The notes under the pieces: model-generated
The model's input: the letters and a program-made list of their open reading frames with translations, nothing else
Told to the model about the DNA's origin: nothing
Databases searched by the model: none
NCBI GenBank assembly: GCA_024742395.1
Contig: JANSYO010000013.1
Span: 1-64,000 of the forward strand
Direction of reading: 5' to 3'
DNA length: 64,000 bases
Source: Cytophagales bacterium
GTDB taxonomy: Bacteria > Bacteroidota > Bacteroidia > Cytophagales > Spirosomataceae
Position numbers and translations under genes: made by a program
Part shown: piece after piece, positions 1 to 64,000 of the stretch
Numbering within the stretch: the stretch's first letter is position 1
Layout: every line of letters starts with the position of its first letter

Positions 1-464
1 ATTAATAATGCTGAAATGTATTGACTGCTTACATCACCTCTAATGTTTACTTCATTTGAAACCTGGTAATCAAAACTGTGAATTTTGTGAGGAGGATAGC
101 CATCTTCTTTTTGATAATCTATCTCTACACCAATGGTTCTAAGTGCATCTACAAGTATACCTATAGGTCTTTCCTGCATTCTAGGCGTACCGGTCATTAA
201 CTTTTGCTGACCACGCGAAGCGAAATAGGCTGTTAGAAAACGCATGGTCGTACCTGCGTCAAGCACATCTGCCACATCACCATCTTCTTTTAGAAGCCTG
301 ATCATAGTTTGTGTATCACGAGCTGAAGCTAGATTTTCTAACTCCGCCTTGAAACCGCATAAAGCATTGATAATTAAGGCCCTGTTGCTTTCTGATTTAG
401 AAGAGGCCAGAGGTATCTTCCTTTTAAAACTTTGCTTATTCTTTTTTAGCAATACACTTTCCAT
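1..464 (-). CDS. aroA: 3-phosphoshikimate 1-carboxyvinyltransferase (EPSP synthase), 5' part only
   Basis: Transfers enolpyruvate from PEP to shikimate-3-phosphate in the cytoplasmic shikimate pathway to chorismate. Only the first ~154 codons lie in the window; the gene runs off the left edge. Visible family motifs are the N-terminal substrate loop SSKSESNRALII, then DAGTTMRFLTAYFA, then TGTPRMQERPIG and the segment VSSQYISALL, all in the expected order. The ATG at 464 is the first possible start because an in-frame stop lies two codons upstream. The shikimate kinase gene aroK is elsewhere in the window, at 20678. The identification is firm; only truncation by the window edge limits it. Confidence 0.95.
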   Translation of the reverse strand, partial: MESVLLKKNKQSFKRKIPLASSKSESNRALIINALCGFKAELENLASARDTQTMIRLLKEDGDVADVLDAGTTMRFLTAYFASRGQQKLMTGTPRMQERPIGILVDALRTIGVEIDYQKEDGYPPHKIHSFDYQVSNEVNIRGDVSSQYISALL

Positions 465-540
465 TCCTTATCCACTGTTAAAATTGGTGGGCAAAGATAA
501 ACGCAATGCATTCAAAAACCGAAGAATTTAAACAGACAGG

Positions 541-1119
541 TCAATATTGGAGTACAATTAGCCTCTTCTTTTTGCCAAGCTTAATTCTATTATAGAATTT
601 CTGCCTGTTTGTTACTAACACTCTGGCAGCTTCAATTCCCGCTAAATAAACCAAACTGTTTGTGTTTTGCCAAGGAGGTCTTTTAAAATAAATCCAGTCA
701 AAAACGAAAGGGATAAATATGGCCGGAGTGAAATTATATTCAAGACCAGGCTTCAAATTCCTTTTGAAAATAAGTTCAACGTCTTTGACATAGAAAAGCC
801 TGTTTTCGTATTTGTTTTCAGTTTGATCAAAATACATTAGAGTGAAGGTGCTGTCAGTTATGTATTTGAGTTCTCCGAAAAACTTTACACCATCTGTATT
901 TCGAAAACCAAACTCGTCTCCAATGAATTTCTTTATTCTTTTTTTAGTCCCTATTTTATCTATTACCAGATAATGATCATGATTTTTAAGGGCCCGGTAC
1001 TCCAAAGGATTGTTCTTTTCAAGAAGTTCTTCCACAGATTTTGGCTCCCTCATGTGAGGATCCTGGGCGAGGCTTTCTACTGCCAAGAGTAAAAAGAATA
1101 GCAGACTTAGTTTATTCAT
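541..1119 (-). CDS. Secreted protein of unknown function
   Basis: I do not recognise the family. The protein (~192 aa) begins with a clear Sec signal peptide (MNKLSLLFFLLLAVESLAQ), so it is probably periplasmic or outer-membrane associated. The mature part is rich in Lys, Phe and Tyr, with a hydrophobic stretch (FTPAIFIPFVFDWIYF) near residues 130-145 that could insert in a membrane or be a buried strand. It is the last gene of a three-gene minus-strand run after the DUF4139 and DUF502 genes. A GTG at 1128 overlapping the DUF502 stop codon (GTGA) would add three residues; I chose the ATG at 1119 because it directly starts the signal peptide. Confidence 0.75.
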   Translation of the reverse strand: MNKLSLLFFLLLAVESLAQDPHMREPKSVEELLEKNNPLEYRALKNHDHYLVIDKIGTKKRIKKFIGDEFGFRNTDGVKFFGELKYITDSTFTLMYFDQTENKYENRLFYVKDVELIFKRNLKPGLEYNFTPAIFIPFVFDWIYFKRPPWQNTNSLVYLAGIEAARVLVTNRQKFYNRIKLGKKKRLIVLQY

Positions 1120-1124
1120 ATTCT

Positions 1125-1724
1125 TCACCCGTTTGAATCAGAAAATGAAACACCCCCAGAAATTATAAGCTTCATAGCTTCTGCACTTGAAATATTTAGT
1201 TTTTTAATATTTGAACTTGGCAATACAAACATATCGCCAGAGAAAGCATAACTATGTGGACAATAGACCGAAACATAATCATCCTCCCCTATTTCATCCA
1301 GACTTTCCTGGGTCAAAAAACCAACCTTTTTTACTTCCGGATTTACATTTAATGTAACAAGAACCGGTGTATTAAATTTCTTTTTATCTCCTACAAAAGC
1401 GTTTATAAGATCCTTAAAGGCTGAATAGAATATCCTGACCAAAGGCAGGTTTTTAATCCCCTTTTCTATCCAGTTTTGAATGGTATTGGGCAATAAGTAA
1501 CTAAAAATAAAGCCTATTAGAGATATACTCAGGATGACTATCAGAAACCCAACACCCGGAATGATGATTTCTTGATTAGGTCTGTCTCCGGCAAAACTTA
1601 TTCTCACCAGACTATCCACAAAATCGAAAGCACTGTACAGAATCAAAAGTGTAAACCCTACAGGGGCTACAAAAAGTAAACCCCTGATAAAATTATTGAC
1701 CAATGCTTTAAATATGCCGTTCAT
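1125..1724 (-). CDS. DUF502 family inner-membrane protein
   Basis: A 199-residue membrane protein of the DUF502 family, whose function is not established. Two strong transmembrane segments are visible near residues 13-35 (IRGLLFVAPVGFTLLILYS) and 55-78 (GVGFLIVILSISLIGFIFSY). A soluble C-terminal half follows, with the family-typical stretch around LVRIFYSAFKDLINAF and VSVYCPHSYAFSGDMFVLP. The ATG at 1724 is five bases after the stop of the upstream DUF4139 gene and its own stop touches the next gene, so the three are probably one transcript. Length matches the family. Confidence 0.88.
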   Translation of the reverse strand: MNGIFKALVNNFIRGLLFVAPVGFTLLILYSAFDFVDSLVRISFAGDRPNQEIIIPGVGFLIVILSISLIGFIFSYLLPNTIQNWIEKGIKNLPLVRIFYSAFKDLINAFVGDKKKFNTPVLVTLNVNPEVKKVGFLTQESLDEIGEDDYVSVYCPHSYAFSGDMFVLPSSNIKKLNISSAEAMKLIISGGVSFSDSNG

Positions 1725-1729
1725 CTTAA

Positions 1730-3307
1730 TTATAAATTATTAATCTGCTTATCCTTGGGGTATTTCACCTCATACTTTAGCATTAAAGTTTTTGACTGAG
1801 CGGCCGGTATATTTATTTCCCAGTTTAACTTACCTGTCTCAGCATCTACCTTTGCTCCGCTGGCCTCCTCTACAGTCACTTCAATATCGGAATTTTGTGA
1901 AACAGGCAACTGATCTTCTACCACTATATTTACTGCTTCATTTTTGGTATTTCTTATAATTATCTCATAGCCAAAGGATTCTCTAATATTTGAACCAAAA
2001 GTTCTTTTACTTTTATAATCCTTTATTTCTTTCCTTTCTGAAATAATTCGTTCATCTCTCCCCAAACTTATCTTCAGATCGTCTTCATTGGCTTGAAGCT
2101 GAACATAAGACTTACCAATAAATGTTCCTTCAAAATACACATTGGCCTCTGCAGGCATAAGATTGTATTGTTCCCACGCCTTTACCTCTGCAACCAGAAA
2201 ACCATTCTTATCACTTTTAGGTACAAGGTAAGTTACATATTTGGCAGGAATACTCTGCTTTTGAACCTCCACCGTTTCTTCTGAACCCGACTTTACGATA
2301 TAGGGTAAAGTTATATCGTATTCAACATTAAGTGTTTTCTCAAAAACTTCTGAATAATTGGCCGCAGTTTCCATATCGGCCATTTCATTCACCACCATGC
2401 CTTCTGCTTGTGGTGCAGCCATAGCCCTTGAAGATTTCGCCATCATAGGAACCGTTCTGGGTTCATAAAAAGACAAGTATTGTGGATACAACTCAGGCTT
2501 TATCCCGTTTTTATTCACAGGTGCCGTCGAAAGAACTAAACGTACATTGTTCCAATCTACTCCTGTGTTCTGATATACTATAGCTTTCTGAGTCAATTCA
2601 ACAGGCGATTGTGTATTCGCTAAACGTAAATCATACATGGGCCTCCAGCCAGTATTGTACACGATGTATTTGATAGTCAATTCGGCTGTTGTTGATTGAT
2701 CCGCTTTAACTGTCAAAAATATTTTACCTAAAGGCAGATTACGGGATGGATCGGTTTTGATTTGATTCTCGAGGTTTGCTTTCCTCTCTTCTAATTCCTT
2801 TATTTTTCTTTTAAGAAAGAGTTTTTCCTTTCCAATTTCAGAAATTTTCTTTCTGAAATAATTACTCATCTCTTCCAGATCATCTTTGTATAGGTCTTCG
2901 GTTTCACTTTTTATTTCAGTGTTATCCATGACCATCTTCTCTTGCATCTCCAAAGCATCTTTCTCTACCCTTAAAACCTCTATGGCCTCTTCCACCACAG
3001 AAATGCTATCTTTTAATGCCAAGGTTCTTTTGCCTATAAAATCCTTTTGAAAGTCTACTGAGAGTAAAGTAAAAGCTCCTTTACCTGATACAGAAATGCT
3101 ATTTCCATCAATTGTTGATGCCAAATCAGGGATTTCAATTTTACTCACTCCCTGTGAAACAGATGTTTTTAAATTAGAGGTTACCTCTGCTCTGTCACGA
3201 AACATAATCACCTTTTCTATACTTGATTTTGAGGTCTTTGATACTTGGGCAAGCGTCAGAAACGGGAGAAAGAGTAGAAAGGATATGGTGGCTTTTATGT
3301 GTGTCAT
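1730..3307 (-). CDS. DUF4139 / mucoidy-inhibitor MuiA family protein
   Basis: Large (~525 aa) secreted protein with the architecture of MuiA-like proteins. An N-terminal domain (DUF4140-like, about residues 20-120, starting SSIEKVIMFRDRAEVTSNL) is followed by a charged coiled coil at ~120-190, then the DUF4139 beta-rich domain to the C-terminus (KYIVYNTGWRPMYDLRL; final LMLKYEVKYPKDK). The biochemical role of this family is unknown; in Bacteroidota it is an envelope protein of uncertain partner. The start at 3307 (MTHIKATISFLLFLPFLTLAQ) gives a good signal peptide; an upstream ATG at 3331 would add eight residues that weaken it. First gene of the operon with DUF502 and the unknown secreted protein. 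Confidence 0.88.
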   Translation of the reverse strand: MTHIKATISFLLFLPFLTLAQVSKTSKSSIEKVIMFRDRAEVTSNLKTSVSQGVSKIEIPDLASTIDGNSISVSGKGAFTLLSVDFQKDFIGKRTLALKDSISVVEEAIEVLRVEKDALEMQEKMVMDNTEIKSETEDLYKDDLEEMSNYFRKKISEIGKEKLFLKRKIKELEERKANLENQIKTDPSRNLPLGKIFLTVKADQSTTAELTIKYIVYNTGWRPMYDLRLANTQSPVELTQKAIVYQNTGVDWNNVRLVLSTAPVNKNGIKPELYPQYLSFYEPRTVPMMAKSSRAMAAPQAEGMVVNEMADMETAANYSEVFEKTLNVEYDITLPYIVKSGSEETVEVQKQSIPAKYVTYLVPKSDKNGFLVAEVKAWEQYNLMPAEANVYFEGTFIGKSYVQLQANEDDLKISLGRDERIISERKEIKDYKSKRTFGSNIRESFGYEIIIRNTKNEAVNIVVEDQLPVSQNSDIEVTVEEASGAKVDAETGKLNWEINIPAAQSKTLMLKYEVKYPKDKQINNL

Positions 3308-3462
3308 TTTATAAGAGTTTAATTTAGTCAATTGCTGCTAAGCTTTTTTCTTAAGCTTATTTTAAGATAACGTAAAATTAAGTGGAATGTGATCTTTTTT
3401 AGATTTAAAGATTCTTAAAGAAATGCTTTTGATAATTTTACGGCCAAATCAGTTTAAAGTTT

Positions 3463-4533
3463 ATGTTTGATCATCAGAAAGTAAGAAGTTTTACCGAAGA
3501 GGTTTTTAAGGCTATAGGATGCAGCGAAGAACACGCCAAGTTAGCGGCAGATGTTTTAATTTCTGCAGATTTATGCGGTGTCGACTCTCATGGAGTGGCC
3601 CGTCTGGCTGGTTATGTTCGCCTCTACGACCATGGAAGACTAAATCCTACTCCAGACATCAAGATCATTCATGAAACACCCTCTACTGCAACTGTAGATG
3701 GTGACAAAGGCCTTGGGCTTGTGGTAGCTCCATTTGCTATGAAAATAGCTAAGGAAAAGGCTGAGAAAGTGGGTAGCGGATGGGTTTCTGTCCAAAACTC
3801 CAATCATTTTGGAATTGCCGGTTACCACTCCTCTTTAGCCCTTCAAAACGATATGATAGGCTGGGCCATGACCAATGCTGCCCCACTGGTAGTACCTACT
3901 TTCTCAAAGGAAAAACTTCTGGGAACTAACCCAATCTCCGTGGCTATTCCTGCCAAAAATCAACCGGCCTTTTTAGCTGACTTTGCTTCTACGGCCGTTG
4001 CTTATGGGAAAATGGAAATTTTACAAAGACAAGGCAAACCTGCTCCGCTGGGATGGGTTCAGGATGCTGACGGACAACCAACCACGAATAATAATGCGGT
4101 AAAAGAAGGTGGCGGACTTCTTCCTTTAGGCGGAAACCGTGAAAGCGGCAGCCACAAAGGTTACGGTTTAGGAGCCATTGTAGATATTTTTTCTGGTGTA
4201 CTATCCGGTGCTAATTTTGGCCCTTGGGTACCTCCTTTTGCCACAGCGGGTTTTCATGACGTGGCTGCGGAGCAAGTTGGAAAAGGTACAGGGCATTTCT
4301 TGGGTGCCATGCGAATCGATGGTTTCAGACCGGCTGATGAATTTAAAGAAAGTATGGATACCTGGATAAACCGTTTCAGATCGGCTCCAGCGATAGATGG
4401 TGAAAAAGTACAAATTCCTGGTGATCAGGAAAGGAATTTCAAGGCAGAGCGATTAAAAACAGGTTTGCCATTAAATGACAAGGTGGTGGAAAGCCTGGTA
4501 GAACTTAGTCAGAGATTTGGAATAGCGTTCTAA
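3463..4533 (+). CDS. Ldh2-family malate/lactate/ureidoglycolate-type dehydrogenase
   Basis: A 356-residue NAD(P)-dependent oxidoreductase of the type-2 malate/L-lactate dehydrogenase family (Ldh2/YbiC/AllD), which is structurally unrelated to classical LDH. Diagnostic motifs are DSHGVARL near residue 46 with the catalytic-type histidine, NSNHFGIAGYH near 117 and the glycine-rich KGYGLGAIVDIFSGVLSGA near 228. Substrate cannot be told from sequence; relatives act on malate, 2-oxoacids, ureidoglycolate or delta-1-piperideine-2-carboxylate. Monocistronic, divergent from the DUF4139 operon and convergent with the CBM6-like lipoprotein gene. Confidence 0.9.
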   Translation: MFDHQKVRSFTEEVFKAIGCSEEHAKLAADVLISADLCGVDSHGVARLAGYVRLYDHGRLNPTPDIKIIHETPSTATVDGDKGLGLVVAPFAMKIAKEKAEKVGSGWVSVQNSNHFGIAGYHSSLALQNDMIGWAMTNAAPLVVPTFSKEKLLGTNPISVAIPAKNQPAFLADFASTAVAYGKMEILQRQGKPAPLGWVQDADGQPTTNNNAVKEGGGLLPLGGNRESGSHKGYGLGAIVDIFSGVLSGANFGPWVPPFATAGFHDVAAEQVGKGTGHFLGAMRIDGFRPADEFKESMDTWINRFRSAPAIDGEKVQIPGDQERNFKAERLKTGLPLNDKVVESLVELSQRFGIAF

Positions 4534-4569
4534 TAGACAAGAACGTCTCCGTTTATTTGCCTTATTGGT

Positions 4570-5244
4570 TTAATCCAAACGTTTAAACATCAAATAGTCC
4601 AAATTCATTTGACCTGTAGATACGATTCTTAGCGTTAATACTTGCTTACCCTTTTTAAGCTCAAGCAATGAAATGCTTTCCAGGGAGTTCCAATGATGCC
4701 ACTGTCTCCATTCAATGGTATCAGCTGATGCATAAGTAGAAGGGATGCTGAGTGGCCCAGTCTTATTTTTATTATTTATTGACAAAGAAATCTCTGCCTT
4801 TTGATTGGCTGTATACATTAAGCCAATTTGATATAAACCTTTCCTTTTAACATCCACAGTATAGTTGGTCCATTCACCAGGCTGAGTCCAGCCAAGGTAG
4901 AGTTGATTCATTTTAGGTTCTATCAAATTGTGAGGACTGTCGTCAATTCCCCCACTTTTAGTATAAGAGATGTCTACCGCTTCATGCTTTCTAAATTCAT
5001 TTAAATAAGACCCATCTGCAGGATTTAATACTCCACTACCCAAGTTTGTACTATCTGAATCATGAAATGAAACACCCTCACCTCCCATATCATAAAACTC
5101 ACATTGAATACCGCCAGGAATAAGCTGAATAGGCATCTTATATTTGTCATCTGTGTATGGCCGACCTGCATAATTTTTGAAGTATTTCTGTGAACAACTC
5201 GAAAACAGGGCAAGACACAAAATCATCAGTACGCTTTTTTTCAT
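4570..5244 (-). CDS. Lipoprotein with CBM6-like carbohydrate-binding domain
   Basis: A 224-residue lipoprotein: signal peptide with lipobox (LALFSSC, Cys about residue 17). The mature part resembles carbohydrate-binding module family 6, in the variant found at the C-terminus of DUF5010 proteins. It opens with a Q-x-E-x-Y-D-x-G-G-E-G strand, then HDSDSTNLGSG, then LGWTQPGEWTNYTVDVKRKG and ends NLDYLMFKRLD, all typical of the CBM6 jelly roll. There is no attached catalytic domain and no polysaccharide-utilisation locus next to it, so its ligand is unknown. It is likely exposed at the outer membrane. Confidence 0.8.
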   Translation of the reverse strand: MKKSVLMILCLALFSSCSQKYFKNYAGRPYTDDKYKMPIQLIPGGIQCEFYDMGGEGVSFHDSDSTNLGSGVLNPADGSYLNEFRKHEAVDISYTKSGGIDDSPHNLIEPKMNQLYLGWTQPGEWTNYTVDVKRKGLYQIGLMYTANQKAEISLSINNKNKTGPLSIPSTYASADTIEWRQWHHWNSLESISLLELKKGKQVLTLRIVSTGQMNLDYLMFKRLD

Positions 5245-5281
5245 TCTTCTTATTTAAAGATACAGTACTGGAGTGTCAGAT

Positions 5282-5716
5282 TTAGAGATATTTGACCATT
5301 TCATAATGATCAATTCCCACTTCTTGGAAGATGGGCTTTTCTGTCTTAGAATAACCTAACTTCTCATAAAACCCTACTGCATAATGCCTTGCATTTAACT
5401 TCACTGTTTTAATGCCATTAACTAAGGCATGAGTTTCTAAAGCTTTAACTAGTTTTTTACCAATTGCCATTCCTTGAAATTCTTCTGACACAGCCATTTG
5501 CCGTAGCTTTCCGTATTGTTCGGCAGGTGTTAAAACTACAACTCCTATTACCCTATCATTTACTATGGCAACGAAGTGAAACCAGTCTCCCTCCTTACTT
5601 AAATCATCATTCTTAATCGACAAACCTAAAGGTTGCCTTAGGACTATGTCACGTAACTCCAGCTCTTGAGTATAATGTGGGTTTGATGTATTTATAATTT
5701 CGATTTTGAAGTGCAT
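5282..5716 (-). CDS. GNAT-family N-acetyltransferase
   Basis: A 144-residue single-domain GCN5-related acetyltransferase. The acetyl-CoA-binding motif A is visible as RQMAVSEEFQGMAIGKKLVKALE (residues ~77-99, containing the Q/R-x-x-G-x-G/A-like loop), followed by the C-terminal AVGFYEKLGYSKT segment common to small-molecule and protein-N-terminal acetyltransferases. The substrate cannot be predicted. It sits alone between the CBM6-like lipoprotein gene (same strand, 37 bases apart) and the divergent amidase gene. Confidence 0.9.
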   Translation of the reverse strand: MHFKIEIINTSNPHYTQELELRDIVLRQPLGLSIKNDDLSKEGDWFHFVAIVNDRVIGVVVLTPAEQYGKLRQMAVSEEFQGMAIGKKLVKALETHALVNGIKTVKLNARHYAVGFYEKLGYSKTEKPIFQEVGIDHYEMVKYL

Positions 5717-5867
5717 GCGTACAAAGCAGTTTTTTTTTGCAATAAAGGAAAAAACTATTCTACGTCTTCAATTTCTCCTGAACTCTTTCGTCTTTTGTAT
5801 CTGTTGATATAAACCAGAAGGGGCTCGGTCAGTTGACATAGCTTTTCTGTTATAAGTCTTAAAAAAT

Positions 5868-6737
5868 ATGAAAGTAAATGTAGGTCTGGTTCAGATGAGC
5901 TGCGTGGCAGATGTGGAAACGAATATCCTTAAAGCGATAGAGAAGGTGAAGGAGGCTGCCGCAAAAGGTGCCAATATCGTATGTCTTCAGGAACTCTTCA
6001 CTTCGTTGTATTTCTGTGACATTGAAAGTCCGGAAAATTTTAATTTAGCAGAAGCCATTCCAGGACCTACCACTGAAAGGTTTGAAGCTTTGGCAAAAGA
6101 ATTGGGTGTAGTCATTATAGCTTCACTTTTTGAAAAAAGAGCCAAGGGTTTATATCATAATACCACGGCAGTTATTGACGCAGACGGTAAATACCTTGGT
6201 AAATACAGGAAAATGCACATCCCCGATGACCCGGGTTATTACGAAAAGTATTATTTCACTCCAGGAGATCTGGGTTACAAAGTCTGGGATACCAAGTTCG
6301 GGAAACTAGGAGTTTTGATCTGTTGGGATCAATGGTATCCTGAGGCGGCAAGAATCACCTCTCTGATGGGGGCAGAAATCTTGTTTTACCCGACAGCCAT
6401 TGGCTGGGATACAAACGAAACCTCAGAAGTTATTAACAAAGAACAGTACGAAGCCTGGCAAACTATTCAACGTAGTCATGCGGTTGCCAACGGCGTACAT
6501 GTAGTATCAGTGAACCGAGTAGGGCGTGAAGCAGATCAACAATTTTGGGGTGGGTCATTTGTAGCCAACCCGCATGGAAGATTACTTTACTTGGCATCAC
6601 ATGACAAAGAAGAAGTGCATGTACAAGAGATAGACTCCGAGGTAACAGAATACTACCGTACCACCTGGCCCTATTTTAGAGACAGACGCATAGATAGTTA
6701 TGGCCCCATTGTTAAAAGATATATAGACGAAGATTAA
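5868..6737 (+). CDS. aguB: Carbon-nitrogen hydrolase, N-carbamoylputrescine amidase type
   Basis: A 289-residue nitrilase-superfamily enzyme. The family Glu-Lys-Cys triad is visible: Glu in CLQELF (residue ~42), Lys in KYRKMHIPD (~118) and Cys in LICWDQWYPEAAR (~154). Length and motifs (ESPENF, DDPGYYEKYYFTPGD, FYPTAIGWD) match N-carbamoylputrescine amidases, which form putrescine in the agmatine route to polyamines. The usual partner, agmatine deiminase (aguA), is not adjacent in this window, so the specific substrate is inferred from similarity only. Confidence 0.88.
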   Translation: MKVNVGLVQMSCVADVETNILKAIEKVKEAAAKGANIVCLQELFTSLYFCDIESPENFNLAEAIPGPTTERFEALAKELGVVIIASLFEKRAKGLYHNTTAVIDADGKYLGKYRKMHIPDDPGYYEKYYFTPGDLGYKVWDTKFGKLGVLICWDQWYPEAARITSLMGAEILFYPTAIGWDTNETSEVINKEQYEAWQTIQRSHAVANGVHVVSVNRVGREADQQFWGGSFVANPHGRLLYLASHDKEEVHVQEIDSEVTEYYRTTWPYFRDRRIDSYGPIVKRYIDED

Positions 6738-6774
6738 TCAGCAGACCAGACAAGCATTTTAAAGTCTTGAACGC

Positions 6775-7632
6775 CTACTTCAATATTTTTGAGATATCAA
6801 CTATTTCAAAAACCGGATGGCTTTCCAGTATATCCCTGAAAATTTTTGCGTGAGCCGCACCGTAAATTATCAAAATCCGCTTGTCTGTATTCTTGAGCTT
6901 AGAATACATGTTTTGAATGATTTTTAAATTCCTGTAATAATCTCTGGTGGTAAACTCGGCACCCAAACCCGCAGTATTGTTGTCCATCCAGCCTAAAACA
7001 TTAAAGTATTGCAGTTTACGCAAAGACTCCTCCTCATTCATCTTAATCAGATGTTCTTTTAAAGGTAATTTCATCCAGGATTCATGCTCTGCAATGAATT
7101 CATTGAAGACTTTTGAAGCCAGTAAGTTTTGCTTAAAGAAATTATCATAATCAGGTCTTCTGGAAATTAATTCTTCAGAGAAAGCTTCCCATTTCTTTAA
7201 GGTCGCATCATTTGCATTTATTTTATCATGCTCAAAATTGATACAAGTCACACCATCAGTTCCCGGGTTTAGGGCAGCCACTCTTATGGCAATCTGAAAA
7301 ATTTCATTCTCCAAAATTGTTCGGTTTGAAGGCATTACACCTTTCAGATAATTAGTGTAGACATCGTCCCACAATTCTTGACTTTCAGGAATATTTTCAA
7401 CAAAAATCTGGTCAGGCTTAAATTCTGAGAGCTTTTTAACTATATCTCTAATTTCCCTTTGTCGTTTTCTGCTAAGTGGCGAGTCCATTCCACCATCTCT
7501 GTAATCACTGGTCTCTCCGAGGTGAAACGTTCCTAGAATCGCGACTTGAATTTTGTTAGGCACAAAATCTTGTGAAAATCCTTTGAAGGGAATTAAAGTG
7601 AGCAGAATGAAAACTTTTATAGGCACGTTCAT
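6775..7632 (-). CDS. DUF5694 family, TraB/GumN-like secreted protein
   Basis: A 285-residue protein with an N-terminal signal peptide (MNVPIKVFILLTLIPFKGFSQ). The motifs match the DUF5694 family and the wider TraB/PrgY/GumN/Tiki superfamily: the first strand AILGTFHLG with a His, a Glu in IFVENIP (about residue 79), and the closing ILIIYGAAHAKIF with Gly and His. Some superfamily members are metal-dependent peptidases; for DUF5694 no activity is established to my knowledge. A strong terminator separates it from sufB upstream, so it needs its own promoter. Confidence 0.8.
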   Translation of the reverse strand: MNVPIKVFILLTLIPFKGFSQDFVPNKIQVAILGTFHLGETSDYRDGGMDSPLSRKRQREIRDIVKKLSEFKPDQIFVENIPESQELWDDVYTNYLKGVMPSNRTILENEIFQIAIRVAALNPGTDGVTCINFEHDKINANDATLKKWEAFSEELISRRPDYDNFFKQNLLASKVFNEFIAEHESWMKLPLKEHLIKMNEEESLRKLQYFNVLGWMDNNTAGLGAEFTTRDYYRNLKIIQNMYSKLKNTDKRILIIYGAAHAKIFRDILESHPVFEIVDISKILK

Positions 7633-7647
7633 GATGTAAATAAAGCA

Positions 7648-7672
7648 AAAAAGCTACCATTGGTAGCTTTTT
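7648..7672 (-). terminator. Intrinsic terminator after sufB
   Basis: An 11-bp perfect stem (AAAAAGCTACC / GGTAGCTTTTT) with a three-base loop and a T-tract lies 22 bases after the sufB stop codon and 16 bases before the DUF5694 start codon. It would end the sufB transcript. Confidence 0.85.
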
Positions 7673-7693
7673 AAGTTTATGTTTTTTAAAGGA

Positions 7694-9139
7694 TTACCCT
7701 ACGGATCCTTCCAAAGAAATCTCTAACAATTTTTGTGCTTCAACAGCAAATTCCATTGGAAGCTGATTCAACACTTCCTTAGCATAACCGTTTACTATTA
7801 AGGCTACAGCTGCCTCGGTATCAATACCCCTTTGGTTGCAATAGAACAATTGATCTTCACCAATTTTCGAAGTAGTAGCCTCATGTTCTACAGATGCCGA
7901 GGAGTTTTTCACCTCAATATATGGAAAAGTGTGTGCACCACACTGATCTCCCAATAACATAGAGTCACATTGAGAGTAGTTCTTAGAATTCTCAGCTCTT
8001 TTGGCTATTTCTACTAACCCTCTGTAAGAATTCTGACTTTTACCAGCCGAAATACCTTTGGAAACTATTCTACTTTTGGTGTTTTTACCAAGGTGAATCA
8101 TTTTAGTTCCAGTATCTGCCTGCTGATAGTTGTTTGTCACCGCAACCGAATAAAACTCACCAATGGAGTTATCTCCTTTAAGAATGACAGAAGGGTATTT
8201 CCATGTAACGGCAGACCCCGTTTCTACCTGAGTCCATGATATTTTTGAATTGTTACCAAAACACAAGCCTCTTTTTGTTACAAAATTAAAGACTCCACCT
8301 TTTCCGTTCTTGTCTCCAGGATACCAGTTTTGCACAGTAGAATACTTCACCTCTGCATTTTCTCCAGTGTAAATCTCTACTACAGCCGCATGAAGTTGGT
8401 TTTCGTCTCTCTGCGGAGCTGTACAGCCCTCAAGGTAACTTACATAACTATTATCTTCTGCAACAATTAGTGTACGCTCAAACTGACCCGTACCCGCTGC
8501 GTTGATTCTAAAATAGGTGCTTAATTCCATAGGGCATCTAACACCCTTAGGGATATAACAAAATGACCCGTCAGAAAAAACTGCCGAATTCAAAGCAGCA
8601 TAGAAATTATCTTTGACCGGTACCACTGAGCCAATGTATTTCTTGACCAAATCAGGGTGATTTTCAATTGCCTCTGACATAGAGCAAAATATAATACCCT
8701 TTTTTCCAAGCTCTTCTTTGAAGGTAGTTGCCACAGAAACTGAGTCAATTACCGCATCTACAGCCACACCCGACAAACGCTTTTGCTCATTTAAGGAAAT
8801 ACCTAAACGCTCAAAAGTTTTTCTCAACTCGGGGTCAACTTCGTCTAAACTATCAAGCGTTTTCTTTTGCTTAGGTGCTGAGTAATATTTGATAGCCTGA
8901 AAGTCAGGTTTTGGATAGGTCACATTAGCCCATTCAGGCTCTGTCATTTCCTGCCAAACCTTGAAGGCTTTCAATCGCCAATTAAGCATCCATTCAGGCT
9001 CCTTTTTCTTGGCTGAAATAAATCTTACTATCTCCTCACTAAGTCCCGGAGGGGCTTCGTCAGCCTCAATATCAGTATAGAACCCATACTTATAGTCTGA
9101 GCCCGTTATCTCCTCCAGTAATTCTAAGTCTTTTCTCAT
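7694..9139 (-). CDS. sufB: Fe-S cluster assembly scaffold protein SufB
   Basis: A 481-residue SufB of normal length. It is the core subunit of the SufBC2D scaffold on which Fe-S clusters are built. Recognisable stretches are [22 protein letters not shown], the beta-helix core ([41 protein letters not shown]) and the C-terminal [22 protein letters not shown] and [13 protein letters not shown]. Unlike the usual suf operon, sufC, sufD and sufS are absent on both sides; a terminator follows directly. A TATCTTTG -7 box lies about 60 bases upstream of the ATG. Confidence 0.97.
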
Positions 9140-9198
9140 GCTGTCTTAAATAAATACACTCCACCTTATCAAACACCCCATCCGCCAATTGCGTTCTG

Positions 9199-9206
9199 CA
9201 AAGATA
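9199..9206 (-). promoter_or_regulatory. Candidate sufB promoter -7 box
   Basis: TATCTTTG on the minus strand matches the Bacteroidota housekeeping -7 consensus TAnnTTTG exactly and sits in the 106-base gap between the upstream lipoprotein gene and sufB. No convincing -33 element was seen. Confidence 0.55.
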
Positions 9207-9245
9207 GACTTATTCTAAATAAATGCAGAGCTTATTGGCTTGCTC

Positions 9246-9725
9246 TTACTTAATTTGCTCGAAAGTCACAGTAACATCAAAAGTTTCACCGTTAACAGTA
9301 ATAGTAGTAGTACCTGAAAAAGTAGCTTCAGTTACGGAACTGAGTACAAAAGTGGGCTTATCAATAGTTCTGCCCAAAAAAATAAACTTATCAATTGTGA
9401 TGCTACTCTCATCGGCAGCAAGCTGCCATGTGGCTTGTAAAATCAAGTCAGGGTCATCAGGAGAACACTTACTGGCACCCTCTAAAAATGAATAGGAAAA
9501 ATCACTTCCCAAAACAATCTGGTTATCTGTAACACAAGGATTCTGTGAAGCTATAAGGTTCACTTCTACATCACCTTGCTTGGCAAAACCATCTTTCACC
9601 TGCCATGTCTTAGTTGAATTGTTCGTTAATAGCTCTAAAACTGAGCGAGTCTCTACTACAGGATCCTTCTTGCATGAAACCCCAAGGATTAAAAATGAAA
9701 AGCAAAGAGCAAAAATTAATTTCAT
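9246..9725 (-). CDS. Lipoprotein of unknown function (lipocalin-like size)
   Basis: A 159-residue lipoprotein with signal peptide and lipobox (FSFLILGVSCKKD, Cys about residue 17). The mature part has the pattern of a small beta-barrel. After VLELLTNNSTKTWQVKDG come alternating strands and a closing VTFEQIK, as in many Bacteroidota lipocalin-like lipoproteins; the assignment is only by pattern. A longer in-frame reading to 9842 would overlap lpxB and bury the signal peptide, so the ATG at 9725 is the start. It lies 58 bases after lpxB on the same strand. Confidence 0.75.
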   Translation of the reverse strand: MKLIFALCFSFLILGVSCKKDPVVETRSVLELLTNNSTKTWQVKDGFAKQGDVEVNLIASQNPCVTDNQIVLGSDFSYSFLEGASKCSPDDPDLILQATWQLAADESSITIDKFIFLGRTIDKPTFVLSSVTEATFSGTTTITVNGETFDVTVTFEQIK

Positions 9726-9783
9726 GTTTCTATTCAATTTATTCTTTTTTGACAACTGATTGGACGTGAACTTTAATGCGAGT

Positions 9784-10893
9784 TCATCGAAGCATTTTAT
9801 ATATTTCATTGGCTGCCTCTTCCGAGGCCTTGTGAGTCCCAATTTTTGTTTTTAAGACATCATAAGATTCTAACTGTTCATTTCTGATTTTAGTATCTTT
9901 TAAGAGGCCTCTTAATGATAAAATTAGCTGATGGCTTGAGTACTTATCCTGAATTAACTCTTCTACTGCCATCTTATCTAAAATTAAATTGACCAATGAA
10001 ATGTACTTAACCTTAATCATGCTTTTGGCAATGAAATAGGTTAAGGCAGAAGTTCTATAAACTACAATTTGTGGTACTTTGAAAAGAGCCGTTTCTAAAG
10101 TAGCCGTGCCTGAAGTAACAATGGCCGCATCTGCAATCGACAAAAGATCATACGTTTGATCAAAAACTAATTCGCAATTAGATATCCTGATAAAACCATC
10201 ATAAAGGCTCTTGTTAATTTCGCTAACACCTGCCACGACAAAAAGAACATCAGAGAATTTTTCAGCAAGTAGTTTCATCTCTCCCACCATCCTCTCAATT
10301 TCTCCTTTTCTGCTTCCTGGTAACAATGCCACTACTTTCTCACAATCTTTGGGCAGAGATTGCCGAAAGGTTGGATCTGGATTAAAATCATCAATTCTCT
10401 CTGTAAGCGGATTACCTACATATGCAGTCTTTATTCCTCTGGAGCTAAAGTAGTCCTTTTCAAATGGAAGAATAACCAAAAGCTTATCTACAACCTTTTT
10501 TATCGCTCTGTTCCTTGAGGAGTTCCATGCCCAGGTTTTAGGTGCTATATAATAAACTACGGTAAACCCATTCTTTTTTGCCCATTTGGCAATCCTCATG
10601 TTAAATCCGCTATTATCAACCAGTACAAGGACATCCGGATTAAATGTTAGAATCTGCTCTTTGCAGGTGGCAAATACTCTTCTTATTTCGCGTAAGGACC
10701 AGAGAAAGTCTAAGCCCATGTAGGAAAGAACAGAGTAATGCTGCAGAATTTCTACTCCGGCATTCTCCATTTCACTTCCACCCCAACCTTTAAAGCTAAC
10801 CTTGGCGTCTTTGACTTTCAGAGCCTTTACCAGGTTACCTGCATGTAGGTCACCCGATTTTTCACCTGCCAGAATGAAACATTTAGTCATCAT
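9784..10893 (-). CDS. lpxB: Lipid-A-disaccharide synthase
   Basis: A 369-residue glycosyltransferase that condenses UDP-2,3-diacylglucosamine with lipid X to form the lipid A disaccharide at the inner face of the inner membrane. Family motifs are ILAGEKSGDLHAGNL at the start, KGWGGSEMENAGVE, DNSGFNMRIAKWAKK, YYIAPKTWAWNSSR, LPFEKDYF, YVGNPL, LLPGSRKGEI and ATVTSGTATLETAL-like sequence before VVYRTS. The start codon overlaps the queD stop by four bases (ATGA), indicating translational coupling. Confidence 0.96.
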   Translation of the reverse strand: MMTKCFILAGEKSGDLHAGNLVKALKVKDAKVSFKGWGGSEMENAGVEILQHYSVLSYMGLDFLWSLREIRRVFATCKEQILTFNPDVLVLVDNSGFNMRIAKWAKKNGFTVVYYIAPKTWAWNSSRNRAIKKVVDKLLVILPFEKDYFSSRGIKTAYVGNPLTERIDDFNPDPTFRQSLPKDCEKVVALLPGSRKGEIERMVGEMKLLAEKFSDVLFVVAGVSEINKSLYDGFIRISNCELVFDQTYDLLSIADAAIVTSGTATLETALFKVPQIVVYRTSALTYFIAKSMIKVKYISLVNLILDKMAVEELIQDKYSSHQLILSLRGLLKDTKIRNEQLESYDVLKTKIGTHKASEEAANEIYKMLR

Positions 10894-11300
10894 TCGCCAA
10901 AATACTGTGCGTAGTGGTTTTCGGTTTCATGCAATTGAATCTCATAAAGATCCACTCCATATCTTTCTTTAAGAACTGGTTTAAGTTTGTGCCAAATTGC
11001 TTTGGCAAAATTCTCAGTACTTGGTAACAATCCCTTCAAAAAGTCAACATCTTCGTTCAGGTATGTATGGTCAACCTTCGAAATTATCTCCTCTCTTACC
11101 AGGTCTTTCAGCTTCTTTAAGTCCATTACAAAGCCTGTATCTTCTGATACTTCACCTTGTACGGTCACATAAAGTTCCCAATTATGACCGTGCAGCCTGC
11201 TGCATGGCCCAAAAATTTCCCAATTCTTTTCCTCAGACCATTTATCATTGTAAAGTCTGTGAGCGGCATTAAAGTACTCTCTTCTAGTTATTCGTACCAT
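10890..11300 (-). CDS. queD: 6-carboxytetrahydropterin synthase / PTPS family
   Basis: A 136-residue tunnel-fold enzyme of the 6-pyruvoyl-tetrahydropterin synthase family. In bacteria it usually makes 6-carboxytetrahydropterin for queuosine synthesis. The zinc-binding histidines are visible in NAAHRL and RLHGHNW. The catalytic cysteine lies just before the latter (GPCSRLHGH), followed by DHTYLN and ETENHYA. The ATG at 11300 gives a standard N-terminus (MVRITRREYFNAAHRL); an upstream ATG at 11330 adds ten atypical residues. No other queuosine gene is nearby. Confidence 0.9.
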   Translation of the reverse strand: MVRITRREYFNAAHRLYNDKWSEEKNWEIFGPCSRLHGHNWELYVTVQGEVSEDTGFVMDLKKLKDLVREEIISKVDHTYLNEDVDFLKGLLPSTENFAKAIWHKLKPVLKERYGVDLYEIQLHETENHYAQYFGE

Positions 11301-11363
11301 AGTATCTGAAAATTTGTGCAAAAGTAGCACTAATTTCTTTCATCTTTGAATGGTTCAGAACAG

Positions 11364-13274
11364 TCAAAACTTCAGTTTAATTCCAACACTCATCCATCTT
11401 CCTGGTTGTTCTACAAAACCAAACTCATAATAGGAGTAATCAAGAAGGTTTTTTAGGTCTAGATATACCTCAGCAAACCTGTATCTGTAATCGATACGCA
11501 CATCCAATAAATTAACCGGCCTGTAATCTAAAATAGGTGAAGTAGAATCCCATTGGTAAGATCCTTCTCTTTGTTTAAAGGTATACCAAACCACAGCGTT
11601 TAATCCCTTTGTCAATCTAAAAAAGGATCCTAATCCTGCATTCTGACTAAGATAATTGAGTGTATAAAATGATTGAAAACCCTCCTCTCTTCTGTCAGCC
11701 GTCAGATAGGCGTAATTCAGCTGTAGTTTTTGTAAGAATAAGTCTGATTTACTCACATGCTGAGCAAAATTGAACTGAGCTCCAAATTCAATACCTGCCA
11801 TATTAATATTGTCAATATTCTCCATGGTAGGTACCTCTAGTTCTGGTCTCTTGATCTTATCGATGGCATCAGTAGTCTTTTTATAAAAGACTGATGATGT
11901 TAAACTGAAGCCCTTCTGAAAGAATTTGTAACCAAGCTCATAATTGATAGCCTTCTCAGGCAATAAATTAGGGTCAGCTTTCACTGTAGAAGTATTCAGG
12001 TACAACTCTGTAAAAGTTGGAAACCTTAGTGATCTGTTTAAGGATGAATACACTGAATGATTATCCGACAAAAAATAAGACACATCCACCCCCGGATAAA
12101 GTTCTGTTCCAAACTGCGAATTGAAATTAATCAAGGTACCGGCTGAAATCATCAACTTCTCCCATTTTGTCTGGTGTTCTAAGTAAGCCGAGAAGTTAGT
12201 TCTGCTTTTATATTTATTATAAAATACTTCAGGGTAGTCTTTTACTTGAACCGCTTCCTTGGCTGTATCTCCCAACCTGTTACTTAAAACACTTTCTTTC
12301 CTCCATTCTACTCCAATAGCACTGGCTCCAATCTTCGACAAATACCTCATCTTCCATTCTGCATCCAAAACCTCTGTTTCATGGAAGTTTACATTTTGTA
12401 TTAAGGAGTCTCGGTAATTATTAAAATCATATAAGTCATTATGCTTTCTAACAGATAAATTCAGTGTTCCGGAAAGTTTATTTGAAAATTGCTGGCCTTT
12501 AGTAACGGCAAAAAAAGTAGAACCTGTTTCCTCGTATTGATTGTTAAACTTAGGATGATAGAAATTTGAAGCTCCAAAATCGTTTTGTAATGCTCCACCT
12601 TGTAAAGTTAGATAACCGTTTTTTTGATTCAGGTCAATTTTTCCATAAGCTGTTTTTCTATCAAAAGCGGTATTGTATGCGTATCCATCAGATGTAAGGC
12701 TTGAAACCGACGCAAAACCTGAAATTGATTTTACTTTTACTCCACCAAAAGCAGAGTAGTTCTGTAGACCAAACTGGCCGGTAGCTGCTTCAAGAATTAC
12801 ATTTTCCTGAACCTCCTTTTTCGTGATAATATTAATCAATCCTGAAAAAGCACTTGGCCCAAAAACTCTGGAGGCTCCACCCTGTAAGATTTCTATTCGA
12901 TCAATCATTTCGAGTGGAACCGGTAGATTTAAAGAATGGTGACCCGTTTGCGGATCATTCATTTTAATTCCGTCTACCAGAATAAGTGTCTGGTCAAAGT
13001 TTCCTCCTCTAATACTAATATCGCCTTGCACTCCCAAAGGAGAACGAGATCTAACGTCTACGTTAAGGGCATACTTAAGAATGCCATCTAAGGTTCTCAC
13101 CGGTGACATACTAATGTCTTTTTGATCAATGATCATGACATTTCTGGCGGTACTTCTCAAACCAGACTCTGTAAGATTAGCAGCAACTTTAATTTCTGCA
13201 AGATTGTATTGAAGGCTGTCCTGTGCAATCACAGGAATGCTCAAAAGAGCAAAAAACAATAATTTTATTTTCAT
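11364..13274 (-). CDS. TonB-dependent outer-membrane receptor (BtuB-like)
   Basis: A 636-residue receptor with signal peptide (MKIKLLFFALLSIPVIAQ), a plug domain at about residues 40-155 (VRTLDGILKY, GVQGDISIRGGNFDQTLILVDG, RIEILQGGASRVFGPSAFSGLINIITKK) and a 22-strand-type barrel ending in the aromatic terminus VGIKLKF. It lacks both the carboxypeptidase-like N-terminal domain of SusC-type receptors and any STN domain, and its length and plug resemble vitamin B12/siderophore receptors. No riboswitch or metal-uptake gene is next to it, so the ligand is open. Confidence 0.92.
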   Translation of the reverse strand: MKIKLLFFALLSIPVIAQDSLQYNLAEIKVAANLTESGLRSTARNVMIIDQKDISMSPVRTLDGILKYALNVDVRSRSPLGVQGDISIRGGNFDQTLILVDGIKMNDPQTGHHSLNLPVPLEMIDRIEILQGGASRVFGPSAFSGLINIITKKEVQENVILEAATGQFGLQNYSAFGGVKVKSISGFASVSSLTSDGYAYNTAFDRKTAYGKIDLNQKNGYLTLQGGALQNDFGASNFYHPKFNNQYEETGSTFFAVTKGQQFSNKLSGTLNLSVRKHNDLYDFNNYRDSLIQNVNFHETEVLDAEWKMRYLSKIGASAIGVEWRKESVLSNRLGDTAKEAVQVKDYPEVFYNKYKSRTNFSAYLEHQTKWEKLMISAGTLINFNSQFGTELYPGVDVSYFLSDNHSVYSSLNRSLRFPTFTELYLNTSTVKADPNLLPEKAINYELGYKFFQKGFSLTSSVFYKKTTDAIDKIKRPELEVPTMENIDNINMAGIEFGAQFNFAQHVSKSDLFLQKLQLNYAYLTADRREEGFQSFYTLNYLSQNAGLGSFFRLTKGLNAVVWYTFKQREGSYQWDSTSPILDYRPVNLLDVRIDYRYRFAEVYLDLKNLLDYSYYEFGFVEQPGRWMSVGIKLKF

Positions 13275-13297
13275 TGAGATTTGTAAAATGTGAAAGA

Positions 13298-14635
13298 TTA
13301 AAGAAACATTGAGCAGACCAATGCCACTTCTTCTTCTCCCATTTTACTCAAAGCCCTAAAATCAACTTTCCCAGCGTCAGAGTGCGGTATTTCAGGTATT
13401 TCAACGATAAAATTTGGCCTTTTCGCTGATGGAAGCTTTTTGAACAAATATGCCTTCAATTGATCAACAGCATCCTGCTCTCCGTTTCCCTTTTTTGTAA
13501 TATAAAGGGTTAGCTTATCCTTTTTGTAACCATTAAGGTTTTGAATCAAAACGGCTTCAGATATGAATTCACAACCCAAGGCTATACTCTCTATCTCTTG
13601 AGCATAAATATTTAACCCACGGCGATTAAACATTCTGCCTGCCCTACCTAATAAAACAAGCCTGTTTCCGTTGAAAAAGCCTAGATCATTGACCGTGGAT
13701 TTCTCTTTATAATCGGGTGAAACAAATGGGCTTTTAACCAGTATTTGCTCGTCTACAATCTTTATTTCAACCTCAGGGAAAGCAGTTCCCACAGAGGCTG
13801 GAAAATTAATAATATCTTCTCCCTGATGATATGTAATATGGCCTAGTTCAGCGGCTCCATAGTATTCTGTTAGCCTTATTCCCTCCAAATTATCAAGAAT
13901 CCCACTAGCTGTTTCTTTATCCAGCTTTTCCCCGGCGGTAACTAACGAACGTAATGGAGGTTTGACCCCGTTTCCATTGAGCAGTAATTTACAATGAGAT
14001 GGTACAAGAAAAGCAGAGGTTATCCCCTTTTCCTTCATTTGTAAATTCCAGTTTCTTGACTGTCCTAAAGTACCTAAATAAAGTGTACCTCCTTGCCAAA
14101 GTGTATGCAGGGCAGTATTTAGATTGGCTGAATAGGCCAATGAGTCTAAAACAAATACTTTATCCTCAACACTGATACCGAATATTTCAGATTGACTACT
14201 GAAGGCTGATTCCCAGTTGTTATTCGTTTTCCAAATAAGCTTAGGCTTACCCGAACTTCCCGAGGATAGTATACCCAAAAAGACTTTGTTTCCTGCAGGT
14301 TTTACTGGCTTAGTATTTCCTAAATCAACAAATTTGAAGTCTTCATATATAATACCTTTACTTTCAGAAATGATATTCTCAAGTATTGTAACATCAAGGT
14401 CATGAGGAAGAACAATGGCTCTTTTTCCAATGAGATTACAAGCTAATACCCCTAAAAGATTGGTTACCGGATCAGAATTAAATAGAACAGTATCGTTAGA
14501 AACTGAAAAGAGTTTATTGGAATATTGTTCTATTGATCGAGTCAGATTTCCATAGGAAATTGATTGACTCCCATATTCAATTGCCACCTTCTCAGTTGTT
14601 AAAGTGGCCCATTCTATGATCTTTTGAGTAATCAA
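13298..14635 (-). CDS. AMP-dependent acyl-CoA ligase (VraA-like, ANL superfamily)
   Basis: A 445-residue adenylating enzyme, shorter than typical acyl-CoA synthetases. Visible core motifs are the phosphate-binding loop SSGSSGKPK (~residue 131), TEYYGAAELG (A5 motif), the hinge region GRAGRMFNRRGLNIYAQEIE (A7/A8) and the catalytic Lys in DAGKVDF near the C-terminus. It is expected to activate a carboxylic acid as acyl-AMP and transfer it to CoA or another thiol. The start is TTG at 14635, overlapping the thiolase stop (TTGA); no other start is available for hundreds of bases, so the two proteins are translationally coupled. The closest analogue I know is staphylococcal vraA, also paired with a thiolase. 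Confidence 0.85.
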   Translation of the reverse strand: MITQKIIEWATLTTEKVAIEYGSQSISYGNLTRSIEQYSNKLFSVSNDTVLFNSDPVTNLLGVLACNLIGKRAIVLPHDLDVTILENIISESKGIIYEDFKFVDLGNTKPVKPAGNKVFLGILSSGSSGKPKLIWKTNNNWESAFSSQSEIFGISVEDKVFVLDSLAYSANLNTALHTLWQGGTLYLGTLGQSRNWNLQMKEKGITSAFLVPSHCKLLLNGNGVKPPLRSLVTAGEKLDKETASGILDNLEGIRLTEYYGAAELGHITYHQGEDIINFPASVGTAFPEVEIKIVDEQILVKSPFVSPDYKEKSTVNDLGFFNGNRLVLLGRAGRMFNRRGLNIYAQEIESIALGCEFISEAVLIQNLNGYKKDKLTLYITKKGNGEQDAVDQLKAYLFKKLPSAKRPNFIVEIPEIPHSDAGKVDFRALSKMGEEEVALVCSMFL

Positions 14636-15759
14636 TTTATATTTTCAATTAAAACACCCATCCCAAAACCACCAGCAACGCCAGCAGTTAAAAGTCCAAA
14701 TTTCTTATTATTTTGCTTTAAGCCCAATATAAGATGCATTAAATTCATTGCACCCGATGCCGCATAAGGGTGGCCGTAGGCCAAATTTCCTCCCAAAACG
14801 TTTACTTTCTCTTTATCTACACCGAACTCACTGATAAACGCCAAAGGTTTCACTCCAAAGGATTCATTTACTTCAAAAAGGTCAATATCCTTTACCTCTA
14901 ACTCTGTCCTGATTAAGATTTCCTTCGCAGCTATAATAGCACCTTCTGGAGCATTATTTGGATCGATACCCCTACTAAATGCTTGAAGTACCTTAGCCAT
15001 TGGTTTTATATTGTATTTAGACAGATAATCTTCATTAACCAGAATTCCTAAGGCGACCCCATCATGATAATGAGCAGTATTGGTCCTGTCAGTAAAATGA
15101 TTTGATGCTGAACGCTTTAAAACGTCAAGAGAAAGTTCCGGCCTAATTGACTCATCAATCCTATTTAAACTTAAGGAATCACTTACATAATTTTTGTAAG
15201 CTTCAGTTTTTGAGAACATACAGGCTTTTTCATGACTTCTTAGAGTCCAGTTAAATAGATCCTCTTTTAGTATACTATATTTTGAACCTAAGTTTTCTGC
15301 AGCTAAAAGCAGGGAATGACTTGGGTACGGACTAAAATCTGCAACTTCAATATGTTTCTCTCCTCTATTTCTCGGATCTAATGGCATGTACCTTCTTTCA
15401 GGTGCCAAGGAATTGCTCTCTAAGCCACCAAAAATAACAGCATCACATTCTCCGCTTGTCACTAATGCCCTGGCAAGTCTCAAAGATTGGTAGCTACCTC
15501 CACACTGCATATCGATTGTTGATGAATTCACTTTAATGTCTAATGAACTCAATAAGGCTGCATACCTCGTCATATTGCCCATTGTACCAATTGAATTACC
15601 TAAAATCAGCTCAATGTCTTTAGAATGTAAACTGTTTCGTTCAATTAGCTTATTCAGTAAATGTGCCACCAAGGACTCGGGCAATATTTGCTTATAATAC
15701 CCATTCTTTTTCCCTGTGGGTACACGTATCATATCAAGAATATAGGCGGGCTTTTGCAT
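14632..15759 (-). CDS. Thiolase-family protein (VraB-like) lacking the second catalytic Cys
   Basis: A 375-residue thiolase. The nucleophile Cys86 is in DMQCGGSYQSL, Asn298 in VNESF and His330 in NLAYGHPYAASGA. The C-terminal motif that normally carries the second catalytic cysteine (CxGGGxG) reads TAGVAGGFGMG here, so that cysteine is missing. The same loss occurs in staphylococcal VraB as I recall its sequence. The protein may therefore not be a simple degradative acetyl-CoA thiolase. The ATG at 15759 gives a normal N-terminus (MQKPAYILDMIRVPTG); a longer frame would run into the upstream terminator. Confidence 0.87.
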   Translation of the reverse strand: MQKPAYILDMIRVPTGKKNGYYKQILPESLVAHLLNKLIERNSLHSKDIELILGNSIGTMGNMTRYAALLSSLDIKVNSSTIDMQCGGSYQSLRLARALVTSGECDAVIFGGLESNSLAPERRYMPLDPRNRGEKHIEVADFSPYPSHSLLLAAENLGSKYSILKEDLFNWTLRSHEKACMFSKTEAYKNYVSDSLSLNRIDESIRPELSLDVLKRSASNHFTDRTNTAHYHDGVALGILVNEDYLSKYNIKPMAKVLQAFSRGIDPNNAPEGAIIAAKEILIRTELEVKDIDLFEVNESFGVKPLAFISEFGVDKEKVNVLGGNLAYGHPYAASGAMNLMHLILGLKQNNKKFGLLTAGVAGGFGMGVLIENIN

Positions 15760-15792
15760 TAAGAGAGCGAAAATCTGCTCAAAGCTAATAAA

Positions 15793-15822
15793 AAAAAGGG
15801 GTGGCAAAAGCCACCCCTTTTT
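15793..15822 (-). terminator. Intrinsic terminator after the FN3/T9SS gene
   Basis: A 13-bp stem (AAAAAGGGGTGGC on the plus strand with its complement) with an AAAA loop and flanking A/T tracts lies 20 bases after the FN3 gene stop codon and before the thiolase start. Confidence 0.87.
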
Positions 15823-15841
15823 AGTATACAATAAACCGATC

Positions 15842-17965
15842 TTAATACTTATAGATCTTTCTTGAAATCTGCTCTTGGTTATCAGTCTCGATAATCATTT
15901 GGTATGCACCAGGAGTCAAGTTTGATAGGTCAAGACTAGCCTCACCAGCTTGCAACTTCAAAGTTTTAACCAATACTTTTCTATTGTTTTGATCTACTAA
16001 AGTGACCTTGCTAGACTTAGAGTCAGCAGCTACTTTCAGATTAACAAAATCAACTGTAGGATTAGGATAAACATTCACAATTCCTGCTGCTGCTGTTGGA
16101 ATTGTAATTTTCGCTGAAACTACTGCATCAGACTCTCCAACATCATTTCCTGCTCTTACTGAATACCAGTATGAAGTACCTTCTACTACATCTTTATCAA
16201 CATAGCTAGTTACATTTCTATCAACTGTTGCCAATTGAGTGAAAGTAGTACCGTCTGTAGATTTTGATAATGAGAATCCAGCTTCATTATATGAGTAATC
16301 CTGCCACTTAACAGTAATTGATTTATCAGTGCTACTGTAAGATGTTGTTACATTGAAAGGAGCATTTGGCTCTTTTGTAAAATCAATTCTCTTACATGCA
16401 GGCTTTGAATATGGACCGTCTCCATATTTGTTCACACCCTTACCTCTGTAACAGATGGTATTACCACCTTCAAGAGGCTTATGAACAAACATTGTAGAGT
16501 TTGCTTTAGCAGATGTTAAGAACATGTAATCACCGCCATCCACATTGTACTCAAAAATAAATCCATCCTCGTCGTTGGCGTTATCTGTAAAGGCCACTAC
16601 ATTTTCAGTGATACCTAGAGCATCTACCTGAGTAGTAATTCCAGAAATTGAAATCTCCGGTGCATTAGGTGGTCCAAGAGTCAAATACCAACTCTCTGCA
16701 GTTGCCTGACTACTAATCCCATGAGTGGAGTTCCTCGGGACAATTGTGATTTCTACCCAAGTTTTAGGTTTTAGACCAGTAATTTCATAACTCGTTGCCG
16801 TAGCGTAAGTAAAGTCTGTCCTCGTTTCAGTAGTACCATCTTGGTATAATAAGGTCATTTTTATATCGTAATAATCGATAATTCCATTCAAACAGAATAA
16901 ATCTTGGGCCCCTGGCGTCCATGTAACCACCATAGAAGTTTCTGTTATTGAAGAATTGGCAACTGAAATCCCAGAAGGTGGCTGCATTGAATAATTCGGT
17001 GCAAAAACTGAAATAGGATTTGAGTTTTTAAACTTACCACCCTCAGAAGCAGGAAGCTTAGCTGTGATCACAATATTACTTGTAGAACCCGGTGTAACGG
17101 CTATTTCACGAGTAATCACCTGTGAAGCGGGACCGAAAGCCACTATTACGCCATTTCTTTTAATTTCATACTCTGAAAAAAGAGAAGGGTTGTTGTAAAT
17201 AGCTTGAACCACTATTTTTTCAGGACACACAGTTACCGCCTGGAATGAATCAGGATTTGGAGGAGTAGTTCTGAAAGTTTTAACGTTTATTTCATTACTT
17301 CTAATTTCGTTAGATCCATTTGTAAAAATTACTCGAATCTTATAAAGCGTATTTGGAGCTAAACCAGTAATTTGTTTTGGGGATTCACCACCTACGATTG
17401 GATTGTAATTAGGACCTGCTATCCAAGCACCTGCTCCATTTATCTGATATTCTACGGCAATTCCCGTTTCACCAGTTACATTATCAACTATGTTAATGGT
17501 GATGGAATTGTCATTTTTATCTAATTCACCGATGGTAACTGATCCAGTTAAGGATGAAAAAACGTAAGCCGCAGAAGCAACTGCATTTGAGTTTGAAGTT
17601 CCTGCTCCCGAAGTTTTCTTTAGCTGAACTGTCCAAACATATGAAACACCATTAGTTAGTGGACCTACATTTACACTGTAGTCTTCTGCTAAACCACCTG
17701 GACCATCAGGATCAACAGGAATAGTAGCTACAACCGTAGCTGGAGCACCGCCTGCAGATTGTGTAACTTCGAATTCGTAAGATTCAGATGGGAATGAGAT
17801 AATGTTTGAAGGACTATATGTCCAGTTCACCTTACCCCCTGTTCCTTGAGATTGAAAAGTAGGAGTTGTGGGGTCAGCTTCAGCTGCTACAGCACTAATT
17901 GTATAAACACAACAAAATGCAACTAGCAGCATTTTCTTGATTAACACGTAGTAATTGTTTTTCAT
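15842..17965 (-). CDS. Multi-FN3 surface/secreted protein with T9SS C-terminal sorting domain
   Basis: A 707-residue secreted protein. A signal peptide (residues 1-28, ending SAVAA) is followed by about six fibronectin type III repeats (roughly 33-130, 137-228, 233-325, 329-428, 432-527 and 532-625), recognisable by recurring VTWTPG, ITGLxPxT and SYWYSVRAGN-type strands. The last ~78 residues are a type-A T9SS sorting domain (VYPNPTVDFVNLKV ... LTPGAYQMIIET ... RKIYKY). The sorting domain is expected to send the protein through the type IX system to the cell surface or medium. No enzymatic domain is present, so adhesion or binding is the likely role; this is inference. Confidence 0.9.
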   Translation of the reverse strand: MKNNYYVLIKKMLLVAFCCVYTISAVAAEADPTTPTFQSQGTGGKVNWTYSPSNIISFPSESYEFEVTQSAGGAPATVVATIPVDPDGPGGLAEDYSVNVGPLTNGVSYVWTVQLKKTSGAGTSNSNAVASAAYVFSSLTGSVTIGELDKNDNSITINIVDNVTGETGIAVEYQINGAGAWIAGPNYNPIVGGESPKQITGLAPNTLYKIRVIFTNGSNEIRSNEINVKTFRTTPPNPDSFQAVTVCPEKIVVQAIYNNPSLFSEYEIKRNGVIVAFGPASQVITREIAVTPGSTSNIVITAKLPASEGGKFKNSNPISVFAPNYSMQPPSGISVANSSITETSMVVTWTPGAQDLFCLNGIIDYYDIKMTLLYQDGTTETRTDFTYATATSYEITGLKPKTWVEITIVPRNSTHGISSQATAESWYLTLGPPNAPEISISGITTQVDALGITENVVAFTDNANDEDGFIFEYNVDGGDYMFLTSAKANSTMFVHKPLEGGNTICYRGKGVNKYGDGPYSKPACKRIDFTKEPNAPFNVTTSYSSTDKSITVKWQDYSYNEAGFSLSKSTDGTTFTQLATVDRNVTSYVDKDVVEGTSYWYSVRAGNDVGESDAVVSAKITIPTAAAGIVNVYPNPTVDFVNLKVAADSKSSKVTLVDQNNRKVLVKTLKLQAGEASLDLSNLTPGAYQMIIETDNQEQISRKIYKY

Positions 17966-18076
17966 GTAGAATTAAAGTTTATTGTATTGAACGTAAATAT
18001 AGCGGATATTCAATCCGCTCTGAAAGCATTGGTATTTAAAAATAAAGAAAATTATTTTACGGTCTTTCCATATTCA

Positions 18077-18904
18077 TCATAAAATATTATTTGTAAGCAG
18101 TTTACGTACCTCCACGGCCTCTTTGACATCATGAACCCGCAAAATGTCTGCTCCTTTCATTAATGCTACAGTATTTAAAATGGTTGTAGCGTTTAATGCA
18201 TCTTTTGCTTCAATTTCCAAATAAGTGTTTATCATGCTTTTTCTAGATATCCCTACCAGCAAAGGACGATTGAAAATTTTGAACTGATCTAAATCTTTGA
18301 AAAGCTTATAATTCTGTTCCATTGTTTTTGCAAAACCAAAACCCGGATCGACAATAATGTCGCTTAAAGCCATCTCGTTCAAAATTTTTAACTTAGACTG
18401 AAGTTCTTGTATCACTTGTTCGGTCAGGTTTTCATAAACCGTAAGAGATTGCATCGATTGGGGTGTTCCCCGCATATGCATTAAAATATACGGTACTTTT
18501 AAGGCCGATACAGTAGCAAACATCTCCTTGTCCAAATTGCCGCCGCTTACATCATTGATAATGCCAGCACCGGCGTTTATTGCTTTTTTGGCCACTTCAG
18601 ACCTGAAAGTATCTACAGAAGTTATTACTTCAGGAAATTCATTACTAATCCACTCAATTACAGGTACTACTCTATCTATTTCTTCATTGATCTCAACCTC
18701 TTTGGCACCGGGTCTGGTCGAATAACCTCCGATATCCAAAATATCTACCTCCTCCTCAATCATCCTGACAATTCTGCTTTTAATTCTGTCAAAATCAAGA
18801 CTACGGCTTTCATCAAAAAATGAATCTGGTGTAACATTGACAATACCCATAATTTTAGGGATTGAGAGGTCAATGAGTTTATCCTTAACATTGATAGATT
18901 TCAT
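18077..18904 (-). CDS. folP: Dihydropteroate synthase
   Basis: A 275-residue TIM-barrel enzyme that joins 6-hydroxymethyl-dihydropterin pyrophosphate with p-aminobenzoate in folate synthesis. Signature motifs are IMGIVNVTPDSFFDE, DIGGYSTRPGA, SVDTFRSEVA, INDVSGG, LMHMRGTPQSMQ, DPGFGFAKT and LVGISRKSM. The ATG at 18904 is preferred over a TTG nine bases upstream. It is divergent from the DUF1599 gene. The p-aminobenzoate genes pabB and pabC are also in this window, at 51.9-53.5 kb. Confidence 0.96.
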   Translation of the reverse strand: MKSINVKDKLIDLSIPKIMGIVNVTPDSFFDESRSLDFDRIKSRIVRMIEEEVDILDIGGYSTRPGAKEVEINEEIDRVVPVIEWISNEFPEVITSVDTFRSEVAKKAINAGAGIINDVSGGNLDKEMFATVSALKVPYILMHMRGTPQSMQSLTVYENLTEQVIQELQSKLKILNEMALSDIIVDPGFGFAKTMEQNYKLFKDLDQFKIFNRPLLVGISRKSMINTYLEIEAKDALNATTILNTVALMKGADILRVHDVKEAVEVRKLLTNNIL

Positions 18905-18955
18905 GCTGCACAAAGCTTTGGTTAGTTCAAAGAATATTATTCTGCCATCTTTTTA

Positions 18956-18963
18956 TAGATTTG
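18956..18963 (+). promoter_or_regulatory. Candidate -7 box for the DUF1599 operon
   Basis: TAGATTTG matches TAnnTTTG and lies 35 bases before the DUF1599 ATG in the folP-DUF1599 divergent gap. No clear -33 element. Confidence 0.45.
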
Positions 18964-18998
18964 CAAAAGAACGAAATTTTGCCATCATAGATTAAGCA

Positions 18999-19529
18999 AT
19001 GCAAAAAACAGAAGCCGAATACAAAGGCGTAATTGGCAAATGCCAAGACATATTCTCGAAAAAAAATACAGATTATGGCACCTCTTGGAGAATACTACGC
19101 CTTCCCTCTATTACAGATCAAATTTTTATAAAAGCTCAACGCATACGAACCATTCAGGAAAAAGGCTTCTCAAAAGTAGATGAAGGACAGGTTTCTGAGT
19201 TCATAGGTATCATAAACTATTGTGTTATGGCCTTAATTTTGATTCAGGAAAACAGTGGAGTTGAAATTAGCAAAGATCTGACGAAAGAGTATGGCAAGCA
19301 AATTGAAGAAGTTATGGAACTGCTTTTCAACAAAAACCATGATTATGGTGAAGCATGGAGAGAAATGAGAGTAAGCAGCATGACGGACATCATCTTAATG
19401 AAGCTGTTAAGGATAAAGCAAATAGAAGACAATGCCGGGAAAACTTTAATATCTGAAGGGGTTAAGGCCGGATATCAAGATATTATTAATTATGCTGTTT
19501 TTTGCCTGATAAAATTAGAAACGAAATAA
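18999..19529 (+). CDS. DUF1599 domain protein with two tandem copies
   Basis: A 176-residue cytoplasmic protein made of two DUF1599 units. The first (about residues 8-85) has FSKKNTDYGTSWRILRLPSITDQI and INYCVMALI; the second (about 97-173) has FNKNHDYGEAWREMRVSSMTDII and INYAVFCLI. DUF1599 has been linked to nucleotide or base modification in phage-related contexts, but the function of this bacterial housekeeping form is not known to me. Its stop codon is immediately followed by the ATG of the DoxX-like gene, so they are cotranscribed. Confidence 0.88.
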   Translation: MQKTEAEYKGVIGKCQDIFSKKNTDYGTSWRILRLPSITDQIFIKAQRIRTIQEKGFSKVDEGQVSEFIGIINYCVMALILIQENSGVEISKDLTKEYGKQIEEVMELLFNKNHDYGEAWREMRVSSMTDIILMKLLRIKQIEDNAGKTLISEGVKAGYQDIINYAVFCLIKLETK

Positions 19530-20645
19530 ATGAGATTAATAGCGAATATTGCCAGAGTTCTTGTCGGTATAGAATTTGTATTCTCGGGTTTTGTCAAAGT
19601 TGTAGACCCCTACGGAACAGGCCTGAAGCTTCAGGAATACTTTGAAGTATTTGCCGGCGACCTACCAGCCTTTAGTGCTTTTTTTGAACTCTTAGCCAGC
19701 CAAAGTCAGCTCTTATCTCTCTTATTTTGTGCGGCAGAAATGATTTTGGGCGTAGCCCTCCTTTTTTCATTTAAGATGCCAAAAACAGCCTGGATTGTTC
19801 TGGTATTAATGGCCTTCTTTACCTTTTTGACTTTCTATTCCGCTTATTTTAATAAAGTGACTGACTGCGGATGCTTTGGCGATTTCTTAAAGCTAAAACC
19901 CTGGCATTCATTTTATAAGGATATCATTAGTTTGGCTGTTATACTTGTGATTTTTTTCAATCGAAAGAAATACAACGAATCGTTTCTGGCTTTGCCGGCT
20001 ACTGTAATTGCGACAGTCATTGCTTTCGGTATTGGACTTTATGCTAAAAGATACTTACCTCTAATTGATTTTTTACCCTATGCCATAGGTGAGAACTTAC
20101 CGAAGCAAATGGAACCAACAGGTGTTAAACCTGAGATTGAATACACTTTTTTTGATAAAAACAGTCAAAAGGAGATAGAGTCAATGGAGTACCTTATGGA
20201 TACTACTCAATACAAATATGTCAGCTCAGTAATTTTAAATGAAGATGAACTTCAACCGAAAATTACGGACTATGCCATTTCGAATATTGAGGGAGATGAA
20301 TATACTCAAGAGTCATTTACAGGAAATAAGTTCTTGATAATCATAAAGAAAAATAAAGGAATTGGTACTGACGAGATTAACAGCCTAAAAGAATTATCAA
20401 ATTCTTTAGCGACTAAGGATGTTGAAAGTATGACACTAACCTCCTTAATACTAGACGATTTCAAATCAACTTTTGACACTTTTGGTTTTGCCGGAGACTT
20501 ATACAATTGCGATGAAAAGGTTTTAAAAGCAATGGCGAGAACAAATATTGTTATGTATTTGTTAAAAGATGGTGAAGTAAAAGGAAAGTGGAGTAGTCAC
20601 AATATTCCGACTCACAATGAGGTTTTAGATTTACTAAACAGATAA
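19530..20645 (+). CDS. BT_3928-type DoxX-like membrane protein
   Basis: A 371-residue protein with an N-terminal membrane domain of the DoxX/MauE type. There are four helices within residues 1-160, with GIEFVFSGFVKVVDP near the start and a conserved CGCFGDF motif near residue 111. A fifth helix lies near 153-173 and a soluble C-terminal domain at ~175-371. Family members may handle thiol/redox chemistry, suggested by the cysteine motif and the MauE relationship, but no reaction is established. It directly follows DUF1599 with no gap, a pairing I recall from other Bacteroidota. Confidence 0.85.
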   Translation: MRLIANIARVLVGIEFVFSGFVKVVDPYGTGLKLQEYFEVFAGDLPAFSAFFELLASQSQLLSLLFCAAEMILGVALLFSFKMPKTAWIVLVLMAFFTFLTFYSAYFNKVTDCGCFGDFLKLKPWHSFYKDIISLAVILVIFFNRKKYNESFLALPATVIATVIAFGIGLYAKRYLPLIDFLPYAIGENLPKQMEPTGVKPEIEYTFFDKNSQKEIESMEYLMDTTQYKYVSSVILNEDELQPKITDYAISNIEGDEYTQESFTGNKFLIIIKKNKGIGTDEINSLKELSNSLATKDVESMTLTSLILDDFKSTFDTFGFAGDLYNCDEKVLKAMARTNIVMYLLKDGEVKGKWSSHNIPTHNEVLDLLNR

Positions 20646-20677
20646 TTTTCATAAAATAATAGAATCATATATAACGA

Positions 20678-21196
20678 ATGAGTACTAATATTTATATGTT
20701 AGGGATGCCGTCATCAGGCAAGAGCACACTTGGAAGACAACTCGCTAAAGAACTTAATTATGACTTCATAGACCTGGATAGGAAAATAGAGGTTACGGAA
20801 GGGAAAAAGATCAAAGAGATTTTCAGACTGGAAGGAGAAGAATACTTCAGAAAAGTGGAGTCTGAGCAATTGAGAAAAATTCCGGTAGATAATAAGCTAG
20901 TTATAGCTACAGGTGGTGGAACACCCATTTACAATGATAATATGGAATACATTAAAGAGAGTGGTATTAGTATATTTCTCGATGTATCTCCGGAGAAACT
21001 GGAAGAAAGAATGAGATCTTCAAGGAGAAATAACAGGCCTATGTTTAAACTCGAAAACGACGACCTGTTAGGAACCTTACAAGAGACATATCAAAGCAGA
21101 ATAGACGAATACAAAAAAGCTTCGATTATCATTGAAGGTGATACTGATGCAAATACCATCATGTGGATATTGGATGCACAGTTTGCAAGAGGCTAA
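20678..21196 (+). CDS. aroK: Shikimate kinase
   Basis: A 172-residue P-loop kinase that phosphorylates shikimate. Walker A is GMPSSGKST (residues 9-17), followed by IDLDRKIE, the shikimate-binding FRLEGEEYFRKVE, the ATGGGTP loop (residues ~76-82) and the lid arginines in RNNRPMF. It is the last gene of the DUF1599-DoxX-aroK run, 32 bases after the DoxX-like gene, and is closed by a strong terminator. Confidence 0.96.
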   Translation: MSTNIYMLGMPSSGKSTLGRQLAKELNYDFIDLDRKIEVTEGKKIKEIFRLEGEEYFRKVESEQLRKIPVDNKLVIATGGGTPIYNDNMEYIKESGISIFLDVSPEKLEERMRSSRRNNRPMFKLENDDLLGTLQETYQSRIDEYKKASIIIEGDTDANTIMWILDAQFARG

Positions 21197-21214
21197 TTTC
21201 CAGAATGGGACAGA

Positions 21215-21252
21215 AACACAAAAGGGATCGAATAATCGATCCCTTTTGTGTT
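21215..21252. terminator. Bidirectional intrinsic terminator
   Basis: A perfect 17-bp stem with a four-base loop (ATAA), A-rich on the left and T-rich on the right, lies between the convergent aroK and FadL-like genes. It can terminate both. Confidence 0.9.
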
Positions 21253-21276
21253 CGTAAAGGCTTTCTTCTATTCTCC

Positions 21277-22788
21277 CTAAAAGAAAGTACCTACTGTCAA
21301 TGAAAGCGTTCCTACTTTATTGTTAATCACAGCTGAATCATAATTTTCAGGGTTGCTTAATACATAAGGAGTGTAAGCACTATTAAAACTACTCGCAGAA
21401 AACGCAGCATCAGCAAAGAACTTAGCTGATCTGAAACCAGCCCCACCCGATAAAATCACATTAGACCTCTTTAGGCTTGTGCTCTTCTGATAGGGGTCGG
21501 CTAAATAGTTTACGCCACCTCTTACTCTTGCTCTTCCTAACCTTACTTCAAGCCCACCTTTAATATTCACAACATCTTTATAAACCTGTGCAATAGCTGT
21601 GTTTTGCTCGTTCGTCCAGCTATTACTATTCTTGTCTTTCACACCCATGTTTCCATAACCAATATATTCGGCTTCAAGACTTACTACACCATACTTTTTG
21701 GGTAAAAGATAAGCAAGCCCCACATTCCCACGCCATGGAGAAGTCAGCTTATAAGCGTAGTCACCAGGAGCCGTTTCTATGGTACTAAAATCTGTCAAAA
21801 AGGTGTTAGGCTTTTGATCAATACTTATGGCTGAATAGAAAGTCTCATTTACCCTCATGGCTGTGGGAGTGGTCACATTCATCCCTACTCTAAAGTCATT
21901 TGTAACTTTATAAATAGCACCCAGTGTAAGGTTTATTCCACTTCCTTTAACAACTAGTTCATCCACATAGCCAAAACCATTAAATACTTCACCATTTGGG
22001 AAGGTTTCCTGATGGCTGCTGATCTGATTATAATTTAAAGACTGAATTCCTATTCCGGCTCCAAAATAAACTCTGTCTCTGTAATTGGCTCCATAACTTA
22101 AATTTAACTGACCTAAATTACCTCTTTCAGAAACCTGGCCCTTTTGAACCACAGGAAAACTAGGCTCTACCACCACATAGCCCCCATCTTCATATGGGTC
22201 TATCATATAAGCTTGATAATACATCGATTCTGGTGTTGCAGCAATACCGGTAGTCGGATCAAATTCGCTATCCAATGTCCCTGTGTCTGCCCCCCTAAAA
22301 GTGGCCTGCTCCGCAAAATAATCCATCAATGAACTTCGATTATGGCTACCTGTGTAATCGTAATTATTATAGAAGTTAGCCAAGGTATTATAACTTACTC
22401 CAAACGTTGATTTCACTTTAGAGTTGCCACCTCTATTCTTATTCATGATCAGTGATACTTGACCTATTGTGGCTTTCGAGGAGTTCCTGTCTACTGCCTC
22501 TCCTAAATACGTACTGGAAGTACTTAAATTATTGAATATAGGGCTAATACTAAATTCTGATCGGTTATAAAAACCTAGTCCTGCGGGATTCACAAAGGTA
22601 TTGCTTGCATCTCCTCCCAGGGCCGTAAAAGCCCCTCCCATCCCAATAGTTCTTGAAGAACCATAATTTGAATATTGAGAAAACTTAAAAGCGTCCTCTC
22701 CATAAAAATGACCACTAACATTCACCTGACCTGACACAGGAAAGTATGCCGTTAGAGTCAAAAGAATAATTATATGTAACTTTTTCAT
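21277..22788 (-). CDS. FadL/OmpP1-type outer-membrane transport protein
   Basis: A 503-residue outer-membrane beta-barrel protein with signal peptide (MKKLHIIILLTLTAYFPVSG). The N-terminus of the mature protein carries the FadL/OmpP1-family pattern: RTIGMGGAFTALGGDASNTFVNPAGLGFYNRSEFSISP. The C-terminus ends in Phe (LSLTVGTFF), as expected for Bam-dependent assembly. Relatives import long-chain fatty acids or aromatic hydrocarbons; old annotations call them hemin receptors. Substrate unknown here. Confidence 0.85.
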   Translation of the reverse strand: MKKLHIIILLTLTAYFPVSGQVNVSGHFYGEDAFKFSQYSNYGSSRTIGMGGAFTALGGDASNTFVNPAGLGFYNRSEFSISPIFNNLSTSSTYLGEAVDRNSSKATIGQVSLIMNKNRGGNSKVKSTFGVSYNTLANFYNNYDYTGSHNRSSLMDYFAEQATFRGADTGTLDSEFDPTTGIAATPESMYYQAYMIDPYEDGGYVVVEPSFPVVQKGQVSERGNLGQLNLSYGANYRDRVYFGAGIGIQSLNYNQISSHQETFPNGEVFNGFGYVDELVVKGSGINLTLGAIYKVTNDFRVGMNVTTPTAMRVNETFYSAISIDQKPNTFLTDFSTIETAPGDYAYKLTSPWRGNVGLAYLLPKKYGVVSLEAEYIGYGNMGVKDKNSNSWTNEQNTAIAQVYKDVVNIKGGLEVRLGRARVRGGVNYLADPYQKSTSLKRSNVILSGGAGFRSAKFFADAAFSASSFNSAYTPYVLSNPENYDSAVINNKVGTLSLTVGTFF

Positions 22789-22811
22789 CTGTGTAAATCT
22801 AAAATTTTGAC

Positions 22812-22856
22812 AAAAAAATACCCCGCCAAAGCTTCGTTTGAAATATTAGCGGGGTA
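22812..22856 (-). terminator. Intrinsic terminator after the aromatic lipoprotein gene
   Basis: An 8-bp GC-rich stem (TACCCCGC / GCGGGGTA) with a 22-base loop is followed on the minus strand by a run of seven T. It lies 41 bases beyond the lipoprotein stop and before the FadL-like gene. Confidence 0.75.
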
Positions 22857-22896
22857 AATTATAATTTCACTTACCACCCATCAGATGGTTAATATT

Positions 22897-24225
22897 CTAT
22901 CTTGGTCCTCTTGAAGATCCTCCTGATGAAGATCTTGAAGAAGAGGATGAACTTCCTCTTGAATAGCCACTGCTAGAAGAGCTGCTTGAACTAGGTCTTG
23001 AATATGAACTATTGTTCGAATTTGTACTTGGTCTGCTGTAAGTGCTATTGCTAGGTCTTGAATAAGAACTTCTGCCTGATGAAGATGGTCTGCTATAAGT
23101 AGAGCTTCCCGCACTTCTCGCACTCGATCTGTTATAAGTACCTGTTCTGCTAGTGTTACCATAAGAAGACGTTCTGGCAGATGAACTTGTAGCATTTGAT
23201 CTTCCGTATGAAGAGCCATTAGTAGAAGCAGCTGATCTTCTAACAGGGTTTGCTGAACTGTTTCTGGCATAGTTATCATAAGAAGTCGGTCTTCTTGAAT
23301 AAGTTGTACCATTTGAGGAAGCAACTCTGCCATTGGCTCTCTCCGTTAAAGTAGACCTTGTAGAAGCTATTGCACTGTTTGCACTGCTTACAGATCTTCT
23401 TGAAGATGAAGCCGTTGTTACAGGTCTTCTGGTATTCACAAACCCATCATTATAAATACTGCTTGAACGACCTGCTGCTCTTGAACCATAAGTACGTGCA
23501 TTTCCAAAACCTGAGTCGCCATAAATGTTATTTATGTATACCGGCTGTACTGCGTAATAAGGGTTACCGAAGAATCCTCCTCCGTAATAGCCAAACGAGT
23601 TATAGCCATATCCCCAAGGACTGTAGCCAAAGCTATTGAATCCCCAAGGGCTAAACCCACCAAAACCGTAAGGGCTGTAGAAGCTATTGAATGAGTTCCA
23701 TCCAAACGGACTATATCCGAAAGAGAAACCAAAACTACTGGCAAATGGCATGTAGGCGTAACTTCCAAAAGAATTAAAACCCCACGGGCTGAAACTATTG
23801 AAAGAGTTCCATGTATTCCATCTGTTAAATCTGGAATTATTCCAGCTATATGGAGTATTCCATGCATAGTCATTCCATCCTTCAGAATAGCCATCGGCAT
23901 ATCCATCAGCATAGCCCGCCTCTGCAGAATAGGTTCTTTTTAAATTTCTTGAGTTTACATAAGACTCATCATAATAAGCATCAGTACCCTCAATAGTGCT
24001 ATCCAGAGGAATAGGATCAAATGAGTCATTGTACTGCTCTAAATATTCCGGGGCATATGAATCTGCCTTCTTTGAAATAGTCGGAGAGTACACCACAGCA
24101 GCATTAGTTGACGAACCATACATATCATCAACCTCTCCATTGCTTACTAATGTTTTGCTAGTAGAACAGCTGCCTAAGGCACCCACTACTAACATTGACA
24201 AACCTAAATATTTTATCCTTTCCAT
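22897..24225 (-). CDS. Low-complexity aromatic/Ser-Arg-rich lipoprotein
   Basis: A 442-residue lipoprotein of unknown function with a lipobox (VVGALGSC, Cys about residue 20). Residues ~20-110 are ordinary. Residues ~115-240 are extremely rich in Trp, Asn, Ser, Phe, Gly, Tyr and Pro, with repeats of the type SPWGFNSFG and SYSPFGWNSF. Residues ~245-442 are Ser/Arg/Thr/Asn/Gly-rich with repeated SSYSRPS-like units. Similar proteins in Bacteroidota are sometimes mislabelled prolyl-tRNA synthetase because of the neighbouring gene. The start at 24225 gives the lipoprotein signal; the upstream in-frame extension to 24339 would destroy it. Confidence 0.8.
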   Translation of the reverse strand: MERIKYLGLSMLVVGALGSCSTSKTLVSNGEVDDMYGSSTNAAVVYSPTISKKADSYAPEYLEQYNDSFDPIPLDSTIEGTDAYYDESYVNSRNLKRTYSAEAGYADGYADGYSEGWNDYAWNTPYSWNNSRFNRWNTWNSFNSFSPWGFNSFGSYAYMPFASSFGFSFGYSPFGWNSFNSFYSPYGFGGFSPWGFNSFGYSPWGYGYNSFGYYGGGFFGNPYYAVQPVYINNIYGDSGFGNARTYGSRAAGRSSSIYNDGFVNTRRPVTTASSSRRSVSSANSAIASTRSTLTERANGRVASSNGTTYSRRPTSYDNYARNSSANPVRRSAASTNGSSYGRSNATSSSARTSSYGNTSRTGTYNRSSARSAGSSTYSRPSSSGRSSYSRPSNSTYSRPSTNSNNSSYSRPSSSSSSSSGYSRGSSSSSSRSSSGGSSRGPR

Positions 24226-24354
24226 AGTTCTATTAATTACTTTGTAAGTACAAACTCTACCATTAAGATGCAGAATCTCGCCTGAAGGTTGCGTCAAGTA
24301 TAAAATTTTCCTGAACTGCACATTTATATAACGATCCAATGCATCGAGTAGTTA

Positions 24355-24362
24355 CAAAACTA
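24355..24362 (-). promoter_or_regulatory. Candidate -7 box for the aromatic lipoprotein gene
   Basis: TAGTTTTG on the minus strand matches TAnnTTTG, 130 bases before the lipoprotein ATG, and is nearly back-to-back with the proS -7 box. Confidence 0.35.
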
Positions 24363-24373
24363 CCCAAAAAACT

Positions 24374-24381
24374 TATCTTTG
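24374..24381 (+). promoter_or_regulatory. Candidate proS promoter -7 box
   Basis: TATCTTTG matches TAnnTTTG exactly, 78 bases before the proS ATG in the divergent gap. Confidence 0.5.
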
Positions 24382-24459
24382 CAATCTTTATTAAAGGGCT
24401 TAACAAATCCTTATTTACATAAGACTTAAGATAAATTCTTTACTAATAATACGAAGAAA

Positions 24460-25932
24460 ATGGCAAAAGGGCTTCCTACAAGAAGTGAAAATTATTCTGA
24501 GTGGTATAATGAACTCGTCAAAAGAGCAGATTTAGCCGAGAACTCAGATGTTAGAGGGTGCATGATTATTAAACCTTATGGGTTTTCTATCTGGGAGAAA
24601 ATGCAGCGGGCACTTGACGATATGTTTAAAGAAACGGGGCATAGCAATGCATATTTCCCTTTATTTATTCCGAAATCATATCTTTCTAAAGAGGCCAGCC
24701 ATGTGGAAGGTTTTGCTAAAGAATGTGCTGTCATTACACATTACAGATTAAAAAATGACGAGAATGGAAACGGTGTAGTGGTAGACCCTGAAGCTAAACT
24801 TGAAGAAGAGCTTATCGTACGTCCTACTTCAGAAACGGCAATTTGGAGTACGTATAAAAGGTGGATTCAGTCTTATCGCGACTTGCCAATTTTATTAAAT
24901 CAGTGGGCCAATGTGGTACGTTGGGAAATGCGTACGAGAATCTTCTTAAGAACATCTGAATTCTTATGGCAAGAAGGCCATACGGCACACGCCACTAAAG
25001 AAGAGGCCATTGAAGAGACCTCAAAAATTCTTGACATTTACGCTAAATTCTCTGAAGAGTGGATGGGCGTGCCGGTAGTAAAAGGTTCTAAAACTGCCAA
25101 TGAACGTTTCGCAGGAGCTGAAGACACTTTATGCATAGAAGCCTTAATGCAAGACGGCAAAGCTCTGCAGGCAGGTACTTCCCATTTTCTTGGCCAAAAT
25201 TTTGCCAAAGCCTTTGATGTTAAATTTCAAAGTAAAGAAGGGACCTTAGAATACGTATGGGGTACCTCATGGGGCGTGAGTACCAGACTGATGGGTGCAC
25301 TTATTATGGCTCATTCAGATGATCAAGGATTGGTTTTACCTCCAAAATTGGCTCCCATTCACGTGGTGGTGGTACCTATTTATAAAGGCGAAGAGCAACT
25401 AGAACAGATAAGAGGAATAATTACTCCATTGCTAACTGAGTTAAAAGCCGCTGGCATTACAGTCAAATTTGACGATGATGACAATAGCAGACCGGGGTGG
25501 AAATTTGCTGAATATGAAATGAAAGGCGTTCCTGTTAGGGTGTCTGTTGGAATGCGAGACCTGGAAAAAGGGCAAATTGAAATAGCCAGAAGAGACAATT
25601 TGACTAAGGAACAAAAACCTCTGGAAGGTGCAGGTCAGTACATAATTGACCTTTTAGATAAAATTCAGGATAGCATTTACAAGAAAGCACTGGATTTTAG
25701 AGCCAGGAATACAAACGAGGTCAATACCTGGGACGAATTCACGGCCCAAATCGAAAAGGGTGGTTTCGTTTCTGCCCACTGGAATGGTAGCTCTGAGACC
25801 GAAGATAAAATCAAGGAACTTACAAAAGCCACTATCCGTTGTATCCCTTTAGACGCAAAAGAGGAGAAAGGAAGCTGTATTCTTACAGGAGAACCTTCAA
25901 ATAAGCGGGTTCTGTTTGCAAAAGCTTATTAA
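24460..25932 (+). CDS. proS: Prolyl-tRNA synthetase, eukaryote/archaea-like type
   Basis: A 490-residue class II aminoacyl-tRNA synthetase. The N-terminus ([20 protein letters not shown]), the motif 2 region ([24 protein letters not shown]) and motif 3 ([18 protein letters not shown]) match the eukaryote-like ProRS group (ThrRS-like anticodon domain, no INS editing domain), which is standard in Bacteroidota. The C-terminal domain ends in an aromatic residue (LFAKAY), as in that group. Length is complete. Confidence 0.97.
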
Positions 25933-25994
25933 AAATGTACCCACAGATTAGGTAATTATATATGAATTGGCCACAGGCCAAAAAAACAAAAAAC

Positions 25995-26453
25995 ATGGTT
26001 AAAGCAGGAGACACAATCAAAGTACACTACAAAGGAACCTTAAATGATGGTACTCTTTTCGATAGTTCTGAAGGACGTGAGCCTTTAGAGTTTGAAGTAG
26101 GTAGCGGTATGGTGATAAAAGGCTTCGATGAAGGAGTTACAGGAATGGCAATAGGTGAGAAAAAATCGGTGAATATCCCGGCAAAAGAAGCTTACGGCGA
26201 GCCAAATCCTGAAATGATCTTTGATTTTGAGAGAGAACAAATTCCAAATGATATCCCTTTAGAGGTAGGTGGAACTTTGAATATGCATAACGGACAGCAA
26301 ACTGTACCTGTCAAAATTGTAGATGTAGCTGAAAAAACAATCAAATTAGATGCGAACCATCCTTTGGCTGGTCAGGATTTGAATTTTGATCTTGAATTAG
26401 TAGAAATCAAAGCTGGTGGAGATACCACAATTGATTTTGAAGAGGTAAAATAA
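25995..26453 (+). CDS. FKBP-type peptidyl-prolyl isomerase, SlyD-like
   Basis: A 152-residue proline isomerase and chaperone. The FKBP part has [24 protein letters not shown] and [18 protein letters not shown]. The inserted-in-flap domain follows [10 protein letters not shown] and ends near KIVDV, and the chain closes with [21 protein letters not shown], all as in SlyD. The His/Cys-rich metal-binding tail of E. coli SlyD is absent. The start at 25995 ([12 protein letters not shown]) is chosen over an in-frame ATG at 25962 that adds eleven atypical residues. It lies 62 bases after proS. Confidence 0.9.
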
Positions 26454-26474
26454 TTCCTCTATAAGAATTTTAGC

Positions 26475-26511
26475 GAGGCAACGTCTGATAAAGGTGTTGC
26501 CTCTTTTTTTT
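26475..26511 (+). terminator. Intrinsic terminator between slyD-like gene and metF
   Basis: An 8-bp stem GAGGCAAC / GTTGCCTC with a 13-base loop and an eight-T run follows the FKBP gene. The T run abuts the last codons of convergent metF. Confidence 0.85.
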
Positions 26512-27474
26512 CTAGAATACCTGCTTGGCTACAGCTAATGTAGTGGCCGATTTACTCATTGTATAAAAGTGTAAAGCCGGTACTCCAAACTCCTTTAGCT
26601 CTTTGCATTGCTGTACACACCATTCAATTCCTATCTCTTTAGCTTCATTGTTATCTTTTGACTTTTCAACAGCATTTCTTAGTTCTGCCGGCATATCCAA
26701 ATAAAAAAGCTCAGGTAATATTTCCAATTGCTTTTTTGTAGCTAAAACCTTTAAGCCGGGTATAATTGGAATAGTGATACCGTTAGCTCTGCATTTATTC
26801 ACAAAATCAAAATACTTCTGATTGTCAAAGAACATTTGTGTAACAATATAATCTGCTCCTGCTTCAATTTTCTTTTTCAAATTGAGCATATCAACTTCCA
26901 TATCCTGAGCCTCGTAATGTTTTTCAGGGTAAGCGGCGGCCCCAATACAAAAATTAGTAAAGGCGTCTGGCTCTCCGTCTTCATAAAGATATTTCCCTTT
27001 ATTCAGGTTTCTGATTTGAGCAATAAGTTCTGAAGCATAGGCATGTCCCCCTTTTTTGGGTTTAAAAACATTAAAGGGCTTGGCGATATCGCCTCTCAAG
27101 GCCATGACATTGTCAATACCTAAATAATTAAGGTCAAAAAGCAGGTCTTCAGTATCTTCTTTGGTAAAGCCTCCGCATAAAACATGAGGTACAGGATCTA
27201 CATCAAATTTGTGCATTATGGCAGAACATATGCCTACCGTACCCGGTCTTCTTCTGCTACGTACTTCTTTCTGACCACCATCAGGCATTTGTTTGATAAA
27301 ATACTCTTCTCTGTGATAGGTAACATCAATAAATGGTGGTTTCAGTTCCATCATTGGCTCTATTCCTGCAAGAAGTTCGTCTATGCTGTTACTTCCTTTT
27401 GAGGGTGGAATAATTTCTATGGAGAAGATAGTTTTGCCTTTTGCTTCAGCAATATGGTCGGTTACTTTGGCCAT
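26512..27474 (-). CDS. metF: 5,10-methylenetetrahydrofolate reductase
   Basis: A 320-residue flavoprotein that reduces 5,10-methylene-THF to 5-methyl-THF for methionine synthesis. Motifs are FSIEIIPPSKG (substrate Glu), FIDVTYHREEY, HVLCGGFTKEDTEDLLFDL, MALRGD (flavin/folate site), CIGAAAYPEKH, GADYIVTQMFFDN and IIPGLKVL. Monocistronic, with a good -33/-7 promoter just upstream. It connects with metX/metY (48.8-51.1 kb) and gcvP (53.5 kb) in one-carbon metabolism. Confidence 0.96.
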   Translation of the reverse strand: MAKVTDHIAEAKGKTIFSIEIIPPSKGSNSIDELLAGIEPMMELKPPFIDVTYHREEYFIKQMPDGGQKEVRSRRRPGTVGICSAIMHKFDVDPVPHVLCGGFTKEDTEDLLFDLNYLGIDNVMALRGDIAKPFNVFKPKKGGHAYASELIAQIRNLNKGKYLYEDGEPDAFTNFCIGAAAYPEKHYEAQDMEVDMLNLKKKIEAGADYIVTQMFFDNQKYFDFVNKCRANGITIPIIPGLKVLATKKQLEILPELFYLDMPAELRNAVEKSKDNNEAKEIGIEWCVQQCKELKEFGVPALHFYTMSKSATTLAVAKQVF

Positions 27475-27496
27475 TATTTTATCAAGATTTACACCG

Positions 27497-27526
27497 CAAA
27501 AATAGGGAATCCCCCTTTCCTACAAA
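27497..27526 (-). promoter_or_regulatory. metF housekeeping promoter
   Basis: On the minus strand TTTG, an 18-base spacer and TATTTTTG form a full Bacteroidota -33/-7 promoter. The -7 box ends 22 bases before the metF ATG. Confidence 0.65.
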
Positions 27527-27606
27527 TTTGAATTCGCTTTAATTAAAATTATTGGTACATTTTGGAGAAATTATCTTCTTTAACTCTCAAATAACCTTTT
27601 AAACAG

Positions 27607-28464
27607 ATGAAATCACTACGTATTTTAACCCTTTTATTGGCTCTTCCATTACTGAGCAATGCCCAAAATCAGGCAGATAGGAAAAACTTTGGCACTTATA
27701 AAGTGGAAAACGCTCCTTTTAACACGATTTTGGTTTATGAAGAAGATGGCAAAGTAGTGGGTGAAGCTGTAAACGCCGGAAAGTCAGAACTAATGGCAAA
27801 TGGCGATGCAGACACCTATGACCTGGCCGAAGTACCCGGTGGTAAAGTAGAGTTTGTCAAGAATGACAAAGGAATAACTGAGTCATTGATTTTAAACATG
27901 AACGGCGAACAAGTAACCGGTACTCGTCAACTCCCTGATTTTGCGGAGTATAACGGAATTTACGAAATGGATAGTGACATGCTTTCAGAAGTAAAAGTGG
28001 ATGGAAAAGACCGAGTGCTTAAAATCAGTACCGTGGAGTTTGGTTCAGGTGAATTAAGTTTTACCGGTATTATAGATCAGTTTCTCGAAAACAGTTATGG
28101 AAGTGATTTTATTTTTGTGAGAAATGAAGAAGGTGAAGTTACAAGCTTGAATATAGAATTAGCCAGTCAGGGCATCTACATGAAGGGGATGAAAAAAGTA
28201 GCAAAACCTTCTATGGGATTGTACATAGGACGTTTTGAATTTCAAGATGCTCCTTTAACCTTAAAGACTGAGATAAGAGATGGCAAACTCTATGGAATTA
28301 CTGAACAAGGTGAAGCATTCTTAACTCCATCTGAACTTGAACATTTATTTGATATTGAAGGGGTAGATGGTACGGTACTTTTCGAAGTAAACGAAAACGG
28401 CGAAGTGACGGAAGTTACTCTTACATATCAAGGACAACCTATGCTGGCATACCCGGCTAAATAA
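27607..28464 (+). CDS. Secreted protein with three tandem DUF3471-like repeats
   Basis: A 285-residue secreted protein (signal peptide MKSLRILTLLLALPLLSNAQ). The mature chain consists of three similar ~85-residue units starting at about residues 27, 112 and 201: GTYKVENAPF..., NGIYEMDSD..., and GRFEFQDAPL.... Each has a beta-rich body containing an F/V-x-N-x-x-G-x-V/I-T-x-L strand. This resembles the C-terminal DUF3471 domain of serine hydrolases, here without an enzyme attached. Function unknown; monocistronic and closed by a terminator. Confidence 0.72.
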   Translation: MKSLRILTLLLALPLLSNAQNQADRKNFGTYKVENAPFNTILVYEEDGKVVGEAVNAGKSELMANGDADTYDLAEVPGGKVEFVKNDKGITESLILNMNGEQVTGTRQLPDFAEYNGIYEMDSDMLSEVKVDGKDRVLKISTVEFGSGELSFTGIIDQFLENSYGSDFIFVRNEEGEVTSLNIELASQGIYMKGMKKVAKPSMGLYIGRFEFQDAPLTLKTEIRDGKLYGITEQGEAFLTPSELEHLFDIEGVDGTVLFEVNENGEVTEVTLTYQGQPMLAYPAK

Positions 28465-28482
28465 TCAAGTAGTTTAAAAAAT

Positions 28483-28512
28483 AAAAGAAGGAGGTTTAGA
28501 CCTCCTTCTTTT
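28483..28512. terminator. Bidirectional intrinsic terminator
   Basis: A 13-bp stem (AAAAGAAGGAGGT and its complement) with a four-base loop TTAG lies between the convergent triple-repeat and DUF2807 genes. Confidence 0.88.
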
Positions 28513-28516
28513 CTAA

Positions 28517-29233
28517 CTAGTCTTTTCTAACCTTACTTCCCCCTGAGACCTCTTGGTCTATACGGGGTGTCCCTCTGTAATTGACCGTGCTGGCACCACT
28601 CGCTTCTACATTCAGATAATCGCTAACGCTTACATTGGCTTTGCTGGCACCACTAAGGTCTAAATAAACCTCCTCAGAATCAGCGTCAAATGCATTGAGT
28701 TTTGAGGCTCCAGAGATAGATGCCGTTATATTGGGCGTTTGCCTGTTAACATCAAGTGTAGAAGCACCGGAAATCTCAATTCTTAAATCTGAAACTTCTA
28801 CATCAAGATTAACTTTAGAGGCACCTGATAAATCTGCCCTAAAAAGATCAAAAGACGTAAAATCTTCAATATCAACTCGAGCAGCACCGGAAACATCGAT
28901 AGCGGTAAGTTCAGGCACCTCTATCAGTAAGTCAACACGATCTCTTGAAATGCTGCCAAACCAACTACTTTTCACATAGCTTACTTTTAAGGTATTGTTA
29001 ATCACTCTGACATTCAAGTCATTAACGTCTCTTTCGGCTCCTGTGGCGGTTACCCTAAAATTAGTAGATGGGATAATTATAGCATTGAAAGCAGATCCTA
29101 TATCTGCTTCGTCAAAAAAATCTACATTGAACTCTTCTTCAATTACATCGCCGGGAGGCGTTCTGTTCCCTATCTCAGTGAATATACAAGCGTTCAAAAA
29201 AGGGAAAATTAAAAGGATTAATAGCTTTTTCAT
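28517..29233 (-). CDS. Head-GIN / DUF2807 domain lipoprotein
   Basis: A 238-residue lipoprotein (LLILLIFPFLNAC lipobox, Cys about residue 16). The mature part is the DUF2807 'putative auto-transporter adhesin, head GIN' beta-helix. It starts FNVDFFDEADIGSAFNAIIIPSTN and has recurrent turns SGAARVDIED, LSGASKVNLD, ISGASTLDV, ISGASKLN, LSGASKANV, ASGASTVNY and SGGSKVRK, about one per 20 residues. The upstream region carries, on the minus strand, a copy of the motif that also precedes the ECF sigma gene. That suggests co-regulation. Surface location is inferred. Confidence 0.87.
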   Translation of the reverse strand: MKKLLILLIFPFLNACIFTEIGNRTPPGDVIEEEFNVDFFDEADIGSAFNAIIIPSTNFRVTATGAERDVNDLNVRVINNTLKVSYVKSSWFGSISRDRVDLLIEVPELTAIDVSGAARVDIEDFTSFDLFRADLSGASKVNLDVEVSDLRIEISGASTLDVNRQTPNITASISGASKLNAFDADSEEVYLDLSGASKANVSVSDYLNVEASGASTVNYRGTPRIDQEVSGGSKVRKD

Positions 29234-29343
29234 TTGTTTGATTTATTACAAGTTAATAGTCTTTAGCTAACGAATTAAAACATTGATAATTAGACTCTCT
29301 TAGCAATTATCTCATTATGTTTCTCTTCATTTTCTATTCTTAA

Positions 29344-29371
29344 GACAATTACCTGTCAGCTTACCCCTATA
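29344..29371 (-). promoter_or_regulatory. Predicted ECF-sigma promoter for the DUF2807 gene
   Basis: Minus strand: ATAGGGG, 15 bases, TTGTCTTA. Same elements and exactly the same spacing as three other copies in this locus. It points towards the DUF2807 gene, with a ~110-base leader, and is back-to-back with the sigma-operon copy. Confidence 0.6.
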
Positions 29372-29396
29372 CAAGACAAATAAATTTTTATTTTCT

Positions 29397-29424
29397 CATA
29401 GGGGGAAAGAATCAGAGAGTTGTC
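29397..29424 (+). promoter_or_regulatory. Predicted autoregulated ECF-sigma promoter
   Basis: CATAGGGG, 15 bases, TTGTCATA, ending about 29 bases before the sigma-factor ATG. It matches the copies before the STN gene, the TonB receptor gene and the DUF2807 gene. Confidence 0.65.
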
Positions 29425-29453
29425 ATATAAAGGATAACACTCAAGAACCTTGT

Positions 29454-30059
29454 ATGTTTGCAGTGAACAAATCGCAAAAAAGAGCCTTGCCAGCACAAGA
29501 AGAAAATCTTCTGATTAAGATAAGAGAAGGGAACGGAGCCGCCTATGAAAAGGTATTTCGTCTTTATTACTCTGATTTAAGCAGATATGCCTTCTCTATT
29601 CTAAAAAAATCAGATGAAGCGGAAGATCTGGTTCAGCAAGTCTTCGTGAATTTTTGGGAGAAAAGAGAGCAAACGATTATTACTGGTGCTTTAAAGAGTT
29701 ATCTGTACAGATCTGTTCACAATGCCTGCCTGAACGTCATTAAGCACGAAAAAGTAAAAGCTCAGTACTTACAACACTGTACTTACTTTGATAACAAGTT
29801 TAATTTCGAAGTTGAGGAAAACTATCTTGGCGACGAACTTTCATCAAAAATTGAAGCCGCAATTGATGAATTACCCACCCAGTGCGGAAGAATTTTCAGA
29901 CTCAATAGAATGGAGTCTTTGAAATATAAAGAAATAGCAGAGCATTTAGACATTTCTGTAAAAACGGTTGAGAATCAAATAGGCAAAGCCCTTAAGCTCT
30001 TGAGAGGCTCTTTAGCCGAATATTTGATCAGTATTTTATTTTTAATTTTCAGGATATGA
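29454..30059 (+). CDS. ECF RNA polymerase sigma factor (Bacteroidetes FecI-like family)
   Basis: A 201-residue sigma-70-family factor with only regions 2 and 4. Region 2 is visible as YYSDLSRYAFSILKKSDEAEDLVQQVF with FVNFWEKRE (about residues 41-77). Region 4 is visible as LPTQCGRIFRLNRMESLKYKEIAEHLDIS with the helix-turn-helix and VKTVENQIGKALKLLR (about 141-188). This is the Bacteroidetes expansion family of FecI-like factors. It overlaps the FecR gene by four bases. The motif upstream suggests that it transcribes its own operon. Confidence 0.95.
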   Translation: MFAVNKSQKRALPAQEENLLIKIREGNGAAYEKVFRLYYSDLSRYAFSILKKSDEAEDLVQQVFVNFWEKREQTIITGALKSYLYRSVHNACLNVIKHEKVKAQYLQHCTYFDNKFNFEVEENYLGDELSSKIEAAIDELPTQCGRIFRLNRMESLKYKEIAEHLDISVKTVENQIGKALKLLRGSLAEYLISILFLIFRI

Positions 30060-31012
30060 ATAGCTCAATAGACGAAAAAATATTAGCTAAATATTTTGCG
30101 GAGGAAGCCAGCATAGAGGAACTGACTATTCTGAACCATTGGCTTCAGGAAGACGACGAAAATGAAATTGTTTTACAACAATATCATAAGATTTGGCTTT
30201 CAGGGAAGCCGAAAAGCCGATTCGAACCTGATGTAGAAAAGGCCTGGACAAACGTGGCAGCCAGAACCGTAGAAAAAAAGCCTAGAAATTATATTGCCTG
30301 GGCCGCGGCTGTGGCGGGCATATTACTTGTAAGTACTTTTTTCCTCTTACAAAAAGAATCAGAACCAGAGTATCTCTCTTTGAAATCTGAAAAGAAACAA
30401 ATAGAAAAAACGCTGGCCGATGGAAGCACAATTACAATAAACTCCTTTAGTTTGTTAGAATTCCCTGAATCATTTAATGGCGATGAAAGACGAGTCAAAT
30501 TAATAGGAGAGGCATTTTTCGATATCACCCGGGATGAATCGAAGCCTTTCATAATTGAGGCCAATGGAACAGTAATAAAAGTACTGGGCACCTCTTTTAA
30601 CATTTCAGCAAGAGACGAAAATGTGAAAGTAAGTGTCAAATCGGGTAAAGTAGAATTTTCAAGCTCCCCGAATGAAAAAGTTATTCTTCAAAAAGGAGAA
30701 GAAGCCGTGTACGAAAGTCTTAAGGACACCATTAAATCTGCCCCAATTCTTGACAGAAACGTCTTTGCTTTTAAAACCAAAGTATTTGAATTCAAAGAAA
30801 CTAGTTTAGAAGAAGTGGTTAATGTATTAAACAAAGGCTACCAATCAGATGTTAAGCTAGAGGGGGGTACATGGACTGATTATCAAATCACCACTCGTTT
30901 TGAAAATGAAAAACTAAGTGATGCCTTAGATATCATTGCTCAAACCTTGGAGTTAGAGGTAGTCAAGAATGATGAAACCTACGTTTTGGCTAAAAAAACA
31001 AGAAATCAATAG
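30056..31012 (+). CDS. FecR-family anti-sigma factor
   Basis: A 318-residue inner-membrane anti-sigma factor. A cytoplasmic N-terminal segment of ~80 residues, expected to hold the sigma factor, precedes one transmembrane helix (AWAAAVAGILLVSTFFLLQ, about residues 82-100). The periplasmic FecR domain follows (about 110-210; LADGSTITINSFSLLEFPESFNGDERRVKLIGEAFFDI). The C-terminal domain of DUF4974 type is at about 238-315 (ETSLEEVVNVLNKGYQSDV ... LELEVVKNDETYVLAK). Translationally coupled to the sigma gene. Confidence 0.94.
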   Translation: MNSSIDEKILAKYFAEEASIEELTILNHWLQEDDENEIVLQQYHKIWLSGKPKSRFEPDVEKAWTNVAARTVEKKPRNYIAWAAAVAGILLVSTFFLLQKESEPEYLSLKSEKKQIEKTLADGSTITINSFSLLEFPESFNGDERRVKLIGEAFFDITRDESKPFIIEANGTVIKVLGTSFNISARDENVKVSVKSGKVEFSSSPNEKVILQKGEEAVYESLKDTIKSAPILDRNVFAFKTKVFEFKETSLEEVVNVLNKGYQSDVKLEGGTWTDYQITTRFENEKLSDALDIIAQTLELEVVKNDETYVLAKKTRNQ

Positions 31013-31035
31013 GGGATAACGAGGTAAACCTTGTC
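31008..31035 (+). promoter_or_regulatory. Predicted ECF-sigma promoter for the STN-domain gene
   Basis: AATAGGGG, 15 bases, TTGTCTTA. It begins in the last codons of fecR and lies about 58 bases before the STN-gene ATG. Same spacing as the three other copies. Confidence 0.6.
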
Positions 31036-31093
31036 TTATTCTAAAACAAATACTTCAGCAAATTCTGAAGTCAGACAGAAAAAGATATTACAA

Positions 31094-32917
31094 ATGAACA
31101 AGCTATTACTCATCTCCCTTTTATTATTAAGTTCACTAAACTCCTGGTGCCAATCCGCCCTTCTAAGTCAAAAAATCGAACTTAATGTTGTAAATCAACC
31201 ACTAGACATTGTCCTTAAAAGTATCGAAGCCAGGGCAGACGTTCGCTTCTCGTATAATCCTAAGGTAATCAATGCCAACAAGCTAATTACATACAAAACT
31301 AACGGAAGCTCCTTAGAGAACATACTCATTGAACTACTGGGAAAAGAATTTGAAGGGAAAGTAAGAGGAAATCACATTATACTTCAAAAAAGTAAAACAC
31401 CCGAAAAAAAAGACTTTTACATAACAGGTTATATAAGAGACGGTGAAACCGGTGAAGAAATAACCAATGTTTCGGTATACGAACCACTGACATTGGCATC
31501 TACACTTTCTAACCTTAATGGCTACTATAAAATAAAGCTTCCTAAAGACCAGCCTGATCTGGGCCTGAGATTTTCAAAAGAAAATTACGATGTAGCCATC
31601 GTAGAAGTTTATGGCAGAACAGATCAAAGGCAAAACGTAACGCTGTTAAAAACCATGAAACCGAAGGTTCTGACAGAGCCAACATTTGCGATAGCCACCC
31701 CCAAAGTTAAAATAGATAGTACTCCTAAAAATTTGCAGGAATATATTGAAATGGCACACCCACAGCCCGTAGAGGTTCCTGAAGTAAAAACGAGTACAAA
31801 AAAAGTAGAATTGCCCAAATTAGATTTGCCTAAAATAGATTTAAGTGATGAGTTTGCCGCCATAGATAGTGGCTACAGAAAGGGAAAAGATGATTTTCTA
31901 AACTGGCTTTTAACCACTAAACAGAATTTCCACTTAAGAAATAATATCGATAGCCTTTACAGACCATTCCAAATCTCCCTGTTACCCTATTTAGGAACCA
32001 ATCTAAAGCTGAGCCCATTTGTCACAAATGATGTCTCTATTAATATCATAGCCGGCTATACCGGTAGCGTTAGAAAACTGGAGTTAGGTGGTTTTGCCAA
32101 CGTAGTAAGAGAAAACATGACGGGGCTGCAGGCTGCCGGAGCCTTAAATATTGTTGGTAAAAGAACCGACGGTGTTCAGCTGGCAGGTTCATCAAACTTT
32201 AACATTGGCGATGCACATGGTTTTATAGCAGCGGGTGCTACTAATTTCAATTTTAAAAACGGTAGTGGTGTACACATGGCTGGTGCGTTAAACTTTAACC
32301 TAGGCTCTTTTACCGGGGTACAAATAGCACCTGTTAATGTAACCGGCACATTAGTAAATGCCACTCAACTTGGAGTATTTAATTTTGCGAACGAACAAGT
32401 AAATTCATTACCTATTGGCTTTTTCAGCTATGTTCATAAAAATGGATATCGAAGATTTGAAATAGCCTTTTCTGAGCTAAATGCTACTGAACTTAGTTTT
32501 AAATCTGGTGTAAAGGGCTTCTATAATGTCTTTAATGCCTCTTTTAATTATGGCCAGGCCAATAAACCCTTATTTGGTGTAGGTTACGGATTAGGCACTT
32601 CCTGGAATTACTCTAAAAGATTTAGTTCTAATCTGGAGGCCGTGGTAATGTCTTACGTTCCTGAAACGGATGATTATTTTGACAATTGGAATTCTCATTT
32701 AAGATTAAGCTTAGGCTTTGAAGCCAAAATCACTAAAAGGGTGGCTATTTTCGCTGCTCCAACTTTAAATTTTTACACTTCCAGCAATGATGGACTAGAT
32801 TTTTCTGAATACAAATTCTTGTTATCACAAAGGAACGTCAACTGGTTCGGCGATAATTCAAATGCCTATTCATGGCTTGGATACAAAGTTGGTTTACGAA
32901 TTTGCAATAAGTCCTGA
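31094..32917 (+). CDS. STN + carboxypeptidase-like domain protein with C-terminal repeat/barrel region, no TonB plug
   Basis: A 607-residue secreted protein (signal peptide MNKLLLISLLLLSSLNSWCQ). Residues ~25-100 form a secretin/TonB N-terminal (STN) signalling domain (IELNVVNQPLDIVLKSIEARADVRFSYNP ... NHIILQK). A carboxypeptidase-regulatory-like domain follows at ~108-185 (ITGYIRDGETGEEITNVSVYEP). A Pro/Lys-rich linker and a beta-rich C-terminal part come next, with repeats of the form GVQLAGSSNFNI, FIAAGATNFNF, GVHMAGALNFNL and GVQIAPVNVTG. These resemble the LA_2272-type surface repeat. There is no plug or 22-strand receptor barrel. It may feed a surface signal to the adjacent FecR. The upstream TTG at 31031 is part of the promoter motif, so 31094 is the start. 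Confidence 0.85.
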   Translation: MNKLLLISLLLLSSLNSWCQSALLSQKIELNVVNQPLDIVLKSIEARADVRFSYNPKVINANKLITYKTNGSSLENILIELLGKEFEGKVRGNHIILQKSKTPEKKDFYITGYIRDGETGEEITNVSVYEPLTLASTLSNLNGYYKIKLPKDQPDLGLRFSKENYDVAIVEVYGRTDQRQNVTLLKTMKPKVLTEPTFAIATPKVKIDSTPKNLQEYIEMAHPQPVEVPEVKTSTKKVELPKLDLPKIDLSDEFAAIDSGYRKGKDDFLNWLLTTKQNFHLRNNIDSLYRPFQISLLPYLGTNLKLSPFVTNDVSINIIAGYTGSVRKLELGGFANVVRENMTGLQAAGALNIVGKRTDGVQLAGSSNFNIGDAHGFIAAGATNFNFKNGSGVHMAGALNFNLGSFTGVQIAPVNVTGTLVNATQLGVFNFANEQVNSLPIGFFSYVHKNGYRRFEIAFSELNATELSFKSGVKGFYNVFNASFNYGQANKPLFGVGYGLGTSWNYSKRFSSNLEAVVMSYVPETDDYFDNWNSHLRLSLGFEAKITKRVAIFAAPTLNFYTSSNDGLDFSEYKFLLSQRNVNWFGDNSNAYSWLGYKVGLRICNKS

Positions 32918-32942
32918 ATCACTATATCAGATTTTTAATTTT

Positions 32943-32979
32943 CAACCTCCTTTCAATGCTGACTGGGGGTTGTTTTTTT
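32943..32979 (+). terminator. Intrinsic terminator after the STN gene
   Basis: CAACCTCC / GGGGGTTG (one G-U pair), 14-base loop and seven T. It separates the sigma-fecR-STN transcripts from the TonB receptor gene, which has its own predicted promoter. Confidence 0.8.
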
Positions 32980-33008
32980 ACAAATATTCGCAAGAAATAA
33001 CGTTCTCG

Positions 33009-33036
33009 CATAGGGGTATAGCTTAGCCCAATTGTC
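33009..33036 (+). promoter_or_regulatory. Predicted ECF-sigma promoter for the TonB receptor gene
   Basis: CATAGGGG, 15 bases, TTGTCTCA, ending 26 bases before the receptor ATG. Same elements and spacing as the sigma, STN and DUF2807 copies. Confidence 0.65.
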
Positions 33037-33062
33037 TCATAGTAAATTACTTAAAACAAATC

Positions 33063-35501
33063 ATGAGAACAAAAAAGCTATTACTTATCCAATTTTTATT
33101 CTTCGTCAAATTAAGTCTCTCAGGGCAAGATTTAACTCAAACAATTCGTGGTAGAGTCATTGATATTGATGGTAAATTTCCATTAATAGGGGCCACTGTG
33201 AACCTAAACTTTGGAGGAATCTCCTCCTCCACTTTTACTGATACCAACGGCTCTTTCAAATTTGAAGAAATACCAATTGGAAGGCATAATTTAAAAATCA
33301 GCTATATAGGTTACGAGAGCAAAACCCTTCCAAACCTTGAGCTGACCTCAGGGAAAGAAATCGTCTTAGAAATACAAATGCTGGAATCTCTTAACAAGAT
33401 GAATGCGGTCATAGTTAAGGCCAACAAAAACAAAGGAGAAGTTAGCAATGACATGTCCTTAATCAGCTCCAGATCAGTCACTGTAGATGAAACTCAGCGA
33501 TATGCGGGCTCTTTCAATGATCCTGCCAGAATGGTTTCATCTTTTGCAGGCGTAACGGCAAATCCCGAAGGCAATAATGACATTGTGGTGAGAGGTAATT
33601 CTCCTAAGTACATACAATGGCGACTGGAAGGAATAGAAATTCCAAACCCAAACCATTTTGGAGATGTGGGCGGCACAGGTGGTCCTATCAGTGCCCTTAA
33701 TAGTAACTTACTTGCAAATTCTGACTTCTATACTGGAGCTTTCTCACCAGAATATGGCGATGTACTTTCGGGAATATTTGATGTGAAATTCAGAACAGGC
33801 AATAATGAAAAGTCTGAGTATGCTTTTGGTATTGGTGCATTAGGTATAGATGCCACCTTTGAAGGCCCCTTTAAAAAAGGCTACGCTGGCTCCTACCTTT
33901 TTAATTATCGATATTCATCACTCGCACTACTAGATAATCTGAAACTTGTTGATTTTGGAGGCATTCCTAAATATCAGGATGGGGCTTTTAAAATCCATCT
34001 TCCCACAGAAAGAATTGGTTCATTTTCCCTTTTTGGACTCATGGGTAAAAGTAGTATTACAGAAAATTATGACTTTGAAGATCAAGTTTCGCTTACAGGA
34101 AATACCGTATTCCAAAGCACTACAAAGGCTGTTTTTCAGCTAAATAACAATCTCTATACTTCAGGCTTAAGACATATTTACTCTATCAATAAAAAAAGTT
34201 ATGTTGAAACTATGGTTTCCTATTCAGGCTCCTCCATCAATGAAGATGAAAAAGAAAACTTAAGCGGATTTATCCTTAACATGGCGGGTGAATCCTTACG
34301 AGATTCCAGTACAAATTCGTATGAGACCTACTATACTAAAATAATTAATAGTGCCTTTAGAACCTCCATTCGCTTTAGTTCAAAAGTAAATCAAAAACAC
34401 AAGATTGAACTGGGCAGTAAATACATTTTACAAGCAAATGATTTCAACGAAAAATATGCTTTACAAAAAGCAAAACCACTATTTACTTCTATTGATTTTA
34501 AAAATAATTTATGGTCTATTCGAAATTACGCTGCCTGGAAATTCCGACTTAATGAAGCTATAACTTTTGTTTCAGGTCTCCATCACTTTCATGTTCCTTT
34601 AACAGGTGAACATTCTGTAGAACCACGAATAAGTATGAGGTGGAGTTTGAAAAGCGGCGGTACTTTCAATGCCGGCTATGGTAGGCACAGTACTATGGAA
34701 AACGTCAGTAATTATTATGCTAAAGTGCAGAATGATGCCGGAGGCATAACAGAGCCTAACAAAGATTTGCTTTTATTAAAAGCTAATCACTTGGTTTTGG
34801 GTTATGAAAAACGTTTCACCCAAAATCTCATGGGTAAACTGGAAGTTTACTATCAAGGCTTAGATCACTTACCAGTCAAAAACGACCCGGCAAGCTATTA
34901 TTCTACCATAAACGAAACAGAAGGGTTTCCTAACATTGCTTTGGTAAGCAAAGGAACCGGACAGAATTATGGCATAGAATTTACATTGGAACGCTTTTTC
35001 GTCAATAATTTCTATTACATGTTTACTTCCTCAGTATATCAATCAAAATATAAGTCACTGGAAAATGTGTTGCGAAACACCCGATATAACGGCAATTACG
35101 CCTTCAATGCATTAATTGGAAAGGAGTTTGTGAATTTGGGAAGAAAACGAAACATAACTATAGGACTCAATGCCAAGCTATTCTACGTGGGGGCCAGGAA
35201 AATTATTCCACTTTTAAGAGACGAACAAGGGAATTTAAAGGTGGACCTGGAAAATGATCGATATTACGATGCAAGTAAAGCCTACGAATATGGTCTAGAT
35301 GATGTTTTTCAGATCAATACCTCAGCATCATTGAAGATTAATAAATCAAAATCTACACATGAGTTTGCTATTGATATCATCAACACGAATAACAGTCAAG
35401 CCAGACTCTATGAATATTACGATAGAAACGTAGAAGGAAATATAGAATATGGAAGACCCTTAAGTTTTCTGCCCAATATCGTCTACAGGGTTCATTTTTA
35501 G
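33063..35501 (+). CDS. TonB-dependent receptor with carboxypeptidase-like N-domain, no STN
   Basis: An 812-residue outer-membrane receptor with signal peptide (residues 1-21). A carboxypeptidase-regulatory-like domain follows at ~27-115 (IRGRVIDIDGKFPLIGATVNL ... IGRHNLKISYIGYESKTL), then a plug at ~135-250 (DIVVRGNSPKYIQWRLEGIEI ... FSPEYGDVLSGIFDVKF) and a barrel to the C-terminal aromatic (NIVYRVHF). There is no STN domain, although it belongs to a sigma/FecR locus. It is clearly paralogous to the receptor at 36403-38688 (shared QWRLEGIEI-x-NPNH and NYRYS motifs). Ligand unknown. Confidence 0.9.
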   Translation: MRTKKLLLIQFLFFVKLSLSGQDLTQTIRGRVIDIDGKFPLIGATVNLNFGGISSSTFTDTNGSFKFEEIPIGRHNLKISYIGYESKTLPNLELTSGKEIVLEIQMLESLNKMNAVIVKANKNKGEVSNDMSLISSRSVTVDETQRYAGSFNDPARMVSSFAGVTANPEGNNDIVVRGNSPKYIQWRLEGIEIPNPNHFGDVGGTGGPISALNSNLLANSDFYTGAFSPEYGDVLSGIFDVKFRTGNNEKSEYAFGIGALGIDATFEGPFKKGYAGSYLFNYRYSSLALLDNLKLVDFGGIPKYQDGAFKIHLPTERIGSFSLFGLMGKSSITENYDFEDQVSLTGNTVFQSTTKAVFQLNNNLYTSGLRHIYSINKKSYVETMVSYSGSSINEDEKENLSGFILNMAGESLRDSSTNSYETYYTKIINSAFRTSIRFSSKVNQKHKIELGSKYILQANDFNEKYALQKAKPLFTSIDFKNNLWSIRNYAAWKFRLNEAITFVSGLHHFHVPLTGEHSVEPRISMRWSLKSGGTFNAGYGRHSTMENVSNYYAKVQNDAGGITEPNKDLLLLKANHLVLGYEKRFTQNLMGKLEVYYQGLDHLPVKNDPASYYSTINETEGFPNIALVSKGTGQNYGIEFTLERFFVNNFYYMFTSSVYQSKYKSLENVLRNTRYNGNYAFNALIGKEFVNLGRKRNITIGLNAKLFYVGARKIIPLLRDEQGNLKVDLENDRYYDASKAYEYGLDDVFQINTSASLKINKSKSTHEFAIDIINTNNSQARLYEYYDRNVEGNIEYGRPLSFLPNIVYRVHF

Positions 35502-35926
35502 AAAATAACTACATTTTGGAAATCTGCGGAGTTTACACAATCAGTAGTTAAAGCATCTTCCCAAATGGGTGCCATGCATCTATTTGGAAAGATGAATTTT
35601 GCAGTGGCTTCTGCCCTACTACATGCTCAGGCAGGCCGCTGCATGAAGTTGACTATGGCCATTCAAGGCGAGTTAGGCAATAGAATAAAACTTTGTGTAT
35701 AGATCACAGAGAATGGCTCTGTTAGGTTTTCTGAACCTAGTCCGTTAATAGACAAAACCATTATTTGAGAATTCTCAGAAAAGAAAAATATAACGGTTTG
35801 ATAGTCAATGAATCTCGAAATTCTTATATTCATTGCTTGTCGTACTCTTTTTGCTAGCAAGAAATGAAAATACGACCAGCTATTTATTGTCAAACCATTG
35901 CCTAGGGCATTATCACCTATTGAACC
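35502..35926. other. 425-base intergenic region with a strong hairpin and an open-frame fragment
   Basis: No gene I can support. A GC-richer block (about 35540-35680) contains a strong imperfect hairpin at 35600-35643: a 9-bp outer stem, a two-base bulge, a 5-bp inner stem and a 14-base loop. The same block is open in one plus-strand frame from just after 35501 to the stop at 35702, with an internal ATG at 35565 giving 45 residues of plausible composition (AVASALLHAQAGR, AIQGELGNR). I do not recognise it; it may be a gene remnant or a structured RNA. The right half is AT-rich with no further signal seen. Confidence 0.4.
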
Positions 35927-36397
35927 ATGAAAAATTTCCAATCAAAATCTCCGGTACAAGAAAAAGAATTACAGCTTAAAGTACCTTCTGTCACTGATTA
36001 CATGACACCTGTCAGCAGACTGATAACTATAAAAGAAGATACGCCGGTTCTTGAAGTTTTGGATTTGCTTTTAAGCAAAAGAATTACCGGAGCACCCGTA
36101 TTAAATGATCAGGGAGAAGTTGTGGGCCTAATTGATGATAAAGACTGCCTGAACATTCTTTTAGGTGGTGCTTATTATAATCATCCGGTAGAAAAAGACA
36201 CTGTGGGCGAATACATGTCAAATGTCATGAAAAGCATTTCAATAGACTTTGATATTATCAACGTAGCTAACACCTTTCTTACCACGCCTTACAAAAGACT
36301 ACTCGTCATGGATCATGATGGCAAATTAGCTGGTCAAATCAGCAGAAGAGACATTCTTAGAGCCATTAAAGACATGAACATGGGAAGTACCTGGTAA
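35927..36397 (+). CDS. CBS-domain pair protein
   Basis: A 156-residue protein made of two CBS domains (about residues 22-80: VTDYMTPVSRLITIKEDTPVLEVLDLLLSKRITGAPVLNDQGEVVGLI; about 92-150: YMSNVMKSISIDFDIINVAN ... RLLVMDHDGKLAGQISRRDILRAI). CBS pairs bind adenosyl ligands such as AMP or ATP and usually regulate other proteins; no effector domain is attached and no partner is evident here. Convergent with the TonB receptor gene that follows. Confidence 0.93.
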   Translation: MKNFQSKSPVQEKELQLKVPSVTDYMTPVSRLITIKEDTPVLEVLDLLLSKRITGAPVLNDQGEVVGLIDDKDCLNILLGGAYYNHPVEKDTVGEYMSNVMKSISIDFDIINVANTFLTTPYKRLLVMDHDGKLAGQISRRDILRAIKDMNMGSTW

Positions 36398-36402
36398 TTC
36401 TT

Positions 36403-38688
36403 TTAAAACTCCCAACGGTAGTTTAACATCGGAACCATACCTAGCTGATATTTGGTAATAACAGTACCTTGATACGCATCATAATAATCAAAAGCTACAT
36501 TCTGGTAATTTGCTACGTTTTGTAAGTCTATTGACCACATTCTATTCAGTTTGTCTTTTGATCTTTTCAGATAGACTCTAATGTCTGGTCTAAAGTAGTC
36601 AGGACGTTTTTCTGTCAATCCGCTGTTGTAGTCAAAAACAGTTTTCATCGCCAGTTTTGATGCGTCTAAATCAATAGTGTAATTTCTAAAACCGCCCATC
36701 CAAACTATACGGGTATTTACGCCCAAAACTCTACTTTTCGATACTTCCCATTCTTTACCTATGGTTATATTGAAAATATAATTACCACTGTATCTTGACT
36801 CATAGAAATTGCCATCGAGTGCTTTATATTCAGATTTATAAAGTGTTGTATTGGCGAGTGCAAAGAATCCGTTGTCCAGATACTTATTGAAATTAAGCTC
36901 TAATCCGTAATTTCTTCCTTCGCCTTCATTCACTAATGAAGATGGGTCAACATATTCAGTCAGGTTTACCCCAACCAGGTGAGCCTGATTTCTTGAACTC
37001 AAATCGTGGTGAACAGATTGATAATACAGCTCAGCAGTCAATGAAGATGATTTACCTGTGGCTGTCGAATAATTCAGAACAAATTGATCTGACAACGTAG
37101 GCTTTAGATTGGAATTTCCGGCATACAACCATGATGAAAACAATTGCGAGTGTCTTCCATAAGCTATATTCAGATTACTCTTTGCATTTATCATAAAGCC
37201 AAGATTAGCCCTTGGCTCCAGACTTGATGTACTGTTTAATGTATATGTCAGATAATGTAATCCCAAGGTTAAATTAGCTCTCTCTCCCAAACTCGTATTG
37301 TATTGAAGAAAAGGCTGTAAAATCATGGAAGAGAAATCTCCAACAAGGTCATTCTGAAAAGAGCTGATTGAGTCTGCTGTCTGTGTTAGATATACGCCTG
37401 CTTTCAGCCCGGCACCAGATTCAAATCTATTGGTAACTATACTACTCAGTGAGAGTTTAGAGGTGTTAGAAACATCGTTTGAAGAAGGTAGGTAATACGA
37501 ACTAACGGGGTTTATCTCCTGAGTTCTTTCATTTCTTAAACCCGAATACACTATTGCATTTTTCCAAAGCAAATTCGGACTGAAGGTTTTAGAATGCGTT
37601 ACACCTGCCGCTCCCATTTTACCATAAAAGTTAATCGCAAACAAATCCTTTTCAAACTCAGGGCCAGTCCCCTCTTCATCGTCAAAAGTGAATTCATTTG
37701 AGTTTAGACCTCCCATACCAAAAAACGTAATGTCTCCTAATTTTTTATTCGGGAAGCTTAAATTCACAGCTAAGTCCTGAAACTTAATAGACTCTCCTCC
37801 AAAACTCAAACCGCCTAAAGCCAACAGACCCGTGAAAGAGTATCTATAATTAATTAAATAGCTACTTCCTTTTTCTTTATTTATGGGGCCTTCAGAGGCT
37901 AAATCTACACCAATAAGACCTACCTGAGCGGTGTGTTCGTATTCTTTATTGTTCCCTTTTCTTAATCTCATATCCATCACACCAGATAGGGCATTACCGT
38001 ATTCCGCCGGAAAAGCTCCTGTCAGGAAGTTCATGCTACCCATCATTTGGGCAGAAACCATGTTTGTTCCACCGGCATTAACTGTGGCCTGATCAGAAAA
38101 TGTACCGGCATTGGCCAAATGATTTGGGTTCACTATCTCAATTCCTTCAAGCCTCCATTGCAAGCCCCTGGGATTGTTTCCTCTAATGCTCATTCCATTC
38201 GCCTGATCATTGGTATTCGCCACACCGGGAAACGAAAAAGCGAGCCTTGCCGGATCAAAAAAGGTAGCAGGATAACGCATCACTTGTTCTACAGTGATTG
38301 ACTGAATGCTGGTTTTAGCTCCACTGAGATTTGGGCTTGCAGCTGTTATTTGCACTTCCTCAAGATCAGTGACAGCTGGTACAAGATAAACCGGCACTAT
38401 AAGCTCTTTATTAGAAGCTAAAAGCAATTCTTTCACCAGCTGCCTGGTAAAACCTACAGCAGAGACTGAAAGCTCTACCCTACCTACGGGTACATTGTTT
38501 ATCACAAATTCTCCGTTTGAATTGGTTTGGGCATTAAGAGTTGAACCCTCTACCTGAACCGTTACATTTTCAATTAAGGCCTCTGTTACAGCGTCTTTCA
38601 CCTGCCCTCTAATGGTTCCGGTTTGTTGTGCTTGCCCTGCAAAAAACAGACAAAATAGAAATGGTAGTAGTAGTAAGCTTTTTTTCAT
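36403..38688 (-). CDS. TonB-dependent receptor with carboxypeptidase-like N-domain
   Basis: A 761-residue outer-membrane receptor with signal peptide (MKKSLLLLPFLFCLFFAGQAQ). A carboxypeptidase-regulatory-like domain lies at ~25-105 (TIRGQVKDAVTEALIENVTVQV), then a plug (MSIRGNNPRGLQWRLEGIEI, FPAEYGNALSGVMDMRL) and a barrel ending PMLNYRWEF. No STN domain. It is a paralogue of the 33063-35501 receptor, lying on the opposite strand with only the CBS gene between. Unlike that receptor it has a housekeeping-type -7 box and no ECF motif. The start at 38688 fits the signal peptide; the frame extends to 38724. Confidence 0.9.
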   Translation of the reverse strand: MKKSLLLLPFLFCLFFAGQAQQTGTIRGQVKDAVTEALIENVTVQVEGSTLNAQTNSNGEFVINNVPVGRVELSVSAVGFTRQLVKELLLASNKELIVPVYLVPAVTDLEEVQITAASPNLSGAKTSIQSITVEQVMRYPATFFDPARLAFSFPGVANTNDQANGMSIRGNNPRGLQWRLEGIEIVNPNHLANAGTFSDQATVNAGGTNMVSAQMMGSMNFLTGAFPAEYGNALSGVMDMRLRKGNNKEYEHTAQVGLIGVDLASEGPINKEKGSSYLINYRYSFTGLLALGGLSFGGESIKFQDLAVNLSFPNKKLGDITFFGMGGLNSNEFTFDDEEGTGPEFEKDLFAINFYGKMGAAGVTHSKTFSPNLLWKNAIVYSGLRNERTQEINPVSSYYLPSSNDVSNTSKLSLSSIVTNRFESGAGLKAGVYLTQTADSISSFQNDLVGDFSSMILQPFLQYNTSLGERANLTLGLHYLTYTLNSTSSLEPRANLGFMINAKSNLNIAYGRHSQLFSSWLYAGNSNLKPTLSDQFVLNYSTATGKSSSLTAELYYQSVHHDLSSRNQAHLVGVNLTEYVDPSSLVNEGEGRNYGLELNFNKYLDNGFFALANTTLYKSEYKALDGNFYESRYSGNYIFNITIGKEWEVSKSRVLGVNTRIVWMGGFRNYTIDLDASKLAMKTVFDYNSGLTEKRPDYFRPDIRVYLKRSKDKLNRMWSIDLQNVANYQNVAFDYYDAYQGTVITKYQLGMVPMLNYRWEF

Positions 38689-38735
38689 TTTATGGGTTAG
38701 GTTTCCTGATTTCATTGAAAGCAAAAATTAGTTTG

Positions 38736-38743
38736 CAAAAGTA
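38736..38743 (-). promoter_or_regulatory. Candidate -7 box of the second TonB receptor
   Basis: TACTTTTG on the minus strand matches TAnnTTTG, 47 bases before the start codon. Confidence 0.5.
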
Positions 38744-38818
38744 AGCTTTAATAAAGAATTAAACAGATTTTTTCGACCTTGCGTATAGATCAGTCGCCGA
38801 CAATGATAATAACTTGCT

Positions 38819-41800
38819 ATGTCCATATATAAAATTTACGGTTCGTCTGCCGGTTCTGGAAAAACCTTTACTCTAACAAAAACATTTCTGAGACTTCTGC
38901 TTCAAACAGATGAGTCTCACTATTTTAAGCATATTCTGGCTATAACTTTTACTAACGATGCGGCAGCAGAAATGAAGGAAAGGATTCTTCAAACCCTGAA
39001 AGAGCTTTCAGGTGAAGAAGAAAAACTATCGGGCAAGTCGAAGGCAGTTTTAGAAGCTCTAAAACCCGAATTAAATGGCTTAGAGTACCGAGAAATTCGA
39101 CAAAGAGCCACTGCAGCATTTGATCGGATTTTAGAAGATTATTCTGACTTTAATGTAAAGACCATTGACAGCTTTGTTAATCAACTGGTGACTTCATTTT
39201 CATTAGATCTGGGCTTACCGTATAACTACGAGGTCATTCTCGATAAGGAACCCATCCTTCTAAAAGCGGCCGAAAGAGTTTTCGACAAAATAGGAACTGA
39301 TGGGCATGACCATATCTCTGAACTGGTTCAAAACTTTGCTGAAGAACAAGCAGATGAAGGAAAAAATTGGCAAAATTTATTACCTAATCTCGCCCAGTTT
39401 GCTTCTAATCCTTTTGATGATCAATACTATAATCTAATTCAAAAAAATGAAGGTTTAGATTATGCCGACTATTTAAAAATTAAGAAACAGATAGATCAAC
39501 ACATCGCTATCATTAAGAATACCTATCTGCAATTCGGGAAAAAGGGTAAGGCACTTTTAGAGGAAAATGGCTTATCCGTTGATGATTTCTCTTACGGAAA
39601 AGGTGGCTTTGCATCAATTTTCCTCAAACTGGAAGATCCAGAAAACGACATGTTAAATAAGGAGTGGGATCCCGGAAAAAGAATAATTGAGGCAATTGAA
39701 AAAGATGTTTGGTACACCAAAAAAACTCCTGTATCAACGCAAAATGCAATAGACAAAATCAACGGTGATCTCAAATCATTCTATTTTGAAGTAATGGATT
39801 TTCTGGATACCGAAAAACCAAAGTATATGCTTTGTAAAGAGGTCAGAAAAAATCTAGACAATCTGGCTCTGCTTGACGAAGTAAAATCTGAATTCTACAA
39901 GATTCTTCATGAAAATGATCAAGCCTATATAACGGACTTTAACAGAAGAATAAATAAGGTCATAGCCTCAGAACCCATTCCCTATATTTTTGAGCGTCTG
40001 GGCGAAAGGTACAACCATATACTCATAGATGAATTTCAGGATACCTCTGATATTCAATACTATAATCTTCTACCCCTGATTGAAAACGCCCTTTCTAAGA
40101 ATCAATTTAATATGCTGGTGGGTGATCCCAAACAGTCTATTTATAGATGGCGAGGAGGTAAGGTAGAGTTGATGATTCACCTCCTAAATAAAAATACAGA
40201 GGCTCTGAAAGAGAACCCTCTCCTAAGCCTTCACCAGCATTTTACTGTAGACTTTACTTCAGACTTTTTGTCTAATGAGCATTTGGATAAAAACTATAGA
40301 AGTAAGAAAGAAATAATTGAGTTTAACAGAGACTTCTTTAAGCGAATTGCAGAAAGCAGTGACGAAAACATGGTAAAAAGTGCCTTTGAAAACGCTGCAC
40401 AAGATACACATGCGGGCACTAAAGATGGTGGGCATGTAGAGCTTTGTATTAATGAAAACGATAAAACCGATGACTTGGAATGGAACCAATCAAAAATTTT
40501 ATCTACAATTACCGAAGTCTTAAGTCAAGGTTACGGCCTGGGGGATATTGCCATACTTTGCAGAAATAAAAAAAACGCAGCTGCACCTATAGCTGAATTT
40601 TTGATTTCTGAAGGTTATCCTGTTATCTCGGCAGACTCACTTCTCTTAAAAAACAATCTTGGTGTTAACTTTCTCATCAGCCTGCTTATGGCTTATCAGG
40701 ATGATGCCCGTTCTGATGAAGCCATCTTGCTTTATCACAGATATAAAGGCCTGAAATTTCCTGATAAGCTTAATCAGACCAATATCTGGATGTTTCTTAA
40801 AACCCAGGACATTGATATTGATTTACATATTCTTAGTGCCTTTGGCCTATTTCAACTCACTGAGTCAATGGCGAATAAGGTAGGACTATTTGAAGATGTT
40901 GCCGGCCTGCCCTACCTTTTCGCCTTGTTTGATCTGGTTCAGAACTACGTTAAAAATATGGGAAACAGCTTGGCAGATTTTCTTGATTATTGGCATCAAT
41001 CCGGCAAAATGACCTCAGTAAGTATTGCCAAGCCTGATGCCATTACTGTTTCTACCGTCCATAAATCCAAAGGACTGGAATATCCCATAGTCATTGTGCC
41101 ATTTGCCAATTGGTCTGTTGTACCGCAGAACAACTCAAAAGCCTGGTATGATTTATCTCAATTTAAATACCCTGAGTTCAGTGTGGGCGATAAGCAAATT
41201 TGTGCCTCACCTATCACATTCAAAAAGGATTTGAAGCTAACGCCGGTTGCAGATCAATACCAACAGGAATTGGAATTCAGTAAGCTGGAAGCTCTGAATA
41301 TTCTTTATGTTGCTTTTACAAGACCTGTAGACAGGCTGTATATATTAAGTAAAAAGCCGGCAAGAGGGGAGTCAAATACAATTTACACCATTTTAACCTC
41401 GTTCCTTGGTCCTTACCAACTAGATGATAATCAAGAATATACAAAAACTTTCTATCAAGGCTTAAACAATAAGTCGGTAAAGGAAAAAGTACTAGAACCT
41501 ACTTACGCTTTGGAAACCATTCATAGCAATGAGAATCTAGGCAAGCTAAGAATAAAATCAAGTGTAGATAAACTATTCAATGAGCAAAACCAACGTGATA
41601 AAGGTAACCTCATACACACGTTGTTTTCAGAAATTGTTATGGCCACAGATCTGGAACAGGCCTTGCGAAAACTTCAACTCGACGGACTCATCAACGAGAC
41701 TGAAAAAGTAGAATTAAAAAAGGATGCCGCCGAGTTGATGAATCATCCTGCTCTTCACCCACATTTTCATGGAGATATTCAAGTAGAAAATGAAAGAGAT

Positions 41801-42016
41801 ATTTTGGTTAAAAACGAAGACTTTAGCAGACCAGACCGTGTGGTCATCAAAAACAACTCTGTCACTATCATTGATTATAAAACAGGTCAAAAAAGAAAGG
41901 CTCACGAATATCAGATAAAACATTATGGCGAATTGTACAGAAATATGGGCTATGATCAGGTAGAACTCCTGCTAGTCTATTTAAACCCTACAGAAGTGGT
42001 TCCTATTCGCTTTTGA
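38819..42016 (+). CDS. UvrD/AddA-like helicase with C-terminal PD-(D/E)XK nuclease
   Basis: A 1065-residue superfamily 1A helicase-nuclease, likely a double-strand-break processing enzyme of the AddA type. Walker A SSAGSGKTFTL is at residues ~9-19, DEFQDTSD at ~402, GDPKQSIYRWRGG at ~434, STVHKSKGLEYP at ~747 and YVAFTRPVDRLYIL at ~830. The RecB-type nuclease motif IDYKTGQKRKAHEYQ is at ~1018. Bacteroidota AddA-like proteins usually act with an AddB-like nuclease; no such gene is adjacent in the window. Its stop is one base before the cca start. Confidence 0.92.
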   Translation: MSIYKIYGSSAGSGKTFTLTKTFLRLLLQTDESHYFKHILAITFTNDAAAEMKERILQTLKELSGEEEKLSGKSKAVLEALKPELNGLEYREIRQRATAAFDRILEDYSDFNVKTIDSFVNQLVTSFSLDLGLPYNYEVILDKEPILLKAAERVFDKIGTDGHDHISELVQNFAEEQADEGKNWQNLLPNLAQFASNPFDDQYYNLIQKNEGLDYADYLKIKKQIDQHIAIIKNTYLQFGKKGKALLEENGLSVDDFSYGKGGFASIFLKLEDPENDMLNKEWDPGKRIIEAIEKDVWYTKKTPVSTQNAIDKINGDLKSFYFEVMDFLDTEKPKYMLCKEVRKNLDNLALLDEVKSEFYKILHENDQAYITDFNRRINKVIASEPIPYIFERLGERYNHILIDEFQDTSDIQYYNLLPLIENALSKNQFNMLVGDPKQSIYRWRGGKVELMIHLLNKNTEALKENPLLSLHQHFTVDFTSDFLSNEHLDKNYRSKKEIIEFNRDFFKRIAESSDENMVKSAFENAAQDTHAGTKDGGHVELCINENDKTDDLEWNQSKILSTITEVLSQGYGLGDIAILCRNKKNAAAPIAEFLISEGYPVISADSLLLKNNLGVNFLISLLMAYQDDARSDEAILLYHRYKGLKFPDKLNQTNIWMFLKTQDIDIDLHILSAFGLFQLTESMANKVGLFEDVAGLPYLFALFDLVQNYVKNMGNSLADFLDYWHQSGKMTSVSIAKPDAITVSTVHKSKGLEYPIVIVPFANWSVVPQNNSKAWYDLSQFKYPEFSVGDKQICASPITFKKDLKLTPVADQYQQELEFSKLEALNILYVAFTRPVDRLYILSKKPARGESNTIYTILTSFLGPYQLDDNQEYTKTFYQGLNNKSVKEKVLEPTYALETIHSNENLGKLRIKSSVDKLFNEQNQRDKGNLIHTLFSEIVMATDLEQALRKLQLDGLINETEKVELKKDAAELMNHPALHPHFHGDIQVENERDILVKNEDFSRPDRVVIKNNSVTIIDYKTGQKRKAHEYQIKHYGELYRNMGYDQVELLLVYLNPTEVVPIRF

Positions 42017-42017
42017 A

Positions 42018-43505
42018 ATGCTTACTTTTGCAGCACGAACCGAACAGATAAGCTGCTTGAATTTTAAACAACACCTATCAGAGCTACCCATTTTTACTAC
42101 TATCGGAGAAGCTGCCGATGATCTAAATGTAGAAGCTTACGTCATAGGCGGATACGTCAGAGACCTCATTCTTAACAGATCTAACAAAGACATCGATGTG
42201 GTTTGTGTAGGTAGCGGAATTGAGCTGGCTGAAAAAGTAGCGGAAAATTTAGGTGCTACCCGTGTAAATGTTTTCAAAAATTTCGGTACTGCCCAAATAC
42301 CTCACCCTGAGCTTGACCTTGAGTTTGTAGGAGCCAGAAAAGAATCTTACCGCTCAGACTCCCGTAAACCCATTGTGGAAGATGGTACGCTTCAAGACGA
42401 TCAAAACAGGCGGGATTTTACTATCAATGCTATGGGACTTTGCCTGAATAAAAATCGTTTTGGCGAACTCATGGATCCTTTTGAAGGACAAAAGGATCTT
42501 GAAAGAAAAATCATTAAAACACCCCTTGAACCCGGCATTACCTTCTCTGATGATCCTTTGAGGATGATGAGAGCTATTCGTTTTGCTACGCAATTAAAAT
42601 TTGATATTGATGGCGAAACATTTGCCGCAATTTGTTCAATGAAAGATCGCATCAGTATTGTCTCTCAGGAGAGAATATCTGACGAATTAAATAAAATCAT
42701 TCTGGCTGATACACCTTCTTATGGTTTTAAATTACTAGATCAAACAGGGCTATTACCAATTATTTTTCCGGAGTTTGTAGACTTAAAAGGGATAGAATAC
42801 AAAGATGGAAAAGGGCATAAAGATAATTTTTATCATACCCTTCAAGTACTCGATAATATTACTCAAACTACCGATGACCTTTGGGTACGGTGGGCGGCTA
42901 TATTGCATGATATTGCTAAACCCGCTACAAAAAGATTCAATAAAAAAGCAGGCTGGACCTTCCATGGCCATGAAGAATTAGGAAGCCGATGGGTCAAAGG
43001 CATTTTCAGAAGAATGAAGCTTCCTTTGGATCAAAAAATGAGATCAGTGACAAATCTGGTTCGTTTGCATTTAAGACCCATTGCTCTTGCCAAAGAAGGC
43101 GTTACAGACTCCGCACTGCGGAGACTTTTAGTAGAGGCAGGTGATGACATCGAGAATTTGATGAAGCTTTGCCGAGCTGATATCACTTCAAAAGACCGCT
43201 CTAAAGTCAATAAGTATTTAAAGAACTTTGACAAAGTAGAAGAACTTCTTATTGAACTGGAAGAAAAAGACCATCTACGTAATTTTCAACCGGTGATTAC
43301 CGGTGAAATTATTATGGCCATGTTTGATTTACCTCCATCTAAGGAAGTTGGAACTTTAAAAGCGGCTATTCGGGAAGCTGTCATTGACGGGCAAGTACCC
43401 AACGAGCTTAAAGAAGGCTACGATTTTGTAAAAAAAGAAGGAGAGATAATGGGCTTTCAGGTGGTCAAGCCTTTTGAAGAGGTTATCACAACTTCATTAA
43501 ATTAA
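42018..43505 (+). CDS. cca: CCA tRNA nucleotidyltransferase with HD domain
   Basis: A 495-residue enzyme that adds or repairs the 3' CCA of tRNAs. The nucleotidyltransferase head has YVIGGYVRDLILNRSNKDIDVV (residues ~41-62) and RRDFTINAMGL (~136). The RNA-binding middle has DPLRMMRAIRFATQL, and an HD phosphohydrolase-like domain has WAAILHDIAKP (~293) with FHGHEELG. The start may be ATG 42018 or TTG 42057, which would give the more typical beginning LNFKQHLSELPIF; the sequence does not decide. The 3' end overlaps the convergent DUF2851 gene by 20 bases. Confidence 0.95.
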   Translation: MLTFAARTEQISCLNFKQHLSELPIFTTIGEAADDLNVEAYVIGGYVRDLILNRSNKDIDVVCVGSGIELAEKVAENLGATRVNVFKNFGTAQIPHPELDLEFVGARKESYRSDSRKPIVEDGTLQDDQNRRDFTINAMGLCLNKNRFGELMDPFEGQKDLERKIIKTPLEPGITFSDDPLRMMRAIRFATQLKFDIDGETFAAICSMKDRISIVSQERISDELNKIILADTPSYGFKLLDQTGLLPIIFPEFVDLKGIEYKDGKGHKDNFYHTLQVLDNITQTTDDLWVRWAAILHDIAKPATKRFNKKAGWTFHGHEELGSRWVKGIFRRMKLPLDQKMRSVTNLVRLHLRPIALAKEGVTDSALRRLLVEAGDDIENLMKLCRADITSKDRSKVNKYLKNFDKVEELLIELEEKDHLRNFQPVITGEIIMAMFDLPPSKEVGTLKAAIREAVIDGQVPNELKEGYDFVKKEGEIMGFQVVKPFEEVITTSLN

Positions 43506-44760
43506 CCCCTACTCCACAAGACAGGCACTGGCGTTTTGTACAGAATTCGTTGTAAAGCTCTATACTTCCCTGACTGTCAGACATTGTTTTAATTTCTAAA
43601 TCCAAAGATTCCCAAAGACGGGTTATTCGGTTTCGTTCTGCCGGTATTGCTTCTAAAAACGAAATTGCCCTATCTGTTTTGCTCTGTTCATCGGTATAGC
43701 TACCATAGGCAATTAGTACCGGAACTACCGTATTGATAATTAAATTGTGAATCGAAGATTTCCCAAGTCCATTTTGAGGTCTAGCACTCTTTTTTCCAAA
43801 ATGGTAGTGTTCTCGCCAATAAACAGACAAAGCTGATTTAAAATAGGCTTCTATTTCTTTAAAATTAGCAGTCTCAGTAAATACATCAAAAAAACTTTTT
43901 TGCCTCGATATTAATGCAGCAATTTCGGCCAATCGTACGGTTGGAAAATTTGCAGGTCTTGTTCTCAAAAATTTCCATTCCGAGATATTGAGCTCCCTTT
44001 CTTCTAAGCCATGTTTAGCTCTTAAGAAAGTATATTCCTTCTTTAATTTCAAAGCATATTCATCGTCCTCATCATTTAAGAAACCTGCCACACCATAAAG
44101 CAAGGCCTGTGTTTGTATCTCTGAAGAGCTATATTTCCTAAGAAGTTTGAGTGGAATATTTTCAGCCAAATGCACAAAAGCATGATTGTTTAGCTTAAAG
44201 CCAAAATTCCCTAAAAGTACCTGATAAACAGTCTCTTCCCAATCTCCCAGATTACTGGCTAATCTTTTTAAAACTACTTTAGCCTTTCTTTGTAGACGCT
44301 GCATTAATGCTTTATCTAACATGCTCATTTTAATGATATCATCTACCTTATGAAAATCTGAAGAACAAGGAACTGTAGCCGGAGAAAGCACCAGACTTTT
44401 GTATTTATCAATGATATTTTGGTTGGTTAGTGCGGCTAGCTCTAAGGTAGGCAATGCTTTACCGTCTTTGCCTGTTATTTCCTTATCATGCTGCCAGACT
44501 ACATGCAGAATTACATTATCATAGGCAGAATCTTGTTGATGATTGTGCCGAAGCCAATCTGAGGATTTCAGATGAATCTCCACACTTCCTACCCATTCTA
44601 AGAGGTCAATTTTGACACGGGCTTCTTTAAAATCCGGACCAGAATCCCTGTTTAAAATACCTTGTTTCAGAATGGATATTTCTGTGTTAGAAGTGGTTTT
44701 TAAAGCAGATTTATCAAACTGTTGGTATTGCCAGATGTAGTGCAAAAACTCCTCTTTCAT
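43486..44760 (-). CDS. DUF2851 family protein
   Basis: A 424-residue protein of the DUF2851 family, largely restricted to Bacteroidota, function unknown. Recognisable are the N-terminal MKEEFLHYIWQYQQFDKSAL, RDSGPDFKEARVKID and EWVGSVEIHLKSSDWLRHNHQ (a nuclease-like beta core with Asp, Glu and Lys in the order seen in restriction-fold enzymes), and a C-terminal Cys cluster (CTKRQCLSCGVG). The nuclease-fold relation is my inference from the D-x(n)-E-x-H pattern. Tail-to-tail overlap with cca. Confidence 0.88.
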   Translation of the reverse strand: MKEEFLHYIWQYQQFDKSALKTTSNTEISILKQGILNRDSGPDFKEARVKIDLLEWVGSVEIHLKSSDWLRHNHQQDSAYDNVILHVVWQHDKEITGKDGKALPTLELAALTNQNIIDKYKSLVLSPATVPCSSDFHKVDDIIKMSMLDKALMQRLQRKAKVVLKRLASNLGDWEETVYQVLLGNFGFKLNNHAFVHLAENIPLKLLRKYSSSEIQTQALLYGVAGFLNDEDDEYALKLKKEYTFLRAKHGLEERELNISEWKFLRTRPANFPTVRLAEIAALISRQKSFFDVFTETANFKEIEAYFKSALSVYWREHYHFGKKSARPQNGLGKSSIHNLIINTVVPVLIAYGSYTDEQSKTDRAISFLEAIPAERNRITRLWESLDLEIKTMSDSQGSIELYNEFCTKRQCLSCGVGVNLMKL

Positions 44761-44834
44761 TGCTGTGCGAATATCTAAATCTCAAATAATTGAGTTAAAG
44801 ATAATAAAACACTGGAATTCCTTCCTTTTGGGTA

Positions 44835-45659
44835 TTAAAGATACTGAGAGAGAAGGTCAGCCATTTGAGACTGGAGTTTCCTGGCCTCCTGAGCAGCTAC
44901 TTCAGCAAAATCTTCTTTATCTGATGCATAGATTATTCCTCTTGAAGAATTTACCAGAAGTCCACACATAGAGTTCATTCCGTTTTTCGCTACCTCTTCC
45001 AGGCTTCCACCTTGTGCCCCTACCCCAGGAACCAGCAGAAAGTGATCCGGAATAATCTTTCTGATCTCTTTCAATGCCTCAGCCTTAGTGGCTCCTACCA
45101 CATACATTAGCCTGTCTGCATTGCCCCATTCAGCTGACTTCTTCAATACCTTTTCATAGAGTTTCTCTTCTCCTATCTGAATTTGCTGAAAATCTGCAGA
45201 ACCACCATTAGAGGTTAGGGCCAAAAGTATAACCCACTTATTGTCAAATTCTAGAAAAGGACTTACTGAATCTACTCCCATATAAGGAGCTACAGTAATA
45301 GAATCAAAAGACATTCCTGAAGCTTCTTTATCAAAAAAAGCTCGAGCATATAATTTTGACGTATTTCCTATATCTCCTCTTTTTGCATCTGCAATGGAAA
45401 AACAATGCTCGGGTATTATCTCTAAGGTTTTTTGAAGGCTTAACCAACCTTTTGGACCCATAGCCTCGTAAAAGGCAATATTGGGTTTGAAGGAGACAGC
45501 ATATGGGCTGGTAGCTTCAATAATTTGCTTATTGAACTCAAAAACAGGGTCATCCAAATGCAGTAGGTGTTTTGGAATTTTTTTTATGTCAGTATCTAAA
45601 CCCACACATAAAAAGGATTGTTTTTTCTTTATTTGCTCAAAAAGCTCCTGTCTGGTCAT
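44835..45659 (-). CDS. pyrF: Orotidine 5'-phosphate decarboxylase (type 2)
   Basis: A 274-residue OMP decarboxylase that forms UMP. The long-form (type 2) motifs are [14 protein letters not shown] at the N-terminus, [14 protein letters not shown], the catalytic [11 protein letters not shown] (Lys near residue 101), [27 protein letters not shown] and VPGVGAQGG. The ATG at 45659 ([17 protein letters not shown]) is the normal start; the frame extends to 45758 without support. Divergent from rfbC. Confidence 0.96.
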
Positions 45660-45731
45660 GAAATTCAAATTTGATTGCAATTTAGGATGAAATAGGTGTC
45701 TTTGCCATTTTTCTAGTCCTGAAATACTAGC

Positions 45732-45739
45732 TATTTTTG
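45732..45739 (+). promoter_or_regulatory. Candidate rfbC promoter -7 box
   Basis: TATTTTTG matches TAnnTTTG, 28 bases before the rfbC ATG. Confidence 0.45.
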
Positions 45740-45767
45740 TGGCCGATTTAAACCCCAAATTACCTGA

Positions 45768-46298
45768 ATGGAATTTCGTAAAACCAGTATTGAAGGCTTA
45801 ATAGAAATTAAACCTCGTATTTTTAAAGATTCTCGAGGCTATTTTTTTGAGTCATACCAGCAGAAACTTTTTCAGGAAAACGGGATCAGTGAAATCTTTG
45901 TTCAGGATAATCAATCCTACTCTACCAAAGGAGTATTGCGTGGACTTCACCTTCAAAAAGAGCCTTTTGCCCAAGGGAAGCTCGTTAGAGTGGTCATGGG
46001 CAAAGTACTAGATGTGGCTGTAGATGTGAGACCAGGTTCTCCAACTTTTGGCCAATATGAGTCTGTTATTCTGGATGCCGAACAAAACAATATGTTTTAC
46101 GTACCTCCCGGGTTTTTACACGGATTTGCGGCTCTGGAAGACACCATATTTTCTTACAAGTGTACGAACACTTATCATAAGGAGTCTGAGCTTGGCATAA
46201 GATGGAATGACCCCGATATCAATATCGACTGGGGACTTGAGCATCCTTTGGTTTCAGAAAAAGATCAGGAGCTTCCTTTTCTGAAAGAGGTGTTTTAA
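45768..46298 (+). CDS. rfbC: dTDP-4-dehydrorhamnose 3,5-epimerase
   Basis: A 176-residue cupin-fold epimerase for dTDP-L-rhamnose synthesis, used in surface polysaccharides. Motifs are [38 protein letters not shown] (catalytic His at residue ~61), [40 protein letters not shown] and [20 protein letters not shown]. It stands alone: rfbA, rfbB and rfbD are not in the window. Four-base 3' overlap with convergent rlmB. Confidence 0.95.
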
Positions 46299-47107
46299 TC
46301 AACTGAAACTCCTTGTCTTACCACTTCAAAAAGCATAATTCCGGCAGCAACAGAGACATTTAAAGAGCCTATTTTGCCTAACATGGGTATCTTACCCAGT
46401 ACGTCGCATTTTCTAATGAGACTATCTGAGATACCATCTTCCTCAGAACCCATCACTATCGCAATAGGGCCTGATAAATCATGACTGGAATAAATGTCAG
46501 AGGTTTTCTCTGTACAACCAATTACCTTAAAACCACTATTTTGGAGATATTCTACGGTTTTAGTCAAATCGTTTTCTTTGCAAACCGGTATGTAACTTAA
46601 GGCTCCGGAAGAGGTTTTCATAGCATCAGAGTTTACCTGAGCCGCTCCTCTCTTAGGAATTACTATGGCATCTGCACCACTCGCCTCGGCCGTACGGGCT
46701 ATGGCTCCGAAATTTCGTACATCGGTAATCCGATCCAGAATAAGTACTATAGGTGTTTTACCTTTCTCAAAGGCTTCCTGAACTACATTGCTTAAATCAG
46801 CATAGTGAATGGCTGAAACAAAAGCTATAACACCTTGATGGTTTTTACCCGTAATTCTATTTAGCTTTTCGGTAGGAACAAACTGCACAATTACTCCCCT
46901 TTGACGAGCCAGCTTTTCTACCTCCTCATGAGAAAAGTCCTTTTGCACCATCACTTTTTCAACCTCCTTCTCTGACCTCAGAAGCTCTATCACCGACTGT
47001 ACACCAAAGACAAAATCATCCGGATTTTGTGTGGGTGCCGGCTTATGAAATTTCCTTTTTGATCCTTGTTTAGAATCTCTTATTCCAAAACGCTTCCTGT
47101 TCTCCAT
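46295..47107 (-). CDS. rlmB: 23S rRNA 2'-O-ribose methyltransferase, RlmB/SpoU type
   Basis: A ~270-residue SPOUT-class methyltransferase. A short basic N-terminal tail precedes the substrate-binding domain (VFGVQSVIELLRSEKEVEKVMV). The knotted catalytic domain has ILDRITDVRNFGAIARTAEASGADAIVIP, IAIVMGSEEDGISDSLIRKCD and GSLNVSVAAGIMLFEVVRQ. By family it would methylate a 23S rRNA guanosine; the exact site is not provable here. The ATG at 47107 lies inside the end of the upstream GWxTD gene (28-base overlap). Confidence 0.93.
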   Translation of the reverse strand: MENRKRFGIRDSKQGSKRKFHKPAPTQNPDDFVFGVQSVIELLRSEKEVEKVMVQKDFSHEEVEKLARQRGVIVQFVPTEKLNRITGKNHQGVIAFVSAIHYADLSNVVQEAFEKGKTPIVLILDRITDVRNFGAIARTAEASGADAIVIPKRGAAQVNSDAMKTSSGALSYIPVCKENDLTKTVEYLQNSGFKVIGCTEKTSDIYSSHDLSGPIAIVMGSEEDGISDSLIRKCDVLGKIPMLGKIGSLNVSVAAGIMLFEVVRQGVSVD

Positions 47108-48366
47108 GCTTCTACAAACGGGTACCAATAGGCTCCATACTCGGGATACCGAACAAGCTCATAATGGTCTTCGCTAAATTGATTTGGTTTTCTATAAAAT
47201 GTAAATATGATTTCCGAAAAATTGGCACTTTGTGAATACAGCCACACTTCTCTTAATCCGTTTCTTTGAATTCTCGACGGCGGACCCAAAACAAGGTAAA
47301 TCATCCCTTTGTCCGTTTTCCAGCCCTCCTTATATGTTGTAAAAAGTTCATTAGACTTTTCTACTCTTCTGAAGTAAGTCTTTATTATTCGTTTAGCCAC
47401 TGCTTGGTTTCCGGAGGTCATCGTTAAGAAATACAGGTCTAATGCTTTCTTGAAGTCCTTTGTTTCCTGAAGTTTATTAATCTCATCATTGGTACTCATA
47501 TAAACTAAAGGTTGAGTTAGGCCTTCAGCCTTTGTTAATCTTGGGTAGTGCTCATTTACCACCAGAAAACCGTAACCATTTTCAAGATTATTCTCATTAT
47601 CAAACAAGATATAGCTTCCTTCTTTATCAAAAATTAGTTCCTGACCAGATTTAATTGCTATAGTTTCCTGTTCTACATAATTCACCAGTTCATTCCTCTT
47701 ACTGGTACTCATAGGAGATAAGGCTGCAGGAGAGGTAGAAGAATATCTCTTGATTACCAAATTATGAGAGAAACCATCCATTGATTTAAAGACCGTCTTT
47801 TGACCTACTCTTACAAAAGATTCAAAACTTGGTTTATCTGATCCTGAAATATACATTCCAAAACGTCTGTTTGGTCTTGAACCACTGAAATCAATATAGG
47901 TTTCATTGGTAAACTTTCTGGATGCAGAGAGGTCAATGAACTCAAGAGCCAAAACTGCCTCATTGTGATCGCGTAAACGAGGAATATTGAATTGCAGATA
48001 AAGCAAATTGTCTGAAAGACTATTTTTCCCTTCGCCCATATTAACCTTTCCAGACTCAAGCTTTTCCTTTATTCCGGTAGGTGTTTGTAGTATCCAGCTG
48101 GCCTTTATTCTTTTAGCAATGTCCTGAATATCATTAATATCATTTCTTTTGAGATTCTCTACTTTCGCCTCAAGGAAAACAACTACTTCCAGAGAATCTT
48201 TTAAAATATATTCTGTTTTAATAGAAGAGAAGTAAGGTCCTTCCTCCTTTTGATTTTCTTTTCTATCACCTGTAGACCCAGCACCAACTACGGTTTTGTT
48301 CTGAACTTTACAGCTGGTAGCCAGAAAAAATAAGACTAAAATGTGTAGTACGCTTTTTTGCATCAT
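47080..48366 (-). CDS. GWxTD domain-containing lipoprotein
   Basis: A 428-residue lipoprotein (LVLFFLATSC lipobox, Cys about residue 19). The C-terminal third contains the GWxTD domain: EGWKTDKGMIYLVLGPPSRIQRNG, followed by EVWLYSQSANFSEIIFTFYRK and YPFVEAWRTG. The domain is widespread in Bacteroidota and Acidobacteria; its function is not known. The middle part is beta-rich without a recognised domain. The start is ATG ATG at 48366/48363, immediately behind a -7 box, so the leader is only a few bases long. Confidence 0.87.
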   Translation of the reverse strand: MMQKSVLHILVLFFLATSCKVQNKTVVGAGSTGDRKENQKEEGPYFSSIKTEYILKDSLEVVVFLEAKVENLKRNDINDIQDIAKRIKASWILQTPTGIKEKLESGKVNMGEGKNSLSDNLLYLQFNIPRLRDHNEAVLALEFIDLSASRKFTNETYIDFSGSRPNRRFGMYISGSDKPSFESFVRVGQKTVFKSMDGFSHNLVIKRYSSTSPAALSPMSTSKRNELVNYVEQETIAIKSGQELIFDKEGSYILFDNENNLENGYGFLVVNEHYPRLTKAEGLTQPLVYMSTNDEINKLQETKDFKKALDLYFLTMTSGNQAVAKRIIKTYFRRVEKSNELFTTYKEGWKTDKGMIYLVLGPPSRIQRNGLREVWLYSQSANFSEIIFTFYRKPNQFSEDHYELVRYPEYGAYWYPFVEAWRTGSVLE

Positions 48367-48376
48367 AAATTGAACC

Positions 48377-48384
48377 CAAATATA
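48377..48384 (-). promoter_or_regulatory. Candidate GWxTD gene promoter -7 box
   Basis: TATATTTG on the minus strand, 10 bases before the ATG, implying a nearly leaderless transcript. Confidence 0.45.
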
Positions 48385-48425
48385 GGTATTAACGAAAAAT
48401 CATCGCGTCAGGTGCCCTTTATTTT

Positions 48426-48797
48426 ATGAGAGATATAAATTCTAGAGAAGATGTAGAAAATTTAGTTAACCGATTCTACGAATATGTGCATGCCGACCCC
48501 AAAATGGCACCGGTTTTTGTCATGCCTAAAGAGCAATTCGAACGGCATTTAGAACGGACTTATAACTTCTGGGATAATTGGCTTTTTCAAACCGGAAATT
48601 ACCACGGTGGTCTCATGTGGGCTCATATTGAAAAAAATATGCAGTCCCCAATAACCACTGAACTATTTGAAAGATGGCTGGCTCATTGGTTTAGAACCAC
48701 CGATGAGTTGTTTAAAGGAGATAAGGCAGAATTTGTAAAATCCAAAGCGTTAGAGTTAGGTCAAATGATGAATGCCCGCCTAAACAGGCTTAGTTGA
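48426..48797 (+). CDS. Group III truncated haemoglobin
   Basis: A 123-residue small haem protein of the 2/2 globin fold. Features of group III are the distal-site Tyr in LVNRFYEYV, the HLERTYNFWDNWLFQTGNYHGG segment that replaces the usual glycine motifs, and the proximal His in MWAHIEKN region/HWF near the F helix. Which His ligates haem cannot be fixed by eye. It may bind O2, NO or peroxide. It stands alone, divergent from the GWxTD gene, with an 8-base 3' overlap with metX. Confidence 0.9.
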   Translation: MRDINSREDVENLVNRFYEYVHADPKMAPVFVMPKEQFERHLERTYNFWDNWLFQTGNYHGGLMWAHIEKNMQSPITTELFERWLAHWFRTTDELFKGDKAEFVKSKALELGQMMNARLNRLS

Positions 48798-49812
48798 TTT
48801 CTTTTTCCCATTCTGAAATGGCTTTAGTCATTTCTTCAAATTCTATTAAGAAACCGTCATGTCCGTAATCAGAATCAATCTCCACATATTTAGCTCCGGT
48901 AATTCCCTCTGCTATGAATGCTTGCTCAGCAGGAGGAAACAAAACATCTGAGGATATTCCGATAACCAAAGTTTTTGCCTTCACTCTGCTCAGGGCATCT
49001 TTTAAAGAACCTCGGTAGCGGCTTACGTCATGAGAATCAAACATTTTGCTTAGGACCCAATAGGAAAAAGCGTTAAACCTTCTTTGAATTTTCTCTCCTT
49101 GATAGTTCTGATACGTATTGGCCCTAAAGAAATCTATCTGGCCTTCATCTCTTGATTGCGTTCTATTATACGTCTGGTAGTTTCTGTAAGACAATAAGGC
49201 CATTGAACGAGCTACCTTCATTCCTTCTCTTCCGGCATCTTCATGACTTTCTTGCCAGGTAGGGTCTGTTTGAATGGCCATTCTTTGGCTCTCATTAAAA
49301 GCAATGCCCCAGGGTGAATGATAAGAGTTTGTAGAAAACAATATTAACTTCTCACAAACCTCCGGATCTGTAACTGCCCATTCCAGAGCCTGCTGACCAC
49401 CCAATGAGCCTCCCATTAAGGTGTTAATTTTTTCAATCTTCAGGTGATCTTTTACCAAATTCAGACAGGTTACCACATCTCTGATAGTGAGCATTGGGAA
49501 ATCATGGAAATATGGTTTTCCTGTGTTAGGATTAACACTCAGTGGATTAGTACTGCCATAATGTGATCCTGGTACATTCACACACACAACAAAATCTTTA
49601 CCTGGATTGAAGTGTCTATTCTCCCCTATCAGGCCGTTCCACCAGTCTGACGGATTTGCATTACCTGTGAATGCATGACATACCCACACTACATTAGATT
49701 TGGTTTCATTTAATTTACCATAAGTAGTGTAGGCCAGTTCTACCTCGGGTAAAAACTCACCGCTTTCAAGTTTTAATGGAGACTTTTGAGTAAAAATGTG
49801 GTTTTCTAACAT
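48790..49812 (-). CDS. metX: Homoserine O-acetyltransferase
   Basis: A 340-residue alpha/beta hydrolase-fold enzyme that acetylates homoserine for methionine synthesis. Motifs are FKLESGEFLPEVELAYTTYGKLN-like N-terminus, WVCHAFTGNANPSDWW, the nucleophile GGSLGGQQALEWA (Ser near residue 135), ISSDVLFPPAEQ (Asp) and DYGHDGFLIE (His). Second gene of the metYX unit. Its ATG directly follows the T-run of a hairpin, so its expression may be attenuated relative to metY. Family members may be succinyl-specific; acetyl is assumed. Confidence 0.94.
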   Translation of the reverse strand: MLENHIFTQKSPLKLESGEFLPEVELAYTTYGKLNETKSNVVWVCHAFTGNANPSDWWNGLIGENRHFNPGKDFVVCVNVPGSHYGSTNPLSVNPNTGKPYFHDFPMLTIRDVVTCLNLVKDHLKIEKINTLMGGSLGGQQALEWAVTDPEVCEKLILFSTNSYHSPWGIAFNESQRMAIQTDPTWQESHEDAGREGMKVARSMALLSYRNYQTYNRTQSRDEGQIDFFRANTYQNYQGEKIQRRFNAFSYWVLSKMFDSHDVSRYRGSLKDALSRVKAKTLVIGISSDVLFPPAEQAFIAEGITGAKYVEIDSDYGHDGFLIEFEEMTKAISEWEKEIN

Positions 49813-49842
49813 AAAAAAAGGTGAGGCCAGGCAAGCCTCACC
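49813..49842 (-). terminator. Intercistronic terminator or attenuator between metY and metX
   Basis: An 8-bp stem (GGTGAGGC / GCCTCACC) with a 7-base loop is followed on the minus strand by seven T that abut the metX start codon. It could reduce metX relative to metY. Confidence 0.75.
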
Positions 49843-49851
49843 GTTAAGTAA

Positions 49852-51162
<1,311 letters not shown>

Positions 51163-51242
51163 TTAATACATCGCAGGTCAACAAAGACACGCGTTTCCGA
51201 CTATCGGAGTAAACCAAAACGATGAAAATTGTTAATCGATTG

Positions 51243-51361
51243 GCTTATAAGTCCCAAAGGCCATTTTGGCACAGTTAGGTAGGTATTGGCACCTTATCGC
51301 CTATGGCGGGACAGGTTGCCCGAGGTTCAAAGAGCCCATTCTCTCCCCTCGTCTTTATAAA
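51243..51361 (-). promoter_or_regulatory. SAM-I type riboswitch upstream of metY
   Basis: In the minus-strand leader, the closing helix P1 is formed by TTATAA at both ends (51355-51360 and 51245-51250). Between them are the conserved SAM-I core pieces in order: GAGGGGAGAGAATGGGC, TTTGAACCTCGGGCAACC, then AAGGTGCCAATACCTACC, and a P4-like hairpin GCCAAAATGGC near the 3' end. The element begins ~217 bases upstream of metY and would repress the metYX operon when S-adenosylmethionine is abundant. It is a slightly divergent, Bacteroidota-like form (TGAACC in place of the usual GATGAAnCC). Confidence 0.85.
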
Positions 51362-51403
51362 TCAATCCAATATGGCAGAGAATCTACCTTTGAAAAGATG
51401 TCG

Positions 51404-51435
51404 CAAATATAAGTCTCTGTATTTTGAACTGGCAA
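51404..51435 (-). promoter_or_regulatory. Promoter of the SAM riboswitch-metYX transcript
   Basis: Minus strand: TTG, a 21-base spacer and TATATTTG. The -7 box is an exact TAnnTTTG, and transcription would start about 35 bases before the riboswitch P1 helix. Confidence 0.6.
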
Positions 51436-51487
51436 GTATTTTTCAGTTTTAATCTTGATGATTAAAAGAATTGTTAACTTTTCAAAC

Positions 51488-51922
51488 CTAGTTCTTCCTG
51501 ACAAAAATCAATTTAGAGTCTGATGAAGAACCACTTATCTCAACAATGTGCCAATTGGGTGAAGCCAAAAAATCAGGATAAAAATAAAATTTATTCGCCA
51601 AAGCAAGTTTCATTGTAAAGTCATTAAATGCCTTATCGTTTACAAAATCGCGTTGCAGATAACCCAGATCATAAGTATAGGTAAATCCTTTAACGAAGCC
51701 GCTGGAAACTCTTTTAACCTCAAATATTCCTTTAAAATTTTGCTTATTAAACGAACCGGAAATTATGCCTTCATCAGCTAGTATGTCAATAAATATTGAT
51801 TCATTTAAAACCGGCTGAAAGTCTTGAGAGTCTGGATTCCCCGCGGTAAGAAAAAAATATCTTTCCTGAGCTGTTACAGATAGACTTAAAACGCAAAAAA
51901 CAGAAAGTAGATACCCTTTCAT
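51488..51922 (-). CDS. Small secreted protein of unknown function
   Basis: A 144-residue protein with a signal peptide (MKGYLLSVFCVLSLSVTAQ). The mature part looks beta-rich (ERYFFLTAGNPDSQDFQPVL, IISGSFNKQNFKGIFEVKRV, LIFVRKN) with no motif I recognise. Its start overlaps the pabC-like stop by one base, making it the last gene of the gcvP-pabB-pabC run. That does not imply a role in folate metabolism. Confidence 0.7.
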   Translation of the reverse strand: MKGYLLSVFCVLSLSVTAQERYFFLTAGNPDSQDFQPVLNESIFIDILADEGIISGSFNKQNFKGIFEVKRVSSGFVKGFTYTYDLGYLQRDFVNDKAFNDFTMKLALANKFYFYPDFLASPNWHIVEISGSSSDSKLIFVRKN

Positions 51923-52530
51923 TATAGCTCTGTTAGTTTTATAACATCGTTATCTATTTGAAAGGAATATACCATTTCGAAATCCCTCATGGCATTTATC
52001 AAAGCGATTTTCGAAAAATGTGGTAAATCTTCAACTCTAATTTCTTTTTCTTTGATTAGTCCTTTATCAAGCAAAAAGCTACGCTTTACCCCCTTCAAAA
52101 GGTAAGTAGACGGCGTTACCCATTGATGCCCATCATGCAAAACCACATTACAGTAAGAGGTGTCTGTGACAAAACCATTTTTCACAAAAAGAACTTCGTC
52201 CTGCTCAGATTCCGCTACGGCATCCAATAGAAACTTTCGGTCAGTAGATTTATAGTTGTAATCATAATTACCCGCATCTTTAATTTCCATTGTCTTATGT
52301 GCGGCAAGCGAATACGGAAAGTAATCTACAGTTTGAATATTCTTTTTATACCTTACTTTGCAACGGTACACCTGATCATCTTCTGGTGTCAATTTTATAT
52401 TGGCAAGTAAAGAAATGGCCTGGTTCTCCCCCAGAGCCTCTCTTCTGGTTCTGTTCATCCTTTCTTCATGATAATCTAAAAGAAAGAATTCACCATTCTG
52501 ATATTTTATGGTCTCAAAGTACTGGAACAT
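51922..52530 (-). CDS. pabC: Aminotransferase class IV, probable 4-amino-4-deoxychorismate lyase
   Basis: A 202-residue fold-type IV PLP protein, short for the family. Visible are LLDYHEERMNRTRREALG near the N-terminus, the lysine-containing VRYKKNIQTVDYFPYSLAAHKTMEIKDAGNYDYNYKSTDR region (Lys expected to bind PLP), and EVLFVKNGFVTDTSYCNVVL with TPSTYLLKGVKRSFLLD. Position 17 bases inside the end of pabB strongly supports the 4-amino-4-deoxychorismate lyase step, which releases pyruvate to give p-aminobenzoate; assignment from sequence alone would be only class IV aminotransferase. Confidence 0.82.
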   Translation of the reverse strand: MFQYFETIKYQNGEFFLLDYHEERMNRTRREALGENQAISLLANIKLTPEDDQVYRCKVRYKKNIQTVDYFPYSLAAHKTMEIKDAGNYDYNYKSTDRKFLLDAVAESEQDEVLFVKNGFVTDTSYCNVVLHDGHQWVTPSTYLLKGVKRSFLLDKGLIKEKEIRVEDLPHFSKIALINAMRDFEMVYSFQIDNDVIKLTEL

Positions 52531-53524
52531 AAATCTTACTAATCATTTCTTTGTATTCACTATCTGCAGAGCTTCTAGAGGTAATGCCTCCGCCACTCTT
52601 AAAAAACATTTCCCCGTTTCTTAATTCTACAAACCTAATCATTACTGCCGAATTGAGTTTCTTGCCATCAAAAACACCAAAAACTCCAGTATAAAAGCCT
52701 CTTTCCCCATTATAAAGCGTAATCTTCTCCGCTTCGTTAATAATTTCTAAAGTTTTGGGTTTAGGTGCCCCGGAAATAGAACCGGCGGGCAAAAGTTCAA
52801 AAAACAGATCCCCAATCTTCTCTTGCCAGTTCTCTGGCAATTGACCACACACTTCAGAACTCACCTGAAGCAGCTCCGTACCATCTTGCTTCTTTATTTT
52901 TTCAATATACCTAAAACGCTCAACCCACACTTTATTGGCAATTTTACTTAAATCATTTCTAATCAAATCTACAATAGTGGTGTGTTCATATTTTTCCTTT
53001 CTATCAGATAAAATAATATTTTCTGCGTTAGGAAAATGTGCATCAATGGTACCTTTCATTGGAAAGGAAGAAATTTGTCCGGAAGCGTTTATCTGAACAA
53101 AAGTTTCAGGTGAAAAACAGAAGAACCTATCCTTCACAAAAAGCTTATATTTTGCTTTGGCCCGCAAAAAAAGCTGCTCAGCTTGCCAATTAGCCTTAAT
53201 TGGTGTTTCGGCAGTCAAATTTGTGAGGAAGCTATTCCCTTTTTGTAAATGTCTATGCACTAAGCCAAAGGCACTTTCGAATGTTGAAAATGATATAGGT
53301 TCTTTCTGCAGCTGCAATTCTACTGAGGCAGAACTTTCGGGATTGTGATAGTTTCTGTATTCCAGAAAATTATCTTCCATGGAATACCTGATCTGCTGAT
53401 TATTGACAGCATGCAATGGGAGAATAAACGGCTCTTTCAAAGCAAAGTCAAACACAAACAAAAAGGGTGTCCTTTCAGCACCCATTTTATTCATTTGATC
53501 TATTACCTTTTCTTTTAGCTCCAT
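52514..53524 (-). CDS. pabB: Aminodeoxychorismate synthase component I
   Basis: A 336-residue chorismate-utilising enzyme, at the short end for the family, lacking most of the N-terminal domain. The C-terminal catalytic core is intact: KGNSFLTNLT, SPETFVQI, FPMKGTIDA, KEKYEHTTIVDLIRNDLSKIA, VSSEVCGQL, ELLPAGSISGAPKPKTLEIINEAE, GERGFYTGVFGVFDG and RFVELRNGEMFFKSGGGITSRSS. It provides p-aminobenzoate for folate with pabC. The amidotransferase pabA is not adjacent. It starts 10 bases after gcvP. Confidence 0.92.
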   Translation of the reverse strand: MELKEKVIDQMNKMGAERTPFLFVFDFALKEPFILPLHAVNNQQIRYSMEDNFLEYRNYHNPESSASVELQLQKEPISFSTFESAFGLVHRHLQKGNSFLTNLTAETPIKANWQAEQLFLRAKAKYKLFVKDRFFCFSPETFVQINASGQISSFPMKGTIDAHFPNAENIILSDRKEKYEHTTIVDLIRNDLSKIANKVWVERFRYIEKIKKQDGTELLQVSSEVCGQLPENWQEKIGDLFFELLPAGSISGAPKPKTLEIINEAEKITLYNGERGFYTGVFGVFDGKKLNSAVMIRFVELRNGEMFFKSGGGITSRSSADSEYKEMISKIYVPVL

Positions 53525-53533
53525 TAAAATGGC

Positions 53534-56440
53534 TTAAGCCTCTATATATTCTTCTATTGGCAAACAGCTACAAACAAGATTACGATCCCCATAGGCCGAA
53601 TCTATTCGACTAACTGAAGGCCAAAATTTTGCAAACCTTAAATGATCAACCGGAAAAGCGGCTTTCTCTCTTGAATAGGGGCGAGTCCAGTCGTTGGCCA
53701 TCACCACTCTCATACTATGTGGTGCATGTACCAATACATTACTTTCTTTATCCGCATCACCGGTTTCTATTTCCTTAATTTCATTTCTAATGGCTATTAA
53801 GGCATCACAAAAACGATCCAATTCTTCTTTCGACTCTGACTCTGTAGGTTCTATCATTAAGGTACCTGCCACCGGAAAAGAAACCGTTGGCGAATGGAAT
53901 CCATAGTCAATCAGTCTTTTAGCGATATCCTCTACCTCAATGCCTGCAGTTTGCTTGAATTCTCTGCAATCCACAATCATTTCGTGGGCACATCTGTCAT
54001 TGGCTCCCGAGTATAAAATCTTAAAAGAGCCTTCCAATCTGGATTTGATATAATTAGCATTAAGTATGGCATACTTAGTTGCATTGGTAAGACCATCGCC
54101 TCCCATCATTGCAATATAGGCGTAAGAAATAGGAAGAATGCCTGCACTACCCCATGGGGCAGCAGATATGGCATGTATTGATCCAAAAGAATAAGAATCT
54201 GAATACTTATCTACATGCCTTCTGGCTTTCATTTCTACATGACCTGGTAAGAAAGGTTCCAAATCCTTCACTACTCCAATTGGCCCCATTCCTGGCCCTC
54301 CACCTCCATGAGGGATACAAAAAGTTTTGTGAAGATTGAGGTGACACACATCAGCTCCGATTCTTCCTGGAGAAGTTAAGCCTACCTGTGCATTCATATT
54401 GGCACCGTCCATATACACACGGCCTCCATGATCATGTATTATCTTACAAATCTCTCTTATTCCTTCTTCAAAAACTCCATGAGTAGAAGGGTAAGTAACC
54501 ATTAAACAAGAAAGTTCTGTGGCATGCTCTTCTGCTTTTTGTCTCAGATCCTCTAAATCTATATTTCCTCTTTCATCACATGCCGTTACTACTACTTTCA
54601 TTCCTGCCATTACTGCAGATGCCGGATTAGTACCATGAGCAGATGAAGGAATAAGAGCCACATTTCTTTGACCCTCTCCTCTACTTTCATGAAACGCCCT
54701 GATTACCATTAAACCTGCATATTCACCTTGTGCACCTGAGTTGGGCTGAAGAGATACTGCATCAAAACCAGTTATTTCGCAAAGCCAGGCCTGTAGGTTT
54801 TTAAATAATTGATGATACCCTTCCGTCTGATTGGCTGGGGCAAAAGGATGAATATTGGCAAACTTAGGCCAAGTAACAGGAATCATCTCTGTAGTGGCAT
54901 TCAATTTCATGGTACAGCTACCCAATGAAATCATGGAGTGTACCAGAGATAAATCTTTATTTTCTAAAGATTTTAAATATCTGAGCATTTCATGCTCAGT
55001 ATGATGTGTTCTGAAAATGGGATGGGTCATAAAAGCTGATTCTCGTTTCATGCCAATCGCAAACTCCGATTCAACCTCTCCCTTCAGATTCATTAAAACT
55101 CTTTCACCTCTTGCTTCTGCAAAAATTTCTAAAAGCTCTGCTACGTCTTCCAGTGTTTTGTTTTCATCGAAACTGACTGAAATTGTATCCTTGTCTATGT
55201 ATCTGAGATTTATTTTCTTGGCTAATGCCAATTCCATCACCTTCTCTGCATCATGTACATCTACTGAAACTGTATCAAAAAAGTCATGATGATTAATATG
55301 ATAGTCTAAACCCTGTACTGAATTGGCAAAAAAACGGGCCAAGCCATGTACCCGTTCGGCGATCATTTTTAGGCCTTCAGGACCATGGTACAATCCATAG
55401 GCAGAAGAAAGTACAGCCAGAAGCACCTGTGAGGTACAGATATTCGAGGTGGCCTTTTCTCTTCTAATGTGTTGCTCACGAGTTTGAAGAGCCATTCTGT
55501 AGGCATCATTGCCCTCTGCGTCTTTTGACAGGCCTATGATTCTTCCCGGAATCTGACGTTTATACTCTTCTTTTGCCGCAAAAAATGCCGCATGAGGTCC
55601 GCCAAGACCCATAGGGATTCCAAAACGCTGAGCCGTTCCCAGCACTACATCAGCTCCCATTTCACCTGCAGGTTTCAATAAAACCAGGGATAATAAGTCA
55701 GCCGCAACGGCAACCTGAATATTTTGAGAATGAGCTTCAGAAATTAATTCAGAATAATCCTTTACTTCTCCATTCTTCCCGGGGTTTTGAATTAACAGGC
55801 CAAAAACCTGTTCATTCAATACAATCTCGCTTTCATCTACTACCTTCACTTCAATACCAATAGAGCTGGCTCTTCCTATAACCACATCTATGGTTTGCGG
55901 AAAACAATTTGATGAAATCAGGAAAGTATGAGCCGTTTTCTTTTGACTACCTTTTCTATTGGCATAAAACATACTCATCGCTTCAGCGGCGGCCGTAGCT
56001 TCATCTAACAAAGAAGCATTAGCTAATGGCATAGCTGTTAAATCACAGATCATGGTCTGAAAATTAAACAACATCTCAAGTCTCCCTTGAGCAATTTCTG
56101 CCTGGTATGGCGTATAAGCCGTATACCAGCCAGGATTCTCCAAAATATTACGAAGTATTACGGCCGGAAGTCTCGTATCATAATATCCTAATCCAATAAA
56201 AGATTTGAAAATTTGATTTTGATCTGCGAGTTGTTTCATTTGATCCAAAAACTCTACTTCTGATAGAGCTGCTGGAAGATTGAGATCCCTCTTCAGTCTA
56301 ATTCCCGAAGGAACCGTTTGGTCAATGAGTTCTTCTAAATTATTCACATTAACCGTTTGGAGCATAGCTCTAAGGTTCTCTTCTCTTTTTCCGTGATGTC
56401 TGTCTTCAAACTTTTCACGGGCAGTGAGGTCCAGGATCAT
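53534..56440 (-). CDS. gcvP: Glycine dehydrogenase (decarboxylating), P protein
   Basis: A 968-residue full-length single-chain P protein of the glycine cleavage system, PLP-dependent. Motifs are [10 protein letters not shown] and [41 protein letters not shown] in the N-terminal half. In the C-terminal half are [35 protein letters not shown] and the PLP lysine in [19 protein letters not shown] (residue ~704). The ATG at 56440 ([17 protein letters not shown]) is preferred to a TTG at 56479. It feeds methylene-THF to metF and lies just upstream of pabB and pabC, which make the folate precursor. Confidence 0.97.
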
Positions 56441-56476
56441 ATTGGTCTTTTTAGTAGTAAGTCTCAGAATGTCACG

Positions 56477-56484
56477 CAAAAGTA
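56477..56484 (-). promoter_or_regulatory. Candidate gcvP promoter -7 box
   Basis: TACTTTTG on the minus strand matches TAnnTTTG, 36 bases before the ATG; a TTTTG lies 24 bases further upstream as a possible -33 element. Confidence 0.5.
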
Positions 56485-56563
56485 CTAAATGCGAATTGCT
56501 TGATAAAACAAAATGTTCGTACGTTTAAGGAAAATAAAACTTGTTCATTAAAAAATTCAAGCA

Positions 56564-57613
56564 TTGAAAATGTCATTTAAAAAAATAAGAACAGTCCTGT
56601 TACTCCCCTTACTGTCAATAAACTCTCTTATTGCTCAAGATCTTTCTGTGAAATATGCTGAAACCATTACTCAGGATGATCTTAAAATGCATCTCAGTTA
56701 CATAGCCTCGGATGAATTAGAGGGCAGAGAAACAGGAAAAAGAGGACAATATTTAGCCGCTCTATATCTGGCAGACCAATTTGAAAAATTAGGTCTCACC
56801 AAAATAGTACCTCTCGGAAAGTATCACTCCTACTTTCAATGGTTTAATGTAGCCGCAAAAGGGAAAAGACAAACTTTGCTTGCAAAGGATCAAACCCTAC
56901 CTGATGGATTCGAGGAATTAGCTAGTATGAATGTACTGGGCTTCTTGGAAGGAACCACCAAAAAAGAAGAAGTTATTGTAATTACTGCTCATTATGACCA
57001 TTTGGGAATAGGCAGTAAAGGTGAAATACACAATGGTGCCGATGACGACGGAAGTGGCACTTCTGCAGTATTAGAAATAGCCGAAGCTTTCTCCAAAGCT
57101 AAACAAGATGGCCATGGCCCGGAAAGAAGCATTCTTTTTATGCTTGTAGCAGGAGAAGAAAAAGGATTACTAGGCTCAAAATATTTTGCAGATCATGACC
57201 CGGTAATTCCACTACACAAGATCGTTTGTAATTTAAACATTGACATGATAGGTCGTAAAGACGAGCATCATGAGAGTGATGAATACATCTATATAATAGG
57301 CTCTGATAAAATATCTTCAGAACTACATCGAATCAATGAAGCCGAGAACATAAAACATACTGATTTTTTACTCGACTATACCTACAATGACGAAAAGGAT
57401 CCAAATCGGTTTTACTATCGATCTGACCACTATAATTTCGCAAAGAATGGCATACCTGTAATATTCTATTTTAGTGGAGTTCATGAAGATTATCATAAAC
57501 CCGGAGACGATATTGACAAAATTCTATTCTCGAAATACTCCAAAATAACAAAGCACATTTTTTATACTGCCTGGACTATAGTCAATAAAACGGATAGATT
57601 GATCATTGACTAA
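56564..57613 (+). CDS. M28-family metallopeptidase, secreted
   Basis: A 349-residue zinc aminopeptidase-like protein with signal peptide (cleavage after LINSLIAQ-type sequence, residue ~25). The five expected metal ligands are present in order: His in TAHYDHLG (~142), Asp in NGADDDGSGT (~157), Glu in AGEEKGLLG (~193/194), Asp in NIDMIGRKDE (~221) and His in YRSDHYNFAKNGIPVIFYFSG (~287). Likely a periplasmic or outer-membrane aminopeptidase or carboxypeptidase; substrate unknown. Monocistronic. Confidence 0.92.
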   Translation: MKMSFKKIRTVLLLPLLSINSLIAQDLSVKYAETITQDDLKMHLSYIASDELEGRETGKRGQYLAALYLADQFEKLGLTKIVPLGKYHSYFQWFNVAAKGKRQTLLAKDQTLPDGFEELASMNVLGFLEGTTKKEEVIVITAHYDHLGIGSKGEIHNGADDDGSGTSAVLEIAEAFSKAKQDGHGPERSILFMLVAGEEKGLLGSKYFADHDPVIPLHKIVCNLNIDMIGRKDEHHESDEYIYIIGSDKISSELHRINEAENIKHTDFLLDYTYNDEKDPNRFYYRSDHYNFAKNGIPVIFYFSGVHEDYHKPGDDIDKILFSKYSKITKHIFYTAWTIVNKTDRLIID

Positions 57614-57976
57614 GTTTTATTAGACAATTCAGGGAATTTTATATACATCTCCAATCTATTTTCCGTAATACACGATAACAATGAAAGCCGAGTATAATTA
57701 AAAATGACAGGAGCATCTGATTGAAACCAAGAATATACCTCCTGTTTATTTAAATGATGATTTTGACAATATTCGAAAAGTCCAACAAAATATTATTTGG
57801 AATTAAAAAAAGGCAATGTAAATGTTTTTCGTTCTAAGGTATTTTCCTTAGAATTGCCGAAGTTTTGTTTGATTATTTAGGGCTAAATAGACTCTAAGAA
57901 CTCTTTCAAAACATGTTAAAATTATTTCAAATCATAATTTTTAAGTTTTACAAATACCCTAAAAATTTCTAATCTA
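57614..57976 (+). other. 363-base leader region of the exbB operon with a two-tier hairpin
   Basis: AT-rich, no supported gene. At 57812-57858 an outer helix GGCAA/TTGCC encloses a perfect 8-bp hairpin TTCTAAGG-TATTTT-CCTTAGAA (57832-57853). It lies ~120 bases before the exbB start, so it is either the M28 gene terminator (weak T-run) or a structured leader of the TonB-system operon. No TAnnTTTG -7 box was found here. Confidence 0.45.
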
Positions 57977-58810
57977 ATGGAAAAGAAGACAACTGTTCCT
58001 GCGGCGAACAAGCCGGCAACCAAAAAAGCAGCAAAGCCAAAAAAGTCTGGCGGCCTTAATGCTGCAATCATTATTCCTATTCTTTTAATTCTTGGTATCG
58101 GTATCTGGAAATTTTTACTAGGTGATCCATCTAACTTTGATGAGGCTGGTCATCCGGCAAACATGCTAGGTATTGTTTACTCTGGTGGAGTTATTGTACC
58201 TATCCTTATTACCTGCTTCCTAATTGTTGTCGTTTTCTCTGTAGAACGTTTCATCACAATTGGAAAAGCTTCTGGTAAAGGTAATCTTGATGCCTTCGTT
58301 GGTAAGATTCGTACTATGCTTAACAATGGTCAGCTTGAAGAAGCTATCAAAGAGTGTGACAAGCAGCAAGGAACTGTAGGAAACGTAGCTAAAACAGCTC
58401 TTGCTAAGTACAAGGAGCTTGTGAATGAAAAAGAATTCTCAAAAGATCAAAAATTAGCTGCTCTTCAGAAAGAAGTAGATGAAGCTACTACTTTGGAACT
58501 TCCAATGTTGGAGAAAAACTTATCAATTCTTTCAACTCTAGGTTCTGTGGCTACTCTAATTGCACTACTAGGTACTGTACTTGGTATGATTCGTTCATTC
58601 TTCGCTATTGGTGAAGGTGGTGGAGCTCCAGATGCAGCTGAACTTGCAACGGGTATTGCGGAAGCCCTAATTAACACAGGTCTTGGTATTGGTACATCTG
58701 CTATCGCGATTATCATGTACAACCTGTTCACTGCTAAAATTGATGGCTTAACATTCAAAATCGATGAGATTGGAATGAGCTTGCAGCAAACATTCTCTGC
58801 AAATAATTAA
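57977..58810 (+). CDS. exbB: ExbB/TolQ/MotA-type proton channel protein
   Basis: A 277-residue inner-membrane channel subunit that, with ExbD, uses the proton gradient to energise TonB. An unusual Lys/Ala/Pro-rich cytoplasmic tail (residues 1-25) precedes the first membrane helix (AAIIIPILLILGIGIWKFLL). A second is near VIVPILITCFLIVVVFSVERF, and the conserved last two helices lie at STLGSVATLIALLGTVLGMIRSF and EALINTGLGIGTSAIAIIMYN. First gene of an operon with two exbD genes, tonB and a small membrane protein. Confidence 0.94.
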   Translation: MEKKTTVPAANKPATKKAAKPKKSGGLNAAIIIPILLILGIGIWKFLLGDPSNFDEAGHPANMLGIVYSGGVIVPILITCFLIVVVFSVERFITIGKASGKGNLDAFVGKIRTMLNNGQLEEAIKECDKQQGTVGNVAKTALAKYKELVNEKEFSKDQKLAALQKEVDEATTLELPMLEKNLSILSTLGSVATLIALLGTVLGMIRSFFAIGEGGGAPDAAELATGIAEALINTGLGIGTSAIAIIMYNLFTAKIDGLTFKIDEIGMSLQQTFSANN

Positions 58811-58871
58811 TCAACTAAATTTTTAGTTTTAAGAATTTATTGTTTAACTTTAAGCATTAATCAAAGATAAT

Positions 58872-59462
58872 ATGGCAGCAGTAAAACCAAAACGACACGG
58901 TCCGGCAATGGACATGACAGCGATGTGTGACGTAGCCTTCTTATTGCTTACTTTCTTTATAATGGCCAGTTCATTTAAGAGTGAAGAAACAGTAACGATA
59001 GATACGCCATCATCCATATCAGACGAATTAATCCCTGAGACAGATATATGCATGGTTACAATTGACCCAAACGGTAAATACTATTTCGGTATTACTGATC
59101 CTTCTCAGAGAGACGATTTCGCTAAAGTTCTAAGTGACAAGTATAACCTTGGACTTACGAACGCAGAAATGGTACAATACACTTCTTTAGCTGAAGTAGG
59201 TGTTCCTATGAAGAAACTGAAGAATTATATTGGACTTACAGAGCAACAAAGAGCAAAAGTAGAACTTGAGGGAATTCCTCTTGACTCTGCCAACGCTGAA
59301 CTTGTAGACTGGGTTAAGCTATACGGTGAAACTTTTAGAGGTTCTAAAATTGCGGTGAGAGGTGATGGTAAAACTCCATATCCTGCTCTTAAAAACCTGT
59401 TTGACGAATTTGGAAAGGCAGATTTAAATAAGTTTCAGCTAATCACTAAAACAGAAAACTAA
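58872..59462 (+). CDS. exbD: ExbD/TolR-type protein, first copy
   Basis: A 196-residue protein with one N-terminal membrane helix carrying the essential aspartate (DMTAMCDVAFLLLTFFIMASSF, Asp near residue 24) and a periplasmic domain. The periplasmic part (residues ~50-196) is longer than in E. coli ExbD and differs clearly from the second copy, so the two probably have distinct roles or form hetero-oligomers. Two bases separate its stop from the next exbD. Confidence 0.93.
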   Translation: MAAVKPKRHGPAMDMTAMCDVAFLLLTFFIMASSFKSEETVTIDTPSSISDELIPETDICMVTIDPNGKYYFGITDPSQRDDFAKVLSDKYNLGLTNAEMVQYTSLAEVGVPMKKLKNYIGLTEQQRAKVELEGIPLDSANAELVDWVKLYGETFRGSKIAVRGDGKTPYPALKNLFDEFGKADLNKFQLITKTEN

Positions 59463-59464
59463 AA

Positions 59465-59992
59465 ATGGCAGAAGTAGTAGTAAAAGGTGGCAAAAAAGGA
59501 GCCGGTAAGCCTGATATGACTCCGATGGTGGATTTAGGTTTTCTTTTGATTACGTTCTTTATTTACACCACCACGTTTAGTAAGCCTAATGTTATGGGGT
59601 TTGCTACACCAAAGAAGGAAGATGATCCTGAAGTTACTGAGAAGGTAGATATAAAAGTATCTAATACGATCACAATAATTTTAGGAGAAGATGATAGAGT
59701 ATTTTGGTATCAAGTACCTCTTCAATCTGTAACAGCCGATGATCTTGTTGAAACAGATTACTCAGCTGAAGGGATTAGACAGGCTATTCTGGAAAGAAAA
59801 GCTAAGGCCTTGGATCAAAATGTATGGACTGTAATTATTAAGCCTACAGACGATGCTACCTGGAAAAACACGGTAGATATTCTGGATGAAATGGCCATTA
59901 CAGAAAGTGATAAGAAAGCGGTAGTAGATCTCCAAAGAGTGGAGAAAGAAGCCTACTATACGAAAATCGGTAAACCAATGCCGGTTGAATAA
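59465..59992 (+). CDS. exbD: ExbD/TolR-type protein, second copy
   Basis: A 175-residue protein with the ExbD pattern PDMTPMVDLGFLLITFFIYTTTF (Asp near residue 23) in its single N-terminal helix. A periplasmic domain follows, with NTITIILGEDDRVFWYQ and WTVIIKPTDDATWKNTVDILDEMAI. It diverged from the copy before it; tandem exbD genes are common in Bacteroidota TonB operons. Confidence 0.93.
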   Translation: MAEVVVKGGKKGAGKPDMTPMVDLGFLLITFFIYTTTFSKPNVMGFATPKKEDDPEVTEKVDIKVSNTITIILGEDDRVFWYQVPLQSVTADDLVETDYSAEGIRQAILERKAKALDQNVWTVIIKPTDDATWKNTVDILDEMAITESDKKAVVDLQRVEKEAYYTKIGKPMPVE

Positions 59993-60026
59993 TAAAATTG
60001 AGATAATAATAGTAATCTGATACTAT

Positions 60027-60872
60027 ATGGATCCTAACAAAAGTAACGTAAGTGAAAGCTTAGATGATATTATCTTCAAAACAAGGAATAAGGAGTATGG
60101 TGCCTATTTCCTTAGGAAGAACTATTCTAAGTTTTTAACGAAAGCGGCGGTTTACGGTATCGGTGCATGTTTACTTCTTATTGGAGGAGCTTGGGGCTTT
60201 CAAAAGTTCATAGCCCCTAATCTGGAGAAGGAACAAATCGATGTAGTTGATATTGACCTGTCTGCACTAAATGAAGATTTGGAAGAAGAGGAGCCACCTC
60301 CTCCGCCACCACCACCTGAAGAAGAGCCACCTCCACCTCCACCAGAAGTGAAGCAGGTTCAATTCCTTCCTCCTGAGCCTAAGGCTGATGAAGAAGTAGT
60401 AATTGAAGAGCCGCCTCCAACTATCGAGGAGGTTGAGAAAGCAGTAATCTCTAATAAGGATGTAGAGGGTGATGACGTAACTGACGTTTTCACACCACCA
60501 CCTCCACCACCTCCCGCTGTAACTAAACCTGCCGGTTTAGGAAAGCCTAAGGAAGAAGAGATTTTTACTGCGGTAGAACAACAACCTGAGTTTCCGGGTG
60601 GAACGTCTGAAATGTACAAATATATTGGTAACAATATTAAGTACCCTGCTGCAGCTCAAAGAGCTAACGTATCCGGACGTGTATTCGTGAAGTTCGTGGT
60701 TGAAAAAGATGGTTCAATTGGTAAAATAGATGTTCTTAAAGGAATCGGATTTGGTTGTGACGAAGAAGCTATTCGAGTTATCAAGTCTATGCCAAAGTGG
60801 AATCCCGGACGTCAGAATGGAAAGAACGTTAGAGTATGGTTTACCATGCCTGTGTTCTATCAGTTAGAGTAA
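60027..60872 (+). CDS. tonB: TonB-family energy transducer
   Basis: A 281-residue TonB protein. There is a short cytoplasmic N-terminus, a membrane helix near residues 36-58 (AAVYGIGACLLLIGGAWGFQKF), then two proline-rich periplasm-spanning blocks of E-P-P-P type (residues ~86-112 and ~157-166). The C-terminal TonB domain is at ~190-281 (FPGGTSEMYKYIGNNIKYPAAAQRANVSGRVFVKFVVEKDGSI ... CDEEAIRVIKSMPKWNPGRQNGKNV). It energises outer-membrane receptors such as the three in this window; which ones cannot be told. Shares one base with the next gene (TAATG). Confidence 0.95.
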   Translation: MDPNKSNVSESLDDIIFKTRNKEYGAYFLRKNYSKFLTKAAVYGIGACLLLIGGAWGFQKFIAPNLEKEQIDVVDIDLSALNEDLEEEEPPPPPPPPEEEPPPPPPEVKQVQFLPPEPKADEEVVIEEPPPTIEEVEKAVISNKDVEGDDVTDVFTPPPPPPPAVTKPAGLGKPKEEEIFTAVEQQPEFPGGTSEMYKYIGNNIKYPAAAQRANVSGRVFVKFVVEKDGSIGKIDVLKGIGFGCDEEAIRVIKSMPKWNPGRQNGKNVRVWFTMPVFYQLE

Positions 60873-61090
60873 TGCCGCAAAAGATAGATAATAATAAGCT
60901 GTGGAGGCTTACTAAAATAGCTCTCAATGTAGCTATGGGAATGGTTTATCTAATCATAGGTTTCTTTATCATTAAGAAGCAATGGTTTATTTCCAGTCTC
61001 GATATTACAGTAAGTTATGCACTGGGCGGAGTTTTGATACTCTATGGGGTATTCAGGATTTACCGAGTCTACAGCGAATCTAAAAAATGA
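60872..61090 (+). CDS. Small membrane protein in the tonB operon
   Basis: A 72-residue protein with two predicted membrane helices (IALNVAMGMVYLIIGFFII, about residues 16-34; VSYALGGVLILYGVFRIYRV, about 47-66) and charged ends. No known domain. Its ATG overlaps the tonB stop codon by one base, so it is translationally coupled, and a terminator follows. It may be an accessory of the TonB motor; that is inference from position. Confidence 0.75.
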   Translation: MPQKIDNNKLWRLTKIALNVAMGMVYLIIGFFIIKKQWFISSLDITVSYALGGVLILYGVFRIYRVYSESKK

Positions 61091-61091
61091 T

Positions 61092-61120
61092 AAAAAGGCC
61101 ATCTTCTTGATGGCCTTTTT
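61092..61120 (+). terminator. Intrinsic terminator of the exbBDD-tonB operon
   Basis: A 12-bp stem AAAAAGGCCATC / GATGGCCTTTTT with a five-base loop, starting one base after the stop of the small membrane protein gene. Confidence 0.9.
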
Positions 61121-61189
61121 ATTTAACCAAACTTCATCATAAGAACCTGACGATCCGTTAAATGGTTAGTATAGAAAACAAAACAAATT

Positions 61190-62092
61190 ATGAGATACAT
61201 TTTGCTATTAGCAGTCGCATTTTCTATTGTATCTTGTAATTCTTCTCAAAAAGCTGAAGAGTTACATGTTAATAAAGGTAGAATTACTGTAGCGGCTGAT
61301 GAATCATTCAAACACATAGTAGATGCACAGGTAGCTGCATATAAAGCCCATTATCCTGAAACGGAATTTGATGTTATTTATACACCTGAACAGAAAGCAA
61401 TTGGGCTCATGCTGAGTGATTCAGCTGAACTTGCTGTAGTTTCCAGAGAGCTTACAGCAGAGGAACAAAAGTATTTTACCAGTCGTCAATTAGAATACTT
61501 ACCCGGTAGAATGGCATGGGATGCGGTCGTACTTATTGTCAATAAAGAAAACCCGCTTGAAAAAATTACAACTTCTTCTATTAAAGAAATTCTAGAAGGA
61601 GAGAACACAGAAAGAAAGCTTGTTTTTGATAATAGCAGCTCAAGTAATCTTAACTTCTTGCTCAATTACTTTAACCCTCAGAATCTTTACAGAGAAAATA
61701 TCTTTGCGGCGAATGGAACCTTAGACGTTTTTAACTATATAGAGAAAAATAAAAAGGCCATCGGTGTAATTGGTATGAACTGGATCAGTGATGAAGACCA
61801 TAAAGAATCCAGAGAACTTAGGGAAAGAGTAAAGATATTATCTGTAGGTGAAACTTTAGAAACAGTTTACCAACCTACCCTCTCCACTGTCAGAAAAAGC
61901 GAATACCCATTTATAAAGACCGTTTACCTACATACTACTCAGCACAGATGGGGAGTGGCAAAAGGCTTTGTTCGTTTCGCTTGTTCACAAATTGGGCAAC
62001 TGGTAGTAGAAAAAATGGGATTACAACCCTTTTATTTAATTCCTAAGAAGTACCAAATGTTCGATAGCAAAGAAATTGTTACGACAGAATAA
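61190..62092 (+). CDS. PstS-like substrate-binding lipoprotein
   Basis: A 300-residue lipoprotein (AFSIVSC lipobox, Cys about residue 16). It has the fold pattern of phosphate-type periplasmic binding proteins: RITVAADESFKHIVDAQVAAYKAHYPETEF, ELAVVSRELTAEE, MAWDAVVLIVNKENPLEKIT with SIKEILEG, LNFLLNYF, and IEKNKKAIGVIGMNWI. No ABC transporter genes are adjacent, so it is probably not part of a Pst uptake system. Its position between the TonB operon and a TPR gene suggests a shared envelope function; the ligand is unknown. Confidence 0.82.
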   Translation: MRYILLLAVAFSIVSCNSSQKAEELHVNKGRITVAADESFKHIVDAQVAAYKAHYPETEFDVIYTPEQKAIGLMLSDSAELAVVSRELTAEEQKYFTSRQLEYLPGRMAWDAVVLIVNKENPLEKITTSSIKEILEGENTERKLVFDNSSSSNLNFLLNYFNPQNLYRENIFAANGTLDVFNYIEKNKKAIGVIGMNWISDEDHKESRELRERVKILSVGETLETVYQPTLSTVRKSEYPFIKTVYLHTTQHRWGVAKGFVRFACSQIGQLVVEKMGLQPFYLIPKKYQMFDSKEIVTTE

Positions 62093-62253
62093 TCCCTTTT
62101 ATCTGTTAACATTTCATTTATAAACTATTGATCTAGGAAAAAGTCAAATTAATACTGGAAAAGAGCAGTTACATTTAAAAAACTCTTTCGATACAGTTTC
62201 TTTTTTATTTATTTTGCGAACTCTTTTTTAAAAACAGATAACCTTAACAGGAA

Positions 62254-63975
62254 GTGAAGATGAAGAAAATTATTAAATCACTGTTTTTAGCACTTTCTAC
62301 GGTATTTTTATTCTCCGTAGCAAGTAAAGCTCAGACAGTAGAAGAAGGCTTAAGACACCTTAATGCCGAACGTTACTTAAAAGCTGGTGAAGTTTTTAAT
62401 AAACTAACCACAGCTAATCCAACAGCTGAGAATTATTTTGAGCTTGGCCGTTATTACTTAAATACCGCTGACCCCGCTTCTAATATCAAGGCTGCGGAAG
62501 AAGCTTTCTCTAAAGGTAATGCTTTGGATAAAAACGGTAACCCAATTTCAATGATTGGATTGGCATGGGTAAAAATAGCTCAGAAAGATTTTGCCGGTGC
62601 AAAATTAATTCTTGATGACGTCTTCAAAAAAGGTAAATATGCTAAAGACTCTGAATTACTTTACAGAGCTGGTGAAGGATATGCCATTAAAGGTTTGCCT
62701 AACGATCCTGCAGAAGCCGTTTCTTACATAAACCAGGCTCTTGAAGTTAAAAAAGTAGACAACCCGGAGTATTACATGGTTCTTGCCAAAGCTTACGATA
62801 TTCAAAACGAAGGTGGGGATGCAATGAACGCATTGCAAAACGCCATCAGATTTAACCCAGCTGATAAGGCCTATGTATATTCTTTTATGTCAAGAATCTG
62901 GCTGCAAGGTAAAAACTACAAAGAAGCACAAGATGCTTTCAACAACTCTATTGCTGCGGATGTTGAGCACGCTCCAGCCTACAGATATCAATCATCTTTC
63001 CACCAAACATATCAGAACTGGGATAAAGCTGCAGAAGCTGCAAGTAACTACCTGAAATACAGTGACGGTGATTGTGGAGCGAAATTAAGATATAGCAAGA
63101 TCGCCTTCATTGCGAAAGATTTCGACAATGTTCTAAAGACTTTAAAAGAGATCGAATCTTGCAATGAAGATCCAATTGTTCACAGATTATCAGGTATTGC
63201 TAAGTTTGAATTAGGTAATAGCACAGAAGCTATTAATGATCTAAAAACCTACTTAGACAAAGCGGACAAAGAAGAGATTTTTGGACTTGATTATGGATTT
63301 ATCGGTAGAGCATACCTTGCTCTAGACGATGAAGCAAATGTAGAGTCAAACGAGAAAATGGCTATCGAATACATGGAAAAAGCAATTGCCATGGAAGATA
63401 CCACTTTTGATTACTACACTACTTTAGGTGCACATTTTCAGGAGAAAAAAGATTATCCTCAAGCCGCAAATTTCTACAAGAAGGCTGTAGACACTAAGAA
63501 AAAGCCAGATGGACAAGATTATTTCCGTCTTGGAATCCTGCAATATCAAATCCAGGATTGGCCTAATGCTGATGAGTCTTTTGATAAGGTAATTGAGTCT
63601 TACAAAGATACTTGGGCTCCACCATATATCCTGAGTGCAAGAATTAAGACCTACCGTAACCCGGAAGATACTCTCTATTCTTACCATGAAAGGTATCAGC
63701 AATACTTAGATGTTTTAGGAGATGAAGGGAAGGCTAACCCTCAATTCAAAAGAGATGTAGCTGATGCTTATAAGTACTTAGCTGGTAGAGCAATGGCTGT
63801 TGATAAGGACATTGTAAAAGCTACAGCACTAATTGATGAGTTACTTAAGTATGATCCTGATAATCAGGAAGCTATTCAATTGAAGAATTCAATTAATGGT
63901 ATCGTACCTGAGGAAGAACTGATGGAAGACGGAGTTGCCTCTCCTGATAGCAGTAAAGCTGCCGGAGTGAAGTAA
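62254..63975 (+). CDS. Secreted TPR-repeat protein
   Basis: A 573-residue exported protein (signal peptide ending SVASKAQ at ~residue 27) consisting almost entirely of tetratricopeptide repeats. Units are recognisable at AERYLKAGEVFNKLTTANPTAENYFELGRYYL, LLYRAGEGYAIKG, YMVLAKAYDIQNEGGDAMNALQNAIRFNP, APAYRYQSSFHQTYQNWDKAAEAASNYLK, YTTLGAHFQEKKDYPQAANFYKKAVD and YFRLGILQYQIQDWPNADESFDKVIE. It likely scaffolds a periplasmic complex. Start may be 62254 or the second ATG at 62260. Confidence 0.88.
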   Translation: MKMKKIIKSLFLALSTVFLFSVASKAQTVEEGLRHLNAERYLKAGEVFNKLTTANPTAENYFELGRYYLNTADPASNIKAAEEAFSKGNALDKNGNPISMIGLAWVKIAQKDFAGAKLILDDVFKKGKYAKDSELLYRAGEGYAIKGLPNDPAEAVSYINQALEVKKVDNPEYYMVLAKAYDIQNEGGDAMNALQNAIRFNPADKAYVYSFMSRIWLQGKNYKEAQDAFNNSIAADVEHAPAYRYQSSFHQTYQNWDKAAEAASNYLKYSDGDCGAKLRYSKIAFIAKDFDNVLKTLKEIESCNEDPIVHRLSGIAKFELGNSTEAINDLKTYLDKADKEEIFGLDYGFIGRAYLALDDEANVESNEKMAIEYMEKAIAMEDTTFDYYTTLGAHFQEKKDYPQAANFYKKAVDTKKKPDGQDYFRLGILQYQIQDWPNADESFDKVIESYKDTWAPPYILSARIKTYRNPEDTLYSYHERYQQYLDVLGDEGKANPQFKRDVADAYKYLAGRAMAVDKDIVKATALIDELLKYDPDNQEAIQLKNSINGIVPEEELMEDGVASPDSSKAAGVK

Positions 63976-63978
63976 TTA

Positions 63979-64000
63979 ATGTATTTCATGGAAGAAAAAG
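63979..64000 (+). CDS. Possible start of a further gene, cut by the window edge
   Basis: An ATG at 63979 (or at 63988, reading MEEK) opens a frame that runs off the right edge four bases after the TPR gene stop. Too short to identify. Confidence 0.3.

Follow-up and report, generated by a model that had tools for sequence, protein, structure and literature searches.

The window, by which we mean the whole 64-kb stretch of DNA analysed, contains a gene pair for an ECF sigma factor and a FecR-type anti-sigma factor, together with three genes for a DUF2807 protein, a predicted outer-membrane protein and a TonB-dependent-receptor-like protein. The genes and the promoters predicted for them are as follows.

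28517..29233, minus strand: DUF2807 (head GIN domain) protein, 238 aa (PF10988, E 5.9e-29); putative target gene
29341..29370, minus strand: predicted ECF-type promoter of the DUF2807 gene, ATAGGGG (-35) N15 TTGTCTTA (-10); predicted +1 at 29335, leader 102 nt
29398..29427, plus strand: predicted ECF-type promoter of sigma-fecR, ATAGGGG N15 TTGTCATA; predicted +1 at 29433, leader 21 nt
29454..30059, plus strand: ECF sigma factor, 201 aa (TIGR02985 Sig70_bacteroi1, Sigma70 region 2 and region 4)
30056..31012, plus strand: FecR-type anti-sigma factor, 318 aa (PF04773, PF16344)
31009..31038, plus strand: predicted internal ECF-type promoter of the STN/beta-barrel gene, ATAGGGG N15 TTGTCTTA; predicted +1 at 31044, leader 50 nt
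31094..32917, plus strand: predicted outer-membrane protein, 607 aa, proposed sensor (domain scan, AlphaFold2 model)
33010..33039, plus strand: predicted ECF-type promoter of the receptor gene, ATAGGGG N15 TTGTCTCA; predicted +1 at 33045, leader 18 nt
33063..35501, plus strand: TonB-dependent-receptor-like protein, 812 aa (PF13620, PF13715, PF07715); putative target gene

The sigma factor consists of Sigma70 regions 2 and 4 only (PF04542 and PF08281) in about 200 aa, as is typical of ECF (group IV) factors, and scores 160.3 bits against TIGR02985 (cut-off 126.4). The fecR gene follows it directly, its start overlapping the sigma stop by 4 nt, and the DUF2807 gene, with its ATG at 29233 on the minus strand, diverges from the sigma gene. 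A hydrophobic stretch can be seen by eye within the first third of FecR. The AlphaFold2 model of the 607-aa protein (mean pLDDT 79.3, pTM 0.56) comprises an N-terminal helix, an STN-like alpha/beta fold (residues 27-99), a carboxypeptidase-regulatory-like domain (107-184) and, after a low-confidence linker, a beta-strand-rich, barrel-like part (288-604). An STN domain was matched in 20 of 23 scanned homologs and stayed below the Pfam threshold in the window's own protein; a PDB fold search with the STN/barrel model yielded nothing at E <= 0.001 and does not confirm STN, the best partial matches being carboxypeptidase-regulatory-like and porin folds. We placed the start of this gene at ATG 31094, and an alternative TTG start at 31031 falls inside the box described below; the sigma and receptor genes begin with ATG at 29454 and 33063. 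The 812-aa receptor has CarboxypepD_reg and Plug matches only (PF07715 just under cut-off) and no STN match. The genes scanned beside it comprise one with a CBS domain and another that is receptor-like, and no SusD is among them.

Four boxes with the layout of ECF promoters

The sequence ATAGGGG-N15-TTGTC has four exact matches in the window, at 29344-29370 on the minus strand and at 29398-29424, 31009-31035 and 33010-33036 on the plus strand. An earlier note on this DNA had reported these sites, with one surplus base at one end of each (29371, 29397, 31008 and 33009), and had correctly described them as oriented towards the DUF2807, sigma, STN and TonB receptor genes. The motif it proposed, ATAGGGG-N15-TTGTC-NN-A, is confirmed: the spacer is 15 in all four copies and the third base after TTGTC is always A (TTA, ATA, TTA, TCA). 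A search with TTGTCNNA at up to one mismatch returned exactly four matches in the window, all with 0 mismatches, and at the same stringency 100 dinucleotide-preserving shuffles of the window gave a mean of 0.09 matches and a maximum of 1. The statement that the window holds no further copy is thus right for exact and one-mismatch copies, as is the chance expectation of 0.008 for twelve bases at equal frequencies (2 x 64000 / 4^12). The fecR stop codon TAG (31010-31012) sits within the -35 box of the STN gene promoter. Two other genes were dropped as targets because the region 24180-24480 was read and the box is absent there: a FadL-like gene (21277-22788), 31% identical to a box-carrying gene of genus g3, and a lipoprotein gene (22900-24225) weakly resembling (E 0.13) another box-carrying gene.

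In flanks on which no selection had been made, a purine occupies index 35 in 98% of 150 distinct locus sites and in 94% of 37 sites outside the locus. This base, 9 nt after TTGTC, is the start site predicted from base composition only, and it lies inside the range of 5-10 bases that the earlier note had given. The same flanks show a T-rich upstream run and TAA after GGGG. TAnnTTTG does not occur within 250 nt of the four starts; as chance alone would supply only about 0.06 copies in that length, its absence carries little weight. Two boxes near -35 and -10 at a fixed spacing of 15, distinct from TAnnTTTG, fit the ECF architecture originally suggested for these sites.

Conservation among relatives and across genomes

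We compared 63 sigma loci of the family, taking RTRGGGG-N15-NTGTC as the strict site. Among 115 strict sites, 110 lie upstream of sigma, DUF2807, STN or receptor genes, while the reversed-pattern control gave 0; the comparison of intergenic regions in relatives, proposed earlier as a check, therefore finds the box kept before the same four gene types. It precedes the sigma gene in 47 of the 63 loci, DUF2807 in 31 of 32 detected orthologs (also where this gene occupies the opposite side of the locus, L338-L343), the STN gene in 23 of 61 loci and the receptor gene in 10 of 17 detected orthologs, and FecR in 0 of 63; nor is there a separate box for fecR in the window. A box upstream of its own sigma gene is thus kept in orthologs, which points to self-regulation. 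Closer homologs from named genomes carry the strict form RTAGGGG-N15-NTGTC upstream of sigma in 23 of 33 cases, and the consensus of the relatives is looser (RTRGGGG-N15-NTGTC-NTR). No strict site precedes sigma in 16 of the 63 loci, and none occurs anywhere in 9; seven of these nine have a near variant (one is also a reversed-control match), and L322 and L337 have none. In Jiulongibacter sediminis (L070) the box before sigma has one mismatch.

The first -10 base agrees within loci in 53 of 90 pairs, against a shuffled mean of 31.6 and a maximum of 47 (2000 shuffles), a count that takes one locus twice (L070 = L151). On the sigma-gene tree box position clusters, with 16 changes versus 45.4 when shuffled, where the 'none' labels include loci with a mismatched box (L070) or one slightly farther off (e.g. 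L079, L080, L082, L311) and, for several loci, the first ATG was taken as the presumed sigma start. Both tests are confounded by shared ancestry, as is the co-occurrence of box and sigma ortholog across genomes: sites occur in 109 of 153 genomes with the ortholog versus 3 of 69 without (Fisher p 8.6e-23). The former hold 182 sites versus 37 reversed, so that even within the family about one in five single sites may be due to chance, and the latter 3 versus 9 reversed.

The genome scan that had been suggested was carried out over 5.54 Mb in 440 contigs and found five exact copies, with 0 for the reversed control. The fifth (G000 C72:48420) lies ahead of a gene for a small protein, and homologs of that gene in two further genomes have the box as well; the regulon, previously called local, thus reaches beyond the locus, and we keep this site as probably a member on the strength of its exact sequence. 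Degenerate matches are noise as a class, because the 92 matches to the NNA form at up to two mismatches do not exceed the 121 of the reversed control, and matches with one or two mismatches were rejected as regulon members as a class. Among seven own-genome candidate sites examined, five lie inside ORFs and were rejected (C69, C392, C55, C40 and C2); a site of the CTGTC form (C363) is tentatively kept as a candidate. An exact scan of 395 genomes of the phylum, 44 of them with a match, gave 23 sites versus 1 reversed in the window's order (15 genomes) and no excess in the rest of the class (14 versus 21) or of the phylum (25 versus 60). Genome enrichment of the box throughout the phylum was rejected, the excess being confined to the window's order.

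Which factor reads the boxes

We conclude that the four repeats are very probably the -35 (ATAGGGG) and -10 (TTGTC) elements of promoters read by the sigma factor encoded at 29454-30059. This supports the assignment made in the earlier note, with recognition inferred from the conserved position of the box, its tracking of the sigma ortholog and the different -35 of a paralog.

Another ECF factor could recognise the box in addition to this sigma factor or in its place. The genome has 30 TIGR02985 matches, the weakest seven of which resemble other regulators by eye; our box and that of the nearest paralog (C325) share GGGG-N15-TTGTC, and the available portion of PMC9723704 considers that ECF regulons of F. 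psychrophilum might partly overlap. We nevertheless consider it improbable that the boxes are read mainly by another ECF factor or by several overlapping ones, with the local sigma gene only one target, since the motif and this sigma ortholog go together across genomes. An exact box adjoins no other ECF gene in the genome, because the exact copies are the four and the C72 site only. In the paralog comparison, where some of the ORFs picked were truncated or not an ECF, C325 has a box of its own, TGGGG-N15-TTGTC, ahead of both its sigma gene and the following gene, keeping a different -35 (GTGGGG) at each place, and a congener carries a homolog with a GTGGGG box as well. Finally, among 30 ECF loci taken from 104 matches in one Parabacteroides and one Pedobacter genome, the direct homolog (L355 = L099) is the only one with RTRGGGG and NTGTC; it is also the only one with RTAGGGG, and the idea that all FecR-linked ECFs use RTAGGGG was rejected.

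Every box lies upstream of a gene, and a single DNA-binding activator or repressor could link the four genes if the box were its binding site and not a promoter. This explanation has very little probability: no dyad or direct-repeat symmetry was seen, the two fixed boxes keep a 15-base spacing, at positions of about -35 and -10 relative to a conserved purine, no TAnnTTTG promoter lies beside the box, and the genes scanned between 27607 and 38724 hold one sigma factor and no other DNA-binding family match. Chance, or a repeat artefact from recent duplication of a short segment, might have been suspected for four near-identical short sequences inside 3.7 kb, but has a negligible probability given differing spacers and flanks, the shuffle expectation and positions kept in many species, a conservation that already refutes it.

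A proposed signalling circuit and related systems

With recognition by the local sigma factor as the preferred reading, the comparisons indicate that the boxes act as a shared on-switch, predicted from sequence, of one conserved surface-signalling gene set extending beyond this locus. FecR would hold sigma at the membrane, and a signal at the outer membrane would reach FecR by way of the STN domain on the separate beta-barrel protein and free sigma. RNA polymerase with the freed sigma would start about 9 nt after TTGTC, at 29433 (sigma-fecR, self-amplifying), 31044 (STN protein), 33045 (receptor) and, divergently, 29335 (DUF2807), and probably also at the unlinked C72 gene. The output would be changed cell-surface proteins.

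ECF/FecR surface signalling is a known kind of system. As in FecI-FecR-FecA, an ECF sigma gene overlaps a FecR gene (PF04773), a receptor gene lies in the locus, an STN-like domain is present and the target promoters are of ECF type, here by prediction. Here, in contrast, the STN domain is carried by a different protein, a predicted beta-barrel, instead of by the receptor N terminus, sigma and fecR themselves lie behind a box, and DUF2807 and other surface proteins are predicted targets. In E. coli, fecIR is not known to be FecI-driven.

Within the phylum, the ECF/anti-sigma pairs of Bacteroides polysaccharide loci, as far as excerpted from PMC3878776, share a membrane anti-sigma factor and a TonB-type receptor with our locus, which differs in its CBS-domain gene, its second receptor-like gene and the absence of SusD among the genes scanned beside the receptor. 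Dma/Das of B. thetaiotaomicron (ECF21 sigma, dual-membrane-spanning anti-sigma; PMC13088901, in part) likewise represents ECF control of the surface in Bacteroidota, with a beta-barrel after a disordered tether; there, anti-sigma factor and barrel form one protein, whereas our locus encodes FecR and the tethered barrel as separate proteins, and the 318-aa FecR has FecR and FecR_C matches and no barrel match. The sections consulted on F. psychrophilum (PMC9723704) describe alternative ECF-type promoters, one of them before an ECF/anti-sigma pair; their targets include T9SS genes, and no -35 box is given in those sections. The PM2 promoters of B. thetaiotaomicron (PMC7366714, PMC12596196, both in extracts) are candidate ECF promoters whose two boxes lie near -30 and -10, the latter TGTT-like, but are described as near-palindromic and tied to ECF114 and ECF251, with no ATAGGGG -35 mentioned in the extracts. 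There, these non-canonical promoters are linked to SigW-1 and SigH-1, and 50 ECF sigma factors are counted in B. thetaiotaomicron (PMC12596196). From the same kind of extract, no motif was then known for any ECF factor of that species (Ryan et al. 2020, PMC7366714), and prediction of ECF-controlled promoters is called challenging and in need of start-site data (Ravcheev et al. 2013, PMC3878776). The literature searched yielded no published promoter with these elements; group-wise predicted ECF motifs may contain the box.

ECF sigma factors are numerous in Bacteroidota and few of their promoters are known. Here comparison alone resolves the promoter of one clade base by base, predicts its start site and yields testable single-base predictions and a predicted list of output genes (DUF2807, proposed sensor, receptor and other envelope proteins), which gives DUF2807 proteins a regulatory context and offers a route to decoding other ECF regulons of the phylum.

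Among 44 more distant homologs, a strict box lies in the gap after sigma in 16 (shuffles mean 0.005, reversed 0), the next gene being FecR in all 16, and upstream of sigma in 0; at this distance the box is supported only beside sigma. Bacteroidota FecR-linked ECFs may have the -10 core NTGTC in common, each clade having its own -35 'address' box (RTAGGGG in this clade, GTGGGG in its paralog, others elsewhere), with regulons then readable from genomes and box position an evolutionary switch, a generalization that we regard as evenly balanced between holding and failing. If it is true, the regulons of dozens of such sigma factors per genome could be deduced from genomes, with no need of start-site mapping, by comparing among orthologs the gap upstream of sigma and that between sigma and FecR. 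The box would have switched place between FecR only (Saprospiraceae and others) and sigma itself (Cytophagales), a loss or gain of sigma self-amplification. In the Parabacteroides genome sampled above, a locus outside the 30 (L119), where the gene after sigma does not resemble FecR by eye, carries ATAGGGG with a 14-base spacer after sigma.

Boxes of the sigma locus and their genome-wide background

The earlier note had described four copies of a putative ECF promoter, ATAGGGG-N15-TTGTC (the box), before the DUF2807, sigma, STN protein and receptor genes. All four are present as described, except that the stated limits take in an additional base at one end. With up to one mismatch allowed, the window yielded four boxes, all of them exact, compared with 0.09 in shuffled sequence. 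The genome-wide scan that had been called for (5.54 Mb) returned five exact boxes and none of the reversed pattern, our control motif for chance matches, while looser matching amounted to noise (92 matches versus 121 for the reversed control). The 250 nt preceding each of the four window genes contained no TAnnTTTG, which by itself is weak evidence.

The gene order at the locus is DUF2807 (minus strand), ECF sigma, FecR, a 607-aa protein and an 812-aa receptor-like protein, with a 4-nt overlap between the sigma and fecR genes. The 607-aa gene had been read as an STN protein; its window copy lacks a Pfam STN match, but Pfam STN was found in 20 of 23 aligned homologs. In the predicted model of this protein, a small alpha/beta domain occupies the STN position, and the rest is modelled as a carboxypeptidase-regulatory-like domain, a low-confidence linker and a C-terminal part rich in beta-strands. 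A domain search gave no STN match in the 812-aa receptor-like protein. The -35 box (ATAGGGG) of the STN promoter contains the fecR stop codon as its TAG (31010-31012); such an overlap was seen in 7 of the 23 loci where a site lies close to the end of fecR. The DUF2807 and sigma promoters are divergent and lie back to back (29370-29398); their -35 boxes are 27 bp apart in the window and 20-23 bp apart in 12 of 21 loci measured, a spacing that may reflect a helical-phase constraint.

Conservation and start-site signature in closer relatives

The boxes are conserved in sequence and position and share a start-site signature. The comparison with relatives that the earlier note had proposed supported its interpretation: the box recurs, often exactly, upstream of the sigma orthologs of most closer homologs (23/33 for the strict form RTAGGGG-N15-NTGTC), and in named relatives it also precedes the DUF2807, STN and receptor genes. 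For a fuller count, we used 60 of the 153 sigma-bearing family genomes, picked to span genera, together with the loci L150 and L151 and the window (63 loci). At least one strict site, here RTRGGGG-N15-NTGTC, was present in 54 of them, before the sigma gene in 47/63, DUF2807 in 31/32, STN in 23/61 and the receptor in 10/17, and before FecR in 0/63. Of 115 strict sites, 110 lay at most 300 nt upstream of a sigma, DUF2807, STN or receptor gene, and the reversed pattern had no site in the 63 loci. Seven of the nine loci devoid of a strict site carried a near variant before sigma. In six loci (L338-L343), DUF2807 is on the opposite side and the box is there as well. CTGTC replaces TTGTC in 10 of the 12 boxes of L307 to L310, a joint shift. 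In the 39 loci with at least two sites, the first -10 base agreed in 53 of 90 pairs versus 31.6 when shuffled, a count that includes one locus entered twice (L070, from Jiulongibacter sediminis, and L151) and is, like similar figures, inflated by shared ancestry.

The unselected flanks of 150 distinct locus sites showed a T/A-rich stretch directly upstream of the box, TAA after GGGG, two purines before the -10 and NTA after it. Index 35 was a purine in 98% of these sites (A 73%, G 25%) and in 94% of 37 intergenic sites outside the sigma locus, where the other flank features recurred. With this purine as +1, the two elements would span -35 to -29 and -13 to -9, and the starts predicted in the window are 29335 (minus), 29433, 31044 and 33045.

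Co-occurrence with the sigma factor and its distant homologs

Among 222 family genomes, 153 carried the sigma at E <= 1e-35 and 69 were without it. The sigma-bearing genomes held 182 exact RTAGGGG-N15-TTGTCNTR sites versus 37 reversed, the sigma-lacking genomes 3 versus 9. One small-genome genus contributes 38 of the 69; leaving these out, the figures are 3 versus 7 in 31 genomes. Before the nearest paralog (contig C325 of the same genome) and its next gene stand GGTGGGG- and TGTGGGG-N15-TTGTC, whose -35 differs from the box, and a homolog in a congener has TGTGGGG-N15-TTGCC. At this paralog locus (TGGGG-N15-TTGTC boxes at L158:4221 and 4941), a 364-aa and then a 1134-aa ORF follow the ECF gene. 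Among 30 ECF loci taken from one Parabacteroides and one Pedobacter genome, the RTRGGGG form occurred only in the direct homolog; a further Parabacteroides locus (L119) has it after sigma with a 14-base spacer. By eye, Pedobacter loci L361, L367 and L377 contain a C-rich stretch and then a TGTC-like box between another ECF gene and the next gene, as if other clades paired other -35 boxes with a common -10.

In 16 of 44 more distant homologs, many from Saprospiraceae, the strict RTAGGGG box followed sigma, in the gap before the next gene (shuffled mean 0.005; reversed 0), and in none did it lie upstream of sigma; the closer set of 33 had 1 gap box and 23 upstream boxes. The gene after the gap box encodes FecR (PF04773) in 16/16, so that in these 16 of 44 homologs (L103-L149) FecR, not sigma, would be induced. 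The two placements fall into separate supported groups of the sigma tree, parts of which are unsure through some long branches: 41 rows (98/98) with the box upstream or none and 24 rows (99/99) with the box in the gap or none. A genome-wide excess of the box over the reversed control was confined to the window's order.

Proposed switch and candidate targets outside the locus

We infer that this sigma recognizes the box and that the system serves the cell surface. The best reading of the locus is an ECF/FecR surface-signalling switch, a kind of system already known, with self-amplification and divergent output. FecR would inhibit the sigma, a separate STN-barrel protein would be the likely sensor, the box in front of sigma would let the switch amplify itself, and the DUF2807 side would form its divergent output. 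A promoter of this form was not found in the literature searched, including the portions consulted of PMC3878776, PMC7366714, PMC12596196, PMC9723704, PMC13088901, PMC7406223, PMC9249621 and PMC10766802, although a group-wise ECF-classification prediction may exist.

The fifth exact box (contig C72:48325-48351) lies between ORFs; downstream of it come the gene of a 136-aa protein, whose N terminus looks signal-like by eye, and then a TonB receptor gene. Box-bearing homologs of the small-protein gene were found in the congener G002 and in G104, which belongs to another genus. The small protein (C72:48420-48821, L154) has a WWGCC motif in its homologs and is, in three genomes, a candidate target not linked to the locus. 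A CTGTC-form box at C363:43468 (minus) precedes a beta-lactamase-family gene, a tentative target.

From relatives, a selection of 40 sites outside the sigma locus was fetched, of which 37 were not within an ORF of at least 150 aa; four had no downstream ORF by the rule used here. The Pfam scan covered 20 of 36 downstream proteins. The proteins encoded downstream include four DUF2807 proteins, an STN protein, receptor-like proteins and outer-membrane barrels, PepSY-like, DUF5686 and lipoprotein-like proteins, as well as NIF3-like, DUF4833 and copper-monooxygenase-like proteins and several with no family match. Their common theme is the cell envelope. Given 37 reversed versus 182 box matches, about one single site in five may be a chance match. 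The window's FadL/OmpP1-like gene (21277-22788), at which no box was found, shares 31% identity with a gene of genus g3 that has an upstream box (L223). In G521, which is a distant genome within the phylum, GTAGGGG-N15-GTTGTC occurs four times with the same spacer inside 6.4 kb (C1:1258889-1265241), probably as a repeat.
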